Source: an uncultured Clostridia bacterium
Lineage (GTDB): Bacteria > Bacillota > Clostridia > Oscillospirales > Ruminococcaceae
Direction: 5' to 3'
Assembly (NCBI GenBank): GCA_947584375.1
Contig: CANPWL010000008.1
Coordinates: 1 to 64,000 of the forward strand
DNA length: 64,000 nucleotides
Under the pieces are notes generated by a model, which worked only from the letters and a program-made list of their open reading frames with translations, was not told the DNA's origin and made no database searches. The position numbers were made by a program, and so were the translations under genes. Shown one piece after another: positions 1-64,000 of this stretch; positions within the stretch are counted from its first letter, which is position 1, and each line of letters begins with the position of its first letter.

Positions 1-161
1 GAGTATCTTCTCTCAAGAATTACAAGGTACTCTCTTTGTCTTCTTGTGCTCCATTGTTCAATTTTCAAGATGCTAGCTTTTGGGCGTTATTCTACGCCAC
101 CTTATTACACTCGCTTTTCGAGTGCTTGACTATTATATCACACTCCTTCTTCCTTTGTCAA
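1..161 (-). promoter_or_regulatory. probable rRNA operon promoter and leader, leading out of the window
   Basis: On the minus strand there is TTGACA (161-156), an 18-base spacer and TATAAT (137-132). A hairpin (CACTCG/CGAGTG, 124-108), a second hairpin near 102-81, and CTTGAAAATTGAACA (69-55) follow. That last kind of string is typical of Firmicutes rRNA leaders and spacers, so a 16S gene probably starts left of base 1. No rRNA gene body is visible here, so this is inference from the leader. Confidence 0.55.
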
Positions 162-295
162 GGGGTTTTTGCAATTTTTTTAGATTTTTTTATTGCCAAA
201 AAATAAGGTAAATCTATGTGTCTTGTCATTTTTCAAGATCAATCTTAAACGGTAGTTTTTATTAACTTAAAACCTTATTTGCATACAATTACAAC

Positions 296-1675
296 TTATC
301 CATTGATAAATCTGTAATTTAACTTATCTCCGCCAACGACCAGTGAAAAATTTTTAGACGGCTTAACAAAAAAGTAATAAAACTCAGGCAGAATACTAAC
401 CACTTTATGCTCCTTTTTAAAAGCTGTTGACATTTCTTTTTCTGTGTAAAAGTACTTATAGAAATATTTGCTTATATTCTGTGTAATGTCATCATCGCCA
501 TAACCGCATTCATCACCTATGGTAAGATCACAAGTATACCAGACTCCGTCAATTTCTACTGTGTTCCATGTGTGATTGTCGCTGCATAGGACCTGAGATT
601 TTATTCCATAGTACTGACACATCATCTGGAATGCACAAGCATATGTTCCGCAGACTCCCGCAGCAGTATTATCATCTTCAGCGGACAAAACACGATTTAA
701 AGTGGAATCAGCTTTCCAAACATCATAGCCGTACTTTTCCGAATTTGTTTTCTCATAATAGATTCTGTCACATAAGTAATTATATATAATTGTTACCTTT
801 TCATATTCAGTCATTCCGGCATTAAAATTCTGATTAGCAAAGTTATCCAACGACATCCTTATATTTTTATAGTGTTTCCATATTTCTGATAAGCTTTTAC
901 TCTGAAGAGTATTTAAAGATGAACTGAGACCCGACTTTATATTTGAAACTGAATTGCTAAGATTGGTATAAATATTTCTTGCCGAATCTGTCACCTTTTT
1001 CTTATTAATATTTTTATATGTATACTTCTTATTATCATTATATGCTTTTTTAAATTTTTTGGTGTTAATAATTTTATATATATGCTCTTCTTCTTTTAGC
1101 TTGGTTTTGTATTTTGAAAGTTTTAATGCAAAATTACTCCAATCCAAATAGCTATACTTTGTATAGCCCGAACCGTCATCATTATCAAGTAATGACATCG
1201 TTTGAATAAGCGTGTTAGCATTATTTAATAATAAACGGATCTTTTGAGGACTATATTTAACTGTATTACTTTTTTTAATTTTAACTTTTTTTACATTACT
1301 ATACTTACCGTATACCTTTTTATATTTCCCGTTTACCTTGTATTTTTTATATCCTCTTACCTTAACATAATAAGTCTTACCTAATTTTAATTTTTTTATT
1401 TTTATTGAAGTTATTTTTTTACTTTTAACAATGAATATTTTAGTTCCAGTTGAAAAATTCTTTTTTGTCGATAACTTAATTCTGTAACCGGAAACTCCTT
1501 TAAGCTTTTTCCATTTAACAGTCATCTGACCTTTTTTCTCAGACGACACAGTTATCAATTTCCCCTTATAAATTCTATTAACCGAAGCAGATGCTTCTAC
1601 TATATTAATAGAAGATACGGCAATCATTAATATAGTAAATGAAATAGTTAAAGTTTTCTTAATTAAGATTTTCAT
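296..1675 (-). CDS. secreted transglutaminase-like protein with Lys-rich Fn3-like module
   Basis: A 459-residue exported protein. The ATG at 1675 is preceded by GGGG a few bases upstream and opens a signal peptide (Lys-rich start, hydrophobic stretch, cleavage near residue 30). An upstream ATG at 1723 lacks a ribosome site. Residues about 35-135 form a very lysine-rich Fn3-like domain with the VKWKK..GYRI and YYVKVRGY signatures. The C-terminal half is a transglutaminase/protease-like fold (Transglut_core): Cys342 in GVCGTYACAF, His368 in NHTWNTV and Asp383 in CDLTIGD give the Cys-His-Asp triad. The fold may act as a peptidase or crosslinking enzyme at the cell surface; the substrate is unknown. 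It has no LPxTG motif. The Fn3 module resembles the C-terminus of the LRR protein at 43675-45330. Confidence 0.8.
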   Translation of the reverse strand: MKILIKKTLTISFTILMIAVSSINIVEASASVNRIYKGKLITVSSEKKGQMTVKWKKLKGVSGYRIKLSTKKNFSTGTKIFIVKSKKITSIKIKKLKLGKTYYVKVRGYKKYKVNGKYKKVYGKYSNVKKVKIKKSNTVKYSPQKIRLLLNNANTLIQTMSLLDNDDGSGYTKYSYLDWSNFALKLSKYKTKLKEEEHIYKIINTKKFKKAYNDNKKYTYKNINKKKVTDSARNIYTNLSNSVSNIKSGLSSSLNTLQSKSLSEIWKHYKNIRMSLDNFANQNFNAGMTEYEKVTIIYNYLCDRIYYEKTNSEKYGYDVWKADSTLNRVLSAEDDNTAAGVCGTYACAFQMMCQYYGIKSQVLCSDNHTWNTVEIDGVWYTCDLTIGDECGYGDDDITQNISKYFYKYFYTEKEMSTAFKKEHKVVSILPEFYYFFVKPSKNFSLVVGGDKLNYRFING

Positions 1676-1806
1676 TTTTTTACCCCAAGTATAATCTTTA
1701 TTTAAAATTGAATTTGACAACATTATTATATCATATAATCAATATATTTACAAGACGAACTATAATTTTTCAAAACTATTCATAATCAAAAATATACTGA
1801 TTTTTG

Positions 1807-1835
1807 TTGACATATAAATAAATGAGTTGTATAAT
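1807..1835 (+). promoter_or_regulatory. sigma-A promoter of metK
   Basis: TTGACA (1807-1812), a 17-base spacer and TATAAT (1830-1835) match the consensus exactly. Transcription would start near 1842, just before the SAM riboswitch. Confidence 0.85.
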
Positions 1836-1846
1836 AAACATATAAC

Positions 1847-1961
1847 CTTATCAAGAGTGGCGGAGGGAACAGGTCCTATGAAGCCCGGCAACCTAATTTT
1901 TTAAATATTAAGGTGCTAAATCCTGCGGTAACATATCCGAAAGATGAGGAATTTAGATCAT
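1847..1961 (+). promoter_or_regulatory. SAM-I riboswitch (S box)
   Basis: The leader carries the S-box core in order: CTTATCAAGAG at the start, GGCGGAGGGA, CCTATGAAGCCCGGCAACC, then GGTGCTAAATCCTGC and a closing GATGAGGA. It sits between a consensus promoter and an intrinsic terminator upstream of metK. In this family SAM binding favours the terminator and shuts off transcription, so metK should be expressed when SAM is low. Confidence 0.95.
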
Positions 1962-1969
1962 AAATTCTG

Positions 1970-1996
1970 GCGTTTCGGTTTGAAACGCTTTTTTAT
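1970..1996 (+). terminator. riboswitch expression-platform terminator
   Basis: The stem GCGTTTC (1970-1976) pairs with GAAACGC (1982-1988) and is followed by a T run. It is the off state of the metK S box. Confidence 0.9.
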
Positions 1997-2028
1997 TTTT
2001 ATTCATTAATTTTTAGGAGGAATAAAAA

Positions 2029-3222
2029 ATGTCAAGTAATCTTTTCACTTCTGAATCAGTAACAGAGGGGCATCCAGATAAAATCTGCGATCAGATTTCA
2101 GACTCGATTTTAGACGCAATGCTTGAACAGGACCCATATTCGAGGGTTGCCTGTGAAACAGTTACTACAACAGGAGTAATTATGTGCATGGGTGAAATAA
2201 CCACAAAAGCACAGGTTGATATTCCGGAAGTAGTTAGAAAAACAGTAAACGAAATTGGATACGACAACGACGCTTACGGCTTTAACGGAAACACCTGTGC
2301 TGTTATTACAACTATGGACAAGCAGTCTCCGGATATTGCACAAGGGGTTGATAACGCTCTAGAGGGTCGAGATGAAAACTTAAATGACATAGGTGCAGGA
2401 GATCAAGGTATGATGTTCGGATATGCATGTAATGAAACTCCTGAGCTTATGCCAATGCCTATTTCACTGGCACATAAGCTTGCTCGTAAACTTACTGAAG
2501 TAAGAAAAAACGGTACTCTTCCTTATTTACGTCCGGATGGAAAAACTCAGGTCACTGTTGAGTATGACGAAAATAATAATCCTGTTAGAATAGACGCTGT
2601 TGTTGTTTCTTCTCAGCATGATGAAAATATCACTCTTGAAAAGATTAGAGCTGATATTATAAAGTATGTTGTAAAAGCAGTTATACCAAATGAGCTTCTC
2701 GACAATAAAACCCAATACTTTGTCAATCCCACCGGCAGGTTTGTCGTCGGCGGTCCTCACGGTGACAGCGGACTTACCGGCAGAAAAATCATAGTCGATA
2801 CCTACGGTGGAATGGGACGTCACGGCGGCGGTGCATTTTCAGGAAAAGATCCTACAAAGGTTGACCGTTCGGCAGCATATATGGCAAGATATGTTGCAAA
2901 GAACATTGTTGCCGCTAATCTTGCAGACAAGTGTGAAGTCCAACTTGCATATGCAATAGGAGTTGCTTCGCCTGTATCAGTAATGATTGATGTTGACACC
3001 TTCGGTACGAGTAATTTTTCACCTGACAAGATAAGTGAAGCTGTAAAAAAGGTTTTTGATCTTCGTCCATCTGCTATTATTGAAACGCTGGGACTTCGTA
3101 AGCCTATTTACAAAAAGCTTGCGGCATACGGACATATGGGACGTGAGGACTTAAACGTCACTTGGGAAAAAACCGACAAAGCCGAAGAACTTAAAAAAGC
3201 TGTTCAGCAATTAAATTTATAA
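2029..3222 (+). CDS. metK: S-adenosylmethionine synthetase
   Basis: MetK makes S-adenosylmethionine from methionine and ATP. The 397-residue length is normal for the family. N-terminal SVTEGHPDK, the [15 protein letters not shown]-binding loop and [16 protein letters not shown] near residue 265 are the family signatures. An AGGAGG site lies 8 bases before the ATG. It is alone behind the SAM riboswitch, which gives direct end-product control. Nothing is odd in the sequence. Confidence 0.98.
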
Positions 3223-3281
3223 TGCAAAAATGATTATATATATTCATCTACACAATTCATATTAATAAAAGGTGATGTGAA

Positions 3282-4010
3282 ATGAATTTATTTTTAACTC
3301 TGGCCTTTTTATTTTTTATTGGATCTGTTTCCGGCTGGTTTTTAGAACTGCTCTTTAGGCGTTATTTTTCCAGTTCCAATCCGGAACGTAAATGGGTTAA
3401 TCCAGGATTTTGTATTGGTCCGTATCTGCCTTTATACGGCATCGGACTATGCGTATTGTATTTGATAGCTTCTCTGAATATATTTAATTTGATTGATCCC
3501 GTTTTTAATAAAGTTTTAATATTCATTATTATGTCTGTATGTATGACCGCTGTTGAATACATAGCCGGAATCATCAGTGTAAAAGTGTTTAAGATTCGTT
3601 TATGGGATTATAATAATGAATGGGCAAATATTCAGGGCATCATCTGCCCTAAATTTTCACTGATATGGGCTTTTCTTGGATTTGTTTATTATTTTCTTAT
3701 TCACCCTTATATCCTTGACTCTTTGGAATGGCTGTCATCTAACCTAGCATTTTCCTTTGTTATAGGTCTATTTTTCGGCGTCTTTATAATTGATTTGATA
3801 AAATCTGCACAGCTTATAACAAAACTCAAAAAATTTGCTGATGAAAAAGATGTTGTTGTTAAATACGAACATCTAAAAGAGTACATTCGTAAAAAGCAGG
3901 AAAAGTCAAGCCAAAAGCATTACTTTTTCCGTCCGTTTCATTCTAATCAAACAATAATCGAGAACTTAAAAGAAATGCTTGAATCCTTTGAAAAGCATGT
4001 AAAGCATTAA
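3282..4010 (+). CDS. CmpB-like (putative ABC-transporter type IV) membrane protein
   Basis: A 242-residue membrane protein with about five hydrophobic segments in the first 190 residues and a basic cytoplasmic tail. The N-terminus (GSVSGWFLELLFRR, then WVNPGFCIGPYLPLYG) matches the family called putative ABC-transporter type IV (Pfam ABC_trans_CmpB), a Firmicutes family of unproven function. It starts 59 bases after metK and has its own GGTGATG-type ribosome site. It may be cotranscribed with metK, since no terminator separates them. A convergent terminator follows. Confidence 0.7.
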   Translation: MNLFLTLAFLFFIGSVSGWFLELLFRRYFSSSNPERKWVNPGFCIGPYLPLYGIGLCVLYLIASLNIFNLIDPVFNKVLIFIIMSVCMTAVEYIAGIISVKVFKIRLWDYNNEWANIQGIICPKFSLIWAFLGFVYYFLIHPYILDSLEWLSSNLAFSFVIGLFFGVFIIDLIKSAQLITKLKKFADEKDVVVKYEHLKEYIRKKQEKSSQKHYFFRPFHSNQTIIENLKEMLESFEKHVKH

Positions 4011-4045
4011 ATATTATATTTAATTGCAAAATTAAAAACATAAAT

Positions 4046-4074
4046 AAAAGGTTACCTGTTTATGGTAACCTTTT
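4046..4074. terminator. bidirectional terminator
   Basis: AAAAGGTTACC (4046-4056) pairs with GGTAACCTTTT (4064-4074). It has T runs on both strands and separates the rightward 3282-4010 gene from leftward gpsA. Confidence 0.9.
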
Positions 4075-4077
4075 TAT

Positions 4078-5079
4078 TTATAAAACAATTCTCTCATTCT
4101 CACTTGAATTGGGCCGTGTCATAAGCTCTTTTAATGCAGCGTCAACCTGTTTACCATCGAATAGTACGGAATAAAGCTGCTCGGTAATTGGCATCTCAAT
4201 TCCCTGAGCCTTTGCAAGGGCGTATGCAGTTTTTGTGCAATGATACCCCTCAACTGTTCCTACCATTCTTACTGCTTCTTCTGGAGTATGACCTTTTCCT
4301 ATCAGTATACCGGCACGTCGGTTTCTCGAATGCATACTGGTACATGTCACTATCAAGTCACCAATTCCGGTAAGACCGGCAAACGTACTGGTACTTGCGC
4401 CCAACGATACTCCCAAACGAGCAATTTCACTGATACCCCTTGTCATCAGTGCGGCTTTAGTATTATCTCCATAACCCATACCGTCACAGATCCCCGCTGC
4501 CAGTGCAATTATATTCTTCAGCGAACCTCCAATTTCACAGCCTACAATATCGTCATTTATATATATTCTTAAAACAGAACTTGACATAGTGTCCTGTATA
4601 TATTTCGATGCATTGTGATCTGTTGATGACACAACAACAGTTGTCGGAATTCCCTTTGCCAGCTCTTCAGCATGAGAAGGTCCTGTAAGAACGATTATCC
4701 TGTTTTTATCAAAAGCCTCCGAAACAACTACGCTCATTCGTTTAAGGGTTCCATCCTCAAGACCCTTTGATGTGTTTACAACATAGGTTTTTTCATTTAT
4801 GTAAGGCTTTGCCGCTTCACAAGTTTCTCTGACATACGACGATGGTATGCCAACAACTACTATATCTTTACCCTTTACACATGAAATATCCGTTGTAAGG
4901 TTAATACTTTCCGGAATAATAATTCCGGGAAGCTTTGCTTTAAGCTCACCCGTTCTCTCAATGGCAGCTATTTCATCTTTGAACTTTGACCACACTGTTA
5001 CACTATGACCCATCTTTTCACACATTACAGCAAGCGAAAGACCGAATCCTCCTGAACCCAGAATAGCTATATCAGCCAT
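4078..5079 (-). CDS. gpsA: NAD(P)-dependent glycerol-3-phosphate dehydrogenase
   Basis: GpsA reduces dihydroxyacetone phosphate to sn-glycerol 3-phosphate, the backbone for phospholipids. The 333 residues begin with a Rossmann loop (GSGGFGLSLA). They include the NTSKGLE and LTGPSHAEE strands and the catalytic-lysine region SLKNIIALAAGICDG with GDNTKAALMTRG. A GGAGG site sits 6 bases before the ATG. It follows plsY by 24 bases, so the product of this gene feeds the enzyme encoded next door. Confidence 0.97.
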   Translation of the reverse strand: MADIAILGSGGFGLSLAVMCEKMGHSVTVWSKFKDEIAAIERTGELKAKLPGIIIPESINLTTDISCVKGKDIVVVGIPSSYVRETCEAAKPYINEKTYVVNTSKGLEDGTLKRMSVVVSEAFDKNRIIVLTGPSHAEELAKGIPTTVVVSSTDHNASKYIQDTMSSSVLRIYINDDIVGCEIGGSLKNIIALAAGICDGMGYGDNTKAALMTRGISEIARLGVSLGASTSTFAGLTGIGDLIVTCTSMHSRNRRAGILIGKGHTPEEAVRMVGTVEGYHCTKTAYALAKAQGIEMPITEQLYSVLFDGKQVDAALKELMTRPNSSENERIVL

Positions 5080-5103
5080 AATAAACCTCCGATAGTATAC
5101 TAG

Positions 5104-5754
5104 TTATTTTTTAAAGCTTAACTTATTTTCTTCATGATTTTTGAGCCTGATTATGTTAGCTTTGTGCTTCAAAACTATCAGTACAGTAAGTAAGCAAGCA
5201 AACATAATATTAATCCAGATACCGTTGAAATTTCTTACCATTTGAGTTATACCGGTAAAAAACGGATATGTAATAATAGATATTACCGATCCCAAAGATA
5301 CATATCTTGTAACTGAAACAACAATTATAAACACAGCTAAACATAAAAGCGTAGTAATAGGGTCAACTGCAAGCATTGTTGTACAGGCAGTAAGAACGCC
5401 CTTACCGCCTTTAAATCCATAGTATAACGGAAAAACGTGCCCGAATACAACACATACGCCTGCTATGTAACCTATAAACAATCTGTCGCCAAAGAACAAA
5501 ACTCCCAAAACATCTGTTACAATAAAACGTGCCAGAATCACTGCTATGACTCCTTTAAACAAATCGCACAAAAGAGTTATCAGTGCTGGTATTTTTCCAT
5601 AAACCCTTAAAACATTGGTAAGTCCTGCACTTTTACTTCCGTATTTTCTTATATCATCATGCTTTAACAGCCTGCACACTATCAATGCAGAGTTAAAGCT
5701 TCCAAAAAGGTACGAAGCTATTGCCGTAACGGCAATACATAAAAATTCAACCAT
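5104..5754 (-). CDS. plsY: acyl-phosphate:glycerol-3-phosphate acyltransferase
   Basis: PlsY is the membrane enzyme that transfers an acyl group from acyl-phosphate to glycerol 3-phosphate, giving lysophosphatidate. It has 216 residues with several transmembrane helices. The three family motifs are visible: GSFNSALIV near the N-terminus, the GSKSAGLTNVLR loop, and the GGKGVLT loop. It lies 14 bases after der and just before gpsA, forming der-plsY-gpsA. Confidence 0.96.
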   Translation of the reverse strand: MVEFLCIAVTAIASYLFGSFNSALIVCRLLKHDDIRKYGSKSAGLTNVLRVYGKIPALITLLCDLFKGVIAVILARFIVTDVLGVLFFGDRLFIGYIAGVCVVFGHVFPLYYGFKGGKGVLTACTTMLAVDPITTLLCLAVFIIVVSVTRYVSLGSVISIITYPFFTGITQMVRNFNGIWINIMFACLLTVLIVLKHKANIIRLKNHEENKLSFKK

Positions 5755-5768
5755 AAAAATCTCCCCAG

Positions 5769-7100
5769 TTATTTTGTATCGTTTGCTCCACGCTCCCTGA
5801 CGATAAATCTTACGGGTGTTCCCTCCAAATCAAAGTTTTCGCGGATTTGGTTTTCCAAATACCTTTGATAGGAAAAATGGAACAGCTCAGCTTTGTTTAC
5901 AAATACAACAAATGTCGGCGGCTTTGTTGACGGCTGAGTCATATAATAAATTTTAAGCCGTTTACCTTTATCTGACGGCGGTTGAACTCGGCTTGTAGCA
6001 TAAGCTAAAATTTCATTAAGCCTACCTGTTGAAATTCTTATAGAATTTTTCTCTGAAGTAAATTTAATCATATCAAAGAGTTTGTCCAGCCTCTGACCCG
6101 TTTTTGCTGAAATAAACACGAAAGGAACATATGACATAAAGCTGAAATCATTTTTAAGTTTATTGGTGTATTCAGACATAGTATTTGTATCTTTTTTAAC
6201 AGCATCCCACTTGTTTATTGCAACAACGCAAGCTTTACCCTGTTCATGAGCATAGCCTGCGACCTTTGAATCCTGTTCGGTAAATCCGACAGTCGCATCT
6301 ATTACGATAACTGCAACATCAGCTCTGTCAACTGCCATATATGCTCTTAGTACACTATATTTTTCTATATTTTCAAGAATCTTTGACTTTCTCCTGATAC
6401 CTGCTGTATCTATAAAAATAAACTTTCCCTTTTCATTTTCTACTAATGTATCCGTAGCGTCTCTGGTTGTACCGGCAATATCTGAAACAATAAGTCTTTC
6501 CTCGCCGCAAATTTTATTTATAATAGAAGACTTACCCGCATTCGGCTTTCCGATAACAGCTACTTTTATAGTATCGCTTTCACCATCGTCTTCATCAGTG
6601 TCGGTAAAATATTTTATTACCTTATCAAGCAGATCGCCCGTACCGTGTCCGTGAACTGATGAAACTGCAATCGGATCGCCAATTCCTAGATTATAAAATT
6701 CATAAAAATCAGGAGGAGGATTACCTACATTATCACACTTATTAACACAAAGAACAACAGGCTTACCAGACTTCATAAGCATAGACGCTACATCATAATC
6801 ATTTGCAGTTACTCCGGTTTTAACGTCTGTTATGAAAATTATCACATCTGCGCTTGCTATTGCAACTTCTGCCTGACGCTTCATCTGAGTTAGAATAATG
6901 TCATCGGTTTTGGGCTCAATACCACCCGTATCGACTAGCATAAACTGTTTTCCCAGCCACTCGCACTTAGAGTAAATCCTGTCTCTTGTAACTCCCGGTG
7001 TGTCATCTATAATTGACAGCTTTTGTCCAATAAGCTTGTTAAACAGCGTAGATTTTCCCACATTTGGTCTGCCGACAATCGCAGCTATCGGTAATGACAT
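5769..7100 (-). CDS. der: ribosome-associated GTPase Der (EngA)
   Basis: Der is an essential tandem GTPase that helps 50S subunit assembly. The 443 residues contain two G domains: GRPNVGKSTL (about residue 9) with DTGG and NKCD, and a second GKPNAGKSSI (about residue 183) with DTAG and NKWD. A KH-like C-terminal domain follows. Normal family length. A GGAGG site precedes the ATG. The terminator after rpmF lies just upstream, so der, plsY and gpsA may have their own promoter or rely on read-through. Confidence 0.98.
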   Translation of the reverse strand: MSLPIAAIVGRPNVGKSTLFNKLIGQKLSIIDDTPGVTRDRIYSKCEWLGKQFMLVDTGGIEPKTDDIILTQMKRQAEVAIASADVIIFITDVKTGVTANDYDVASMLMKSGKPVVLCVNKCDNVGNPPPDFYEFYNLGIGDPIAVSSVHGHGTGDLLDKVIKYFTDTDEDDGESDTIKVAVIGKPNAGKSSIINKICGEERLIVSDIAGTTRDATDTLVENEKGKFIFIDTAGIRRKSKILENIEKYSVLRAYMAVDRADVAVIVIDATVGFTEQDSKVAGYAHEQGKACVVAINKWDAVKKDTNTMSEYTNKLKNDFSFMSYVPFVFISAKTGQRLDKLFDMIKFTSEKNSIRISTGRLNEILAYATSRVQPPSDKGKRLKIYYMTQPSTKPPTFVVFVNKAELFHFSYQRYLENQIRENFDLEGTPVRFIVRERGANDTK

Positions 7101-7134
7101 AAATCCTTATCCTCCCAAGTAATTTCTTACACGA

Positions 7135-7169
7135 AAAAAGCAGAGAAGGAAAAACTCCACCTCTGCTTT
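7135..7169 (-). terminator. intrinsic terminator after rpmF
   Basis: On the minus strand AAAGCAGAG (7169-7161) pairs with CTCTGCTTT (7145-7137), with T residues continuing to 7135. It lies just after the rpmF stop. Confidence 0.85.
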
Positions 7170-7178
7170 ACAAAGATG

Positions 7179-7367
7179 TTATTTATCGTTACTTTTCTTG
7201 ATAACTTCTACACCCTTATAAAATCCGCAATTTTTACAAACTTTATGTGGAGCTGTAAGCTCACCGCAATTAGAACATCTGCTTAATGCCGGTGCGTCTA
7301 ATTTCCAAACAGCAGAACGTCTCTTATCACGTCTGGCTTTGGATACCTTTCTCTTTGGTACTGCCAT
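7179..7367 (-). CDS. rpmF: 50S ribosomal protein L32
   Basis: A 62-residue basic protein starting MAVPKRKVSKARRDKRR, the L32 signature. It is followed by a zinc ribbon of two CxxC pairs (CSNC and CKNC). This is the Cys-containing, zinc-binding version of L32. It follows yceD, the usual partner in bacteria, by 48 bases. A strong AGGAGG site precedes the start. Confidence 0.98.
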   Translation of the reverse strand: MAVPKRKVSKARRDKRRSAVWKLDAPALSRCSNCGELTAPHKVCKNCGFYKGVEVIKKSNDK

Positions 7368-7415
7368 TGTGGCACCTCCTCTTAGGATATTTTTAATTAA
7401 GTATTGTTGCGGCTA

Positions 7416-7865
7416 TTAACTCTTTGAGCATTCGCAAGAAGCTTCATTTAGGTTTTGTCCGCAAATGAAGCACAAGCCCTTGCAGTCTTCCTTACACAAT
7501 ATCTTTGAAGGCAGCTGCAACAATAAATCAGAAATAGCCAACTCATTCAAGTCAAGAATCATATTTTCACATACAATATGCTCATTATCCTCATTTTTTG
7601 AATTCTGAACAAGAGTATGTTCAAAATCATAATTATATTCCTGCTCAAACCTTTTAAGACATCTGTCGCAAACGTGATTTAAAACAAAACTTATATGATA
7701 TTTTATAGTTACAATTCCTGCTCTGTTTTCAACTTCTCCGTTTATCGATACAGGTGTTTTGAATGAAACCGCCTTATAACCGTCAAGTTCCTCCAGCGGA
7801 ATTTTATAACTGATTTCTTTACGTTCACCAACTATATCAAATAGCTGCTTTAGTTGTATTTCCAT
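7416..7865 (-). CDS. yceD: YceD family protein (DUF177)
   Basis: A 149-residue protein with the DUF177 features: an all-beta body, CDRCLKRF in the middle and a Cys-rich tail (CKEDCKGLCFICG...CEC) that probably binds zinc. The family is almost always next to rpmF and has been linked to large-subunit or 23S rRNA biogenesis. Its exact role here is inferred from that context. The ATG is preceded by GAGGTGTTAGG and a consensus promoter 28 bases upstream. Confidence 0.88.
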   Translation of the reverse strand: MEIQLKQLFDIVGERKEISYKIPLEELDGYKAVSFKTPVSINGEVENRAGIVTIKYHISFVLNHVCDRCLKRFEQEYNYDFEHTLVQNSKNEDNEHIVCENMILDLNELAISDLLLQLPSKILCKEDCKGLCFICGQNLNEASCECSKS

Positions 7866-7892
7866 CCTAACACCTCAAACATCACAAATTAC

Positions 7893-7921
7893 ATTATAAC
7901 TATTATATTTTCCATTGTCAA
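7893..7921 (-). promoter_or_regulatory. sigma-A promoter of yceD-rpmF
   Basis: Minus-strand TTGACA (7921-7916), 17-base spacer, TATAAT (7898-7893), an exact consensus match. It drives yceD and rpmF. Confidence 0.85.
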
Positions 7922-7962
7922 TAGTTTTTATGTAATTTTAAAATAAACTCTTTATTTAAGGC

Positions 7963-8364
7963 TTACATAAACACTTTTACTTTGTCAGGAAGTTCCTGTG
8001 CATCAGTTGATACCGTAAACACAATATTTACATCCTTTGCGTGAGCGTTAAGCTTTTCAAACATTGCACCAAGTTCATCATAATCTCTTCCGCCTATTTT
8101 TAAAATACCGTCTATAAATATTTCCTGAATATCATAATTTCCTGCAAGCATACCCATAACAAAACCATAGAACGTGTCATAACTTTCAATTGCATATTCC
8201 TCAGCATCAACAAGCCTTACGCTGTGAGGAATATTATAAGTAAGTTTCATTCCTTTCTCAATACAAACAACATTTCCGGTAGCTTTGTTTGAAGCCTCAG
8301 TAATTTTGTCAACTAAAATCTTTGTTTTTCCTGTTCCTTTTTTTCCTGTTATAATGCTAATCAT
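7963..8364 (-). CDS. small P-loop protein of unknown function
   Basis: A 133-residue protein that begins directly with a Walker A motif (GKKGTGKT, residues 7-14). A Walker B-like stretch (EIFIDG) lies near residue 83 and a short C-terminal strand with a polar TVST sensor-like motif follows. It is much shorter than typical P-loop ATPases and has no other recognizable domain. The start is supported by GGAGTG about 6 bases upstream. It stands alone between yceD and pgi. I do not recognise a named family, and nucleotide binding is the only role I would infer. Confidence 0.65.
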   Translation of the reverse strand: MISIITGKKGTGKTKILVDKITEASNKATGNVVCIEKGMKLTYNIPHSVRLVDAEEYAIESYDTFYGFVMGMLAGNYDIQEIFIDGILKIGGRDYDELGAMFEKLNAHAKDVNIVFTVSTDAQELPDKVKVFM

Positions 8365-8459
8365 AATAACACTCCGTTCCGCCGCTAGGGCAAATTTATT
8401 TTAACGGACAAGAAATACACCTGTCCGAAAATGTATTAACCTATTATTATCTAATATAT

Positions 8460-9791
8460 TTATTTGAGTTTTTCTTCAAGTGCTGCCTTCTGATCCTCAT
8501 ATCCCGGCTTACCTAAAAGAGCGAACATATTCTTTTTATAGCTTTCAACACCCGGTTGATTGAATGGATTTACGCCAAGTATATATCCCGATACAGCACA
8601 CGCTTTTTCAAAGAAATAAACCATCTCACCGAAGTTCTCTTCATCAAGCTCATCAACCTCAATGACTATATTAGGTACACCTCCATCAGTATGTGCCAAA
8701 ATTGTCCCCTCGTAAGCCTTTCTGTTAACGTCAGACATATTCTGATTCGTCAGGAAATTCAAGCCGTCTAAGTTTTCATCGTCCGCATTAAGGAATAGAT
8801 CCTGCTTAGGTTTCTTTATATCAACAACTGTTTCAAACATTATTCTTGAACCGTCCTGAATAAACTGACCTAAAGAATGAAGATCGGTAGAGAATGTAGC
8901 AGACGATGGGAATATGCCCTTATTATCCTTACCCTCGCTCTCACCGTAAAGTTGTTTCCACCATTCAGCCATCATTGTAAAGCTAGGCTCGTATGAAACA
9001 AGCATTTCAACCGATTTGCCCTTTCTGTTGAGAATATTTCTTATAGCAGCATATTTGTAACAATCATTACTGTCATCCTTTGAATATTTCTCCATTCCAT
9101 GCCTTGCGCCAGCCATTATCTTATCAATATCACAGCCCGCAACCGCAATAGGAAGAAGTCCAACTGCGGTAAGTACTGAAAATCTTCCGCCTATATCATC
9201 TGCAATAACAAATGTTTCATATCCCTCTTTATCAGAAAGCTCCTTTAAAGTTCCTTTTTTTGCATCAGTTGTAGCAAAGATTCTGTTCTTTGCCTCATTC
9301 TTGCCATACTTATCCTCAACAAGCTTCTTAAAAATTCTGAAAGCAAGAGCAGGTTCAGTGGTCGTACCAGACTTAGAAATTACATTTACACAAATGTCCT
9401 TGCCATCGCATATTGACAAAATTTCCTGAAGATAAGTAGGATTAATATTGTTACCGACAAAATAAATGTCAGGTGTGTCTTTTTTAAGATTATTATAAAA
9501 CGGGGATTTTAAAAGTTCAATAGCGGCCCTTGCTCCTAAATATGATCCTCCAATTCCTATAACAATAAGAATATCAGCTTTTTCTTTGATCCTATCAGCC
9601 GCAGCTTTAATTCTTTCAAACTCGTCCTTATCATAATTAACGGGAAGGTCAACCCAACCTAAAAAATCATTTCCAAGACCGTTTCTATTTACAATTGTAT
9701 TATGTGCATCACTAACCTGCACTTTCATTGCTTCTATCTCATGTTCACTAATAAAAGACTTGAGATACTTTGTATTTAACCTAATTGCCAC
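8460..9791 (-). CDS. pgi: glucose-6-phosphate isomerase
   Basis: Pgi interconverts glucose 6-phosphate and fructose 6-phosphate. The 443 residues match the short Firmicutes type. Visible signatures are [11 protein letters not shown] (sugar-phosphate loop), [10 protein letters not shown] and the C-terminal region [14 protein letters not shown]. The start is GTG at 9791-9789, with AAAGGA 9 bases upstream; no in-frame ATG is better placed. Confidence 0.97.
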
Positions 9792-9825
9792 TTTCCAAAA
9801 TCCTTTCTAATATTTAGCTGATTAT

Positions 9826-9854
9826 ATTTTACTATAAAACAAGTTATTTTTCAA
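9826..9854 (-). promoter_or_regulatory. probable pgi promoter
   Basis: Minus strand TTGAAA (9854-9849), 17-base spacer, TAAAAT (9831-9826), about 35 bases before the GTG start. A second TTGACA at 9870-9865 lacks a good partner. Confidence 0.55.
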
Positions 9855-9915
9855 GTGCTGTTTTTGTCAAGTTTGTGTGACAATTATGTTTTTGTGCAAC
9901 TAATACAATTTTTAT

Positions 9916-11121
9916 CTAAAATCTTAGTAAACTTAATAAAAGTTTACTAAGAGCGCCTACAAAATCTATGCGTTTAACATCATATTTTGTATATATATTG
10001 TGTTTAAGCAATACCTTTGAATCCATACTGAACACAAGCTCTCCAACTTTAGTGTTTTTCTTAACGGGAGCCTCCAGCTCGCTTACTCTGTTGAATGAAA
10101 CAGTTATATTCCCTGCTGTTCCTCTTTTAATGACAAGTCTTGCTGTTCCCTCAACATAAGTTTCAGTCTTTAAATCAACTCCATGATTGACATTTATCTG
10201 CTCTATTGCGTCCTTTGGGACCTCAGGTGCATACACATCATATCCGTCGAACCCTAAGTTCAGCATTGCCTTTGCATCAGCAGCTCTGCTGTCACTATCC
10301 TTTGTATTTAGAGCAACGGCAATTAAATTCATTTTGTTACGTGAGGCAGATGCTGCAATACAGTTGCCTGCCTTTTCAGACGCACACGCTTTCAGTCCGC
10401 TTATACCTTTATATTTTCTGACTAACGTATTCAAGTTCACAAGTTCTGCCTTTCCGCCTCTGACGCTGTCCATCCACGTTGTAAAAAAGCTTTTAAGATT
10501 AGTATACTTCAGCAGCTCGGCAGAAAGAACAGCTATATCTTTTGCAGTAGATATATTTGAACCGCTTATACCCGTACTGTCTACAAACGTCGTATCTTTC
10601 ATACCTAAAGATTTTGCTCTATTATTCATAACCTTAACAAATTCTTTTTCACTTCCTGAAATTCCCTCTGCAAGTACAACACAGGCATCGTTGGCATTTC
10701 CGATAGTAACCGACTTCAAAAGCTCCTTAACACTGATTTTTTCACCAACATCAAGCCATATCTGCGAGCCTTTCATAGAATTTGCCTCAGTGGATGTTAT
10801 AAGCTTCCTGTTAAGTGTAAAATTCTTATCAGAGTTGAGCTTTTCTGCTGTCAGAAGTATAGTCATAAGCTTAGTAAGATAAGATACCGGCATTTTGTCG
10901 TCAGCCTTTTTGTCATATATAACGGTTCTAGATGAAGCCTCATACAATATTGCTGCTTTTGCTGTCACTGAAAAACCTGATGCTTTTTGACTTTTTGATG
11001 CATAAAGGGACCTCGCTGTTGACTCAGTAGAACTCATACCATCAGCAAATGCCCTTGAAAAGAAAAGTGACATAGTTATAAAACAAAGTAATAATATTAA
11101 TAATTTTTTTACAGCTTTCAC
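9916..11121 (-). CDS. DacF/PBP5-like D-Ala-D-Ala carboxypeptidase homologue with degenerate active site
   Basis: A roughly 400-residue exported protein with the fold of a low-mass penicillin-binding protein: signal peptide, peptidase S11 domain, then a C-terminal beta domain and a hydrophobic end. All three catalytic motifs are altered. The SxxK position reads YLTK (Tyr codon 10881-10879), the SxN position reads NAN (10698-10690), and KTG reads KAC (10392-10384). The flanking family residues are intact and the frame is open, so this looks like a pseudoenzyme, not a decayed gene. Start: GTG at 11121 has GAGGGAG 7 bases upstream. ATG at 11127 and 11139 are alternatives with poorer spacing. It may bind peptidoglycan or regulate other enzymes; that is inference. 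Confidence 0.8.
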   Translation of the reverse strand: MKAVKKLLILLLCFITMSLFFSRAFADGMSSTESTARSLYASKSQKASGFSVTAKAAILYEASSRTVIYDKKADDKMPVSYLTKLMTILLTAEKLNSDKNFTLNRKLITSTEANSMKGSQIWLDVGEKISVKELLKSVTIGNANDACVVLAEGISGSEKEFVKVMNNRAKSLGMKDTTFVDSTGISGSNISTAKDIAVLSAELLKYTNLKSFFTTWMDSVRGGKAELVNLNTLVRKYKGISGLKACASEKAGNCIAASASRNKMNLIAVALNTKDSDSRAADAKAMLNLGFDGYDVYAPEVPKDAIEQINVNHGVDLKTETYVEGTARLVIKRGTAGNITVSFNRVSELEAPVKKNTKVGELVFSMDSKVLLKHNIYTKYDVKRIDFVGALSKLLLSLLRF

Positions 11122-11294
11122 TTGCATACTCCCTCTCATTGAATTTAATTTTCTTATATAAATGCATAATTGTTACTTTAATAAATTTTATGCTAAAGAC
11201 AAAGGTTTATGCTATTATAAATAATGAGTTTAGAGATAAAGGAGTTATAAATTAGTAAACATCAGAAATATTCATTCGATGTATAAAATTATAT

Positions 11295-11332
11295 AAAAAA
11301 GCCCGACAGGAATGGTATCCTATCAGGCTTTT
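11295..11332 (-). terminator. terminator after the large lipoprotein gene
   Basis: On the minus strand AAGCCTGATAGG (11330-11319) pairs with CCTGTCGGGCTT (11310-11299), followed by T residues. It lies 20 bases after the stop of the 11352-13013 gene. Confidence 0.85.
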
Positions 11333-11351
11333 AGTTTTTAATTAATTTATT

Positions 11352-13013
11352 TTATAATTCAATCTCATCAGGGTCAACTTCAAAATCATCAATATCTATC
11401 TGTGACATAAAAGCTTCATAATCCTCTTCCCCTAAGTCTTCCTTTAGCTTGTCATAGTCAAAAGAACCGTCTTCTTTGTAGTATTCTTCAAGATTAAGTG
11501 CATCTTCGTCATCAACATCAGAAATGTCACCATCATAACCATAATCAGAATATTCTTCATTTAATTCAGAAACCGATGATGTTATTGCAGCAATTAAATC
11601 TTCACCTAAAGCTGTCTGAATACTTTTCATAAATTCATCAGCCTTCATTGAAGCTTGATACTCCTCCATCTGGTCTAATGTGTAAATTTTTCCGTCAGGA
11701 ACAGAAATATCAGATGCATTTGTAATTTCTCCCGTAGATGTAATTTCTGCATACTCAGTATCATTAACAGTAATCTTAACAACAGAACTTAACTTCTTAG
11801 ATTCAGCCTTATCAGTACCTTCAATTTTTACATTAAAATCACCGGATTTTATTGAGGCATCCAGTTCTCCGTTTGCAAGTCCGTTTTCCTTATCAACAAT
11901 TTCTAAATCATCGGCTTTTACTGATACGGAAACGTCCTTAGAATATTCATCACCTGCAAGAATGTTTGCGGTATATTCATAGTCTAACTTACCGTCATCC
12001 TGTGTTGCTTTAAATAGACAATTGATTGAATCGCTTTCAGCACTAAGTACATATGCGTCCTTATTATCAATACACATAAATGTTGCTTTGTCTTTAATTC
12101 CGACAATGTCTTTACCATCAAAAATCAAGCTGATGTCTTCATTCATATCTGATGATATGCTGCTGATAGCCTCATCTTTCAATTTATCAATAATAGAAGT
12201 ATAATTGCTTTCAGTAATTTCAAGATAGTCTCCAAGAATATCAACTGCAAGTTCTTTTATTGTATTATCATTTTTAAGCTTTGCAAAAATATCTTCGATG
12301 ATCTTTTTAGCAGCATCTGAAGTTATTGTGAATGTCTTTAATTTATATTCGTATTTCACATCACTAACTGAACCGCTGAAGTCCTCTTCTTTGCTAGCTT
12401 CAGGAAGTGCATCGGTAACCACCTTAATATAATCATTAAAAATTTTCTCATAATCAGTTGCTTTAAGTTCTAAAAGCTTTTTAAAACCGGAAAGTGAACT
12501 GTTATCTATATTACCGATTGATAATAAATTTGATGAAATTTCATCTTTTACCGTTTCTAAATCCTTTGAAGAAACACTTATAAAAGCATCAGAAAGCTCA
12601 GGAACTTTTATGTAGACTGATTTTGAATCATTGTCATATACACCGTTTAATGAAGCAAGATTTTTTCCGTCATAAGAAGCAACTATATCAGTACCTGCAT
12701 TGCTTCCCTTAAACTTTGTTTCAAAAGTAAGCGATAATGGCTTGACCTCAGTTCCTAAAGCTTTGGTAACTCCCTCGCCGAATTCAATCACTGACTCTGA
12801 TTTTGACGCATAATTAGCTTTGCCGGAAAAAATTCCGTTAAACGCATTAGAATTTGCAGCCGTATTAAAAACCTCTAAAAGCATTTCTTTAGCAGATAAC
12901 GACTTACTTCCTTTATCATTATCCTTTTCACCACAAGCGGTGAAAACAGTAACGGACATTGCGCACGCTAATAAAACGGATAATGTTTTTTTCATCAAAC
13001 CTCTGATTTTCAT
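11352..13013 (-). CDS. large lipoprotein of unknown function
   Basis: A 553-residue lipoprotein. The start is ATG at 13013 with GGAGG 7 bases upstream; the TTG at 13016 is not needed. A signal sequence ends in the lipobox FTACG, so Cys would carry the lipid. The mature part is rich in Asp, Glu, Ser and Lys and looks like repeated beta-rich units. The last 60 residues are strongly acidic (DEDALNLEEYYKEDG, DDFEVDPDEIEL). I recognise no named domain. It stands alone, with its own terminator, and lies among cell-envelope genes. Confidence 0.75.
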   Translation of the reverse strand: MKIRGLMKKTLSVLLACAMSVTVFTACGEKDNDKGSKSLSAKEMLLEVFNTAANSNAFNGIFSGKANYASKSESVIEFGEGVTKALGTEVKPLSLTFETKFKGSNAGTDIVASYDGKNLASLNGVYDNDSKSVYIKVPELSDAFISVSSKDLETVKDEISSNLLSIGNIDNSSLSGFKKLLELKATDYEKIFNDYIKVVTDALPEASKEEDFSGSVSDVKYEYKLKTFTITSDAAKKIIEDIFAKLKNDNTIKELAVDILGDYLEITESNYTSIIDKLKDEAISSISSDMNEDISLIFDGKDIVGIKDKATFMCIDNKDAYVLSAESDSINCLFKATQDDGKLDYEYTANILAGDEYSKDVSVSVKADDLEIVDKENGLANGELDASIKSGDFNVKIEGTDKAESKKLSSVVKITVNDTEYAEITSTGEITNASDISVPDGKIYTLDQMEEYQASMKADEFMKSIQTALGEDLIAAITSSVSELNEEYSDYGYDGDISDVDDEDALNLEEYYKEDGSFDYDKLKEDLGEEDYEAFMSQIDIDDFEVDPDEIEL

Positions 13014-13186
13014 CAAATTACCTCCAATAAAATAATAACAATTAATCGCAATCTATATTACTAATGCCATACACACTAATAATTTGTTATTAATTATATC
13101 AATATAATAATAAAATGTCAATGGCAATTTTAAAATTAATATACTATTTTTCCCACAATACAATTATTATACTAACTATATCAAAT

Positions 13187-13227
13187 AAAAAATCCGCTTT
13201 AGGGAAACTATCCCCATGCGGACTTTA
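13187..13227 (-). terminator. terminator after the polysaccharide deacetylase gene
   Basis: Minus strand AAGTCCGC...GGGGA pairs with TCCCT...GCGGATTT (arms about 13225-13211 and 13206-13188), followed by a T run. Confidence 0.8.
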
Positions 13228-13252
13228 ATATTATTTTTACTGAATTTTTAAA

Positions 13253-14194
13253 CTATGACTTAAATGAATAACCGTCTTTTTTCATACAATCAATAAAGTC
13301 ACCTAATATATTTGTATTTGTCTTAGAAACAGAATGGAGCAGATAAATTGCTCCGTCATGTTTGGCGTCAGTCACCTTTTTTAGTGCCTCTTTTTCATCC
13401 GGTTGATTGTCTACATTCCAGTCCTCATAAGCGAAACTCCACATAACTGTTTTATACCCGCACTCATTTACAAGCTGCAAAATTCTTTCTGAAAACTCAC
13501 CTCTTGGCGGTCTGAACTCTGTCATTTCGTATCCGAATTTTTCTTTAACATAATTGTGAAGCCCCATAATCTCCTGTTTTGCCTCATCAATAGAAATCTT
13601 CGGAAGTGACGGATGTGACACTGAATGATTTCCAACAGTGTGTCCTTCATCGATCATTCTTTTTACAAGCTCAGGATTTCTTTCAGCATAATCCTGTAAA
13701 ATAAAAAATGTAGCTTTAACTTTCTTCTTTTTTAATATGTCAAGTATCTTTTCTGTGTATCCGTTTTCGTAGCCTTGATCAAAGGTAAGATAAATTGTCT
13801 TTTTCTTACTTTTTTTGTTATCTGTTTTCTTTGCCATTGCAATTGCATTATACTTTGAATACTTTTCATTAAAATCAATTGCACCCTGAGGCTTGTTTTC
13901 ACTGTCAACTATTAATCCTTGTCCGTAACCTATCAGAGTATTGTCAAGTGTTGATAAATCAACCGATTTTCCTGCCATAAGAGGTTCCGCACTAGCCGAG
14001 CTTGATTTTGCCGAGCTTGATGAAGGTTCTTGCGTTACAGTTTTAGCTTCAGAACCAGTTTTTGTTTCTCTGTCGGTGTTCATTGAAGAATCTTTAATGC
14101 TTTCATCAAAATCCTTGGTATTAGGTTCTATATTATTTGCACATCCGGATAATAATAATCCCAAAGATATAACTAAACCTAAAATATATTTCAT
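13253..14194 (-). CDS. pdaA: PdaA-like polysaccharide deacetylase lipoprotein
   Basis: A 313-residue predicted lipoprotein with lipobox LSGCA followed by a Ser/Thr/Lys-rich linker. The catalytic NodB domain carries TFDQGYENGY (motif 1, in the PdaA form TFDQG), NHSVSHPSL (the metal-binding His pair) and FRPPRGEFSE (motif 3). PdaA enzymes remove the acetyl group from muramic acid on the way to muramic delta-lactam in spore cortex; other members act on vegetative peptidoglycan. The ATG at 14194 has AAAGGA 8-9 bases upstream and directly opens the lipoprotein signal; the ORF extends upstream without ribosome-site support. Exact substrate is inferred. Confidence 0.88.
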   Translation of the reverse strand: MKYILGLVISLGLLLSGCANNIEPNTKDFDESIKDSSMNTDRETKTGSEAKTVTQEPSSSSAKSSSASAEPLMAGKSVDLSTLDNTLIGYGQGLIVDSENKPQGAIDFNEKYSKYNAIAMAKKTDNKKSKKKTIYLTFDQGYENGYTEKILDILKKKKVKATFFILQDYAERNPELVKRMIDEGHTVGNHSVSHPSLPKISIDEAKQEIMGLHNYVKEKFGYEMTEFRPPRGEFSERILQLVNECGYKTVMWSFAYEDWNVDNQPDEKEALKKVTDAKHDGAIYLLHSVSKTNTNILGDFIDCMKKDGYSFKS

Positions 14195-14259
14195 TTTAAT
14201 CATCCTTTCTAAACTTAGGATAACCAAATGCAAAAATACAATGCTGTTAATTAATAGAA

Positions 14260-14290
14260 AAAATAAAAAGAGACAGCACAATGCTGTCTC
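14260..14290 (-). terminator. terminator after ireB
   Basis: Minus strand GAGACAGCA (14290-14282), 3-base loop, TGCTGTCTC (14278-14270), then TTTTTATTTT. It is a strong intrinsic terminator. Confidence 0.9.
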
Positions 14291-14306
14291 AAAGAACAAA
14301 AACAAT

Positions 14307-14552
14307 TTATTCACCTAAATAAGACTTAACTAATACCTGAAGTAATTCATCTCTGTCAATATGACGGATCAAGCTTCTTGCATTGTTGTAAGTTGTTATG
14401 TAGGTCGGATCCTCTGAAAGAATATAACCTACTATTTGGTTGATAGGATTGTATCCTTTTTCTTTTAGTGCCTGATAGATTATTGTGAGATTTTTTTTAA
14501 GTTCAGTTTCCTTATCTTCTTTAACAGAAAAGGTCATTGTTTGATCATACAT
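14307..14552 (-). CDS. ireB: IreB family regulatory phosphoprotein (UPF0297)
   Basis: An 81-residue protein with the UPF0297 core: YDQTMTF at the start, then [32 protein letters not shown] and a final VKSYLGE. In Enterococcus, IreB is phosphorylated by the PASTA kinase IreK and tunes cephalosporin tolerance. The ATG at 14552 has AGGAGG 9 bases upstream; the ATG at 14561 abuts the ribosome site. In many Firmicutes this gene sits with alaS and ruvX, but here it stands alone with its own promoter and terminator. Confidence 0.92.
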
Positions 14553-14665
14553 AAGCTTCATCCTCCTAATAAATATTCTTACACGGAATACCAAAATGCC
14601 ATTTTTATAATTAAAAAAAATAATAAAAACTCATTCTGGTAAAAGCAAAACACATTGCTATTATT

Positions 14666-14694
14666 ATTATAACCTAAAAATTTCAAAATAACAA
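14666..14694 (-). promoter_or_regulatory. probable ireB promoter
   Basis: Minus strand TTGTTA (14694-14689), 17-base spacer, TATAAT (14671-14666). It leaves a 5' leader of about 110 bases. Confidence 0.55.
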
Positions 14695-14813
14695 GTACTT
14701 TTGAAAAAAATAGCAAAATAAATAGTTTATTATTATTAATATTTATAATGAAGTGTCGAATATAAACCATTTATATAAAATTATAAGACTAATTGTAACA
14801 AATTATTCAGCAT

Positions 14814-17228
14814 TTATCCTCTAAGTTCAATATCCAGTTCCTTAAGTGATTTCAAAACTCTTTTTATTGCCGAGTCCGCCTGTTCATCAGTCAATGTGCC
14901 GTCATGTGAACGCATTGAAATAGAATATGACACCGACTTCTTTCCGCTTTCAATTTGCTCTCCCTTGTAAACGTCAAATAGAGTAACCTTTTCAAGAGTC
15001 TTGCCAACCGCCGACTTGATAGTCTTTTCAATCACGGCAACCGGAATTTTCTCATCGCATACAAGCGATATATCTCTTGTTGCAGCAGGATATTTGGGAA
15101 GAGGTTTATAGGTCTTATCAGTATCAGCCAAAGTCATCATTTCAGGAACATTCAATTTTGCAATGTATGTTCTTGTTCCAATATCATAATTTTCCTGTAC
15201 CAACGGATGAAGTTCACCTAAAATACCAAACTCAATACCGTTCTTTATCAAAACTGCAACTCTTCCCGGATGAAATGCTGAATACTCATCAAAAGTGCAA
15301 TCATTGCCCGCAAGTTTAACATCATAATCAGCAATAGACAATGAATCCAGAAGTTCCTCTACTACTCCCTTTAGGGTATAAAAATCAGTACTGCCTTCAG
15401 AATCATACATACCTATACAAAGCCGTATAGGCTCGTTAGGAAGCTTACCTTCCGCAGTTTTTATATATTCATTACCAAGTTCAAACAACGACGCTTTCAT
15501 ATTTCTGTAATTATAGTTTCTTGATAATGTTTCACACATTGACGGAATTATAGTAGTCCTCATAACAGACGTATCTTCACCCAAAGGGTTTATTATTTTA
15601 ACAGCGTCACGAAGTTTGCTGTCCTTATCAAGAGAAATCTTATCAAAATATTTTGGCGATATAAACGAATAAGTTTCGATCTCGTTAAGTCCCATTGATA
15701 CCATTGACGACTGAACGCTTTTTATAAATCTCTGCTCTGGCGTTCTTCTAGCTTCGGCAACTCCCTTTATAATTGTAGACGGTATATTGTTGTATCCGTA
15801 AATTCTTGCAACCTCTTCTGCAATATCAGCCTTACATTCAATATCAATTCGCTCATAAGGTGCATAGCATTTTCCGTCACGAACTTCAAAATCAAGTCTT
15901 TGTAAATATTCAATCATATCGCTTTCAGGAATATCTGTTCCCAAAAAACTGTTTATCCATTTTGGATCAAACTCGACCGGATTATCATTTACCTGTGAGC
16001 AATCTCTGTCGATTATAGTGTTATAAACCTCTCCAGCTCCAAGTTCTTCAACAAGTTCAAACGCTCTCATAATTGCCGGATAACAGTTTTTCGGACTCAA
16101 TCCTTTTTCAAATCTTGATGACGCGTCGCTTCTCATGCCCAATTTCTTTGCGGTTTTTCTTACGCTTGCTCCGTCAAAGCATGCAGCCTCAAATACAACG
16201 GTAGTTGTATCACTCATAATACCGCTGTACTCTCCGCCCATAATTCCTGCAACTGCAACAGGCTTATCCTTATCGGCAATTACAAGCATTTCTTCACCGA
16301 GTGTCCTTTCTTCTCCGTCGAGGGTTACTATTTTCTCGCCTTGCTCTGCATTGCGGACTATTATACTGCTTCCGTTCACATACCTCAAATCAAATGCGTG
16401 CATAGGCTGACCGTATTCAAGCATTACATAGTTTGTAATATCTACAAAATTGTTAATAGGACGTACTCCGCTTGCACGCAGCCTTTCTCTCATCCATCTG
16501 GGCGACGGCTCTATTTTTACATTCTTAACTATGCCTGCTATATATCTTGAACACAGCTTTGGATTTTGTATCTCAACAGATAGCTCATTATCGATGTTGC
16601 CGTCAACGCCATTATAGGAAGGCTCTCTGAGCGTTCTTTTTATTCCATAAGTAGCGGCAGCCTCTCTAGCAAGTCCAAGAACAGACAGGCAGTCAGGTCT
16701 GTTTGATGTTATTTCAAACTCAACCGTTGTGTCATTGAAGCCTATTGCCTCTTTAATATCCTTACCCAGAGTTTTATCACAATCATCTCCCAAAATAAAA
16801 ATACCGTCTTCAATTGCATAAGGGAAATCATGAATTGTCAAACCTAACTCGTCAAGAGAGCATAACATACCATTGCTCTCAACGCCTCTTAGCTTTCCGT
16901 TCTTTATCTTGACAGGCTTACCATCATGTAAAACCGTTGAATTATTCAAAGCAACAGGAACATAGTCCCCTGCATTTACATTTTGAGCTCCTGTAACTAT
17001 CTGAAGCTGCTCTAGTCCCACGTCAACCTGACATACTACAAGGTGATCGGAATTCTCATGCGGAACAACAGATAAGACCTTTCCTACTACCACGTTTGTA
17101 ATATCCTTTCCCTCAGGAGTATATCCCTCAACCTTAGAGCCTGACATTGTCATATCATAGCAAAAATCCTTTATACTCTTATCGCCGACATATACAAAAT
17201 CGTTCAGCCATTTCATTGATAAATCCAT
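14814..17228 (-). CDS. pheT: phenylalanine--tRNA ligase beta subunit
   Basis: PheT, with PheS, charges tRNA-Phe. The 804 residues show the long bacterial layout: an N-terminal EMAP-like tRNA-binding domain (VVVGKVLSVVPHENSDHL), B3/B4 domain (NFVDITNYVMLEYGQPMHAFD), B5, catalytic-like module and a C-terminal anticodon-binding FDX-ACB domain (YPAATRDISLV). The start is ATG at 17228, with GGAGG about 10 bases upstream; an upstream ATG at 17249 lacks a site. It follows pheS directly under T-box control. Confidence 0.97.
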   Translation of the reverse strand: MDLSMKWLNDFVYVGDKSIKDFCYDMTMSGSKVEGYTPEGKDITNVVVGKVLSVVPHENSDHLVVCQVDVGLEQLQIVTGAQNVNAGDYVPVALNNSTVLHDGKPVKIKNGKLRGVESNGMLCSLDELGLTIHDFPYAIEDGIFILGDDCDKTLGKDIKEAIGFNDTTVEFEITSNRPDCLSVLGLAREAAATYGIKRTLREPSYNGVDGNIDNELSVEIQNPKLCSRYIAGIVKNVKIEPSPRWMRERLRASGVRPINNFVDITNYVMLEYGQPMHAFDLRYVNGSSIIVRNAEQGEKIVTLDGEERTLGEEMLVIADKDKPVAVAGIMGGEYSGIMSDTTTVVFEAACFDGASVRKTAKKLGMRSDASSRFEKGLSPKNCYPAIMRAFELVEELGAGEVYNTIIDRDCSQVNDNPVEFDPKWINSFLGTDIPESDMIEYLQRLDFEVRDGKCYAPYERIDIECKADIAEEVARIYGYNNIPSTIIKGVAEARRTPEQRFIKSVQSSMVSMGLNEIETYSFISPKYFDKISLDKDSKLRDAVKIINPLGEDTSVMRTTIIPSMCETLSRNYNYRNMKASLFELGNEYIKTAEGKLPNEPIRLCIGMYDSEGSTDFYTLKGVVEELLDSLSIADYDVKLAGNDCTFDEYSAFHPGRVAVLIKNGIEFGILGELHPLVQENYDIGTRTYIAKLNVPEMMTLADTDKTYKPLPKYPAATRDISLVCDEKIPVAVIEKTIKSAVGKTLEKVTLFDVYKGEQIESGKKSVSYSISMRSHDGTLTDEQADSAIKRVLKSLKELDIELRG

Positions 17229-17252
17229 TTTAAATAATCCTCCATTCAAGCA

Positions 17253-18272
17253 CTAAAACTGATTTAAGAAACGCAAATCGTTCTCAAACAACAATCTCAT
17301 ATCGTTTATTCCGTATCTTCTCATAACTATTCTCTCAAGACCAAGCCCAAACGCAAAGCCTGAATAAACCTCCGGATCTATTCCACAGTTTGCCAAAACC
17401 TTAGGGTGAACCATACCTGCTCCCAAAAGCTCAATGTAACCCTCGTCCTTGCACATTGAACAGCCCTTTCCTCCGCAGTTAAAGCACATTACATCCACTT
17501 CAGCACTGGGCTCTGTAAACGGAAAATGATGCGGACGAAGTCTTATCTTGCAATCATCACCGTACAGACGTTTCATCAGAAGTTCCAAAGTTCCAACCAA
17601 ATCAGCCATTGTAATGCTTTTGTCAACAACAAGTCCCTCTATCTGATGAAACAGAGGTGAGTGGGTTGCGTCAACTGCGTCAGAACGATAAACTCTTCCC
17701 GGGGAAATTATTCTGAGAGGAGGTTTTCTCTCCTCCATAACGTGCACCTGAACGGACGATGTCTGAGTTCTTAGCAGAATATTGTCAGTGATGTAAAAAG
17801 TATCCTGGGTATCCCTTGCAGGATGATCGGGCGGAAGATTAAGCGCCTCAAAGTTGTAGTAATCATACTCAACTTCAGGACCGTCCACAACATCAAATCC
17901 CATACCCATAAATATCTCTTCAATCTCGTTTAATACAATATTGAGCGGATGAAGCTTTCCTATTGTAACCTTGCTGCCCGGTAAGGTTACGTCAAGCTCC
18001 TCCTCTTTAAGTTTTTTCTGAAGCATCAAAGCCTTTATTTCTTTTACACGATTTGTTAAAGATTCTTCAATCTCTGTTCTAACCTGATTTGCAAGTTGCC
18101 CGATAACAGGACGTTCTTCAGGTGACAGCTTACCCATTTGTTTCAAAATAGATGTTAGCTCGCCCTTTTTCCCTAAAAACTTTACCCTTAATTCCTCCAG
18201 AGCCTTAGTATCGTTTACCTTTGAAAGCTCATCCTTCGCAAGCGACTTGATTTTTAAAAGTGCGTCTTTCAT
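17253..18272 (-). CDS. pheS: phenylalanine--tRNA ligase alpha subunit
   Basis: PheS is the catalytic subunit. The 339 residues have an N-terminal coiled coil and class II synthetase motifs: GPEVEYDYYNFEALNLPPDHPARD, RTQTSSVQV, GRVYRSDAVDATHSP and the C-terminal GFAFGLGLERIVMRRYG. AAGGAGG precedes the ATG by 7 bases. It is the first gene of pheS-pheT downstream of a phenylalanine T-box. Confidence 0.98.
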   Translation of the reverse strand: MKDALLKIKSLAKDELSKVNDTKALEELRVKFLGKKGELTSILKQMGKLSPEERPVIGQLANQVRTEIEESLTNRVKEIKALMLQKKLKEEELDVTLPGSKVTIGKLHPLNIVLNEIEEIFMGMGFDVVDGPEVEYDYYNFEALNLPPDHPARDTQDTFYITDNILLRTQTSSVQVHVMEERKPPLRIISPGRVYRSDAVDATHSPLFHQIEGLVVDKSITMADLVGTLELLMKRLYGDDCKIRLRPHHFPFTEPSAEVDVMCFNCGGKGCSMCKDEGYIELLGAGMVHPKVLANCGIDPEVYSGFAFGLGLERIVMRRYGINDMRLLFENDLRFLNQF

Positions 18273-18293
18273 TTATAATCCTCCTTAATAAAT

Positions 18294-18321
18294 AAAAAAG
18301 CCTTATCCCTATCAGGACAAG
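18294..18321 (-). terminator. T-box terminator
   Basis: Minus strand CTTGTCC (18321-18315) pairs with GGATAAG (18308-18302), followed by a T run. It is the off state of the pheST leader. Confidence 0.88.
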
Positions 18322-18523
18322 ACTGTATCTTGCTATACCACCTAAAGGTTAAAAGAGCCAACACTCCCCTGAATTTTAACGGTTTCAAAATCCGTTTCCG
18401 CTTACAATAAAAACTTCGGCAGAACCACTCGTGAGTGAACTTCAGTCTGATCTCGCTTAGGGAATTTTCAGCCAGTATTCCCCTCTCTGAAAGCTGTATT
18501 TCAAACCTACTCTCTCAGTCATA
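18294..18523 (-). promoter_or_regulatory. T-box leader, phenylalanine specifier
   Basis: The minus-strand leader begins ATGACTGAGAGAGTAGG (18523-18507), the usual T-box 5' end. It contains GGGGAATACTGG of stem I and a specifier region GAAGTTCACTC with TTC (Phe) at 18439-18437. It also has the conserved T-box sequence TTTAGGTGGTATAGCA (18346-18331) and ends in a terminator. Uncharged tRNA-Phe should pair with the TTC codon and T-box sequence and prevent termination. Confidence 0.93.
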
Positions 18524-18754
18524 ATGTTTAAAAATAATATATCACAACAAATTTCCTTTGTCAAGCAAAAAGCTAAAATTTTTTCAATTGGAGAAAATCA
18601 AACTTCACTTGAATTCAATAAAAATTACGAAAGATGCAAATTGACGTTTTATTATGATAAAAAACAAGTATCAATTGAAAACAGCGATGGTTCAAGCAAG
18701 GTATTGAGTTTAGACGAAAAACTCATTTTCAACAATAGCTCTTCTAAGAATTAA
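18524..18754 (+). CDS. possible small protein of unknown function
   Basis: A 76-codon frame opposite the T-box promoter. Residues 20-70 look protein-like (alternating hydrophobic and charged residues, FSIGENQTSLEF, LTFYYDKKQVSIENSDG). No ribosome site precedes the ATG, and the start overlaps the pheS promoter on the other strand. It could be a real small gene, the remnant of one, or chance. Confidence 0.25.
   Translation: MFKNNISQQISFVKQKAKIFSIGENQTSLEFNKNYERCKLTFYYDKKQVSIENSDGSSKVLSLDEKLIFNNSSSKN
18536..18564 (-). promoter_or_regulatory. sigma-A promoter of the pheS-pheT T-box operon
   Basis: Minus strand TTGACA (18564-18559), 17-base spacer, TATATT (18541-18536). It lies immediately before the T-box leader. 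Confidence 0.8.
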
Positions 18755-18779
18755 TTAAACTCTATTAGTCAATATATCG

Positions 18780-19358
18780 TTAAAAGTCCTTCCAATTTTT
18801 CCAGTTATAATCAGGATCATCTTTATCTATAATTTCATCAGCGCTTAAATCTCTATATTCCTTCTTTGGATATTTAATCTCATTGTATAAATTATTTATC
18901 AGATAAAGTTTAGCGTCTGTATCACAGAAATACAGTGAAACAATCTCGCCGCTTTTTAGCTTAAACTGCAAATTACCAAAAGCGTCCTGAGATGTAGATT
19001 GAATATCCTTATAAAAAACGGTAACTTCTTTGTAGCTTGTCTTTTTCAGATTAAAAAGCCTTGCCTGCTTGTGTTCAATATGGTCATCATATATTTTGGT
19101 ATAAGCACCGCTATCCTCCTGACGTTTTACTGACATAATTATCAGACTGTTAAATGCAAGGCATATCACAAGTATAAAAGCAGTCAACAGTTTCAGCCAA
19201 ATTAAAGGTACTCTCCACAATAAAATACAAATCACAGCAAGAAGAATTATATTCTGAATCCTTAATTTTCTTATCTTTTTATTGACATTTATACGCTCTC
19301 CTGCCTGTTCAATTTGTTCAGAGGCAGACAGCTTTTTCGGAAATATATATAACAGCAT
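18780..19358 (-). CDS. membrane protein with two transmembrane segments, unknown function
   Basis: A 192-residue protein. A short cytoplasmic start is followed by two adjacent hydrophobic helices (about residues 37-80, ILLAVICILLW and LLTAFILVICLAF). A soluble C-terminal domain with alternating strands (TKIYDDHIEHKQ, YKEVTVFYKDI, LKSGEIVSLYF) follows, reminiscent of YcxB or PH-like bacterial domains. The ATG at 19358 has AGGTG 5 bases upstream. I cannot assign a function. Confidence 0.6.
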   Translation of the reverse strand: MLLYIFPKKLSASEQIEQAGERINVNKKIRKLRIQNIILLAVICILLWRVPLIWLKLLTAFILVICLAFNSLIIMSVKRQEDSGAYTKIYDDHIEHKQARLFNLKKTSYKEVTVFYKDIQSTSQDAFGNLQFKLKSGEIVSLYFCDTDAKLYLINNLYNEIKYPKKEYRDLSADEIIDKDDPDYNWKNWKDF

Positions 19359-19421
19359 TTTATCACCTAGCAAATAGAGCAAATGTTCTTTTACATTTAA
19401 TATCGCAGTTAATTAATTTTT

Positions 19422-19450
19422 AGGGAAAGCCTTGCAAGGCTTTCCCTCTT
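19422..19450 (+). terminator. palindromic terminator-like hairpin
   Basis: AGGGAAAGCC (19422-19431) pairs with GGCTTTCCCT across a 6-base loop, then CTTTTT on the plus strand. No rightward gene clearly ends here, so it may be part of the repeat block next to it. Confidence 0.5.
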
Positions 19451-19490
19451 TTTAAATAATACACCGGGATATTTTAAAATTCACCTTTTT

Positions 19491-19577
19491 CGGAGCGCAC
19501 TCCGTAAGAAATTTCGCTGACGGCTCGTCAGCGACAGGGCTCTGCCCTTGACCCGCAAGCCTTTTGAAAAAGGCTTG
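19491..19577. repeat. block of four consecutive GC-rich hairpins
   Basis: Four perfect inverted repeats follow one another: CGGAG..CTCCG (19491-19504), CGCTGACG..CGTCAGCG (19515-19533), AGGGC..GCCCT (19536-19548) and CAAGCCTTTT..AAAGGCTTG (19556-19577). The block is far richer in G and C than its surroundings. It looks like a dispersed intergenic repeat unit lying just downstream of the acyl-CoA synthetase gene. Confidence 0.7.
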
Positions 19578-19649
19578 AGCGAAAACTTTCGAATCAACTC
19601 TAAGCCTTTTTATAGATTAAAAAAATATATATTATGTTCTCTTTTATAT

Positions 19650-21320
19650 TTATTTATTTTTCTGTGCGTCCTCTTCACGGATCTGCACTCTTCTGATTTT
19701 TCCGCTTATAGTTTTAGGAAGTTCATCAACGAACTCAACTATTCTCGGATATTTGTAAGGAGCAGTCGCATTCTTAACATATGTTTGCAATTCCTTTGCA
19801 AGCTCGTCGCTGCCGGTATATCCCTTTGCAAGCACGATAGTAGCCTTAACAACATTACCCCTTATCGGGTCTTTAGCCGCAGTAACAGCACACTCCAAAA
19901 CACTTGGATGCTCCATAAGTACAGATTCAATCTCAAACGGTCCTATACGATAGCCGGACGCTTTGATAACATCGTCGGTTCTTCCAACATACCAATAATA
20001 TCCGTCCTCGTCCTTCCATGCAGTATCTCCTGTATGATAAATATTATCATGCCAAGCCTCGTTTGTCGCCTCTTCATTTCGGTAATATTCAACAAACAGG
20101 CACTTTTGCTTTCTGCCGTTTGTTCTGATTACCATTTCACCAGTTTCTCCGACAGGACATGAATTTCCGTTTTCATCTACAATGTCCATATTGTAAATCG
20201 GTGTAGGCTTTCCCATAGAACCCGGCTTTGGCTCCATTCCCACCATTGTTGCAGCACAAACAACAGTTTCTGTCTGTCCGAAGCCCTCCATTATTTTAAG
20301 TCCTGTATACTCGTAAAACTTATTGAAAACCTCAGCATTCAAAGCTTCTCCGGCGGTTGCGGCATACTTTAGATTTGAAAGGTCATAGTTTTCAATACCC
20401 TCTTTTATAAAGAAACGATACATAGTAGGCGGAGCACAGAATGATGTTATCTTATAATCCTGAATAACCTTAAGCATTTGATCAGGATGGAATCTGTCAA
20501 AATCATAAATAAACTCAGTTGCTCCGCAGGTAAGCTGACCGAACATCTTACCCCAAGCGCATTTTCCCCAGCCGCTTTCCGAAATCGTAAGATGTAAAGT
20601 TCCGTCAGAAATGTTATGCCAATGCTTAGCTGTTATTATATGACCGATTGTATAATAATGATTATGCAAAACCATCTTTGGGTATCCTGTTGTTCCCGAT
20701 GAAAAATATAAAAGCATCGGATCCTCAACACTGTTTTCTATTCTTTCAAGAGTTTTAGGATATTTAGCTGCTTCATCCATAAGATTTATCCAGCCGTCTC
20801 TGTTGCCTCTTGCAATAAATTTTTCTTTTATACCATTGTATTTCTTAATTGAGTTTTCAACAATTTCAGGAACATTATCATCAATTGTTGCACAAATATA
20901 TTCAACACTTGCTGCTTCAAAACGATAAACATAATCCTTTTCCTTTAACTGACAGGTCGCAGGAATAAATATAGCCCCTATTTTCATCAAAGCATAAGCC
21001 GCAAGCCAGAATTCATAGTGCCTTTTAAGAACAAGCATGACTTTATCGCCTTTTTTTATGCCGTGAGCTAAGAACATATTAGCAAATTGATTGCTCAGCT
21101 CAGATATATCTTTATAAGAAAACTTTCTCTCTTCACCCTCTTCGTGTACCCAATAAAGGCAGATACGCTCAGGATCAATCCTTGCAATTTCATCTATAAC
21201 ATCATATGCAAAGTTATAGTTCGGCTCAGGATTTGCCTCAAACTTTGAAACCACACCTGTCTTTTCGTCATATTCCTCTATAACAAATCTTTTGTAAAAA
21301 TCATTCAAATTCACACTCAT
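19650..21320 (-). CDS. AMP-forming acyl-CoA synthetase
   Basis: A 556-residue ANL-superfamily ligase that activates a carboxylic acid to its CoA thioester. It carries the AMP-binding loop YFSSGTTGYPKM, the core GFGQTE motif, TGDTAW and GRTDDVIKASGYRIGPFEIE. The C-terminal catalytic lysine lies in TISGKIRR. Sequence style matches the acetyl/medium-chain group; the exact acid is not determinable here. AAGGG precedes the ATG. The next gene upstream in the same direction is an XRE-cupin regulator, a common pairing. Confidence 0.92.
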   Translation of the reverse strand: MSVNLNDFYKRFVIEEYDEKTGVVSKFEANPEPNYNFAYDVIDEIARIDPERICLYWVHEEGEERKFSYKDISELSNQFANMFLAHGIKKGDKVMLVLKRHYEFWLAAYALMKIGAIFIPATCQLKEKDYVYRFEAASVEYICATIDDNVPEIVENSIKKYNGIKEKFIARGNRDGWINLMDEAAKYPKTLERIENSVEDPMLLYFSSGTTGYPKMVLHNHYYTIGHIITAKHWHNISDGTLHLTISESGWGKCAWGKMFGQLTCGATEFIYDFDRFHPDQMLKVIQDYKITSFCAPPTMYRFFIKEGIENYDLSNLKYAATAGEALNAEVFNKFYEYTGLKIMEGFGQTETVVCAATMVGMEPKPGSMGKPTPIYNMDIVDENGNSCPVGETGEMVIRTNGRKQKCLFVEYYRNEEATNEAWHDNIYHTGDTAWKDEDGYYWYVGRTDDVIKASGYRIGPFEIESVLMEHPSVLECAVTAAKDPIRGNVVKATIVLAKGYTGSDELAKELQTYVKNATAPYKYPRIVEFVDELPKTISGKIRRVQIREEDAQKNK

Positions 21321-21404
21321 ATTTCTATTTCCCTTCAGTCAAAACCCTTGCTTTAAGTCTAAGTACAGGATTTTCTATATTTTATTATTTATCAATTCAA
21401 AGAC

Positions 21405-21971
21405 CTAATCTTTTATCAATACGGCTAAAAATTCACAGTCTTCTCCGCCTGTTGCTATCATTCCATGAGGCTGATTTGAATTATAATAAAGCGAATCGCC
21501 CTCATTTAATATCTCGGTATGGTCACCGATTACAAACTTTAAACTTCCTTTGATTATAAAATCCCATTCCTGACCTTCGTGAACGGATAGCTTTATCGGC
21601 TTGTCCTGTTCGTCTTCATCATATGGTGCCAGAACCATAAGCGGCTCAATCATTTTATCCTTGAACCTATATGCTAAATGCTGATAAGCAAAGCGCTCTC
21701 TTCTCTCAATCGGAAGCCCGTCTCCCTTGCGCACTATTGAATAGTTGCTTAAACGCGGAGCCGAACCTGTCAGCAGTTCAACTAAATCAACGTCAAACAA
21801 CTCAGAACATTTGTATAAAAAAGTAACTGAAAAATCTTTTTCGCCCGACTCGATTTTTTTATAATCTTCAACAGATATACCTGTCTTTTCACAAAAAGAG
21901 TGAATTGATAGTTCACAGGATTCACGCAGACCTTTTAGTCTTTCAGCAACTTCTTTAATGTTATAAGTCAT
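21405..21971 (-). CDS. XRE-family regulator with C-terminal cupin domain
   Basis: A 188-residue transcription regulator. Residues 1-65 form an XRE helix-turn-helix (LKGLRESCELSIHSFCEKTGIS...IESGE). Residues 105-188 form a cupin barrel with an HEGQEWDFIIKG segment and NQPHGM. Cupins often sense a small ligand. It lies 84 bases before the acyl-CoA synthetase, which suggests it controls that gene, but I see no operator. AAAGGA 10 bases upstream supports the start. Confidence 0.88.
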   Translation of the reverse strand: MTYNIKEVAERLKGLRESCELSIHSFCEKTGISVEDYKKIESGEKDFSVTFLYKCSELFDVDLVELLTGSAPRLSNYSIVRKGDGLPIERRERFAYQHLAYRFKDKMIEPLMVLAPYDEDEQDKPIKLSVHEGQEWDFIIKGSLKFVIGDHTEILNEGDSLYYNSNQPHGMIATGGEDCEFLAVLIKD

Positions 21972-21990
21972 AAATTTTCGTCCTTTCCAT

Positions 21991-22656
21991 TTATAAATTA
22001 TTTATATTATTTATTATTTCAATAAGCTCCATTGGGTGCGATATTATAAAATCAGCACCTGATTCATTAAGTTCCTTTTCATCTCTGAAACCCCATAAAC
22101 AGCCAACAGCTCTGAGTTTGGCATTATGTCCGGTTTCAATGTCAACGCTTGAATCCCCGACAACTAAGATTTCATCTAAAGTTAAATTTTTACCCTCCAA
22201 TATATCATAGATTATCTTAGGATCCGGTTTTGTCGGATTTTCTTTTCTTTTACCCATAATTATATCAAATTGATTGCTTTTAAACAAACCATTAATAATC
22301 TCTTGTGTAAAAGCATCTGTTTTATTTGAGGCAACCGCATATTTTATTTTACGTTCATCAAGTTCATTCAGAAGTTCTTTAATACCATTATACGGAACTG
22401 TCTTATTGAGATAATTTTTAGAATAATACTCTGCAAACTGTGAATGTACACGTTCAATTTCATTTTCTGTCCGTTTGTTCTCCGGCAATGCTCTCTCAAT
22501 AAGTTTTAATGTTCCGTTACCGACAAAATAATAAAAGCTGTCAAGTGGATGCTCAGCATATCCATTCTGCCTTAGAACATAATTAACTGAATCAGCAAGG
22601 TCATATATTGAATTTACCAGAGTTCCGTCCAAATCAAAAATTATATACTTAATCAT
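21991..22656 (-). CDS. HAD-superfamily phosphatase (phosphoglycolate phosphatase-like)
   Basis: A 221-residue HAD hydrolase of subfamily IA. It shows FDLDGTLVNS (catalytic Asp), ASNKTDAF (motif II), a motif III lysine in PTKPDP and GDSSVDIETGHNA (motif IV). The Gph-like sequence suggests phosphoglycolate or a related small phosphate as substrate, but this family is promiscuous. It lies 20 bases upstream of the XRE-cupin gene. Confidence 0.85.
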   Translation of the reverse strand: MIKYIIFDLDGTLVNSIYDLADSVNYVLRQNGYAEHPLDSFYYFVGNGTLKLIERALPENKRTENEIERVHSQFAEYYSKNYLNKTVPYNGIKELLNELDERKIKYAVASNKTDAFTQEIINGLFKSNQFDIIMGKRKENPTKPDPKIIYDILEGKNLTLDEILVVGDSSVDIETGHNAKLRAVGCLWGFRDEKELNESGADFIISHPMELIEIINNINNL

Positions 22657-22728
22657 AATAAATTAATTATAAAGGAAATATGTTAAAAATATGTTAATTC
22701 TATATGTTATTTACTAGCTTTTTACTCA

Positions 22729-23301
22729 TTAACTGAAAAAAGTATGCTCTATAAATATTTTAATCCCTATTGCAATAAGAATAAGTCCACCGATAATCTG
22801 CGCCTTATTATTTAGCAGGCTGCCGAATTTCTTACCTACAAATACAGCGGTAATTGAAAGAACAAAAGTAACCAATGCTATAAAGCCTGCTGCCGTAACA
22901 ATATTTACATTAGGGAGCATTGCAAAAGAAACTCCAACAGCCAGTGCGTCAATACTTGTTGCAACTCCCTGAACTAAGAGAATACCCAAATTTATTGAAG
23001 AATCCGACCGTTTGACTTCCTCCTCTTTGCTTTTAACTCCGTCATAAAGCATTTTTCCTCCGATAAAACCAAGCAAAGTCAACGCAACATAGTGGTCAAG
23101 TGCAGTAATATAATCAGCAAAAGTGCTGCCAAGAAAATAGCCTATTGTCGGCATTGCCCCCTGAAACAGCCCAAAACAAAGCCCCATTGCAAGCGTCCAC
23201 TTTAGCTTTACATTCTTATAGCAAAGTCCGTTTGTTACAGATACTGCAAATGCGTCCATAGAAAGACCTGCTGCTATTAACAATAGCTCAATAAAACCCA
23301 T
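22729..23301 (-). CDS. mntP: putative manganese efflux pump MntP
   Basis: A 190-residue membrane protein with six helices in the duplicated MntP fold. The signatures GLSMDAFAVSV near the start and GVATSIDALAVGVSF in the second half carry the paired aspartates. The true start is ATG at 23301, where GGAGG sits 6 bases upstream. The gene begins right at the tgt stop, so translation is probably coupled to tgt. Manganese export is known for family members. Confidence 0.92.
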   Translation of the reverse strand: MGFIELLLIAAGLSMDAFAVSVTNGLCYKNVKLKWTLAMGLCFGLFQGAMPTIGYFLGSTFADYITALDHYVALTLLGFIGGKMLYDGVKSKEEEVKRSDSSINLGILLVQGVATSIDALAVGVSFAMLPNVNIVTAAGFIALVTFVLSITAVFVGKKFGSLLNNKAQIIGGLILIAIGIKIFIEHTFFS

Positions 23302-23302
23302 A

Positions 23303-24478
<1,176 letters not shown>

Positions 24479-24841
24479 TTAAGCATTGTGTAAATTCTTA
24501 TCCTCAAACTTTTCATAGTATCCGATAAGCTCTCCGTTTTCGTCTCTTATTGCTACGCAGTAAACGTCGTCGTTAGCACCGTTACGGGTTTTATGAAACT
24601 CAAAAATCTTGTTTACCGACTTATCCTTCTGCATTCTGCTGACATTATTTTTTATTATCTCCTGCGAGTGACTGTTATGGCAGTCAAGAACTGATTTTCC
24701 GATAAGCTCTGCCCCGCCCCGCTTTTCATAATTTTTAACTGCGGCAGGATTCATATAAATTATAGTGTGACTTAAATCGCATACAACTATCGTCTTTTCA
24801 TCACCGTCAATTATTCCTTTTAAAAACATATTGATGTCCAT
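24479..24841 (-). CDS. stand-alone PAS domain protein
   Basis: A 120-residue protein that is a single PAS fold: FLKGIIDGDEKTIVVCDLSHTI, then IYMNPAAVKNY, LIGKSVLDCHN and a final strand pair GYYEKFED. The CHN motif and short length match a Clostridia group of free PAS proteins. There is no output domain, so it may bind a ligand or partner. AAGGAG supports the start. It sits between GNAT and tgt. Confidence 0.82.
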   Translation of the reverse strand: MDINMFLKGIIDGDEKTIVVCDLSHTIIYMNPAAVKNYEKRGGAELIGKSVLDCHNSHSQEIIKNNVSRMQKDKSVNKIFEFHKTRNGANDDVYCVAIRDENGELIGYYEKFEDKNLHNA

Positions 24842-24886
24842 AGGTTTTATCTCCTTTTATAAAAGTTTTTCTTTATTAATGATAAT

Positions 24887-25327
24887 TTATGTATCAATCC
24901 TAATCATTTCGGTAAGAACCTTATTACGATATGTTAGGTCGTTCCTGACTGTAAAACCGAGACTTTCCCAAAATGCGTTTCCATCTATATTTTTATCAAA
25001 TACGACCAGTGCGACCTTATTTATACCGCATTGCTTTAATGCCAAAATTGCGGTATCTACTAATTTACGCCCTATACCTTGCTTTCTAAATCGTGGACTT
25101 ACTGCGGTATGATAGATAAACCCACGCCTACCGTCATTACCTGCCAAGATCGCTCCGACAATTTTATTCTCAATTAATGCAACAAAACAGGTATCAGGAT
25201 TTCTATTTATAAATTTATCAATACCATCTCTTGAGTCATCAAAATTGTTTAAGCCCATTCCTGCACATGACATCCATAAGGTATAAATCTCATTGTAGTC
25301 ATCAATTGTCATTTTTCTAATGTTCAT
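24887..25327 (-). CDS. GNAT-family N-acetyltransferase
   Basis: A 146-residue GNAT protein. The acetyl-CoA loop is seen as RFRKQGIGRKLV, preceded by the beta strand GFIYHTAVSP and followed by GFTVRNDLTYRNK. The ATG at 25327 has GAGGAG 6-7 bases upstream and is preferred over an upstream Met. The substrate is unknown. It lies in the queA-tgt gene cluster. Confidence 0.87.
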   Translation of the reverse strand: MNIRKMTIDDYNEIYTLWMSCAGMGLNNFDDSRDGIDKFINRNPDTCFVALIENKIVGAILAGNDGRRGFIYHTAVSPRFRKQGIGRKLVDTAILALKQCGINKVALVVFDKNIDGNAFWESLGFTVRNDLTYRNKVLTEMIRIDT

Positions 25328-25384
25328 ATTATTCTCCTCTAAATTCATTCACTTTCCATTTTTTCATAATAACATCATCATTTT

Positions 25385-26032
25385 TTAAAATATATTCAAT
25401 AGCTCCGAAAGATTCTCTATTTCGTAATCTGCCTGCTCATTTTTATGAATAGCACTTGCCAATCCACCAAGACCTTGTTTTATCCATACCGTTTTCATAC
25501 CAACTTTTTTTGCTGGTACGATGTCGTTGTCCAATCTGTCTCCAATCATAACAGCATTGACAGGCAAACACTTTGCAGCAGTCAGCGCACGAAGAAATAT
25601 CTCAATATCCGGTTTTGAAATACCTTCTTCCGCAGAGGCTAAAACGACGTCAAAATACTTTAAAAGCCCCCAGCTTGAAAGGCGATCTTTCGTTCCCGGA
25701 CTTTGATTTGCGATAACACCAAGACGGTATCCTTTGACGGTCAACTGCTTTAAGACGGATTCCGTGTTACCGTATGGCTTTTCCGCCTCTTTATGCCACG
25801 GCGGCAATTCTATACCATAATACTTGACAGCCTCATGGTCGCCTTTCAGATTTTGCTTAGAAAATTCAATGACCTTTTTCTCAAAATCATCGGCACTGAT
25901 CGATGTACCCGCAACAGCTTCACGGTATCTTAGTTTATAGCATTCACTTTCATCAATAAGCGTTGAACCTATATCAAAAAATATCCATTTGATATCTTTG
26001 AACACAGTGCTTTTTCCCATAAATTCTTTCAT
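25385..26032 (-). CDS. HAD-superfamily hydrolase
   Basis: A 215-residue HAD subfamily IA protein. Motif I reads FFDIGSTLID, with Asp retained and the second Asp position replaced by Gly-Ser, so nucleophile function is likely but acid/base residue use is unclear. Motif III is ISKPDIEIF and motif IV GDRLDNDI. Its ATG overlaps the queA stop (TAATG), giving strong translational coupling to queA. Substrate unknown. Confidence 0.85.
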   Translation of the reverse strand: MKEFMGKSTVFKDIKWIFFDIGSTLIDESECYKLRYREAVAGTSISADDFEKKVIEFSKQNLKGDHEAVKYYGIELPPWHKEAEKPYGNTESVLKQLTVKGYRLGVIANQSPGTKDRLSSWGLLKYFDVVLASAEEGISKPDIEIFLRALTAAKCLPVNAVMIGDRLDNDIVPAKKVGMKTVWIKQGLGGLASAIHKNEQADYEIENLSELLNIF

Positions 26033-27084
26033 TACAATATCACCATACTATCCCCAAAGCTGAAAAATCTGTATTTTTCTTCAACAGCTATTTTATAAGC
26101 ATTCATTGTGTTCTCATACCCTGCAAAGGCTGATACCAGCATTATAAGCGTGCTTTCAGGTAAATGAAAGTTTGTTATAAGTCCGTCAAGCACCTTGAAC
26201 TTGTATCCCGGATAGATAAAAATATCTGTCTTTCCGCTGCAAGTGACAATCTCTCCGTTGTTATCAGACGCAACGCTCTCAAGCGTTCTGCATGAAGTCG
26301 TACCTACTGCTATAATTCGACCGCCTGATTTTCTTGTTTCACTAATCAGCTTTGCAGTTACTTTTGGAACTTCATAATACTCACTGTGCATTTTATGGTC
26401 TAAAACCTTGTCCTCTTTAACAGGACGGAATGTACCCAAACCGACGTGCAAAGTTACATACGCAAGCTTTATACCCTTACTTTCAAGCTCGTGAAGCTGT
26501 TCTTTTGTAAAGTGAAGTCCTGCTGTGGGGGCGGCGGCAGAGCCAAGCTCATTTGAATACACCGTCTGGTAACGCTCTCTATCTTTAAGCTTTTCAGTTA
26601 TATATGGCGGAAGCGGCATCTGTCCTATTTCATCTAACGCCTCAAAAAAGTTTTTACTGCAAGTAAATCTTGCTATTCTGTTTCCGTCGTCAAGAACATC
26701 AATAATCTCAGCCTCAAAACTTGAACTGCCGTGCTCAAAATGAAACTTCGCACCGACTTTTGCTTTTTTACCCGGTCTGCACAAAATCTCCCAGACCATA
26801 TTCTCTTTTTGCTCTAAGAGCAAAAATTCAATAGACGTATTGTTGTCTGCTTTCACTCCGTATATTCTGGCAGGAAGCACCCTTGAATCATTAAGAACAA
26901 GCAAGTCACCCTTTTTAAGATAATCGCATAGATTATAGAAATGACTATGCTCACATTTCCCTGTAACTCTGTCCATTTTCAAAAGCCGTGAGGAGTTTCT
27001 CGGCTCAAGAGGCGTTTGGGCAATAAGCTCGCTTGGAAGCTCATAATAAAAATCAGACTTTTTCATATCATTTATATCTATCAT
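26032..27084 (-). CDS. queA: S-adenosylmethionine:tRNA ribosyltransferase-isomerase
   Basis: QueA transfers the ribosyl part of SAM to preQ1 in tRNA, forming epoxyqueuosine. It shows [24 protein letters not shown], a long middle domain, and the C-terminal [19 protein letters not shown] and FFSFGDSM. I place the start at ATG 27084 (350 residues); ATG 27063 (343) also fits. The open frame upstream to 27144 has no homology. The stop overlaps the next gene by one base. A lysine-riboswitch promoter runs divergently about 110 bases away. Confidence 0.96.
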
Positions 27085-27195
27085 ATTTATTACATATTCC
27101 CTTCTTTGAAGTTCAAGTAAATATTTTTCCTGATTAAAACACATAGCTTGAATTATAATTAATATTCAAATTTTCAGCTTTTTCTTATTATGGTG

Positions 27196-27224
27196 TTGAC
27201 ACTCGGACATATTTTTGTTATTAT
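27196..27224 (+). promoter_or_regulatory. sigma-A promoter of the asd-dapA-dapB operon
   Basis: TTGACA (27196-27201), 17-base spacer, TATTAT (27219-27224), right before the lysine riboswitch. Confidence 0.82.
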
Positions 27225-27231
27225 TAAAGAA

Positions 27232-27401
27232 ACGATAGAGGTGCGGCTGAAATTATTAGCATTTTCATAATTAAAGGTTTCCCGAACCGAAAATGTGAAA
27301 GGTGATGCTGCCGAAGAATTAAGTGTTGGGAAAGCTTATTTCTGATTACACGCTTAAAAGGCTTGTAATTGTCATCATAAAATATGATGGAGTGCTATCG
27401 G
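27232..27401 (+). promoter_or_regulatory. lysine riboswitch (L box)
   Basis: P1 is closed by CGATAG (27233-27238) and CTATCG (27395-27400). Between them lie the lysine-aptamer landmarks: GATAGAGGTGCG, a GTGAAAGGTGATGCTGCCGAAG segment in halves, TGTTGGG, and the 3' TGGAGTGCTATCG. It is followed by a terminator and then asd. Lysine should promote termination and lower diaminopimelate/lysine synthesis. Confidence 0.93.
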
Positions 27402-27452
27402 CATATATTTGTCATTATATATGTCAACATTTCTATTATATTGTATGATGAG

Positions 27453-27474
27453 CTGGTTTTCAACCAGTTTTTTT
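27453..27474 (+). terminator. lysine riboswitch terminator
   Basis: CTGGTT (27453-27458) pairs with AACCAG (27462-27467), followed by a seven-T run. It lies about 97 bases before the asd start. Confidence 0.85.
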
Positions 27475-27570
27475 AATATTTGTCTTAATTGATTGAAAAT
27501 TTACAATTGTTTTTTATATAATTATAAAAGATATAATATTTGCTTACTTATAATTTATTGGAGGATAGCT

Positions 27571-28650
27571 ATGAAAAAATTTAAAGTTGGAATTATCGGT
27601 GCAACAGGTATGGTGGGACAAAGATTTGCAACTTTGCTTGAAAATCATCCTTGGTTTGAAGTTGAATGTCTTGCCGCTTCACCTCGCTCGGCTGGAAAAA
27701 GCTATAAAGACGCCGTAGGTGAAAGATGGGCAATGCCAACACCTATGCCTGAGAAAATGCAGAATATGATTATTCTCGATGCAGCTAAAGACTTTGAAAA
27801 AATCGCAGGTATGGTCGACTTTGTGTTCTGTGCCGTAGATATGAAAAAGGACGAAATAAGAGCATTAGAAGAAGCCTATGCAAAGGCTGAATGTCCGGTA
27901 GTTTCAAATAACTCGGCAAACAGACATACTCCTGACGTTCCGATGGTCGTTCCTGAGATAAATCCTGAACACATAGAGATAATAAACGCTCAGAGAAAAA
28001 GACTCGGTACAAAGCGTGGCTTTATTGCAGTTAAATCTAACTGCTCTATTCAAAGCTATGTACCCGCACTTCATCCGCTTATGAAATACGGAGTTAAGAA
28101 TGTTCTTGCATGCACATATCAAGCTATCAGCGGTGCAGGAAAAACCTTTGAGACTTTCCCTGATATTGTAGATAATGTAATACCATATATCGGCGGCGAG
28201 GAGGAAAAGTCTGAAATCGAGCCTTTAAAGGTATGGGGAAAAATAGAGGGCGACAGAATCGTTGACGCAAAAACTCCGTGTATCACAACACAGTGCCTGA
28301 GAGTTCCTGTTCAGGACGGTCACACTGCGGCAGTATTTGTATCCTTTGATAAAAAACCGTCAAAAGATGAAATTCTAAAAGCTTGGAAAGAGTTCAGCGG
28401 TGTTCCTCAAGAACTTAAACTTCCCTCTGCTCCTAAGCAGTTTTTAAACTATTTTGAAGAGGATAACAGACCTCAGCCGAAACTGGACAGAGATTTAGAG
28501 GGCGGAATGGCGGTCACACTAGGAAGGCTCAGAGAGGATAAACTGTTTGACTATAAATTTGTTTGCCTATCTCACAACACTCTAAGAGGTGCTGCCGGCG
28601 GCGGAGTTCTTTTAGCTGAACTTTTGGCTGCAAAAGGATATTTTGATTAA
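27571..28650 (+). CDS. asd: aspartate-semialdehyde dehydrogenase, archaeal/fungal-like type
   Basis: Asd reduces aspartyl phosphate to aspartate semialdehyde, the branch compound for lysine/DAP, methionine and threonine. The 359-residue protein has GIIGATGMVGQRF at the N-terminus, the catalytic Cys in SNCSIQS, and ISGAGKTFETFPDIVDN. These resemble the archaeal/fungal branch, not the Bacillus-like branch. ATG 27571 has GGAGG 7 bases upstream; the track extension is unsupported. First gene behind the lysine riboswitch. Confidence 0.93.
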   Translation: MKKFKVGIIGATGMVGQRFATLLENHPWFEVECLAASPRSAGKSYKDAVGERWAMPTPMPEKMQNMIILDAAKDFEKIAGMVDFVFCAVDMKKDEIRALEEAYAKAECPVVSNNSANRHTPDVPMVVPEINPEHIEIINAQRKRLGTKRGFIAVKSNCSIQSYVPALHPLMKYGVKNVLACTYQAISGAGKTFETFPDIVDNVIPYIGGEEEKSEIEPLKVWGKIEGDRIVDAKTPCITTQCLRVPVQDGHTAAVFVSFDKKPSKDEILKAWKEFSGVPQELKLPSAPKQFLNYFEEDNRPQPKLDRDLEGGMAVTLGRLREDKLFDYKFVCLSHNTLRGAAGGGVLLAELLAAKGYFD

Positions 28651-28686
28651 CATATAAAATTTTACTCGTGAAAGGAGTAATAAGCT

Positions 28687-29577
28687 ATGAAAAAAACAAT
28701 TTTTAAAGGTGCAGGTGTTGCCATTGTAACACCTATGAATGAAGATGGTTCTATTAATTTTGACAAGCTGGGCGAGCTTATTGAATTTAATATCAAAAAT
28801 CACACCGACGCTATTATCATTTGCGGTACAACAGGTGAAAGTGCTACAATGACTGACAAAGAACATCAAGATTGTATCACTTATGCAATTAAAAAAGCTG
28901 CCGGAAGGATTCCCGTTATTGCGGGTACAGGCTCTAATGATACAAAGTATGCGGTTGCTCTCTCAAAACACGCTGAAGAACAAGGCGCTGACGCACTGCT
29001 TGTAGTTACTCCTTATTACAATAAATGCTCGCAGGAGGGGTTAATAAAGCATTACTATGCTATTGCAGATGCTGTGAACATTCCTATTATTGCGTATAAT
29101 GTTCCGTCAAGGACCGGAACAAACATAGCTGTTTCAACCTGCGTTGAGCTTTCAAAACACAAGAACATAGCAGCTATCAAAGAGGCCAGCGGAGATATAT
29201 CAAGAGTTGCGCAAATCCGTGCAGCATGCGGTAATGATTTAGATGTTTACAGCGGAAACGATGATCAGATAGTACCTATACTTTCACTCGGCGGAAAGGG
29301 TGTAATATCTGTACTTTCTAACTGTATGCCTAAGGAAACTCACGATATTTGTGAGCTTTGCTTTGAAAATAAATATGAGGAAGCTTCCCAACTTGCCCTT
29401 AAACTCTTGGAATTTACAAACGGATTGTTTATGGATGTAAATCCTATTCCTGTAAAAGAAGCTCTTAACATTATGGGCTTTAAAGTCGGCGAATGCAGAC
29501 TTCCTCTTTGCAAAATGCCTCAATCTAAGATTGATAAACTAACTGCTCAAATGCAGAAAATCGGACTTGTAAAATAA
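28687..29577 (+). CDS. dapA: 4-hydroxy-tetrahydrodipicolinate synthase
   Basis: DapA condenses pyruvate with aspartate semialdehyde. The 296 residues give the TIM barrel with GTTGES (phosphate/pyruvate site), VVTPYYNK containing the catalytic Tyr, and the Schiff-base lysine in AIKEASGD. AAAGGAG 9 bases before the ATG. It follows asd by 36 bases in the lysine riboswitch operon. Confidence 0.97.
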   Translation: MKKTIFKGAGVAIVTPMNEDGSINFDKLGELIEFNIKNHTDAIIICGTTGESATMTDKEHQDCITYAIKKAAGRIPVIAGTGSNDTKYAVALSKHAEEQGADALLVVTPYYNKCSQEGLIKHYYAIADAVNIPIIAYNVPSRTGTNIAVSTCVELSKHKNIAAIKEASGDISRVAQIRAACGNDLDVYSGNDDQIVPILSLGGKGVISVLSNCMPKETHDICELCFENKYEEASQLALKLLEFTNGLFMDVNPIPVKEALNIMGFKVGECRLPLCKMPQSKIDKLTAQMQKIGLVK

Positions 29578-29594
29578 CATAATAAAAAAAACAG

Positions 29595-29621
29595 AGGGCG
29601 GCATACAGTCTGCCCTTTTTT
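29595..29621 (+). terminator. intra-operon terminator/attenuator between dapA and dapB
   Basis: AGGGCGG (29595-29601) pairs with CTGCCCT (29610-29616), and a T run follows. It would cut part of the transcripts before dapB and so lower dapB relative to dapA. Confidence 0.75.
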
Positions 29622-29636
29622 GAAAGGACGAATATT

Positions 29637-30395
29637 ATGACTGATATTGCTGTATGCGGTGCAAACGGAAAAATGGGAAAGGTGATCTGCGATGTTATTT
29701 CTTCAAGAGATGACTGCAAAATAGTCTCAGGGATCGACAAGATAACTGATACATATTCTGATTTTCCTATTGTTTCAAAGGTTTCAGAGTTAAAGACAAA
29801 GCCTGACGTAATTATTGATTTTTCTCATCCCAGCGTTTTAGACGAGCTTTTGGATTATTGTCAAACAAACGGTACACCCCTTGTTATTGCAACAACAGGA
29901 TATACGGAAAATCAAATTGCAAAAATTAAAAAAGCATCTTCACAGATACCTGTATTTTTTACATTCAATATGTCGCTGGGAATAAATCTTTTAGCACAGC
30001 TTGCTAAAAAGGCAACTCAAATCCTCGGAGATCAGTTTGACATTGAAATTGTTGAAAAACACCACAATCAGAAGATTGACGCTCCTTCAGGAACAGCGCT
30101 TATGCTTGCTGATACAATTAACGAAGAACTCGGAAACAACTACTCGCTTACTTATGACCGTCATTCGGTTAGAAAAAAGCGTTCTAAAACAGAGATCGGT
30201 ATGCACGCAATAAGAGGCGGAACGATAGTTGGTGAACATGAAATTATTTTTGCAGGACGTGACGAGGTAATTACTCTTAAACATGAGGCGCACTCTAAGG
30301 AAGTCTTTGCTGTGGGTGCTGTAAATGCTGCAATTTTTATAAACGGTAAATCCTCAGGACTTTATGATATGAGCAAAATGATTTCTAACGAATAA
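29637..30395 (+). CDS. dapB: 4-hydroxy-tetrahydrodipicolinate reductase
   Basis: DapB reduces hydroxy-tetrahydrodipicolinate to tetrahydrodipicolinate, the substrate of DapL. The 252-residue protein has the dinucleotide loop GANGKMGKV, the conserved EKHHNQKIDAPSGTAL, and RGGTIVGEHEIIFAG. AAAGGA precedes the ATG. Last gene of the lysine riboswitch operon; a small intrinsic terminator before it may set its level. Confidence 0.97.
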   Translation: MTDIAVCGANGKMGKVICDVISSRDDCKIVSGIDKITDTYSDFPIVSKVSELKTKPDVIIDFSHPSVLDELLDYCQTNGTPLVIATTGYTENQIAKIKKASSQIPVFFTFNMSLGINLLAQLAKKATQILGDQFDIEIVEKHHNQKIDAPSGTALMLADTINEELGNNYSLTYDRHSVRKKRSKTEIGMHAIRGGTIVGEHEIIFAGRDEVITLKHEAHSKEVFAVGAVNAAIFINGKSSGLYDMSKMISNE

Positions 30396-30457
30396 ATAAT
30401 AACAACAGAATATAAGGCAGGCTGCTCTTGCCTGCCAGCATATGTCATATACTAAGA

Positions 30458-30489
30458 TTAAGGCGGTAAGATTTTTCTCACCGCCTTAA
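30458..30489. terminator. hairpin between dapB and ispF, probable bidirectional terminator
   Basis: TTAAGGCGGT (30458-30467) pairs with ACCGCCTTAA (30480-30489). It separates convergent dapB and ispF; T runs are weak on both sides. A second hairpin, GGCAGGC/GCCTGCC, lies at 30416-30436. Confidence 0.65.
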
Positions 30490-30503
30490 TTAGTTCAACA
30501 CTC

Positions 30504-30971
30504 TTAATTTATTAAGCAAACCGCAAATGCAGTTATCCCATCTCCTGATCCTGTAAATCCAAGTCCCTCTTCAGTAGTAGCCTTAACGGAAATGCAGTCT
30601 GTTTTACATTCCAAAGCATTTGCAATATTCATACGCATTTTATCAATATAAGGCATTAACTTAGGTTCCTGACAGCATATGGTTGAATCTATATTTAAAA
30701 CCTCATATCCCTTATTCTTTATAACCTTGTAAACCTCATTTAAAAGCATAATACTGTCTGCGCCCTTGTATTTTACATCGGTATCGGGAAAAAGCTTTCC
30801 TATATCTCCTAAAGCACAGGCACCAAGCAGAGAATCCATAACAGCGTGAGTTAAAACATCAGCGTCGCTATGCCCAAGCAAGCCCTTTTCAAACGGAATT
30901 TCAACTCCGCCTAAAATCAGCTTCCTGCCCTCTGAAAGTCTATGCACATCATATCCATGACCTATTCTCAT
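30504..30971 (-). CDS. ispF: 2-C-methyl-D-erythritol 2,4-cyclodiphosphate synthase
   Basis: IspF is an isoprenoid (MEP pathway) enzyme that forms the cyclic diphosphate. The 155 residues start GHGYDVHRL (metal ligands Asp and His) and include [19 protein letters not shown] and [14 protein letters not shown]. Full length. GAGGAT lies before the ATG. No other MEP genes are near. Confidence 0.97.
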
Positions 30972-30991
30972 AAAACCATCCTCTAATTAAA

Positions 30992-33268
30992 TTAATATAA
31001 GTCACTGTTTAGTATAATATTAAGCTTCTTAACAAACTGACTTAGCTTTTCTCTTGTTATATTCTCATTGTTAGAAAAGCTGACCATCGCTCTAAGCGGA
31101 AGTTCATTATACATAGCAAGTGACATTTGCTCAGACATCTCTCCAATTGGTTCGGGACCGCCTTCAAAACCGACATTTACATCTTTTAAGAACTCCTTAA
31201 ACAGCTCTTTCCCTATATCGGTTGACATAACGTCTCCGCCTGTGCTGTTCAGCGTATACTCAACTCTTATGTTGTTTGTAGGTGTAACATATACAGACGT
31301 TTTAAGCCTTATATCCCTTGAACTCGCTCCCACAAGAATATTATATTTTCCGTATTCTACGTACCAATCTGAAATTTCTGTATTGTAATATGCAAACGAA
31401 CGCTTATCAAGCACAAAAGCTACTCTCTTCTCTTCGCCCGGATTCAGTGTTACCTTTTCAAAGCCCTTAAGCTCCTTTATAGGACGTATAACGCCAGACT
31501 GTTCGTCATTTACATATAGCTGAACGATTTCCTTTCCTTTCACTTTACCTGTGTTCTTCACCGTTACAGTAACGGTCAGTTCCTCATCATCATTCATCTC
31601 ATTCTTTGAAACTTCTATGTCATTATATTCAAACGTCGTATAGCTAAGACCGTATCCAAACGGAAAAAGAGGTTCTATATCTTTTTTATCATAATATCTG
31701 TATCCGACAAAAATGCCCTCCTGATAGCGAACTCTGTCGCCCTCACCGGGAAAATTCAGATAAGACGGATTATCACTTAATTTCCTGGGAAATGTTTCGG
31801 CAAGCTTACCGCATGGATTTTTCTTTCCAAATAAAATGTCAACCACAGCTTGACCGACCGCCTGTCCGCCCAGATATGTCTCAAGAATGCCCTTTACATC
31901 GTCAACAAACGGCATCTCAACCGCTGAACCGTTATGAAGTACTATTACAATATTCTCATTTACTTCGCTAACCCTATTTATAAGCTCAAGCTGACACTCA
32001 GGCAGTCTTAAATGACGTCTGTCATACCCCTCCGATTCAAATATATCCGGCAGACCGACAAAAAGAACAGCAATATCGCTGTTCTCTGCTATGCTAATTG
32101 CTTCACTTAAAAGCTTTTCATCTGTTTTATCTTCATTTGTTATATAACCCTCCGCATATGATACACTGCAAATATCTTTTACGGCATCAAGAGCAGATGT
32201 GATCTTATATGAATTTATATGTGAACTTCCGCCGCCCTGATATCGAGGGCTCTCGGCAAACTTTCCGATAAAAGCTATTTTTCTTTTCTTATCAAGAGGA
32301 AGAATGTTATCATCATTTTTTAGCAGAACCATACATTCGCTTTCGATTTTTGATGCCAGCTTATGATGCTTTTCCTTATCCCAAATAACATTAGATTTTT
32401 TTCCGTCCTCATATTTGTCAAGAAGCTCCAAAACATGTCTTGCACACTTATCAACATCTTTAATACTCAGCTTTCCCAGTTTGACTGCGTCAACTATATA
32501 CTTATCATTCTTTCCCATAGACGAAGGCATCTCCAAATCAAGTCCTGCCTTAATACCGTTTACACGGTTATCAACTGCACCCCAGTCACTAACCACAAGA
32601 CCTTTATATCCCCACTCGTCCCTCAATATGTCAGTCAGAAGCTTAGGGTTTTCCGACGAATGTACACCATTCACTCTGTTATACGAACACATAACCGTCC
32701 ACGGCTTTGCATTCTTTACTGCTCCCTCAAAGGAAGCCAAATAAATCTCCCGCATAGTTCTCTCATCTACCTCTGCGGATATACTCATTCTTCTGTGTTC
32801 CTGATTATTTAGTGCAAAATGCTTAAGCGATGTTCCAACTCCCCTTGACTGCACTCCCTTGATGTATGCAGTTGCTATTTCCGACGATAAATACGGATCT
32901 TCGGAAAAGTACTCAAAGTTTCTGCCGCACAGCGGAGAACGCTTTATGTTAGCTCCCGGACCTAAAATAACAGCTATGTCCTCTGACTGACACTCATCTC
33001 CAAGCGCCTTTCCCAGCCTTTCAATTAAATCTCTGTCGAACGAGCAAGCAAGTGCAGAAGCTGTGGGAAAACACACAGCTTTAATACTTTCATCACTTAC
33101 ACAATCCTTTTCCTCAATTACCTTTCTAAGCCCGTGAGGACCGTCAGACACCATTATTCCTTGAATATCAAGCCTTTCAACTGCTTTTGTATGCCAAAAG
33201 CCATCGCCCGAAAATAATGACGCCTTTTCCTCCAAAGTCATTTCCTTTAATATTTTATCTATATTCAT
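30992..33268 (-). CDS. GH3 family beta-glucosidase
   Basis: A 758-residue cytoplasmic glycoside hydrolase family 3 protein with no signal peptide. The (beta/alpha)8 domain has MVSDGPHGLR, LGPGANIKRSPLCGRNFEYFSEDP, KHFALNNQEHRR and the nucleophile Asp in VVSDWGA. The second alpha/beta sandwich domain and a C-terminal fibronectin III-like domain (TVTVKNTGKVKGKEIVQLYV) follow. Members split beta-glucosides from oligosaccharides. AAAGGAG precedes the ATG. Divergent from the GH31 gene, which suggests joint use on xyloglucan-type oligosaccharides (inference). Confidence 0.92.
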   Translation of the reverse strand: MNIDKILKEMTLEEKASLFSGDGFWHTKAVERLDIQGIMVSDGPHGLRKVIEEKDCVSDESIKAVCFPTASALACSFDRDLIERLGKALGDECQSEDIAVILGPGANIKRSPLCGRNFEYFSEDPYLSSEIATAYIKGVQSRGVGTSLKHFALNNQEHRRMSISAEVDERTMREIYLASFEGAVKNAKPWTVMCSYNRVNGVHSSENPKLLTDILRDEWGYKGLVVSDWGAVDNRVNGIKAGLDLEMPSSMGKNDKYIVDAVKLGKLSIKDVDKCARHVLELLDKYEDGKKSNVIWDKEKHHKLASKIESECMVLLKNDDNILPLDKKRKIAFIGKFAESPRYQGGGSSHINSYKITSALDAVKDICSVSYAEGYITNEDKTDEKLLSEAISIAENSDIAVLFVGLPDIFESEGYDRRHLRLPECQLELINRVSEVNENIVIVLHNGSAVEMPFVDDVKGILETYLGGQAVGQAVVDILFGKKNPCGKLAETFPRKLSDNPSYLNFPGEGDRVRYQEGIFVGYRYYDKKDIEPLFPFGYGLSYTTFEYNDIEVSKNEMNDDEELTVTVTVKNTGKVKGKEIVQLYVNDEQSGVIRPIKELKGFEKVTLNPGEEKRVAFVLDKRSFAYYNTEISDWYVEYGKYNILVGASSRDIRLKTSVYVTPTNNIRVEYTLNSTGGDVMSTDIGKELFKEFLKDVNVGFEGGPEPIGEMSEQMSLAMYNELPLRAMVSFSNNENITREKLSQFVKKLNIILNSDLY

Positions 33269-33311
33269 TATAAGTAAATCTCCTTTAAGAATGAATCTTT
33301 TCTATTTTTTA

Positions 33312-33340
33312 ATTATAGCATAAGAGTAAAACTAAAGCAA
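33312..33340 (-). promoter_or_regulatory. probable promoter of the GH3 gene
   Basis: Minus strand TTGCTT (33340-33335), 17-base spacer, TATAAT (33317-33312). Confidence 0.55.
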
Positions 33341-33378
33341 CAAATTTCATAATGCATAAAGAAGTCAAAGGAAAAAGC

Positions 33379-33394
33379 GTTCAGAATTCTGAAC
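33379..33394. promoter_or_regulatory. 16-base perfect palindrome, candidate operator
   Basis: GTTCAGAATTCTGAAC reads the same on both strands. It lies about 40 bases upstream of the GH3 promoter, in the long gap between the divergent glycosidase genes. It resembles a dimeric repressor site; no regulator gene is next to it. The rest of the 33269-33798 gap holds AT-rich sequence and the elements listed separately. Confidence 0.4.
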
Positions 33395-33699
33395 AGTTTC
33401 ATTTGTTTTAAATTGTCCATTTCTTCAAGCAAAACATTTGAGATCTTTTTTGCTTTGTGATTTCAAGAGCTTTTATACTATTACCATATGTATAAAGATA
33501 AAATTGTCAAGAAGTTTTTTCTAAATATTTTTAATCAACCGGACAATAATAAAATAATTTTGTTTTATTCCCCATATAAGCTTTTTTATGAATTTTTAAA
33601 GTTTTAAGAAACGTCTGATATCTTCTTGAGGATAATAATTGACAAAAATAAGTTAAAAATAGACTATTAATTATTAAAATTATATGTTATAATATAATC

Positions 33700-33723
33700 A
33701 ATGACAAAAAGTATAATGTCATT
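33700..33723 (+). promoter_or_regulatory. inverted repeat near the probable start site of the GH31 transcript
   Basis: AATGACA (33700-33706) and TGTCATT (33717-33723) flank 10 bases, just after two overlapping TATAAT-like boxes (33688-33698). The position fits a repressor site at the start of transcription. A TTGACA at 33639-33644 does not pair well with either TATAAT. A 9-bp inverted repeat GAAAATACT/AGTATTTTC (33737-33768) follows in the leader. Confidence 0.4.
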
Positions 33724-33798
33724 AGTTCGGAATTTTGAAAATACTATATGGGCTGTATAAGTATTTTCTAATTAAAATATTAAACAGGAGGACAAATT

Positions 33799-36144
33799 AT
33801 GAAATTTTCCGATGGATTTTGGCTGACAGAACGTGGCTATAACGTAAATTATGTAAACGAAGCTTACATAATTGAAACCACAGAAAATGCCATCAAGGTC
33901 GTAGCAACACCTTCAAAAATATATAACAGAGCTATGACGCTTGGCGGTCCAAACCTTGAAATCACTTATTCATCAACTATGGAAAACTGCATCAAGGTAA
34001 ACATAACCCACTACAAAGGCACCGTAGACAACGGACCTCATTTTGAACTTAAAGAGGACTATGGATACAAGCCGGTTATTAACGAGAATGAAAACAGCGT
34101 TGAGCTTATCACGGGAAAGACTAAGGTTGTCATAAGCAAGGATAACTGGAGTGTTCAGTACTACTACGGCGATAAATTGCTGACCGGCGGCGCATGGAGA
34201 GCTACTACTTTAGTCAAGGAAAGCCAGTTCAAGGCTAATGCAAGACTTGCTAAACAAGAGGACGACACTTTCTGGAGTTACCCTCAGGATCCGCACACAA
34301 CATATCTACGCGAGCAGTTACAGCTTTCAGTAGGCGAATATATTTACGGCTTTGGTGAGAAGTTTACTACGTTCACAAAGAATGGTCAGAATGTCGAAAT
34401 ATGGAACGCTGACGGCGGTACTTGTTCAGATCAAAGCTACAAGAGTATTCCTTTCTATACGTCTTCAAGAAATTATGGTGTGTTCGTAAACAGTTCTGAT
34501 AAGGTTTCATACGAAGTAGCTTCCGATACAGTTTCAAAGGTTTCATTTACAGTTCCCGGCGAAAAGCTTGAATACTTCATATTTGGTGGAGAAAATCTTA
34601 CAGAGGTTTTAGAGGGATATACAAATCTCACCGGAAAACCGGCACTTCCTCCGGCATACACATTCGGTCTGTGGCTTACCACATCATTTACAACAACCTA
34701 CGATGAAGAAACTATCACTTCTTTTATCGACGGTATGGCTGAAAGAAATATTCCTTTGCAGGTATTCCACTTCGACTGTTTCTGGATGAAAGAGTTTGAA
34801 TGGTGTAACTTTGAATGGGATAAATCTCAGTTCCCTGATCCTCCTGCAATGCTTGAACGTCTTCATAAAGATAAAGGACTTCATACATGCGTTTGGATCA
34901 ATCCATATATTGCACAGCGTTCAAAGCTGTTTGACGAAGGTATGGAAAAAGGTTATTTCGTTAAAAAGACAAACGGAGACATATTCCAAGCTGATGAATG
35001 GCAGCCGGGTATGGCACTTGTTGACTTCACAAACCCTGCTGCTTGTGAATGGTATGCATCAAAACTGAAGGCTCTGTGTGATATGGGTGTTGACTGCTTT
35101 AAGACAGATTTTGGTGAGAGAATACCTACTAAAGATATAGTTTATTATGACGGCTCTGATCCTATAAAGATGCATAACTTCTATACTCACCTTTACAATA
35201 AGACCGTGTTCAATGTACTTAAAGATTATTACGGAGAAAATAAAGCTTGCCTGTTTGCACGTTCTGCAACAGCAGGAGGACAACAGTTCCCTGTTCACTG
35301 GGGCGGAGACTGCTCTGCTGAATATTCTTCAATGGCTGAGACAATCAGAGGCGGACTTTCGCTTTCACTTTCGGGATTTGGATTCTTCAGCCACGATATG
35401 TCAGGCTTTGAGGCTACCGCTACTCCTGATATTTATAAAAGATGGGCTGCATTTGGCTTATTCTCTACTCACTCTAGACTTCACGGAAACCAAAGCTACC
35501 GAGTGCCTTGGCTGTTTGATGAGGAATCATGCGACGTTCTTAAATTCTTTACCGAATTAAAAGGAAAGCTGATGCCTTATATCTTCGCACAAGCTATTAA
35601 AACCCATAATGTCGGTGTTCCTATGATGAGGGCTATGGTTATTGACTATGCTGATGACCCAACCTGCCTGACTCTCGACAGACAGTATATGTTCGGTGAT
35701 AATATTCTTGTCGCTCCTATCCTTAACGACGAAGGTATGGCTGAGTATTATGTTCCTGAGGGAAAATGGACTGACATTATAACAGGAAAAACTCTTGAAG
35801 GCGGTAAATGGTACAGACATAAATGCAATTACTTTGAAATTCCTGCACTTGCTAAACCTAATTCTATTATTCCGTTTGGTAATTTTGAGCGTGATTTTGA
35901 ATACGATTATGTTGAGGGTACAAACTTTACAATTTACAACCTTGAGGACGGTAAATCTTCTGTCTGCCCTGTTTATGATAAGGAAGCAAATAAAGTATTT
36001 GAACTTACAGCTGTAAGAAACGGCAGCAAGATTGAATGTGAATATACTGATACGGATTCTTCATTCACAATTACTGTTGCAGGCTCAGACAAATCAATAG
36101 AGATAACTCCAAACTTCGGCGGAAAGGTTATTATCGAACTATAA
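33799..36144 (+). CDS. yicI: GH31 family alpha-xylosidase (YicI-like)
   Basis: A 781-residue cytoplasmic family 31 glycosidase. It has the N-terminal beta sandwich, then the barrel with the nucleophile in CFKTDFGERIPT (YicI-type, characteristic of alpha-xylosidases) and the acid/base region HWGGDCSAEY. It also has FGFFSHDMSGFE and HSRLHGNQSYR motifs. C-terminal domains follow. AGGAGG lies 8 bases before the ATG. Probably removes xylose from xyloglucan oligosaccharides; the GH3 neighbour could then act on the glucose chain. Substrate is inferred from motif style. Confidence 0.9.
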   Translation: MKFSDGFWLTERGYNVNYVNEAYIIETTENAIKVVATPSKIYNRAMTLGGPNLEITYSSTMENCIKVNITHYKGTVDNGPHFELKEDYGYKPVINENENSVELITGKTKVVISKDNWSVQYYYGDKLLTGGAWRATTLVKESQFKANARLAKQEDDTFWSYPQDPHTTYLREQLQLSVGEYIYGFGEKFTTFTKNGQNVEIWNADGGTCSDQSYKSIPFYTSSRNYGVFVNSSDKVSYEVASDTVSKVSFTVPGEKLEYFIFGGENLTEVLEGYTNLTGKPALPPAYTFGLWLTTSFTTTYDEETITSFIDGMAERNIPLQVFHFDCFWMKEFEWCNFEWDKSQFPDPPAMLERLHKDKGLHTCVWINPYIAQRSKLFDEGMEKGYFVKKTNGDIFQADEWQPGMALVDFTNPAACEWYASKLKALCDMGVDCFKTDFGERIPTKDIVYYDGSDPIKMHNFYTHLYNKTVFNVLKDYYGENKACLFARSATAGGQQFPVHWGGDCSAEYSSMAETIRGGLSLSLSGFGFFSHDMSGFEATATPDIYKRWAAFGLFSTHSRLHGNQSYRVPWLFDEESCDVLKFFTELKGKLMPYIFAQAIKTHNVGVPMMRAMVIDYADDPTCLTLDRQYMFGDNILVAPILNDEGMAEYYVPEGKWTDIITGKTLEGGKWYRHKCNYFEIPALAKPNSIIPFGNFERDFEYDYVEGTNFTIYNLEDGKSSVCPVYDKEANKVFELTAVRNGSKIECEYTDTDSSFTITVAGSDKSIEITPNFGGKVIIEL

Positions 36145-36178
36145 AACAGCTGAAATCGTTAAATTTACTGTGCACAAC

Positions 36179-36210
36179 AAAGCGTTCAGAATTTTCTCCT
36201 GAACGCTTTT
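36179..36210 (+). terminator. terminator after GH31
   Basis: AAAGCGTTCAG (36179-36189) pairs with CTGAACGCTTT (36199-36209), followed by T. The stem shares GCGTTCAGAATT with the 33379 palindrome region. Confidence 0.88.
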
Positions 36211-36328
36211 GTGTTATCTGTTTGTTTTACGCTCTATTAGCAATGAATTTATAAACATAAAATATATCCAATCCATTATTTAGATGTTTAAAAGGTGCTT
36301 AAACTTACAATTTCGTTAAATATGTCAA

Positions 36329-36357
36329 TTGACAAGGTATAATTTTGGTAATATAAT
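36329..36357 (+). promoter_or_regulatory. sigma-A promoter of the ABC transporter operon
   Basis: TTGACA (36329-36334), 17 bases, TATAAT (36352-36357), exact consensus. The 5' leader holds a hairpin (36367-36399, GATAAAG/CTTTATC) before the first gene. Confidence 0.82.
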
Positions 36358-36449
36358 ATAATAAATGATAAAGATAACAGTATTAAGTCTGTCTTTATCA
36401 AAAATTAGCGATCTTGTATCGTATATATTATTATGGAGGATTATTATTT

Positions 36450-37418
36450 ATGAAGACGTTTAAGAAAATAACTGCTGTTGCTATGGCAATATCTATGGTA
36501 TTTGCAATGACATCATGCGGTGAAAAAGAATCTGCCGACACATACACAATCGGTATTTGTCAGTTGGTCCAGCACGAGGCTCTTGATGCTGCAACAAAAG
36601 GATTCAAAGATGCTTTGACTGAAAAGTTGGGCGACAAGGTTAAGTTTGATGAACAAAACGCATCAGGTGAAAAAACAAATTGTACTACAATTATTTCACA
36701 GTTTGTTTCTTCAAATGTGGATTTGATTATGGCTAATGCAACAGACTCACTTATAGCTGCTGTATCTGCCACAGAAGATATTCCGATCGTAGGAACTTCA
36801 ATAACCGATTATGCAACTGCGCTTCAAATCGATAATTGGAAAGGTACAACAGGAATAAATGCAACCGGTACTGCTGACCTTGCTCCTCTAAAAGACCAGG
36901 CTGCAATGATTAAAGAACTTTGCCCTGACAAGAAGAATGTTGGCATTATATATTGCTCTAATGAAGCAAACTCAAAATATCAGGCTGACATTATGAAATC
37001 TGAGTTAGAGGCTCTCGGCTATACTTGTAAGGTATATACTTTTGTTGACACAAATGATGTTACATCTGTAACACAGTCTGCTGTCGATGCATCTGATATT
37101 CTTTATATTCCTACTGACAACACAGCTGCTTCTAACACTGAGGCAATCAACAATATTACTGAACCTGCTAAAATCCCGGTATTTGCTGGTGAAGAAGGAA
37201 TATGCAAAGGATGCGGTGTTGCAACACTTTCTATCAGCTATTATGATATAGGTTACCGTGCAGGTCAAATGGCATACAAAATTCTCAATGATGGTGAAAA
37301 ACCGGAAAAAATGCCGATTGAGTACTCTACTGATTTGACTAAAAAGTATGTCGCTAAACGTGCTGAAGCTTTGAAACTAACAATACCTGAAGACTATGAA
37401 CAAATAGAAATGGATTAA
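36450..37418 (+). CDS. ABC transporter substrate-binding lipoprotein (ABC_sub_bind type)
   Basis: A 322-residue lipoprotein: signal peptide, lipobox MTSCG, then the periplasmic-binding fold of Pfam ABC_sub_bind (TrpX-like). It contains GICQLVQHEALDAATKGF, IMANATDSL, ATSITDY-like strand and YIPTDNTAASNTEAI. Members bind tryptophan or other ligands; the ligand here is not evident. ATG 36450 has GGAGG about 9 bases upstream. First gene of a three-gene transporter with the permease and ATPase downstream. Confidence 0.9.
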   Translation: MKTFKKITAVAMAISMVFAMTSCGEKESADTYTIGICQLVQHEALDAATKGFKDALTEKLGDKVKFDEQNASGEKTNCTTIISQFVSSNVDLIMANATDSLIAAVSATEDIPIVGTSITDYATALQIDNWKGTTGINATGTADLAPLKDQAAMIKELCPDKKNVGIIYCSNEANSKYQADIMKSELEALGYTCKVYTFVDTNDVTSVTQSAVDASDILYIPTDNTAASNTEAINNITEPAKIPVFAGEEGICKGCGVATLSISYYDIGYRAGQMAYKILNDGEKPEKMPIEYSTDLTKKYVAKRAEALKLTIPEDYEQIEMD

Positions 37419-37446
37419 TTTCATTATATATTATTAACTACTAAAT

Positions 37447-37476
37447 AAAGCGGTAAGATTTCTTATCGCTTTATTA
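37447..37476 (+). terminator. hairpin between binding protein and permease
   Basis: AAAGCGGTAAG (37447-37457) pairs with CTTATCGCTTT (37462-37472) and has a weak T-rich tail. It probably lowers permease expression relative to the binding protein. It shares the words CGGTAAGATTT with the 30458 hairpin. Confidence 0.6.
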
Positions 37477-37510
37477 TATCTTATTTCATATTTAAGGAGT
37501 TTTGTTATAG

Positions 37511-38437
37511 ATGTTTATAGAATTTCTACAATCATTGCCATCCCCCATCGCGCAGGGAATGATTTGGGGCATTATGGCAATCGGCGTATATATCACTTAC
37601 AGAGTGCTGGATCTCGCCGATCTTACAGTTGACGGCTCGCTGGCTACCGGCGGATCAGTTCTTGTTGTTTTGACAGTTAACGGAGTTAATATTTACATAG
37701 CAATGGTTGCTGCTTTTATTGCAGGTTGTCTTGCGGGTCTTATAACAGGTATACTACACACAAAGTTCGGAATACCTGCAATTTTAGCCGGTATTTTAAC
37801 TCAGCTGGCTTTATATTCTATCAATCTTTTGATTATGGACGGTAGGGCTAACACACCTATTAGCGGCAGAAAATATGATTTGATCGTTTCCTCTAACATA
37901 AATACAATAACAAAAACTATTATTGTAATTGCTGTTATTGTTGCTGTCATTATTGCTTTGCTATACTATTTCTTCGGTACTGAACTGGGACATTCTATTC
38001 GTGCTACCGGTGCAAATCAAGCAATGGCACGAGCTAACGGAATTAACACCGATTCAAGAAAAATACTTGGTTTGATTCTTTCAAACGGTATCGTTGCATT
38101 GTCAGGCGGTTTGTTGGCACAGTTCAGCGGTAATGCAGATGTCAATATGGGCAGAGGCGCTATTGTTATCGGATTGGCTGCTGTTATCATAGGCGAAGTA
38201 TTATTAAGTAAAATATTCAAAAACTTTGCATTGAAGCTGCTTGCATGCGTAGTCGGCGGTATAATTTATTATATTGTTATCGCTATCGTTCTGAAACTAG
38301 GTCTTAACGCAAACAATCTAAAAATGTTCTCAGCGGTAGTTGTTGCTGTATTCCTAGGCATACCTTATTGGAAAAACAAGTATGGAGGAAAAATTAAATT
38401 AACCGCAAAAAGCAAAGGAGATGTGCCTAATGCTTGA
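37511..38437 (+). CDS. ABC transporter permease (TrpY-like)
   Basis: A 308-residue membrane protein with about nine helices, of the branched-chain-type permease fold. Motifs: YRVLDLADLTVDGSLATGG (typical start of the TrpY/CmpB group), ELGHSIRATGANQAMARANGI and AVIIGEVLL. It is the single permease of the operon, so it likely forms a homodimer. AGGAG precedes the ATG; its stop overlaps the ATPase gene by 8 bases. Confidence 0.92.
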   Translation: MFIEFLQSLPSPIAQGMIWGIMAIGVYITYRVLDLADLTVDGSLATGGSVLVVLTVNGVNIYIAMVAAFIAGCLAGLITGILHTKFGIPAILAGILTQLALYSINLLIMDGRANTPISGRKYDLIVSSNINTITKTIIVIAVIVAVIIALLYYFFGTELGHSIRATGANQAMARANGINTDSRKILGLILSNGIVALSGGLLAQFSGNADVNMGRGAIVIGLAAVIIGEVLLSKIFKNFALKLLACVVGGIIYYIVIAIVLKLGLNANNLKMFSAVVVAVFLGIPYWKNKYGGKIKLTAKSKGDVPNA

Positions 38438-39227
38438 AATAAAAAATGTTTATAAAACCTTTAATCCCGGAACTATAAATGAAAAAAAAGCGCTTAACGG
38501 CGTCAACCTAACCTTGGCTGACGGTGATTTTGTAACAGTTATCGGAGGAAACGGCGCAGGTAAATCAACACTTTTGAATATGATTACCGGAGCATATTTG
38601 GTTGACAGCGGTTCTATTGTTATTGACGGTATAAATATAACAAATATGCCTGAGCATAAGCGTGCTAAATACTTTGGTCGTGTGTTTCAGGACCCTATGA
38701 CCGGTACTGCTGCAACTATGGAAATTGTAGAAAATTTAGCATTAGCGGCACGTCGAGGAAAAAGAAGAACCTTAAAGTTCGGTGTAACCAGCAAGGAAAA
38801 AGAAAAATATAGAGAGATGCTGAAGGTACTTGATTTAGGCTTGGAGGATCGCCTGACATCAAAGGTCGGATTGCTTTCGGGCGGACAGAGACAAGCCGTT
38901 ACGCTTTTAATGGCTACACTTCAAAATCCAAAGCTGCTTCTTTTAGATGAACACACTGCGGCGCTTGATCCTAAAACTTCAGCAAAGGTTCTGGAAATAA
39001 GCGACAGAATCATTAAAAATGAAAACCTGACAGCTATGATGGTCACACACAATATGCATGATGCCATTACTTATGGAAATCGACTTATAATGATGCATGA
39101 AGGCAGAGTGATTTTAGATATTTCCGGTGATGAAAAGAAACAATTGACCATTGAAACTCTGCTTCACAAATTTGAAGAAGTAAGCGGTTCTGAATTTGAC
39201 AACGATAAAACACTGCTTTCAAATTAA
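38430..39227 (+). CDS. ABC transporter ATP-binding protein (TrpZ-like)
   Basis: A 265-residue ATPase with Walker A GGNGAGKST, signature LLSGGQRQA, Walker B LLLLDEHTAALDP and the H-loop MVTHNMHDA. It closes the three-gene transporter operon. The ATG at 38430 has AAAGGAG 9 bases upstream; the ATG at 38421 abuts the site and is rejected. Confidence 0.95.
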   Translation: MLEIKNVYKTFNPGTINEKKALNGVNLTLADGDFVTVIGGNGAGKSTLLNMITGAYLVDSGSIVIDGINITNMPEHKRAKYFGRVFQDPMTGTAATMEIVENLALAARRGKRRTLKFGVTSKEKEKYREMLKVLDLGLEDRLTSKVGLLSGGQRQAVTLLMATLQNPKLLLLDEHTAALDPKTSAKVLEISDRIIKNENLTAMMVTHNMHDAITYGNRLIMMHEGRVILDISGDEKKQLTIETLLHKFEEVSGSEFDNDKTLLSN

Positions 39228-39256
39228 ACTTTAATAGAATAGACATTATACTACTT

Positions 39257-39306
39257 CACCCTTTCTGTTTGACATTTAATAAAATGTTTAGCAGAAAGGG
39301 TGATTT
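39257..39306 (+). terminator. long hairpin terminator after the ABC operon
   Basis: CACCCTTTCTG (39257-39267) pairs with CAGAAAGGGTG (39292-39302) over an inner stem of GACATTT/AAATGTT, followed by ATTTTA. The stem contains the AAAGGGTG ribosome-like site of a short frame starting at 39308. Confidence 0.75.
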
Positions 39307-39363
39307 TATGATTAAGGATAAAAAATTGAACGAAACAAATATTCTATATCTTAATCGAAATTT

Positions 39364-40062
39364 TTATAAATTATTTATTATTCCTAACAACTCCTGTAAG
39401 TTAGAAATCTCATAATCCTGACCAAAGTTCTTTTTCTCATTGTTACGATTTATAAGAACAGATACTGCCCCGGCATTTCCGGCACATTGGATGTCCTTCA
39501 TTTCGTCCCCAACAAATATTATATTTTTTGTATCTACTTCAAGTTGATTTGCAATCAATTGCAGACCTTTAGCATTTGGCTTACGATATCCTATATCGTT
39601 TGATGTATATGGGTATTGAATATATTTCTTAATTACAGCTATATCTTCAAGAGCATACTTATTATCCATTCCATAAGCCACATCGGTTAATGTTCCAACT
39701 ACAATTCTCTTTGCATTGAGTTTTTTCAAAGTATCTTCAACTTCTGGAAAAATCACAGCGTCATTTCGAAAAAATGAATAAAATGAACCCTTAAATTCTT
39801 CTATTTTACTTATATCGTGATTTGTAACCTCAATAATTTCGTTAAATATAGTATCTGAAGAAACTTCCTTTTCTCTAGGCTTTATTCTCGTATTATATTT
39901 TTTTAAAACATAAATAGCATTCTCATAATCATTTTCTGAAAATTTAATATTGCAATCATCAGCCATTTTTCTAAGTGCCGGACGATATAACTTTGACCAA
40001 TTCAATGGCTTGTTATATCTCACTAATGTTTCCCCAATATCAAAAACAACCGCCTTAATCAT
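39364..40062 (-). CDS. HAD-superfamily hydrolase
   Basis: A 232-residue HAD IA protein. Motif I reads FDIGETLVR (second Asp replaced by Glu), motif II T in GTLTDVAYG, motif III lysine in YRKPNAKG, motif IV GDEMKDI. Substrate unknown. It lies 24 bases after the M24 gene and is convergent to the ABC operon. It may have arrived with the M24 gene as a small cassette (inference). Confidence 0.82.
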   Translation of the reverse strand: MIKAVVFDIGETLVRYNKPLNWSKLYRPALRKMADDCNIKFSENDYENAIYVLKKYNTRIKPREKEVSSDTIFNEIIEVTNHDISKIEEFKGSFYSFFRNDAVIFPEVEDTLKKLNAKRIVVGTLTDVAYGMDNKYALEDIAVIKKYIQYPYTSNDIGYRKPNAKGLQLIANQLEVDTKNIIFVGDEMKDIQCAGNAGAVSVLINRNNEKKNFGQDYEISNLQELLGIINNL

Positions 40063-40086
40063 TAATTAACCTCATATTTTATAAAT

Positions 40087-40773
40087 CTATAATTCAATTG
40101 GTTTGCCATTTTCAAAATAATAAATATTTTCTTTTTTATATCCGTACTTTGAGCCCGCAACACTAATATGCGGCTCAAAAGTAAAATAGGAAACTTCACT
40201 GAGCTTCTGATTATTTCCTTTCTCAATATACACTCTGTCATCCTTATTTTTAGCAATAGAATGACCTAAATTCCCCATAAAATCAAGATTAATAAATCTA
40301 TGCTTTGTTATCATTTCATTGATATGGAAATACAATTCTTCAAATGTGGTTTCAGGCTTCACGAAATCCAATAATTCGTTATGTAATCTATCTTCCATCA
40401 TCAAACCATTTCGCCATTCAGCATTTTTTACATCTGTACTTTCAACAACAATACCATTTTCAAGAATGATTGTCCTTGCATAATCTCCCCAAACATTATT
40501 CTTTTGAGGACTTAGATCTATGGTTATAATATCATTCTCTTCAATAATGCGATTGCTGGTAATATACTGTTTTCCTGAAACAGAGACCGTTGTATCATCT
40601 CCGGCAAATACAAATGCACCAATATCCCAATACCAAAATGAATCTGCTCCAAGTTCTAACATTTTTTCCTCGCACATTTCTCTTACTTCAAGCAATTTCA
40701 TTCCGGGTTTAATGTTTTTCCTTGCAAATTTAATAGTATCATTTGCAATCTGCTGAATCTGTTTGTATTCCAT
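40087..40773 (-). CDS. stand-alone M24 (Xaa-Pro peptidase-like) metalloprotein
   Basis: A 228-residue pita-bread fold without the usual N-terminal creatinase domain. Metal ligands are visible as TIDLSP and GDYARTI (Asp pair), GHSI (His) and TFEPHI (Glu), with a C-terminal Glu in KKENIYYFE. It could be an aminopeptidase or a non-peptidase member. AAGGG lies before the ATG. A 19-codon frame ends right before its ATG. The HAD gene is next. Confidence 0.8.
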   Translation of the reverse strand: MEYKQIQQIANDTIKFARKNIKPGMKLLEVREMCEEKMLELGADSFWYWDIGAFVFAGDDTTVSVSGKQYITSNRIIEENDIITIDLSPQKNNVWGDYARTIILENGIVVESTDVKNAEWRNGLMMEDRLHNELLDFVKPETTFEELYFHINEMITKHRFINLDFMGNLGHSIAKNKDDRVYIEKGNNQKLSEVSYFTFEPHISVAGSKYGYKKENIYYFENGKPIEL

Positions 40774-40833
40774 TTACGCTTTCCCTTCTTCAAATTCATT
40801 ACTAAGCCCATAAAACAGCAAAAGTAAAGCCAT
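40774..40833 (-). CDS. possible leader peptide, leucine-rich, before the M24 gene
   Basis: A 19-residue frame MALLLLFYGLSNEFEEGKA with AAAGGA about 10 bases before its ATG. Its TAA is immediately followed by the ATG of the M24 gene, so translation may be coupled. Four consecutive Leu codons (TTA CTT TTG CTG) occur, but no terminator follows, so attenuation is not evident. It could be chance. Confidence 0.25.
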   Translation of the reverse strand: MALLLLFYGLSNEFEEGKA

Positions 40834-40865
40834 TTAATAAAATTCCTTTCTAATATCTTAATTTA

Positions 40866-40894
40866 ATTATATACTGTAAAATCAATGATAGCAA
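40866..40894 (-). promoter_or_regulatory. possible promoter of the M24-HAD pair
   Basis: Minus strand TTGCTA (40894-40889), 17-base spacer, TATAAT (40871-40866). Confidence 0.5.
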
Positions 40895-40943
40895 GTATGT
40901 TTTTATTAATTAATATAAACACCTATCTGTGAATACTTAACAA

Positions 40944-41025
40944 AAAGATGTAACTGCTAACGCGAGCATAAAACAAAAATCCACACACTTACAAATGCGT
41001 GGATCGGATGCAACGTCACCGTTGC
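40944..41025 (-). repeat. downstream copy of a tandem duplicated terminator region
   Basis: An 82-base block nearly identical to 41042-41124 (one missing A). Both contain a stem ATCCAC..GTGGAT with a T run on the minus strand, and the palindromic GCAACGGTGACGTTGC. It is the second of two consecutive terminators after tRNA-Leu. Confidence 0.85.
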
Positions 41026-41041
41026 CGAAAATACTGACAGT

Positions 41042-41124
41042 AAAGATGTAACTGCTAACGCGAGCATAAAACAAAAAATCCACACACTTACAAATGCGTG
41101 GATCGGATGCAACGTCACCGTTGC
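41042..41124 (-). terminator. terminator of tRNA-Leu, first copy of an 83-base tandem repeat
   Basis: Minus strand ATCCACGCATTTG..GTGTGTGGAT followed by TTTTTT directly after the tRNA. The whole 83-base block recurs at 40944-41025, with 16 bases between. Confidence 0.85.
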
Positions 41125-41211
41125 TGGTGCCGGTGACCGGGGTCGAACCGGTACGGTGTCTCCACCACTGGATTTTGAGTCCAGCACGTCTGCCAATTCC
41201 ATCACACCGGC
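41125..41211 (-). tRNA. tRNA-Leu (anticodon CAA)
   Basis: An 87-base class II tRNA with a long variable arm. It has the acceptor stem GCCGGTG/CACCGGC, D arm with TGGC, anticodon stem CTGGA/TCCAG holding loop CTCAAAA (anticodon CAA, reads TTG), and T arm GGTTCGACCCC. The CCA end is encoded (41127-41125). Two tandem terminators follow. Confidence 0.95.
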
Positions 41212-41335
41212 AAAATGTTACTAAAATATTTTATCACATAAATTGCACCTTGTCAATATTTTTTTTATGAAAAGTCGGACAGTTCATTATAAAACTTAAA
41301 AACAATGTCCGACACAATTTCATTATTATATAATT

Positions 41336-42178
41336 CTATATTACAGTTTCAGCATGCCTCGTAACATGACATCCAATGTTAACCGACACCGGAAGCCCTG
41401 CAATATGCGTAGGAGACTGCTCGATATTGACCGCCAATGCCGTAACAGTTCCTCCAAAGCCCTGAGGACCTATACCAAGCTTATTTATTTTATTAAGAAT
41501 TTTGTCCTCCAAATCTGCATAAATAGCTTTAGGATTTCTGATGGATACAGGTCTGCACAATGCTTTTTTGGCATTATATGCACAACTTTCAAAATCTCCA
41601 CCTATACCTACTCCTACTACAATCGGCGGACAAGGATTAGAGCCTGCCCGTGAAACAACATCAACTACAAAATCCACTATTTCGTCAATAGTTGCTGAAG
41701 GAGTCATCATTTTCAAAGCTGACATATTCTCGCTTCCAAAGCCTTTTGGTGCGACCTCTATTTTAACTTTATCGCCTTTTACTATCTTAGTATGTATGAC
41801 CGCAGGTGTGTTGTCGTTAGTATTAACTCTTTCAAGAGGATCTGACACTATTGACTTTCTCAAATATCCGTCAGTATATCCTTTTGCAACACCTCTGTTT
41901 ATTGCATTATATAAGTCGCCGTTAAAGAAATGAACATCTTGTCCTATTTCTAAAAAAATAACCGCCATGCCTGCATCCTGGCAAATAGGAATATTCTCAT
42001 CTCTTGCCGCATTTATGTTGTCAATAATATCTGTAAAAACATTCCTGCCAACTTCAGACTTTTCCTCATTAAACCTGCATTTAATACAGTTTTCCAAATC
42101 ATCTGGAAGATGCAGATTTGCTTTTATACATAATTCTGCAACCTTTTCTTCAACTTCATTAACACTTATTTCTCTCAT
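41336..42178 (-). CDS. fumarate hydratase alpha subunit (class I, TtdA-type)
   Basis: A 280-residue alpha subunit of two-part class I iron-sulfur fumarase or tartrate dehydratase. The three cluster cysteines are seen in ENIPICQDAG, GSNPCPP and NIGCHVTRHAE. The beta subunit gene normally lies next to it; none is present here (upstream is an amidohydrolase, downstream is tRNA-Leu). It might be elsewhere, or this alpha may function with a distant partner. The start codon directly follows the amidohydrolase stop. Confidence 0.9.
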   Translation of the reverse strand: MREISVNEVEEKVAELCIKANLHLPDDLENCIKCRFNEEKSEVGRNVFTDIIDNINAARDENIPICQDAGMAVIFLEIGQDVHFFNGDLYNAINRGVAKGYTDGYLRKSIVSDPLERVNTNDNTPAVIHTKIVKGDKVKIEVAPKGFGSENMSALKMMTPSATIDEIVDFVVDVVSRAGSNPCPPIVVGVGIGGDFESCAYNAKKALCRPVSIRNPKAIYADLEDKILNKINKLGIGPQGFGGTVTALAVNIEQSPTHIAGLPVSVNIGCHVTRHAETVI

Positions 42179-43315
42179 CTATACTTCATCTCCGTTTATA
42201 ATTACCATATCAGGACTGCTCATAACCTCAAAAGGATTTGTACTGAAAAGTACAAAGTCTGCGTCCTTACCCTTTTCTATTGAACCTATCCTTTCAAACA
42301 ATCCTAACTGCTTTGCAGGAATCTTTGTGACAGCTTTTAAAGCTTCCTGAAATGTCAGTCCGTGTTTAATTGCAATCCCCGCAGACAACGGAAGATATTG
42401 AATAGGAACTTCGCTATGATCAGTGCATATTGAAACTTCAATTCCTGAAGAGTTCAATATAAAACTGTTCTTCGGAGTCAGATTTGCAAGCTCAGGCTTT
42501 GACTTGTCACATATAATCGGTCCGATAACCGCTGTTGCATTCTCCTTTTTTAGCTCGTCTGCTATCAGGTGTCCCTCAGTACAATGTATTAAAACATACT
42601 GCAAATTAAACTCTTTTGCAATTCTTATCGCTGTGAATATATCATCGGCTCTGTGACAATGAAAATGTGCTTTGATTTTTCCTTTTAAAAGCGGTATCAG
42701 CGCCTCACACTTCGCATCAAACTCAGGATTGTTTTCTTCTGATTCCTTGTCCTCCATATACTTTTGTGCCTTATTTAAAGCCTCTCGTATAAGCGACGCA
42801 ATTGCCATTCTCGTTACCGGTGTGGAATCTTTATCTATATAAGTCATCTTCGGATTTTCTCCTAAACTTATTTTCATACCCACATTGCCAAGTGACATTG
42901 AATCAATACGCTTGCCGTAAGTCTTGATTGCTATAATACTTCCGCATATTGCATTAGAACTTCCGGGGGAAACAGCAACAGTTGATATACCTGCATTTCT
43001 TGCATCTTCAAAAGCCGAGTCCATCGGATTAACTCCGTCTATTGCATTAAGCTGAGGGGTTATAGGGTCAGAATCTTCGTTAAAGTCTTCTCCTTCAATC
43101 CCCACACCGCTTGTGAATAGTCCAAGATGAGTGTGTGCGTCAATAAATCCCGGAAATAGTGATTTTCCCTTTGCATCAATTATTTCATCACCGGTGTTAT
43201 CAGGTGATCCCTTACCCATTCTGAGTATCTTTCCGTTTTTATATTCTACATAACCGTTTTCTATAATATTGTCATCATCATTCATTGTATATATTTTTGC
43301 ATTGCATATTATCAT
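42179..43315 (-). CDS. metal-dependent amidohydrolase
   Basis: A 378-residue amidohydrolase of the urease/dihydroorotase superfamily. It has the composite beta sandwich plus TIM barrel with FPGFIDAHTHLG (metal His pair), KAHFHCHRADDI, VLIHCTEGHLI and a metal Asp in CTDHSEVP. The ATG at 43315 has GGAG 7 bases upstream; the open frame upstream to 43402 has no support. Substrate unknown; it resembles imidazolonepropionase-like family members annotated only as amidohydrolase. It abuts the fumarase alpha gene without a gap. Confidence 0.88.
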   Translation of the reverse strand: MIICNAKIYTMNDDDNIIENGYVEYKNGKILRMGKGSPDNTGDEIIDAKGKSLFPGFIDAHTHLGLFTSGVGIEGEDFNEDSDPITPQLNAIDGVNPMDSAFEDARNAGISTVAVSPGSSNAICGSIIAIKTYGKRIDSMSLGNVGMKISLGENPKMTYIDKDSTPVTRMAIASLIREALNKAQKYMEDKESEENNPEFDAKCEALIPLLKGKIKAHFHCHRADDIFTAIRIAKEFNLQYVLIHCTEGHLIADELKKENATAVIGPIICDKSKPELANLTPKNSFILNSSGIEVSICTDHSEVPIQYLPLSAGIAIKHGLTFQEALKAVTKIPAKQLGLFERIGSIEKGKDADFVLFSTNPFEVMSSPDMVIINGDEV

Positions 43316-43390
43316 AAAGCCGCTCCAATTCACCTTGATAATTATTGATTTAAGCATTGCAAGACTTTTGCAAGAAAATCTTTTTAAATA

Positions 43391-43419
43391 ATTATAACAC
43401 AATATAAAAAGTTAATCAA
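43391..43419 (-). promoter_or_regulatory. probable promoter of the amidohydrolase gene
   Basis: Minus strand TTGATT (43419-43414), 17-base spacer, TATAAT (43396-43391). Confidence 0.6.
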
Positions 43420-43460
43420 CCAATGCAATTCTTATGCATAATAGAAATTTTGTCAATTAC

Positions 43461-43493
43461 AAAGTAAAAGCGCTCGGATCCCTCCGAACGCTT
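43461..43493 (-). terminator. terminator downstream of the LRR surface-protein gene
   Basis: Minus strand AAGCGTTCGGA (43493-43483) pairs with TCCGAGCGCTT (43478-43468), followed by a T-rich stretch. Confidence 0.75.
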
Positions 43494-43512
43494 ATCGTTA
43501 ATCATCATTGAA

Positions 43513-43660
43513 CCTCTGCCTTTGGATAATTTGATTAATGTTTAACTTAGTACAACGGCAGGCTGAATTTTCTAAGAATTAATAACTTTAATCATAGTTA
43601 AATCCGCCGTTGCACTATCTTTAACCTTTATCTAATTTTCCAAAGGCGGCAGAGCCTACG
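43513..43660. repeat. nested palindromic intergenic repeat
   Basis: The sequence just after the LRR gene holds nested inverted arms. CTCTGCC-TTTGGA (43515 on) faces TCCAAAGG-CGGCAGAG near 43640-43655, and inside these GTACAACGGCAGG (43550-43562) faces CCGCCGTTGCAC (43604-43615). Related words recur at 56861-56873, 60921-60932 and 61012-61020. There is no open frame in it. Confidence 0.65.
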
Positions 43661-43674
43661 GCGGCTCGCCGTTG

Positions 43675-45330
43675 CTATTTTGCTTTTACTTTCCTTATCT
43701 TCTTGACCCACTTGCTGTATATCTTCTTCGTTGCATTGTTTGCGTCTTTGTATGTAGCATATGCTCTTACTCTTACATAGTAGGTCTTTTTGCTCTTTAT
43801 CTTTGAGCTCTTTATTGTCAGCTTGTTCTTTGTAAGGCTCTTATTGTAGATTACCTTCTTAAAGTTCTTCTTTGCCGATACCTGTACCTGATAGCCCTTT
43901 GCATTCTTGACCTTCTTCCAAGATACTGCTATCTTCTTTGCCTTGCTCTTGGCCGTAAGCTTTGTTATCTTTGCCTGCTTCATTGCCTTTTTAGCCGCTG
44001 ACTTATCCTTCTTCACCTGAGCAGCACTTCTTGTTGACTTAGTCGGTCTTGCTGTTGTAGGCGTCTGTGGTGTGGTTTTATTAGGTGTTTGCTGCTGCGA
44101 GTTTTTATTAGGTGTTTGCTGCTGCGAGTTTGATGAATTATTCAGTTTAAGTGCTTTAATTGCAGTTTCAATTGCAGTTGCCGCTTTGTCAACCTCTTCT
44201 TGAGTTGCGTCTAAATTCTCTAAAACAGCTTTTGCATTTTCAACTGCCGTTGTCAGAGCGGATACCGTTTCATCTGTATATTTGCTTGTATCTATTGCAT
44301 CTGCATCTGCTATTGCTGTTTCTAGGGCGGTTGTATCTGCTAGATATACAGTGTTATCGTCTGTTAGATATCCTGCGTTTTTTAGGGTTTGTTCTGTTTT
44401 GCTGCCTTTAATAACATGGAAAGTTGGGTTGTTGGTTGTGTCGATAGAATCACCGTAACCATTAGCTGTACCTTTTGCTTCTATTTTAGTTAAACCTGTA
44501 TTATAGAAATAAATATCAGAAAGTGAAGGGCAGCGTCCGCCGAATCCGTTGAATGAGGATGGCATTATACCTTCAATTTCGCCCTTAATTATTACTGTCT
44601 TTAATGAAGTACAATTGGCGCAAAGGTTCTCCGCAACTCCATTTTGAGTTTGCACGTTAGTCCATGAGTCAGTTATTAAATATCCATCTTCAATAACTAT
44701 CTTCTCAAGTCCTGTGCAATCGGCAAATGTCGAAGGTGCGCGACCCATTCCCATTCCTCCAATGGATGTTAATGAAAATTTAGTATTTCTAGGTATTATT
44801 ACTTCCTTAAGTGAATTACATCTTTGAAATGCAGAGCCACCAATTGTCATTCCTTCGTGAAGGTTTATTGACTTAATCTTTGTTTCCGAAAACGCAGATT
44901 CACCAATATATTTTAAGCCTTCAGGTAATGAAATACTTTCTATATCTGTCCTTTTAAATGAATTTGTACCAATTTCATCAATTGTAGAAGCAAATGTTAC
45001 TTTTGTTAAATTAGGGTAATAATTTTCATACGCTATTTGGCTCGAAAAAGCACATTGTCCAACTGTTGTAACCCCTTCTTCAAATACTACTTCTTTTACT
45101 TTATCTGCATATTCTGAATATGTCCAATGAGTATATAAAAGAAGATCACCTTGATCCATAGGTCCCTCACCTGATATAGTAAGCACGCCATCTGAGTCAA
45201 GCGTCCAATTCACACTTTCCCCGCATTCTCCTGTTGCTACTGTTTCAGCCGACACACTTATTGCGCCAGTAACCGCAGTTACTGCCATTGCTGCTGCCGC
45301 TAACAATGACAATAGTTTTTTAACATTCAT
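43675..45330 (-). CDS. BspA-like leucine-rich-repeat surface protein with FIVAR and Fn3-like modules
   Basis: A 551-residue exported protein. Signal peptide (residues 1-28, cleavage ...SVSAE), then a BspA-type leucine-rich-repeat region (about 80-330; ITSIGG, SLKEVIIPRNT style repeats), a FIVAR-like helical module (about 335-395), and a Gln/Asn/Pro/Thr-rich linker with a 9-residue repeat NSQQQTPNK. A basic C-terminal Fn3-like domain follows (WKKVKNAKGYQVQVS). No LPxTG. Probably loosely wall-associated and binds carbohydrate or protein. AGGAGG precedes the ATG. Transcribed from a promoter about 300 bases upstream via an attenuated leader. Confidence 0.85.
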   Translation of the reverse strand: MNVKKLLSLLAAAAMAVTAVTGAISVSAETVATGECGESVNWTLDSDGVLTISGEGPMDQGDLLLYTHWTYSEYADKVKEVVFEEGVTTVGQCAFSSQIAYENYYPNLTKVTFASTIDEIGTNSFKRTDIESISLPEGLKYIGESAFSETKIKSINLHEGMTIGGSAFQRCNSLKEVIIPRNTKFSLTSIGGMGMGRAPSTFADCTGLEKIVIEDGYLITDSWTNVQTQNGVAENLCANCTSLKTVIIKGEIEGIMPSSFNGFGGRCPSLSDIYFYNTGLTKIEAKGTANGYGDSIDTTNNPTFHVIKGSKTEQTLKNAGYLTDDNTVYLADTTALETAIADADAIDTSKYTDETVSALTTAVENAKAVLENLDATQEEVDKAATAIETAIKALKLNNSSNSQQQTPNKNSQQQTPNKTTPQTPTTARPTKSTRSAAQVKKDKSAAKKAMKQAKITKLTAKSKAKKIAVSWKKVKNAKGYQVQVSAKKNFKKVIYNKSLTKNKLTIKSSKIKSKKTYYVRVRAYATYKDANNATKKIYSKWVKKIRKVKAK

Positions 45331-45457
45331 TTTTTCTTTCCTCCTAAATATTTTCCTGATTTTAAGTTTTTTATTTGCAGACTTGGAATGTAAATCTAAG
45401 CAAAGCGTCTGCTATGCTCTGCCAAAAGAATAATTTGCTTACCACCTCCATAAACGC

Positions 45458-45494
45458 AAAAAAGACGCAGTACGCCTTATAAGCATACTACGCC
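45458..45494 (-). terminator. leader terminator upstream of the LRR surface-protein gene
   Basis: Minus strand GGCGTAGTATGC (45494-45483) pairs with GCGTACTGCGTC (45475-45464) over a 7-base loop, then six T. It lies in the 5' leader, about 130 bases before the LRR start, and would make an RNA of about 160 bases. Confidence 0.8.
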
Positions 45495-45559
45495 CTATAT
45501 TCAATATTATATTTCAAAGAATCATTTTGTGCAAAGTTAATAAAGGTTAAGCTTTTAAG

Positions 45560-45568
45560 CCCCCCCCC
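45560..45568. repeat. nine-base C homopolymer (G on the leader RNA)
   Basis: A run of nine C residues in otherwise AT-rich DNA, inside the LRR-gene leader between promoter and terminator. Such tracts can change length by slippage. Confidence 0.6.
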
Positions 45569-45632
45569 GTTTACATATAATGGGATTAGTAATTCTGCAC
45601 ACTATTGTCACGTCCTTTGATATTGTATTGTT

Positions 45633-45661
45633 ATAATAACATATTTCGACAGAGGTGTCAA
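45633..45661 (-). promoter_or_regulatory. sigma-A promoter of the LRR surface-protein gene
   Basis: Minus strand TTGACA (45661-45656), 17-base spacer, TATTAT (45638-45633). The leader from about 45626 to 45331 has no gene. Confidence 0.8.
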
Positions 45662-45731
45662 GTTTATAATAATTATTGTATTTATCTTTTATGAAAATAT
45701 AGCTTGCAGTTATCTAAATATGCTGATTTAC

Positions 45732-45761
45732 TTGAAATTTTGCACATAAATGTGTTATACT
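45732..45761 (+). promoter_or_regulatory. metF promoter
   Basis: TTGAAA (45732-45737), 18-base spacer, TATACT (45756-45761), 28 bases or so before the gene. There is no SAM riboswitch here, unlike metK. Confidence 0.6.
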
Positions 45762-45795
45762 ATGGATTATATTAATAATGAAGGGAAATAAAAAA

Positions 45796-46659
45796 ATGCA
45801 GATAAGTTCACTTTTTAAGGAAAATAAAACTGTATTCTCGCTTGAGGTTTTTCCTCCTAAAAAATCTCAGGACGGAATTAATACCATATACAAAACGCTA
45901 GACGGTCTTTCTGAGGTAAAACCTGATTTTATTTCTTGTACATACGGAACAGGAGGAAATACCGCAGACTTATCAACGGTTGAAATATGCTCTATAATTA
46001 AGGAAAAGTACAATATAACTCCGCTTGCACATCTCACCTGTGTAAACTCTGTTAAAGAGGATATAAATTATATTCTCTCATGTCTTAAGGATAAAGGAAT
46101 AGAAAACATTTTGGCGTTAAGAGGAGATAAAAAACCCGATATAGAGCCTAAGAGTGATTTCCACTATGCGTACGAACTTATACAATACATAAAAAGCGAC
46201 TGGGATTTTTCCATTTCATCAGTTTGCTATCCAGAATGTCATCCTGAATGCGATTCGCTTTATGACGATATAATGCACCTAAAAGCAAAAGTGAATTACG
46301 GGGCTGAGCATTTAATATCACAGCTTTTCTTTGACAACAAATGCTTTTATGATTTTGTAGAAAAAGCAAGACTTGCCGGCATAAATGTTCCTATTGAAGC
46401 AGGAATTATGCCTATTGTCAACAAAAATCAGATTGAGCGAATGGTTTCACTTTGCGGAGCGAGTATTCCTTCAAAATTCTCAAAGATGATGAGCCGTTTC
46501 GGTGATAACCCTGAAGCTATTCGTGACGCAGGAATAGCATATGCAATTGATCAAATTGTTGATTTGATAACAAACGGCGTTGACGGTATTCATCTTTACA
46601 CAATGAACAATCCGTATGTTGCAAAAAAAATCTTTGACGCTATTGACAGCTTGAGATAA
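45796..46659 (+). CDS. metF: methylenetetrahydrofolate reductase
   Basis: MetF reduces methylene-THF to methyl-THF for methionine synthesis. The 287-residue protein has SLEVFPPKKSQDG at the start, CTYGTGG, LAHLTCV, NILALRGDKKP and HLYTMNNP at the end. ATG 45796 has AAGGGA 8-9 bases upstream, while the ATG at 45778 lacks one. Single gene with its own promoter. It follows the family pattern of short bacterial MetF without a regulatory domain. Confidence 0.93.
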   Translation: MQISSLFKENKTVFSLEVFPPKKSQDGINTIYKTLDGLSEVKPDFISCTYGTGGNTADLSTVEICSIIKEKYNITPLAHLTCVNSVKEDINYILSCLKDKGIENILALRGDKKPDIEPKSDFHYAYELIQYIKSDWDFSISSVCYPECHPECDSLYDDIMHLKAKVNYGAEHLISQLFFDNKCFYDFVEKARLAGINVPIEAGIMPIVNKNQIERMVSLCGASIPSKFSKMMSRFGDNPEAIRDAGIAYAIDQIVDLITNGVDGIHLYTMNNPYVAKKIFDAIDSLR

Positions 46660-46741
46660 TAAAGCTGATTAATTTCATATAATAATCTAAAATACTCTTT
46701 CTGACTTTCAATACTTTATTATGAAAATGGTGATTTGATAT

Positions 46742-47776
46742 ATGAACAATTTCACAACAACCGAGCTGCAAAATGCACAGCAAATTGAAAAAAATGCATT
46801 AAGAAGCACCGTTACTAAACTTGGCTTGCTTTTTATACTTTACGACCTGCTGTTCATGTATATCGCAAAACAGATTTTTGTTTATATGTATTACGCAATA
46901 TCTGTTAAAAGTATTAATTTTAATCCCATTGTTGTAAATAAGTTTTTGCATAGCAAGGAAAGCGTTATATATTCATCTGCTTTTAAAATGTCTTATTCCT
47001 GCTTTGTAATACTGATTTCACTGGTTTTTGTTATTATAACGGCTCGTTTATTGGGAATAAGAGTTTTAAAATCGGTCAAAATAAATCGCAAAAACATACG
47101 TATTGGTCTTATAGCATATCCGGTCGGACTGCTGATAAATACGATTTTTACAACTATAATATCAGTTATTACTAAATTTTTCAGCGTAAACGGAACAACA
47201 ATACCAACAGCCGACTTTTCAGTTGACAAAACAAACTTTTATGCAATTATTTTAACAATACTTTATCTTGTTGTTGTTGCACCTGTTTCTGAAGAAATTG
47301 TATTTAGAGGTCTTACACTAAAGGCATTGTCCCCCTTTGGCAGAAAAAATGCTATAATTCTATCGGCTGTTTTATTTGCTCTTATGCATAAAAACATTCC
47401 GCAGGCTGTGGGAGCTTTTGCAATAGGAATTATATTCGCAATTGTTGATATTAAAGCGGATTCAATAGTACCATCAATAATTATGCACTCACTTAATAAT
47501 ATGCTGCCATGCCTTGTAAACATAAACTCTAGTGCAAATTCAATGGTAATTACAGTAATATACAACTTCCTTGTATATGCAATTGTACTTTTGGGAATTA
47601 CAATTGCAATATTAAAAGGCAAACAGCTTTTTAGTATTAAGGAAGAAATCGAAAATGAAAAATCATCACTTTCCGATAACAGAAAGCGGCTTGAAATTTT
47701 TTTAAATCCTATGATACTTGTATATATCGGTATTTTAGTTATATCAACTATTGCCAGCATAATAGAAGCAAACTAA
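46742..47776 (+). CDS. CPBP-family intramembrane metalloprotease
   Basis: A 344-residue membrane protein with about eight helices. The CPBP/CAAX-protease motifs are visible: SEEIVFRG (two Glu and Arg), then FALMHKN (His) and IIMHSLNN (His/Asn). The family includes bacteriocin-immunity and protein-processing enzymes; its role here is unknown. A GGTGA-type ribosome site precedes it. A convergent terminator follows. Confidence 0.85.
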   Translation: MNNFTTTELQNAQQIEKNALRSTVTKLGLLFILYDLLFMYIAKQIFVYMYYAISVKSINFNPIVVNKFLHSKESVIYSSAFKMSYSCFVILISLVFVIITARLLGIRVLKSVKINRKNIRIGLIAYPVGLLINTIFTTIISVITKFFSVNGTTIPTADFSVDKTNFYAIILTILYLVVVAPVSEEIVFRGLTLKALSPFGRKNAIILSAVLFALMHKNIPQAVGAFAIGIIFAIVDIKADSIVPSIIMHSLNNMLPCLVNINSSANSMVITVIYNFLVYAIVLLGITIAILKGKQLFSIKEEIENEKSSLSDNRKRLEIFLNPMILVYIGILVISTIASIIEAN

Positions 47777-47815
47777 TAACATAATCCAATAAACATTTCA
47801 ACGTACAATAATTAA

Positions 47816-47852
47816 AACACCTTATGAAAGATCCATTCTCTCATAAGGTGTT
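47816..47852. terminator. bidirectional terminator
   Basis: AACACCTTATGA (47816-47827) pairs with TCATAAGGTGTT (47841-47852), with T/A runs on both sides. It separates convergent genes. Confidence 0.88.
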
Positions 47853-47856
47853 ATTT

Positions 47857-48594
47857 TTATCTTTTTCGTCTTGCATTTCTCATTTCACGACGTTTTAAAA
47901 CTTCATTTTTAAATCTTATCTCTTTTTGACTTTCACGCTCGTTTTCAACCATAATACCAAGCCTTTTTATTCGGGCTTTGCCTGCAAATGATACAACAAT
48001 GATAATCAACGTAATAAAAATCAATACAATCTGAAATACCGACTGCCACAACTCGTAGTTTTTCTTTTCTTCCCTTAGTCTATTTATAATAGAATTGCTG
48101 AGAGTTTTCTGAGAATTATAAATATATTTTATGCAGGAAGTATATTCATTGCTTGATATAAATTCCCTTGCCTTTTTCTGATCAGCCTCCTGTATCATTT
48201 TGTTTAAAGCTTTCTGTTCAGCAGGATCAATATATTCTTTCCAAGCACTGTCAATCTGCTTTAGTATGGCTTTCTCATCCTCATTAATACCAATAGCAAG
48301 CAGCATATTTCTTGCAGTATTCATATCCCCTGTTGCGATGTTTTCATTCATATAATCGGAATAATAATCTACATTTGAAGAGTCAACATACAAATATAGA
48401 AAATTTGTTCTGTTTAAAAAGCTTTCACTATACTGATTTGTATACTTGATCATATCATCCAGTTTATCTCCTGCCGACATCGACGCTCTTCCGAAGAAAA
48501 GGTATGCAAGCAATATCACAAACATAACAAAGCATAAAAATATAATAACAGGTATCATACTAAAAGAAACCATCTTCTTGTTCAGTTTTGACAT
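47857..48594 (-). CDS. two-helix membrane protein with four-helix-bundle extracytoplasmic domain
   Basis: A 245-residue protein: a hydrophobic helix near residues 10-35, an extracytoplasmic helical domain (about 36-190) typical of four-helix-bundle sensor domains, a second helix (about 195-220) and a short, very basic cytoplasmic tail ending MRNARRKR. It lacks HAMP, kinase or methyl-accepting parts. ATG 48594 has AAGGA 9 bases upstream. It shares a divergent promoter region with the cohesin-like gene. Confidence 0.65.
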   Translation of the reverse strand: MSKLNKKMVSFSMIPVIIFLCFVMFVILLAYLFFGRASMSAGDKLDDMIKYTNQYSESFLNRTNFLYLYVDSSNVDYYSDYMNENIATGDMNTARNMLLAIGINEDEKAILKQIDSAWKEYIDPAEQKALNKMIQEADQKKAREFISSNEYTSCIKYIYNSQKTLSNSIINRLREEKKNYELWQSVFQIVLIFITLIIIVVSFAGKARIKRLGIMVENERESQKEIRFKNEVLKRREMRNARRKR

Positions 48595-48678
48595 AAACAC
48601 CGTTCCTTCCGCAAGACTAATTTTAAAAATATATTGAATCGTTGTAAATTTAATCACTTAATATATTATATTATTACA

Positions 48679-48707
48679 ATTATACTTTATTCGACTTCTT
48701 ATGTCAA
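48679..48707 (-). promoter_or_regulatory. sigma-A promoter of the four-helix membrane protein
   Basis: Minus strand TTGACA (48707-48702), 17-base spacer, TATAAT (48684-48679). Back to back with the cohesin-like gene promoter; the two -35 boxes are only 9 bases apart. Confidence 0.82.
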
Positions 48708-48716
48708 TTAATAATA

Positions 48717-48745
48717 TTGACAAACCGTTATATATTTAATATACT
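48717..48745 (+). promoter_or_regulatory. sigma-A promoter of the cohesin-like gene
   Basis: TTGACA (48717-48722), 17-base spacer, TATACT (48740-48745). Its close spacing to the opposite promoter suggests coordinated control. Confidence 0.82.
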
Positions 48746-48783
48746 TAGTCCAACAAAAGAAAACCTAATATCAGGAGATTTAT

Positions 48784-49494
48784 ATGAAAAAAATTATTTT
48801 AATCGCCGCTTGTTTATTTACCGGCATTTTAACCGCCTTTCCCTCGTTTGCAGATGAAGAAATAAGATTTACTCTTTCTGCTGAAAAGCCTGAAAACAAT
48901 TCGGCTGAAGTGATTTTAGTATGCGACCGAAATCCCGGTATTTCTGAAGCAGAGTTTAATATTCTTTACAATTCATCCATAATAGGACTTAGCGGTTATG
49001 ATTTTGCAATAGACGGCTTTTCAAGTGAAGAGTTTGCTAATGAAGGTCGAATAAATGTAAAGTACAGCAAAAAAGATAACGATTTAAGTGCCGGCGGAAA
49101 ATTATGCTCGCTGTTTTTTGACATAAAAAACTCTGATGAAAAACTTGCAGGTGTAACTATTGAATTTGTAACTCTTAAAGACAATGAAGGCAATGAGCTT
49201 AACCGACTTGTTGAATCCTGTGAAATTGAAATACCAGATGGAATTGAGGAAAACACCAAAAAAAATTCAGATTCAGACAGCAAGACATTTGATGATAGCA
49301 CAAACCTAAAAACTGATAATTCTAAATCAGAATCCAAAAACACCAACGGAAATAACGCAGAAAACGCTATTTCAAACTCTATTGAAAGTGACAATAACAC
49401 TGCTGAAACCGTATTACTGATAATCGGTGCTGTTATGATAGTCTTCGGAGCAAGCGTTTTATTTATAAATTTTAAATCAAGAAATAAAAAATAA
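48784..49494 (+). CDS. membrane-anchored cohesin-like protein
   Basis: A 236-residue secreted protein. The signal peptide ends near SFADEE. Residues about 26-150 look like a cohesin/CBM-related beta sandwich (PGISEAEFNILYNSSIIGLSGYDFA, INVKYSKKDNDLSAGGKLCSLFFDIK), then a Ser/Asn/Asp-rich linker, a transmembrane helix (ETVLLIIGAVMIVFGASVLFI) and a basic tail. Cohesins bind dockerin modules in cellulosomes; a membrane-anchored single cohesin could hold an enzyme at the cell. No dockerin is seen in this window. AGGAG precedes the ATG. Confidence 0.72.
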   Translation: MKKIILIAACLFTGILTAFPSFADEEIRFTLSAEKPENNSAEVILVCDRNPGISEAEFNILYNSSIIGLSGYDFAIDGFSSEEFANEGRINVKYSKKDNDLSAGGKLCSLFFDIKNSDEKLAGVTIEFVTLKDNEGNELNRLVESCEIEIPDGIEENTKKNSDSDSKTFDDSTNLKTDNSKSESKNTNGNNAENAISNSIESDNNTAETVLLIIGAVMIVFGASVLFINFKSRNKK

Positions 49495-49510
49495 GTTCTC
49501 ATTATAATTA

Positions 49511-49549
49511 AAAACCTCTCGTTGAAGATTATCTTCTATGAGAGGTTTT
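49511..49549. terminator. bidirectional terminator
   Basis: AAAACCTCTC (49511-49520) pairs with GAGAGGTTTT (49540-49549) over an inner stem of GTTGAAGAT/ATCTTCTAT. It separates the cohesin-like gene from leftward dapL. Confidence 0.9.
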
Positions 49550-49563
49550 ATTATTTTATTAAA

Positions 49564-50766
49564 CTAAAATTTCAGCTTTTTAATTCTTTCAACTGCTTCC
49601 TTTGTCTTTTCCCTGTCCCCAAAGGCTGTAAGCCTGAAATATCCTTCACCGTTCTTTCCAAAACCTGCACCGGGCGTTCCGACAACATTAGCTTCATTTA
49701 AAAGTTTGTCAAAGAACTCCCAGCTGTCCATATTATTAGGACATTTTAACCATATATAAGGCGAATTTTTACCGCCTGTGTAATAAATTCCAAGCTCGTC
49801 AAGAGCGTTTGCTATGATTCTTGCATTCTCCTGATAATAGCTTATATTTTCTTTTATCTGTTTTTGTCCTTCATGAGAGAAAACAGCGGCTGCTCCGCAC
49901 TGTACAGGATAAGAAACTCCGTTAAACTTAGTTGCCTGTCGCCTATACCATGTATCGTAAACCGAAATGTCCTCACCTGACTTATTCTTCATCTTCAAAT
50001 TTTTAGGAATAATAGTATACCCACATCTGGTTCCTGTGAATCCTGCCGTCTTTGAAAGCGAACAAAACTCTATTGCACACTCCTTTGCTCCCTCAACCTC
50101 GTATATACTGCAAGGAATATCCTCCTCTGTTATAAATGCTTCATATGCCGCGTCATATAAAATTATTGCGTTCTGACTCTTTGCATATTCAATCCACTCT
50201 TTTAACTGGGCCATTGTATAAGCTGAGCCGGTAGGATTGTTCGGCGAACACAGATAAATCAAATCAGCCTTTATATTCTTATCTGGCATTGCGGCAAAGC
50301 CGTTTTCTTCAGTTGAATCAGCGTATAAAATTTTTCTTCCGCTGATGATGTTTGTATCAACATACACAGGATATACAGGGTCTGTTACCAAAACTGTATT
50401 GTCCTTATCAAAAATATCAACAATATTTCCGCAGTCTGACTTTGCCCCATCTGATACAAAAACCTCGTTTGGTGCAATGTCTACATTGTTCTTTGTCTTA
50501 TAATAGTCTGAAATTGCCTTTCTTAGAAATTCATATCCGTCATAATCAGGATAGCCTTTGAAAGTATCCTTGTTTGCAAGCTCATCAACGCCCTTGTGCA
50601 TTGCATCAATAACAGCCGGAGCCAAAGGAAGTGTAACATCTCCTATTCCCAGCCTTATGACATCAGCTTTTGGATTCGCCTTTGTATAATCATTAACCCT
50701 CTTTGCAATTTCTGCAAACAAATAGTTTGCAACAAGATTGTTGAAATTATCATTCATTAATGCCAT
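49564..50766 (-). CDS. dapL: LL-diaminopimelate aminotransferase
   Basis: DapL turns tetrahydrodipicolinate directly into LL-DAP, bypassing the acylated intermediates. This 400-residue PLP enzyme shows RLGIGDVTLPL, YPDYDG, CSPNNPTGS, and the PLP lysine in FCSLSKTAGFTGTRCGY. ATG 50766 has GGAG about 9 bases upstream. It follows the CarB-DapF fusion by 27 bases, so DapL and the epimerase that uses its product are expressed together. asd-dapA-dapB are in the other operon. Confidence 0.96.
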   Translation of the reverse strand: MALMNDNFNNLVANYLFAEIAKRVNDYTKANPKADVIRLGIGDVTLPLAPAVIDAMHKGVDELANKDTFKGYPDYDGYEFLRKAISDYYKTKNNVDIAPNEVFVSDGAKSDCGNIVDIFDKDNTVLVTDPVYPVYVDTNIISGRKILYADSTEENGFAAMPDKNIKADLIYLCSPNNPTGSAYTMAQLKEWIEYAKSQNAIILYDAAYEAFITEEDIPCSIYEVEGAKECAIEFCSLSKTAGFTGTRCGYTIIPKNLKMKNKSGEDISVYDTWYRRQATKFNGVSYPVQCGAAAVFSHEGQKQIKENISYYQENARIIANALDELGIYYTGGKNSPYIWLKCPNNMDSWEFFDKLLNEANVVGTPGAGFGKNGEGYFRLTAFGDREKTKEAVERIKKLKF

Positions 50767-50793
50767 TTTATCTATCTCCATTTCCAGTAAATT

Positions 50794-53700
50794 TTATATT
50801 ATAACCGTTCCTGTGTATACTGTTACAGCCTCGCCTGTCATATAAACAGTTCCGTCATCCGTATATCTTATAACCAAATCTCCTCCGCGAAGCTTAACCG
50901 TAATATCAGTATTCTTTTCACAATATCCGTTTAGAACAGCAGCAACAGCAGCTGCACAAGCTCCTGTTCCGCAAGCCCAAGTTTCGCCGGATCCTCTCTC
51001 CCACACTCTCATTTTAAGAGTTTTATTATCTATAACCTGAATAAATTCAGCATTAACTCTTTCAGGGAAAATTTCATTTCTCTCAAACTTAGGTCCAATC
51101 TCCTCTATTGGAAATGTGTCCGCATTGTTTATAAATGTAACACAGTGTGGATTTCCCATAGAAACGCAGGTAATATTATAATCCTTTTCATCGATGGTTA
51201 CTGTTCTGTCAATAATACTGTCTCCGCTCAGAGCAACAGGAATTTTTTTCGGGTCAAGTTCTGCCTTTCCCATTGTGACCTTAGCTCCCACTACCTCTCC
51301 GTAGTGTCTTTTAAGTTCAACATGGATTATTCCGCTTAATGTTTCGATGTCCATCTCGTCCTTATCAACAAGACCATTATCTCTCATAAACTTGGCAACA
51401 CAGCGAATTCCGTTTCCGCACATCTTCCCTTCTGAGCCGTCCAGATTAAACATTCTCATCTTAGCATCTGCAACCTTAGAACGTCTTATTAATATAACCC
51501 CATCGCCGCCGATTCCAAAATGTCTGTCTGAAAGACGTATACTAAGTCCCTCCGGGTTGTCAATACGTTGATCAAAGCAATTGAAATAAATATAATCGTT
51601 GCCGCAGCCGTGCATCTTAGAAAATTCAAGCTTCTGTTTTTCTTTTCTCATATCGTTTATGTCAACAAGTTCGGTTGAAAGCTCAGAATATTTACTCTTT
51701 AAACTTGACGCAATAGCGTTTGCCGTATCAATAGAAGTAAGACAAGGAATATTTCTGTCAACAGTTTTTCTTCTTATCTTAACGCTGTCACGCTCAGGGT
51801 TTCTTCCTTTTGAGGATGTGGAAATAACATAGTGAATCTTTCCGCTTTCAATCAGCTTTAATGTGTTATTCTCACCTTCGTGGATTTTATCAACCACAAT
51901 AGCCTTTATACCGTTTTGTTCTAAGGTTTTAGCTGTTCCCCTTGTAGCGTAAATTTCAAAGCCTAAATCCTGAAAAGCCTTTGCCGTTTCTGCGATTTCC
52001 GGCTTGTCTGAATCTCTTACTGTTATAAACACTCCACCCTCTTTTTCAAGAGTGTAACCTGCGGCGATAAGACCTTTATAAAGAGATTCCTCTAGAGTAT
52101 TTGCAACAGCTAAAACTTCTCCCGTTGACTTCATCTCAGGACCTAAATGGTTGTCAACGTCAATAAGCTTTTCAAAGCTGAACACAGGAACCTTGACGGC
52201 AATATACGGAGAGTTAGGGTAAAGTCCTGTTCCATAGCCCATATCACTGAGCTTTTCACCCAGCATAGCCCTTGTTGCAAGCTCAACCATAGGCACTCCC
52301 GTAACCTTTGAAATGTACGGAATAGTTCTTGACGAACGCGGATTTACCTCGATTACATAAAGCTCATCGTGATAGATAAGATACTGAATATTCACTAGTC
52401 CCTTTGTTTTTAGAGAGACAGCCAGCTTCTTTGAACAATCAACTATTCTTTCCATAAGCTTATCTGAAACATTCCACGCAGGATATACCGCAATTGAGTC
52501 TCCTGAGTGAACTCCTGCCCTCTCGATATGCTCCATAATTCCCGGAATGAGTATCTCCTCGCCGTCGCATATAGCGTCAACCTCGATTTCAGGTCCCATT
52601 AAGTATTTATCGATAAGTATCGGGTTTTCAATCTCCTGTGCAAGAATGATAGCCATATACTCTTTTATATCGTCATCATTAAAAGCGATGATCATATTCT
52701 GTCCGCCAAGAACATAAGACGGTCTCATAAGAACAGGATAGTGTATTCTGTTAGCGACTTCTAAAGCTTCCTTTGTTGTCATAACTGTAAATCCCTGAGG
52801 ACGCTTTATCTTATGCTCTTCCAAAAGCTCATCAAAGCGTTCTCTGTCCTCAGCAGCATCAATGCTGTCAGGAGGCGTTCCAAGAATATTGACACCGTTA
52901 TTAGCCATATGCTTTGTCAGTTTAATAGCCGTCTGCCCGCCGAAAGCAACAACAACGCCGTATGGCTTTTCTATATTGATAATGTTCATTACGTCTTCGT
53001 CTGTAAGCGGCTCAAAGTAAAGCCTATCAGCCGTATCAAAGTCAGTTGAAACTGTTTCAGGATTGTTATTTACAATTACAACGTCAAAGCCCTGCCTTTT
53101 AAGCGCCCACACACATTGAACAGATGCATAGTCAAACTCAATTCCCTGTCCTATTCTAATAGGTCCGGAACCAAAAACTATAACAGTTTTTCTTTCTCCC
53201 TCCTTAGATGAATTGATAAACTGTTCTGCTTCATCGTCATCATCAAAGGTAGAATAAAAATACGGAGTCTGTGCGGCAAATTCAGCTGCACAGGTATCAA
53301 CCATCTTAAAGGATGCATACCTCTTTTGCTCAATAGTACAGCCGGATATTTCTTCAATCACCTTATCAAGATATCCAAGCTTTTTAGCCCTCAAATAAAG
53401 TTCGCTTGTTAAAACTCCTCTTCTGAGTTCTTTTTCAACATCAATCAGCTTAAGAAGCTTATACAAGAACCACTCGTCTATCTTTGTTATATCGTGAATC
53501 TCTTCAACTGTAACTCCACGTCTCATTGCCTCATAAACAACGAATAATCTCTCGTCATCACAACAATGGAGCTTCTCTTTGATTTTTTCATCACTCATTT
53601 CCATATGCTTTTCTGACAAGAGCGAGCTGTGACCTATTTCAGCTCCCCTTACTGCCTTCATAATAGCTTGCTCAAAGGTAGTTCCTATGGCCATTACTTC

Positions 53701-54846
53701 TCCCGTAGCTTTCATTTGCGTGCCAAGAGTTCTTTTAGCATACACAAATTTATCAAACGGCCACTTAGGAAGCTTAACTACTACATAATCAAGTGCAGGT
53801 TCAAAGCAAGCATATGTCTTTCCAGTTACAGCGTTTTTAATTTCCGATAAAGTATAACCGATAGCTATTTTAGCTGCAACCTTTGCTATTGGGTAACCAG
53901 TAGCTTTTGAAGCAAGAGCAGATGAACGAGATACTCTGGGATTTACCTCGATTACTGCATATTCAAAAGTATCAGGGTTCAAAGCAAACTGGCAGTTACA
54001 ACCGCCCTCTACCTTTAGAGCGTCAATGATTTTCAGTGCCGCCGAACGCAGCATCTGATACTCCTTATCAGCAAGAGTAACCGTCGGTGCAATAACTATT
54101 GAATCTCCGGTATGTACCCCAACAGGGTCAAAGTTCTCCATAGAACATACTGTTATAACATTTCCCTCTTTATCACGCATAACCTCAAACTCTATCTCTT
54201 TCCAGCCGGCAATACACTTCTCTACTAAAACCTGTGTTATCGGCGATAGATAAAGTCCGTTTCTTGCAATATCAATAAGCTCTTCTTCGTTATTTACTAT
54301 TCCTCCGCCTGTTCCGCCAAGCGTGAATGCAGGACGGATAATAAGCGGATAGCCAATACCATCTTCATTAGCAAATGAAACAGCGTCCTCTACTGTATTT
54401 ACCACCTTAGACGGAATGCACGGCTGACCGATAGATTCCATAGTATCCTTGAACATCTGTCTGTCCTCAGCCTTGTCAATTGTTTCAGGATTTGCACCTA
54501 AAAGCTTTACATTATACTCGTCAAGAAAGCCTTCTTTTGCAAGTTCCATTGACAAAGTAAGTCCCGTCTGTCCGCCCAGTGTTGAAAGAACGCTGTCGGG
54601 TCTTTCTTTCTTGATTACCCTCTTGACTGTTTCAAGTGTCAGCGGCTCAATATAAATCTTATCAGCCATTGCTTTATCTGTCATTATCGTTGCAGGGTTA
54701 GAGTTTATGAGAATGACCTCCAGTCCCTCCTCCTTTAAAGCACGGCACGCCTGTGTTCCTGCATAGTCAAACTCAGCCGCCTGACCGATAACTATTGGAC
54801 CGGAACCAATAACCAGAACTCTCTTTATATCTTTATTTAAAGGCAT
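50794..54846 (-). CDS. carB-dapF: carbamoyl-phosphate synthase large subunit fused to diaminopimelate epimerase (CarB-DapF)
   Basis: One 1350-residue frame containing two complete enzymes. Residues 1-1065 are CarB: first ATP-grasp half (GSGPIVIGQAAEFDYAGTQ, GGTGGGI), oligomerization region, second half from about 549 (GSGPIRIGQGIEFDYA), and the MGS-like allosteric domain from about 934. A short linker (ELVDINDMRKEKQ) leads to DapF (about 1072-1350). DapF starts FSKMHGCGNDYIYF, and both catalytic Cys are present: Cys1143 in KMCGNG and Cys1292 in WACGTGAC. No ribosome site precedes Met1066 or Met1078, so a separate DapF is not evident. CarB makes carbamoyl phosphate for pyrimidine and arginine; DapF converts LL-DAP to meso-DAP. 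carA lies upstream, dapL downstream. Confidence 0.93.
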   Translation of the reverse strand: MPLNKDIKRVLVIGSGPIVIGQAAEFDYAGTQACRALKEEGLEVILINSNPATIMTDKAMADKIYIEPLTLETVKRVIKKERPDSVLSTLGGQTGLTLSMELAKEGFLDEYNVKLLGANPETIDKAEDRQMFKDTMESIGQPCIPSKVVNTVEDAVSFANEDGIGYPLIIRPAFTLGGTGGGIVNNEEELIDIARNGLYLSPITQVLVEKCIAGWKEIEFEVMRDKEGNVITVCSMENFDPVGVHTGDSIVIAPTVTLADKEYQMLRSAALKIIDALKVEGGCNCQFALNPDTFEYAVIEVNPRVSRSSALASKATGYPIAKVAAKIAIGYTLSEIKNAVTGKTYACFEPALDYVVVKLPKWPFDKFVYAKRTLGTQMKATGEVMAIGTTFEQAIMKAVRGAEIGHSSLLSEKHMEMSDEKIKEKLHCCDDERLFVVYEAMRRGVTVEEIHDITKIDEWFLYKLLKLIDVEKELRRGVLTSELYLRAKKLGYLDKVIEEISGCTIEQKRYASFKMVDTCAAEFAAQTPYFYSTFDDDDEAEQFINSSKEGERKTVIVFGSGPIRIGQGIEFDYASVQCVWALKRQGFDVVIVNNNPETVSTDFDTADRLYFEPLTDEDVMNIINIEKPYGVVVAFGGQTAIKLTKHMANNGVNILGTPPDSIDAAEDRERFDELLEEHKIKRPQGFTVMTTKEALEVANRIHYPVLMRPSYVLGGQNMIIAFNDDDIKEYMAIILAQEIENPILIDKYLMGPEIEVDAICDGEEILIPGIMEHIERAGVHSGDSIAVYPAWNVSDKLMERIVDCSKKLAVSLKTKGLVNIQYLIYHDELYVIEVNPRSSRTIPYISKVTGVPMVELATRAMLGEKLSDMGYGTGLYPNSPYIAVKVPVFSFEKLIDVDNHLGPEMKSTGEVLAVANTLEESLYKGLIAAGYTLEKEGGVFITVRDSDKPEIAETAKAFQDLGFEIYATRGTAKTLEQNGIKAIVVDKIHEGENNTLKLIESGKIHYVISTSSKGRNPERDSVKIRRKTVDRNIPCLTSIDTANAIASSLKSKYSELSTELVDINDMRKEKQKLEFSKMHGCGNDYIYFNCFDQRIDNPEGLSIRLSDRHFGIGGDGVILIRRSKVADAKMRMFNLDGSEGKMCGNGIRCVAKFMRDNGLVDKDEMDIETLSGIIHVELKRHYGEVVGAKVTMGKAELDPKKIPVALSGDSIIDRTVTIDEKDYNITCVSMGNPHCVTFINNADTFPIEEIGPKFERNEIFPERVNAEFIQVIDNKTLKMRVWERGSGETWACGTGACAAAVAAVLNGYCEKNTDITVKLRGGDLVIRYTDDGTVYMTGEAVTVYTGTVII

Positions 54847-54950
54847 AGAAATTTTCCTTTCTGCAATTATAAGATTTTATTTTCGTATCAATTATATTTT
54901 ACTAAATCAGCATTACTAGATACAAGTATACCGTTTTATATTTAAACTTT

Positions 54951-56048
54951 CTAAAGACCGAGAGTCTGCGGCGGCTCGCCGCTTTCAATCATCTTCATAA
55001 ATCTGTCAAACAAAAAGCCTGTATCTAGCGGTCCTCCGCAAGCCTCAGGGTGAAACTGCACTGAGAAAGCAGGCATATTTTTATAGTCAACGCCCTCACA
55101 GGTTCCATCATTAGCATTTGTAAAACTTAGTATCGCATTATCACCAAGACTGTCGTTCACAACCGCATATCCGTGATTTTGACTGGTTATATAAACTCTT
55201 CCGGTTTTTTCATCCTTTGCAGGCTGATTAGCTCCTCTGTGACCGTATTTGAGTTTTTCTGTTCTTGCTCCCTGCGACAAAGCCAAAAGCTGATGTCCAA
55301 GACAAATTCCAAAGATAGGAATCTTCTTATCGCAGATTTTCTTGATTTCTTCAATTATGTCAACATTATCAGCAGGGTCACCCGGTCCGTTTGAAAGCAT
55401 AACGCCGTCCGGTTTCAGTTCAAATATCCTCTCAGCCTCGGTATAACTCGGCATAACCGTTACCTCACAGCCACGCTTTACAAGCTCACGGCAGATATTT
55501 GCCTTTGCTCCCAAATCAAGCAGACATATTCTGTACTTGATCTCTCCATCAGGTCTGTATGTAATTTCACTCTCACATGTAGTGTTCTTTACAGCGTCAA
55601 CAATTTTATAATTCTTAAGCTCGGTAAGCCCAAAATCAGTCGTGCCTTCCATAAAGATCTTACCATTCATTACTCCCGATTCACGAACTATTTTTGTCAG
55701 CGCCCTTGTATCAATTCCGTAAAGACCTATTATACCTTGTTGCTTTAAAAAAGTGTCAAGATCGCCCTCACAACGAAAGTTGCTGGGTTCTTGACACCAA
55801 TCTCTAACAATGTATCCCTTAACAAAAGGACGTGCGCTTTCAAAATCAGAAGGAATAACTCCATAGTTCCCGATAAGAGGAAAAGTCTGAACAACAATTT
55901 GTCCGTAGTAACTCGGATCAGTCAAAGTTTCCAAATAACCGGTCATAGCTGTTGTAAAAACAATTTCCCCAACAGTTTCACCGGTATGACCAAAGCTTTT
56001 ACCCTCGAAAACCGTTCCATTTTCTAACATTAGATACGCTTTTTGCAT
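54951..56048 (-). CDS. carA: carbamoyl-phosphate synthase small subunit
   Basis: CarA is the glutaminase that feeds ammonia to CarB. The 365 residues have the N-terminal CPSase domain and the class I amidotransferase domain: catalytic Cys in FGICLGHQLLA, then SQNHGYAV and the His-Glu pair in VQFHPEACGGP. The last nine codons (GEPPQTLGL) come from a GC-rich stretch matching a word of the nearby intergenic repeat. GGAGG lies before the ATG. It is followed by carB after 104 bases. Confidence 0.95.
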   Translation of the reverse strand: MQKAYLMLENGTVFEGKSFGHTGETVGEIVFTTAMTGYLETLTDPSYYGQIVVQTFPLIGNYGVIPSDFESARPFVKGYIVRDWCQEPSNFRCEGDLDTFLKQQGIIGLYGIDTRALTKIVRESGVMNGKIFMEGTTDFGLTELKNYKIVDAVKNTTCESEITYRPDGEIKYRICLLDLGAKANICRELVKRGCEVTVMPSYTEAERIFELKPDGVMLSNGPGDPADNVDIIEEIKKICDKKIPIFGICLGHQLLALSQGARTEKLKYGHRGANQPAKDEKTGRVYITSQNHGYAVVNDSLGDNAILSFTNANDGTCEGVDYKNMPAFSVQFHPEACGGPLDTGFLFDRFMKMIESGEPPQTLGL

Positions 56049-56179
56049 CTTAATCCTCCCATTCTGTATTGCGATTTGCGCTTAGGTTTTACTCATATCC
56101 GAATTTATGCACAAATCAAACGCAAAATTCTGCATTGTTTTTTAGAATTTACTGTTTTTAGTTATCTAATTAAGTATAC

Positions 56180-56207
56180 ACTATAAAGCTAATTTTGTCT
56201 ATGTCAA
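56180..56207 (-). promoter_or_regulatory. promoter of carA-carB/dapF-dapL
   Basis: Minus strand TTGACA (56207-56202), 16-base spacer, TATAGT (56185-56180). About 125 bases of leader follow and include a small AAATTCT/AGAATTT hairpin. I see no PyrR-box sequence. Confidence 0.65.
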
Positions 56208-56212
56208 AACTA

Positions 56213-56782
56213 TTAATTTTCATAAATTTTTATAATTTCTATTGCAACCTCAAGTTTTGTAATTCTTTTATCCATTGCCTGCTTTTCAAGATATTTATGA
56301 GCTCGGTTTTCGTCAAATCCCAAATACTGCATAAGCACAAACTTTGCTCTGTTTACAAGTTTCATCTCTTCTATTCTTTTATGAAGTTTCTGATTTTCAT
56401 TTCTAAGTCCTGAAAATCTGTTCCTTGACGCATTTATAAATCTTATCGCCTGTATAAATAAAGCCTTGTTTATAGGCTTCTGTATAGTCATTACTCCGAT
56501 AGGCTCAACAGATTGGCTTACGCTCTCATAATGCTCGCTTTTTACAATCATCAGACAACTTGAATTTGTTGATTCAACGCATATCTCAGCCAGCTCATTA
56601 CCGTATTCATCACCCAGCGGAGCGTTTATTACCGCTAAATCGAACTCTGCATTTGACAGTATTCTCTTAGCTTCCGAAGAACTTTTTGCTATGGTTATCC
56701 TGGGCATTGAATCTCCTTTAAACAAACCTGCAATCAAATCAGTTGCTTTATCTCCTGAAGATACTATAAGAACACTCTCCAA
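56213..56782 (-). CDS. ANTAR-domain response regulator
   Basis: A 189-residue RNA-binding antiterminator-type protein. The N-terminal part is receiver-like (VLIVSSGDKA, FDLAVINAPLGDEYG, MTIQKPINKA), and the acceptor position is in a degenerate NAPLGD context. The C-terminal ANTAR domain (about 130-185) shows LHKRIEEMKLVNRAKFVLMQYLGFDENRAHKYLEKQAMDKR. ANTAR proteins bind paired hexaloop RNA hairpins and stop terminators from forming. The start is TTG at 56782, with GGAGG 9 bases upstream. It is last in the glutamate synthase/glnA operon. Confidence 0.9.
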   Translation of the reverse strand: MESVLIVSSGDKATDLIAGLFKGDSMPRITIAKSSSEAKRILSNAEFDLAVINAPLGDEYGNELAEICVESTNSSCLMIVKSEHYESVSQSVEPIGVMTIQKPINKALFIQAIRFINASRNRFSGLRNENQKLHKRIEEMKLVNRAKFVLMQYLGFDENRAHKYLEKQAMDKRITKLEVAIEIIKIYEN

Positions 56783-56860
56783 ACTGTTTCGCCTCCTTCC
56801 CGCTTTAGAATTAATACTTATTTTACCCCTTGCATATGGATACTTGTCTCCAGATACCAG

Positions 56861-56926
56861 CCTGCCGTTTTACAAAGTAACACCTTATACAAACTTTCAA
56901 CGGGCAGAACGGATGCAACGTCACCG
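56861..56926. repeat. intergenic repeat between the ANTAR gene and glnA
   Basis: Contains CCTGCCGTTTTAC (56861-56873) and the 17-base word CGGATGCAACGTCACCG (56910-56926). The latter occurs exactly in both copies after tRNA-Leu (41005-41021, 41104-41120). It ends a few bases from the glnA stop. Confidence 0.65.
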
Positions 56927-56931
56927 CTGCT

Positions 56932-58248
56932 CTAAAGAGTTAGAAAATACACCTGTTCAAAAGCGTCCTTATCGTCTGTATTAGTATAATTATCAAACTG
57001 CTGTTTCTTTGATTTTAGAAAAAAGTCCACAATCTCTTTAGGCATATAAGAATATAAAAATTTGCTGTTTTCAGCAAGCTTTACAGCTTCGTTCAAATTG
57101 TTTGGAAGCGTATCTATTCCCTTCAAATCGTTCTCATCCGCACAACTCAGATTTATATTAACCGAATTACACAGCTTTTCATTATTCTCTACTCCGTCAA
57201 GACACGCATAAATTAACAAAGCAATTGCAAGGTACGGATTGCACGCACAATCAGGTGAACGCAGAATTACCCTAGCAGAATTATCCTTATCCATAGGCAC
57301 CAAAATAAGCTGAGAGTGATTCTGGTGTGACCAAGTAAGATATTTCGGTGCAAGATATTCGCCGAATCTCTTAAAACTATTAACAATTGGATTTAGAAAT
57401 ACAGTCATATCTGAAACTCTGTTAAGAATCCCTGCCACAGCACTTCCGCCAGAACCCATATTTTCATCTGAAAAGTTTTCAAAAAGCTCCTTGCCGTTTT
57501 TGAACATAGAAATTCCGAAATGAAGTCCGTTTCCGCTTTTATCAGCAATCGGCTTAGGCATGAAAGATGCGTAAAGACCATTCTTATCAGCCATATTCTT
57601 AACTACCGACTTAAAAGTCTGTAAATTATCAGCGGCATTTAACGGATCGCTGTATTTAAAATAAACCTCGTTCTGTCCGGGACCGCACTCATGCCTTGAG
57701 GATTCAGGAATTATATCCATTTGTTCAAGAGTCAGACAAATCTCACGCCTTACATTCTCTCCTCTGTCAAGCGGAGACGCATCCAAAAAACCTGCATAAT
57801 CGTTAGGTATTTTTGTAGGATTACCGTCATCATCACACTTAAACAGGTAAAATTCGCACGATGTGCCGAACTTAAATGTATATCCTAGTCTTTTAGCCTT
57901 TTCAACAGCGTTTCTGAGAATAGCTCTGCCGTCTCCGCCGAACTCGCTTCCGTCAATATTTTTTATGTCGCAGTATAGCCTTGCAACTCCGCCGTGCTGC
58001 GGTCTCCATGGAAGCATTGCAAGCGTGTCAGGATCGGGAAACAAAAGCAGATCCGAACGGTTAAAGTTCATAAATCCCTCAATATGCGATGCGTCAAACC
58101 TAATTCCGTCTGCAAAAGCACGTCTGAGCTCACAGCTGTTTATAGATATGTTTTTTTGATTACCGAACATATCCGAAAAAACAAGTTTAACAAATCTGAC
58201 ATCATTTTCCTCAATAAACTGCAAAACATCTCTTTGAGTATATTTCAT
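56932..58248 (-). CDS. glnA: glutamine synthetase type I
   Basis: GlnA makes glutamine from glutamate, ATP and ammonia. The 438-residue GSI protein includes FVKLVFSDMFG near the start, FGTSCEFYLF and ECGPGQNEVYF (metal and glutamate binding), and NGLHFGISMFK. The adenylylation Tyr-type loop is not obvious, in line with the GSI-alpha group. ATG 58248 has AGGAGG 7 bases upstream; the upstream extension lacks support. It lies in the glutamate synthase operon, between the GXGXG gene and the ANTAR gene. Confidence 0.94.
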   Translation of the reverse strand: MKYTQRDVLQFIEENDVRFVKLVFSDMFGNQKNISINSCELRRAFADGIRFDASHIEGFMNFNRSDLLLFPDPDTLAMLPWRPQHGGVARLYCDIKNIDGSEFGGDGRAILRNAVEKAKRLGYTFKFGTSCEFYLFKCDDDGNPTKIPNDYAGFLDASPLDRGENVRREICLTLEQMDIIPESSRHECGPGQNEVYFKYSDPLNAADNLQTFKSVVKNMADKNGLYASFMPKPIADKSGNGLHFGISMFKNGKELFENFSDENMGSGGSAVAGILNRVSDMTVFLNPIVNSFKRFGEYLAPKYLTWSHQNHSQLILVPMDKDNSARVILRSPDCACNPYLAIALLIYACLDGVENNEKLCNSVNINLSCADENDLKGIDTLPNNLNEAVKLAENSKFLYSYMPKEIVDFFLKSKKQQFDNYTNTDDKDAFEQVYFLTL

Positions 58249-58337
58249 TTTTAATCCTCCTATCGGAATATCATAACTTCTGTAATAAGATTTTAAAATA
58301 TACAAATATATATTAAAGCTTTTTATGTCTGAATATA

Positions 58338-58380
58338 AATTTAAGGAATATACAGACTTAACTGAACTATTCCTTAAATT
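58338..58380 (-). promoter_or_regulatory. long hairpin between the GXGXG gene and glnA
   Basis: AATTTAAGGAATA and TATTCCTTAAATT (58380-58368 and 58350-58338) form a 13-bp stem over a 17-base loop. There is no good T run, so it may be an mRNA processing or stability element that sets glnA level. Confidence 0.5.
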
Positions 58381-58389
58381 ATACAATAT

Positions 58390-59112
58390 TTAATTCGGTG
58401 TGTAAAGGCGTTTATATGGATTTTTTGTGTCGGGAGTTAAAACAAAGAATTTATGATCCATAACTTTTGACTTATCAACTCCAAACTTCTTACAGTATTC
58501 GCTTACATATCCGTCAATTTCTTTAAGGTCTGACTTTTCGGCAACTTCAGCCTTGACTTGCTTTGGCAAGTCAGCCGGATAACTGTCAGTTCTTAAAAAA
58601 ATCTTTCCGCCGTGCATTCCTGTTCCGCAGAAATAACCTACGATCTGCTCGTCTTCATATCCCAAGCCGAGTACCACAATATATCCTCCTGCCTGATATT
58701 CGCCCAAAAAGCTTCCTGCCTTTCCGCCAATAACAAGTACAGGAGTCTTATCCATATATGACTTCATATGAATACCTGCTCTGTATCCTGCATCATCTCT
58801 GACAAAAATTTTTCCGCCTCTCATAGCATAACCGGTAGCATCGCCTGACGAACCTTTGATCGTTATTGTGCCGTCATTCATTGTATCTCCGGTTGCATCC
58901 TGAGCGTTTCCGTTAACGGTAATGTTACTTCCGTCAAGGTAAGCGCCAAGAGCATTGCCGGGAGTGCCGTTTATAATAATATCTCCGCTTGAACGTCCTG
59001 CACCGATATATCTCTGTCCCAGACATTTGTCAATGGTGATGGTTTTATCCTTGCAAGCCTTCAGCTTTTTGTTAAGAAGCTGAAAATGCATATCTCCTGC
59101 CATAATATTCAT
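58390..59112 (-). CDS. glutamate synthase GXGXG-domain subunit (GltB C-terminal domain)
   Basis: A 240-residue protein built of the GXGXG right-handed beta helix found at the C-terminus of the large glutamate synthase subunit. Repeats: GDIIINGTPGNALGAYL, ITVNGNAQDATGDTMN, ITIKGSSGDATGYAM, IFVRDDAGYRAG. In full-size GltB this part is structural. Start ATG 59112 is likely; a GTG at 59124 is possible. It is one of four separate glutamate synthase parts in the operon. Confidence 0.9.
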   Translation of the reverse strand: MNIMAGDMHFQLLNKKLKACKDKTITIDKCLGQRYIGAGRSSGDIIINGTPGNALGAYLDGSNITVNGNAQDATGDTMNDGTITIKGSSGDATGYAMRGGKIFVRDDAGYRAGIHMKSYMDKTPVLVIGGKAGSFLGEYQAGGYIVVLGLGYEDEQIVGYFCGTGMHGGKIFLRTDSYPADLPKQVKAEVAEKSDLKEIDGYVSEYCKKFGVDKSKVMDHKFFVLTPDTKNPYKRLYTPN

Positions 59113-59151
59113 AAGTATATTCACACTCCGTTAGGAGCTTTCCTCCTTTCG

Positions 59152-60378
59152 TTACTTTGCCAAAAACTCTTTTCTAACTTTTTTTGAAAATGCCATAAGC
59201 TGAGGTTTTTCCTTTATCAGATCAAAGTCAATAGAGCTAAGCGGCGTACGCTTCTTTATCAGACTAGTATATATTCCCGCTCTCTTGACATCTCCTATCA
59301 TTATATATCCTTTAAGTCTGTTTGACTTATAAAACAGCTTTTTATAATTTCCGTTACCGGTGCTGACATAGCTATCTCCCTCATACGTTCCAGCCGTTAT
59401 TATATGAAGTCCGAAGAAACCTATTGCATTCATTGGTATCGCGTTATCATAGACTGCGTTTCCGCCCGCCATATTTATTCCTGCTGTTTCGCCCTGCATA
59501 TATGCGTTAGGAAGCAATGCCATAACCTTATTCTTATTACTTGATACATCATACGATTCTGTACAATCTCCTGCTGCATATATATTTTCCAATGAAGTCC
59601 TGCACTTTTCATCAGTAATAATTCCTCTGTTTACCTTACCGCCTATATCTTTTATAAGTGAAACACACGGACGAACTCCTACGGCAAGAACAAGAATATC
59701 AAAGTCGATTTCAGCACCGCTGACAAGCGTTGCCTTGCCCTTATCAAAAGTCTTTACGCTGTTACCAAGATAAAATTTTATGCCCTTCGACTCAATATGC
59801 TTACGGACAACAACCGAACCCTCGTTATCTAATATAGAAGGAAGAATACGGTCTGCCAAATCAACGACAGTTATGCTTTCAACCTTATCATTGATACCCT
59901 CTGCACATTTTAGACCTATCAGTCCTGCTCCTACAATAAGCACCTTGCTCTGCGGTGTGATTGCCTTTTCAAGCTTGTGCGCATCGTCAAGCGTCATAAA
60001 ACTGAACCTCTTTTTAACCTTATCAAGTCCGTCCATAGGAGGTACAAAAGGCACAGACCCCGTTGCTACCATAAGTTTCTCGTAAGAAACCTCCTTACCG
60101 TCTGAAAGCACTACCTTTTTTGCATTATTATCTATCGATACAACAGTTTTACCCAACATTTTCCTGACCTTATTATCCTTATAAAAGCTGTCGGAACGGT
60201 ATTTCATTCTCTGCTCATCAGTCTTTCCATAGAGAAGATAAGAAATAAGCGGTCTTGAATATGTGTGATGAGGTTCGGACGCTATAAGGGTAATTTCTCC
60301 ATCATTGTCAATGCTTCTTATTCCCTCAACACAGCCGATAGCTCCTGCCGAGTTACCGATAATTACATATTTACTCAT
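59152..60378 (-). CDS. NAD(P)/FAD-dependent oxidoreductase
   Basis: A 408-residue FAD flavoprotein of the rubredoxin/nitrite-reductase-type reductase fold. It has the FAD-binding IIGNSAGAIGCVEGI start, ATGSVPFVPP, NAD loop VGAGLIGLKCAEG and the FAD-binding YAAGDCTESYD. It probably passes electrons between NAD(P)H and the ferredoxin gene next to it, for glutamate synthase. AAGGAGG precedes the ATG. Confidence 0.92.
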   Translation of the reverse strand: MSKYVIIGNSAGAIGCVEGIRSIDNDGEITLIASEPHHTYSRPLISYLLYGKTDEQRMKYRSDSFYKDNKVRKMLGKTVVSIDNNAKKVVLSDGKEVSYEKLMVATGSVPFVPPMDGLDKVKKRFSFMTLDDAHKLEKAITPQSKVLIVGAGLIGLKCAEGINDKVESITVVDLADRILPSILDNEGSVVVRKHIESKGIKFYLGNSVKTFDKGKATLVSGAEIDFDILVLAVGVRPCVSLIKDIGGKVNRGIITDEKCRTSLENIYAAGDCTESYDVSSNKNKVMALLPNAYMQGETAGINMAGGNAVYDNAIPMNAIGFFGLHIITAGTYEGDSYVSTGNGNYKKLFYKSNRLKGYIMIGDVKRAGIYTSLIKKRTPLSSIDFDLIKEKPQLMAFSKKVRKEFLAK

Positions 60379-60391
60379 TTATCCTGCCTCC

Positions 60392-60823
60392 TTATTCTTT
60401 CTCTTCGTAAATAATTGCTCTGTTAGGACAGCCCTCAACACACGCAGGCTTTCCATGTGAATTTTTCAAACAAAGCTCGCACTTCTGAACAACTCCGTCA
60501 TCTGACGGCATTATCGCACCATAAGGACAGGACAAAACACAGGTGTAACATCCAACACATTTTTCTCTGTCTATCTGAATAACTCCGTCAACGACCGACA
60601 AAGCACCTGTTATGCATCCTTTAACGCATAATGGTTCCTCGCAGTGGCGACATGATACAGCAAAGGATATTCCATCCTTTTCCTCGATTTGTATTCTGGG
60701 ATTGATCTTAACATTCTTAAGCGCCTTTGCCATATTGTCTTTACCTGAATTTGCGAAAGCACAATTATATTCACACAAATGGCATCCTAAACACCATTTT
60801 TCATCTACATAAATCCGCTTCAT
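60392..60823 (-). CDS. HycB-type ferredoxin with four cluster motifs
   Basis: A 143-residue iron-sulfur protein with four Cys clusters: CLGCHLCEYNC, SCRHCEEPLCVKGC, CVGCYTCVLSCP and CELCLKN...CVEGCP. The pattern is that of the electron-transfer subunit of multi-part oxidoreductases. It lies 13 bases before the FAD reductase gene and probably links it to the FMN core. AGGAGG precedes the ATG. Confidence 0.93.
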   Translation of the reverse strand: MKRIYVDEKWCLGCHLCEYNCAFANSGKDNMAKALKNVKINPRIQIEEKDGISFAVSCRHCEEPLCVKGCITGALSVVDGVIQIDREKCVGCYTCVLSCPYGAIMPSDDGVVQKCELCLKNSHGKPACVEGCPNRAIIYEEKE

Positions 60824-60860
60824 AAGTCTACACCCTCCTCAACATTTCAATTAATTATTG

Positions 60861-61080
60861 ACAATGGATAATGGATAATTAAATTATCCATTGTGCGCTA
60901 TCCATTCCCATTTGTACAGTCCGCCGCTGCACAAACCGTAATCTTATTCATTCTTACCAAAATCAGCAGAACAAACATCAGTATAGTTTTTTACATTTCA
61001 ACTTTTTACAACCTGCCGTATCTCGAACTATAACCTTGTTCAAGTTTACCAAAGGCAGACTGCGTGCAGGGCTCAGCCCT
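60861..61080. repeat. intergenic repeat region inside the glutamate synthase operon
   Basis: This 220-base gap holds ATGGATAATT-A-AATTATCCAT (60871-60891), CCGCCGCTGCAC (60921-60932), CCTGCCGTA (61012-61020) and GCAGGGCTCAGCCCTGC (61066-61082). Words match those at 43550-43615 and 56861-56873. No open frame is seen. Confidence 0.6.
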
Positions 61081-61081
61081 G

Positions 61082-62587
61082 CTATTCGCCGGCGTGTTTT
61101 ATGCCGAGAATTAGTAACTCCTTCTCGGTTAAGCCAATGCCCCTCAGCATTAGCCTGTTACCTCTAAGTGATTCAATAGAGTTTATGCCCATACCACCCA
61201 TTATCTCTTTGATTTCGTGATTCCATGCAGTAAGGAGATTAACAAGTCTCTTGTAACCAATGTCAGGATTAAGACGTCTTACCAAGTCCTCTCTCTGGGT
61301 CGCAATACCCCAGTTGCACTTACCCTGCTGACAGCTTCTGCACAGATGACAGCCAAGCGCCAAAAGAGCTGAAGTTCCGATGTAAACAGCGTCCGCACCG
61401 AGCGCAATAGCTTTAACAATATCAGCCGAAGAACGTATAGAACCTCCGACAACAATTGAAACCTTGTTTCTTATTCCCTCTTCGCGAAGTCTTTGATCAA
61501 CGCTTGCCAATGCAAGCTCAATAGGAATACCCACGTTATCTCTTATTCGGGTCGGAGCGGCACCTGTTCCTCCTCTGTAACCGTCAATTGCGATTATATC
61601 TGCTCCGCCTCTTGCAATACCTGACGCAATTGCCGCAACATTGTGTACCGCAGCTATTTTAACAATAACTGGCTTTTTGTAGTCAGAGGCTTCCTTAAGG
61701 GAATAAACAAGCTGTCTTAAATCCTCAATGGAATATATATCGTGGTGAGGTGCAGGAGAAATAGCATCCGAACCTTCCGGAATCATTCTGGTTTTTGATA
61801 TATCATCACCGACTTTTATTCCCGGAAGATGACCTCCGATACCGGGTTTAGCACCCTGTCCCATTTTGATCTCAATTGCCGCACCTGCATTAAGGTAATC
61901 TTTATGTACTCCGAAACGTCCTGACGCTACCTGCACAATAGTGTGAGAACCGTATTTGTAGAAGTCCTTATGCAGTCCGCCCTCACCGGTGTTGTAGTAT
62001 GTTCCAAGCTCCTCTGCCGCCCTTGCAAGACTCTCATGGGCATTGTAGCTTATAGAACCGTATGACATAGCCGAGAACATTATCGGAATATCAAGCTTTA
62101 ACTGCGGTGTAAGATTATTCTTTATCTCGCCCTTTGAATTAAACTCAACCTTTTCAGGCTTTGAACCTAAGAAAACTCTTGTTTCCATAGGCTCACGAAG
62201 CGGGTCGATCGACGGATTTGTTACCTGTGACGCATTTATAAGCATCTTATCCCAGTAAATAGGATAATCTTTAGGATTACCCATAGATGAAAGCAAAACT
62301 CCGCCTGTTCCTGCTTGTCGATAAATTTCAGAGATATGCTCACCTTTCCAGTTTGCATTTTCTTTAAATGTATGGTTGGTCTTGACAATTTTCAGTGCCC
62401 TTGTAGGACAAAGTGCAACACATCTGTGACAACATACGCAATTCGCATTCTCCGAAACCATACAGTCTAAATCTTCATCATAAGAATGAACTTCGTTTGA
62501 GCATTGGCGTTCGCACACACGACAGCCTATACATTTATCTTTATCCCTAACAACTTCGTATTCGGGATATAAAAAATCTATTGCCAT
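61082..62587 (-). CDS. glutamate synthase FMN/ferredoxin core subunit (GltB2-like)
   Basis: A 501-residue core with an N-terminal two-cluster ferredoxin (CIGCRVCERQC, CVCCHRCVALCP) and then the FMN-binding glutamate synthase barrel: MSYGSISYNAHESLARAAEELGTYYNTGEGG, GQGAKPGIGGHLPG, DAISPAPHHDIYSIEDL and GYRGGTGAAP. A last Cys cluster (CHLCRSCQQGKC) follows. The domain takes ammonia from the amidotransferase and reduces 2-oxoglutarate to glutamate. GGAGG lies before the ATG. Archaeal-style split enzyme, with the other parts encoded around it. Confidence 0.95.
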   Translation of the reverse strand: MAIDFLYPEYEVVRDKDKCIGCRVCERQCSNEVHSYDEDLDCMVSENANCVCCHRCVALCPTRALKIVKTNHTFKENANWKGEHISEIYRQAGTGGVLLSSMGNPKDYPIYWDKMLINASQVTNPSIDPLREPMETRVFLGSKPEKVEFNSKGEIKNNLTPQLKLDIPIMFSAMSYGSISYNAHESLARAAEELGTYYNTGEGGLHKDFYKYGSHTIVQVASGRFGVHKDYLNAGAAIEIKMGQGAKPGIGGHLPGIKVGDDISKTRMIPEGSDAISPAPHHDIYSIEDLRQLVYSLKEASDYKKPVIVKIAAVHNVAAIASGIARGGADIIAIDGYRGGTGAAPTRIRDNVGIPIELALASVDQRLREEGIRNKVSIVVGGSIRSSADIVKAIALGADAVYIGTSALLALGCHLCRSCQQGKCNWGIATQREDLVRRLNPDIGYKRLVNLLTAWNHEIKEIMGGMGINSIESLRGNRLMLRGIGLTEKELLILGIKHAGE

Positions 62588-62625
62588 AATAAACCTCCGT
62601 TTATATATTAGATATTAGATATAAG

Positions 62626-62682
62626 AGGTTAGAACTTCTTGAGTATATTATACTTCTAATATTAATTTCAAATTTCTAACCT
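62626..62682. repeat. inverted repeat between GltB1-like and GltB2-like genes
   Basis: AGGTTAGAA (62626-62634) and TTCTAACCT (62674-62682) form a 9-bp stem over a long AT-rich loop. Function unknown. Confidence 0.45.
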
Positions 62683-62710
62683 TTTGCCTTCAAGCTCTTG
62701 CCTTCTGATC

Positions 62711-63811
62711 CTAAAGGTTTGCTATTGCCTTTGGCTGCAATGTCGCTATAACGGGTTCTCCGCCCTTTGGTGACCAAAGCTTATCAAGTTCAGGCTCAAT
62801 AACCCTTATGGCGCACTCCTCACTTGCCATATAAACCATATCGTCTTTCTCGCCTATTACCATTGAACGCAGCTTAAGCCTATCATTAAGCGCCATAAGC
62901 CCGCCCTCAAAGCCAAGAATAATTGAAAACGGTCCGGTTATGAGAAGACCCGGAAAGGCATTTCTTAAATAATTGAGTTTATCCCTTTCTTTCTTAGGCA
63001 TACTCTCTATCGTAGACCAGAAAGGTGCGGCAATAACATTTGCAGCATCTTCTAAAGACAGCTTTTGCTTTCTTAAAAGATAGTCTATTATATATGTAAT
63101 AACCTCGGTATCTGTCTGAAGAGTACACTTGTAACCATACATCTCAATATCACGTCTGTTTGCATCATAGCTTGAAATCTCTCCGTTGTGTACTATTGAA
63201 TAATCAAGCATTGCAAAAGGGTGTGCTCCTCCCCACCATCCGGGAGTGTTTGTTGGATACCTTCCGTGTGCAGTCCAAGCATATCCCTCGTACTCGTCCA
63301 ATCTGAAATAATCTCCGACGTCCTCCGGAAAACCGACTGCTTTGAATACTCCCATATTCTTTCCACAGGAAAACACATAAGCCCCGTCTATATTAGAGTT
63401 TATGTTGATAACGCTTCTTGTAACAAACTCCTTTTCATCAAGCTGACTGTCAGTAAGCTTTGTCGGCAGAGGATTTACAAAGTATCTCCAGATGAGAGGT
63501 TCTGCCGTAATCGTCTGATTAGGCTTAACAGGAATCTTTGAAAGGTTGATAATGTCAAAATGTCTGTCTAAGAATCTTTCACATTCTTCTCTGGATTTGT
63601 TTGAATCATAGAATACATGAAAAGCATAGAGGTCTTTATACTGCGGATATATTCCGTATCCTGCAAAACCTCCGCCCAAACCGTTGGAACGATCGTGCAT
63701 AGTTGCAATTGATCTTACAATTTTTGAGCCGTTGATTTTCTTCCCGCTCGTTGATATCATTCCGGATATCGCACAGCCTGATGGAATTCTTATATCTCCC
63801 TCTTTCAGCAT
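62711..63811 (-). CDS. class II glutamine amidotransferase subunit of glutamate synthase
   Basis: A 366-residue Ntn-type glutaminase. The catalytic Cys lies at residue 13 of IPSGCAISG, so a short propeptide is likely removed. Other motifs: HDRSNGLGGGFAGYG, AWTAHGRYPTN, HNGEISSYDANRR and LQTDTEVI. It releases ammonia from glutamine for the FMN core. AGGAGG lies 8 bases before the ATG. First gene of the split glutamate synthase operon, transcribed from the promoter at 63986. Confidence 0.94.
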   Translation of the reverse strand: MLKEGDIRIPSGCAISGMISTSGKKINGSKIVRSIATMHDRSNGLGGGFAGYGIYPQYKDLYAFHVFYDSNKSREECERFLDRHFDIINLSKIPVKPNQTITAEPLIWRYFVNPLPTKLTDSQLDEKEFVTRSVININSNIDGAYVFSCGKNMGVFKAVGFPEDVGDYFRLDEYEGYAWTAHGRYPTNTPGWWGGAHPFAMLDYSIVHNGEISSYDANRRDIEMYGYKCTLQTDTEVITYIIDYLLRKQKLSLEDAANVIAAPFWSTIESMPKKERDKLNYLRNAFPGLLITGPFSIILGFEGGLMALNDRLKLRSMVIGEKDDMVYMASEECAIRVIEPELDKLWSPKGGEPVIATLQPKAIANL

Positions 63812-63881
63812 ACAAGTTTCCTCCTACTCGTTTATTAATATTGTATATTGAATATTCAGTGTTATTTGATTAAATTGAGAT

Positions 63882-63930
63882 AAAAAAAGCATTCACAAAA
63901 CAGCCGCAGCAAACCACAGCTTAGTGAACA
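63882..63930 (-). terminator. leader terminator of the glutamate synthase operon
   Basis: Minus strand GTTCAC (63930-63925) pairs with GTGAAT near the end, and AGCTGTGG pairs with CTGCGGCT inside, followed by seven T (63888-63882). It sits between promoter and first gene, so it must be bypassed. Confidence 0.8.
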
Positions 63931-63939
63931 CCATTGTCC
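63926..63939 (-). promoter_or_regulatory. candidate antiterminator hairpin
   Basis: Minus strand GGAC-AATGGT-GTTC forms a 4-bp stem with a hexaloop that has A at position 1 and G at position 4, the loop pattern known for ANTAR targets. It shares GTTC with the 5' arm of the terminator, so the two cannot form together. A second hairpin of the usual ANTAR pair is not evident. Confidence 0.35.
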
Positions 63940-63957
63940 CGAATATTAACCTTCACT

Positions 63958-63986
63958 ATTTTATCACAACACAATTTGCTTGTCAA
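63958..63986 (-). promoter_or_regulatory. sigma-A promoter of the glutamate synthase-glnA operon
   Basis: Minus strand TTGACA (63986-63981), 17-base spacer, TAAAAT (63963-63958). The leader from about 63950 contains the competing hairpin and terminator. Confidence 0.82.
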
Positions 63987-64000
63987 GCTTTTTTGCACAA

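Follow-up and report, generated by a model that had tools for sequence, protein, structure and literature searches.

The S11 DD-carboxypeptidases of the DacF/PBP5 type, which are abundant penicillin-binding proteins (PBPs), determine how much pentapeptide the wall contains. The locus considered here lies within a 64,000-nucleotide stretch of Clostridia DNA that was analysed as a whole (the window) and raises the question of why a protein of this type should persist with all three of its catalytic motifs changed. A first-pass annotation had placed the gene at the correct coordinates, with no strand given, and had proposed a maintained pseudoenzyme that might bind peptidoglycan or beta-lactams without turnover, or regulate a partner.

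The gene is encoded on the minus strand (Table 1), and its coding part, excluding the stop codon, spans 9919-11127. The longest possible start in the list of open reading frames is ATG 11139, and a GAGGGAG sits just 5' of the start at ATG 11127 or GTG 11121; residues are numbered here from GTG 11121 as residue 1. At the N-terminus, A26 and G28 are unchanged across the 15 orthologues of the window genus, and a predicted model of the protein has a helix at residues 2-22 followed by a low-confidence segment at 24-45. The two domains correspond to Pfam families PF00768 (whole-protein E 4e-52) and PF07943 (E 5e-9). The model ends in a helix at residues 387-400, whose hydrophobic moment is in the top 1-2% of the protein's 15-residue windows.

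Table 1. Features of the degenerate DacF gene and its conserved neighbours (window coordinates).
Feature	Position	Strand	Remarks
S11/DacF-like pseudoenzyme CDS (very probable)	9916..11127	minus	stop TAG 9916-9918; start ATG 11127 or GTG 11121
Signal peptide	11044..11121	minus	residues 1-26; cleavage expected after AFA-26
Peptidase_S11 domain	10300..10983	minus	residues 47-274; Pfam match
PBP5_C domain	9970..10209	minus	residues 305-384; Pfam match
C-terminal amphipathic helix	9919..9963	minus	residues 387-401; expected membrane anchor, PBP5-like
SxxK equivalent YLTK	10870..10881	minus	Y81 in Ser position, K84 kept
SxN equivalent NAN	10690..10698	minus	N142 in Ser position, N144 kept; clade hallmark
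KTG equivalent KAC	10384..10392	minus	K244 kept; A245-C246 replace TG
pgi (glucose-6-phosphate isomerase)	8460..9791	minus	conserved 3' neighbour of pseudo and intact DacF genes
Small P-loop protein	7963..8364	minus	second conserved downstream neighbour
YceD/DUF177-like protein	7416..7865	minus	third conserved downstream neighbour; assigned by sequence resemblance

By homology and fold, the window protein is a member of the S11 family, or class C PBPs. Its predicted model (mean pLDDT 92; 94 for that of an intact family orthologue, L160) retains the two-domain fold of PBP5, and among solved structures PBP5 and PBP6 match it best (Z 38-39, rmsd mostly 2.2-3.3). The protein lacks all three of the motifs that mark an active serine DD-carboxypeptidase: SxxK, SxN and KTG. 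Pairwise alignments to three solved DD-carboxypeptidases have no gaps around motif 1; in them the catalytic Ser corresponds to Y81, the SxN Ser to N142 and the TG of KTG to A245-C246. The three changes described by the first-pass annotation are confirmed by these S11 alignments and by Pfam, and we infer that the protein would no longer trim D-Ala or be acylated by beta-lactams.

The same pattern recurs well beyond the window. All 15 sampled genomes of the window genus carry an orthologue with [YH]xTK, NAN and KAC, at 38-80% protein identity. A draw of 148 genomes from the GTDB family gave one strong match in nearly every genome; among the 120 of these from outside the window genus that were read for motifs, NAN is combined with a degraded SxxK and/or KTG in 33, representing 26 additional genera, and the remainder mostly have intact PASxTK/SAN/KTG. 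The degenerate set analysed further comprises 62 rows, namely the NAN forms including the window-genus sequences, with loci recovered by an alignment-based scan of genome contigs where a single-sequence scan had given no relative. NAN is present in 62/62 of these rows, the set having been chosen by NAN and proving to be the same 62 rows as a clade in the DacF tree.

Within this clade, subclade A (24 rows) has the form G[TSYV]xxK/NAN/K[AYSE][GSAC], is mostly GTxxK or GSxxK and keeps the Gly of KTG in about half of its members. Subclade B, whose 38 rows include the window, is mostly [SG][HY]xxK/NAN/Kx[CYFAS]. All three motifs are non-intact in 55 of the 62 rows, and the other seven, which belong to subclade A, keep the Ser; loss of chemistry appears less certain in subclade A than in subclade B. 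At the nucleophile position, subclade B has His or Tyr in 37/38 rows, Arg in one and Ser in none. Since the serine that beta-lactams acylate is replaced in this subclade, covalent beta-lactam binding is unlikely. The maintained pseudoenzyme of the first-pass annotation is strongly supported, its functional suggestions less so. Neighbouring lineages are partly degraded (L168, SLTK/SAN/KTA; L140, SLNK/SAN/KYG), and their retention of SxxK and SAN alongside an altered KTG suggests that KTG was the first motif to decay. Among the best-scoring orthologues from the other families of the order (about 40 loci from two partly overlapping searches), no degenerate DacF was found, all being intact. A separate degradation was observed outside the clade, in L119 (4995-6179, minus), which reads YAASLGQ/SAN/KAC, the Lys of motif 1 having become Gln.

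Pseudo and intact DacF genes occupy the same genomic position, sharing pgi, P-loop and YceD-like neighbours. The pgi gene is found at +1 on the same strand in 54/60 pseudo and 46/73 intact loci, followed by the P-loop and then the YceD-like gene. A maximum-likelihood DacF tree gathers every NAN form into one clade (SH-aLRT 98) with two subclades. Proteins encoded by pgi carry no DacF-motif information and so provide an independent tree; in it, 56 pseudo genomes form one clade (support 97), requiring one change of state, and the two-way split is repeated with sizes of 22 and 34. The agreement between the NAN clade and the pgi-tree clade points to one conversion, in place, with vertical inheritance. 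The simplest history is, therefore, that the orthologous DacF was converted once where it stood and then passed down by vertical descent. Nor is pseudo-DacF a duplicate beside an intact DacF, as there is one strong match per genome and the other S11 matches are more distant paralogues. Beyond what the first-pass annotation could see, this is no lone oddity: orthologous DacF underwent an ancient in-place conversion, in the ancestor of a sizeable clade within a single Clostridia family.

Selection has held the converted gene at least as firmly as its intact counterpart. Pairwise dN/dS (Nei-Gojobori; dS exceeds 1 in some pairs) is 0.06-0.12 for pseudo pairs vs 0.12-0.26 for those intact DacF pairs with usable dS, and constraint on pseudo-DacF is no weaker than on intact DacF. 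The comparison of close relatives proposed in the first-pass annotation accordingly indicates that the gene is kept. In the S11 domain of the 15 genus orthologues, 22/26 motif-segment residues are invariant, compared with 53/202 elsewhere (Fisher p = 1e-8, an indicative value as the 15 sequences are related to each other). No other part of the protein is as invariant across the genus as these segments. Intact orthologues have 52 invariant positions, of which the clade lacks A80, S81, S142, H189, T245 (which remains in 1/62 rows), T248 and mostly G246, all of them, H189 excepted, within or next to the motifs. The clade retains K84 (61/62), N144 (62/62) and K244 (62/62), together with D145 and G184. 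The former active site thus looks to have been remodelled under a constraint of its own rather than left to drift. With orthologues in 27 genera, one origin and dN/dS of about 0.1, the protein is very probably a pseudoenzyme that has lost its catalytic residues and is selectively maintained.

What the maintained protein does can be framed with less assurance. Overall, a good case can be made that a DacF orthologue was converted once and has been held under strong purifying selection as a pseudoenzyme, probably a stem-peptide binder or partner regulator that works without turnover. Once exported, the protein should be tethered to the external surface of the membrane by its amphipathic C-terminal helix, and the cleft, with both lysines and the Asn, would bind the stem peptides of peptidoglycan or the tail of a protein partner without turning them over. 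In its bound state, pseudo-DacF might position or regulate other wall enzymes. PBPs hold their substrate by its carboxylate and backbone, through the lysine of KTG and the Asn of SxN. Retention of the Lys and Asn residues, with the nucleophile and its helpers lost, would fit non-hydrolytic binding, and the kept K84, N144 and K244 mildly favor peptidoglycan binding or partner regulation. For the mycobacterial S11 enzymes, binding of the stem's diaminopimelate portion has been attributed, by inference, to the SxN motif (PMC4281109). Binding of a ligand or partner specifically through the old cleft is nevertheless a tentative proposal, and the retained lysines could serve fold stability only.

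A competing view is that the protein persists as a scaffold only, valued for contacts made by its surface, its C-terminal domain and its membrane anchor, while the cleft holds no ligand. Precedents exist among pseudoenzymes that regulate wall hydrolases, including DipM (PMC10336132) and LytM factors (PMC8416486), and the fold (in the predicted model) and anchor are intact. An unused cleft should drift, however, and this one does not: the invariance of the former active-site segments in the genus, and the fixation of NAN, K84 and K244 clade-wide, count against scaffolding as the whole explanation, which we regard as doubtful.

Less probable by far is an enzyme of altered chemistry in which Ser80 (as SxxxK), His/Tyr 81 or some other residue does the work. 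Its attraction lies in Ser80, which directly precedes Y81 and is invariant in all 15 genus sequences, and in the retention of both lysines. Residue 80 is, however, aligned to the Ala of PAS, being Ala in 82/82 intact orthologues, and in the 62 rows of the degenerate clade it is mostly Gly (36) or Ser (22). The loss also extends to H189 and to the Ser of SxN and the Thr of KTG. In the models of both the window protein and L160, the motif-1 helix runs for 18 residues from one and the same aligned position, K minus 4. This unchanged register, together with the residue-80 pattern, makes a one-residue slip of Ser80 into the nucleophile position unlikely, if less certainly so for the window genus with its invariant Ser80. 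A different active-site Ser, the finding that the first-pass annotation considered fatal to its reading, is thus not indicated by the ungapped alignment or the predicted helix. A new catalytic or metal-binding role for Cys246 was rejected for the clade, as Cys occurs in just 33/62 rows.

A decoy that shields the true targets of beta-lactams or glycopeptides is highly improbable: an expected surface location and a related fold would suit such a role, but the window's subclade has no serine to acylate, the protein is old and vertically inherited, and nothing points to drug selection. A decaying pseudogene or assembly error might be suspected from the missing catalytic residues, but this is refuted by the open frame in all orthologues, the low dN/dS and the recurrence in 27 genera; indeed, the presence of all three changes in 15/15 genus genomes and the recurrence of NAN with an altered SxxK or KTG across the 62-row clade exclude chance and sequencing error as well, and the frame and signal peptide are intact as first described, the fold and export signal in prediction.

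If DacF carboxypeptidase activity was lost in this clade, it may have been taken up elsewhere. SxxK and KTG are both intact in two further S11 genes of the window genome, paralogues of the sort that the earlier reading had suggested looking for. One of them adjoins ytfJ-like and rluB-like genes, in a gene order reminiscent of DacB. The third S11 paralogue of the genome (L003, contig C19, 979-2391, minus; also L033) has SAC for SxN (IPSACEAA) with PASLTK and KTG intact, and a hydrophobic, transmembrane-like segment at its C-terminus. S11 gene counts are similar in the pseudo and intact groups (4.1 vs 3.8), and gain of a spare DacF in pseudo genomes was not seen in the family genome matches or in these counts. 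Genes for VanY-type (M15) peptidases average 3.2 in 37 pseudo genomes vs 1.7 in the 43 others among 80 family genomes, with 2.3 in the nearest other relatives, although these means ignore kinship, and the pseudo genomes all belong to a single clade. The excess would be compatible with DD-carboxypeptidase activity having passed to these enzymes, or with compensation. It is appealing to imagine a receptor, anchored in the membrane, whose NAN/Lys cleft senses the condition of stem peptides (for example, D-Ala-D-Ala ends) and which controls wall enzymes, possibly the expanded VanY-type peptidases that took over this activity, but we consider so specific a scheme unlikely. Sporulation loss was rejected as a driver of the conversion, Spo0A being present in 78/80 genomes over both groups.

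Comparison with known systems places pseudo-DacF closest to its active relatives. With DacF/DacA (PBP5, PBP6) it shares the S11 family, the DacF locus, the two-domain fold, signal peptide, amphipathic anchor, both lysines and the SxN Asn; it differs in the replacement of the catalytic Ser, SxN Ser, KTG Thr and Gly, and H189, and an acyl-enzyme is predicted to be absent. The degenerate LytM (M23) regulators EnvC, NlpD and DipM (PMC8416486, PMC10336132) are likewise dead wall peptidases kept for regulation, which control or activate wall hydrolases; they have an unrelated fold and family, and are analogues rather than relatives. The same applies to the CspC/CspA pseudoproteases of Clostridioides difficile (PMC6636752, PMC12880746), dead Clostridia proteases reused in signal sensing, which come from a protease family unrelated to S11 and act in spore germination. 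In Mycobacterium tuberculosis, Rv2911 and Rv3330 (PMC4281109) represent S11 clades that have adapted the surroundings of the site in ways of their own; Rv2911 was rejected as a known degenerate S11, all three motifs being intact in both proteins. Structure entry 4p0m carries the word 'evolved' in its title, where it denotes directed evolution for solubility. We found no report of a pseudo-PBP or pseudo-S11 clade of this kind in the open-licence papers searched.

Most likely, then, in a large group of gut Clostridia, DacF has been replaced at the same gene position by a non-catalytic wall-binding or regulatory protein: the clade kept the protein and dropped the chemistry. For these genomes the S11 label 'D-alanyl-D-alanine carboxypeptidase' is probably wrong as to function. 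The paired intact and dead orthologues at one locus also offer a natural experiment that could part the non-enzymatic from the enzymatic role of PBP5-type proteins.

Several minor observations accompany this locus. A 13-pair terminator-like stem at 9922-9952 (minus) overlaps the last codons of the pseudo-DacF gene, so that the same nucleotides specify both the membrane-anchor helix and the stem, and a separate promoter-like site for pgi lies at 9854-9826. In another genome (G018, contig C3, 943504-952949), three S11 matches in a span of under 10 kb have identical scores and probably stem from recent tandem duplication, if not from an assembly repeat. At 13253-14314 (minus), the window encodes a polysaccharide deacetylase with TFDQGYENGYT, in which Gln presumably stands at the usual second Asp of NodB and which we take to resemble the PdaA type (TFDNGYEN).
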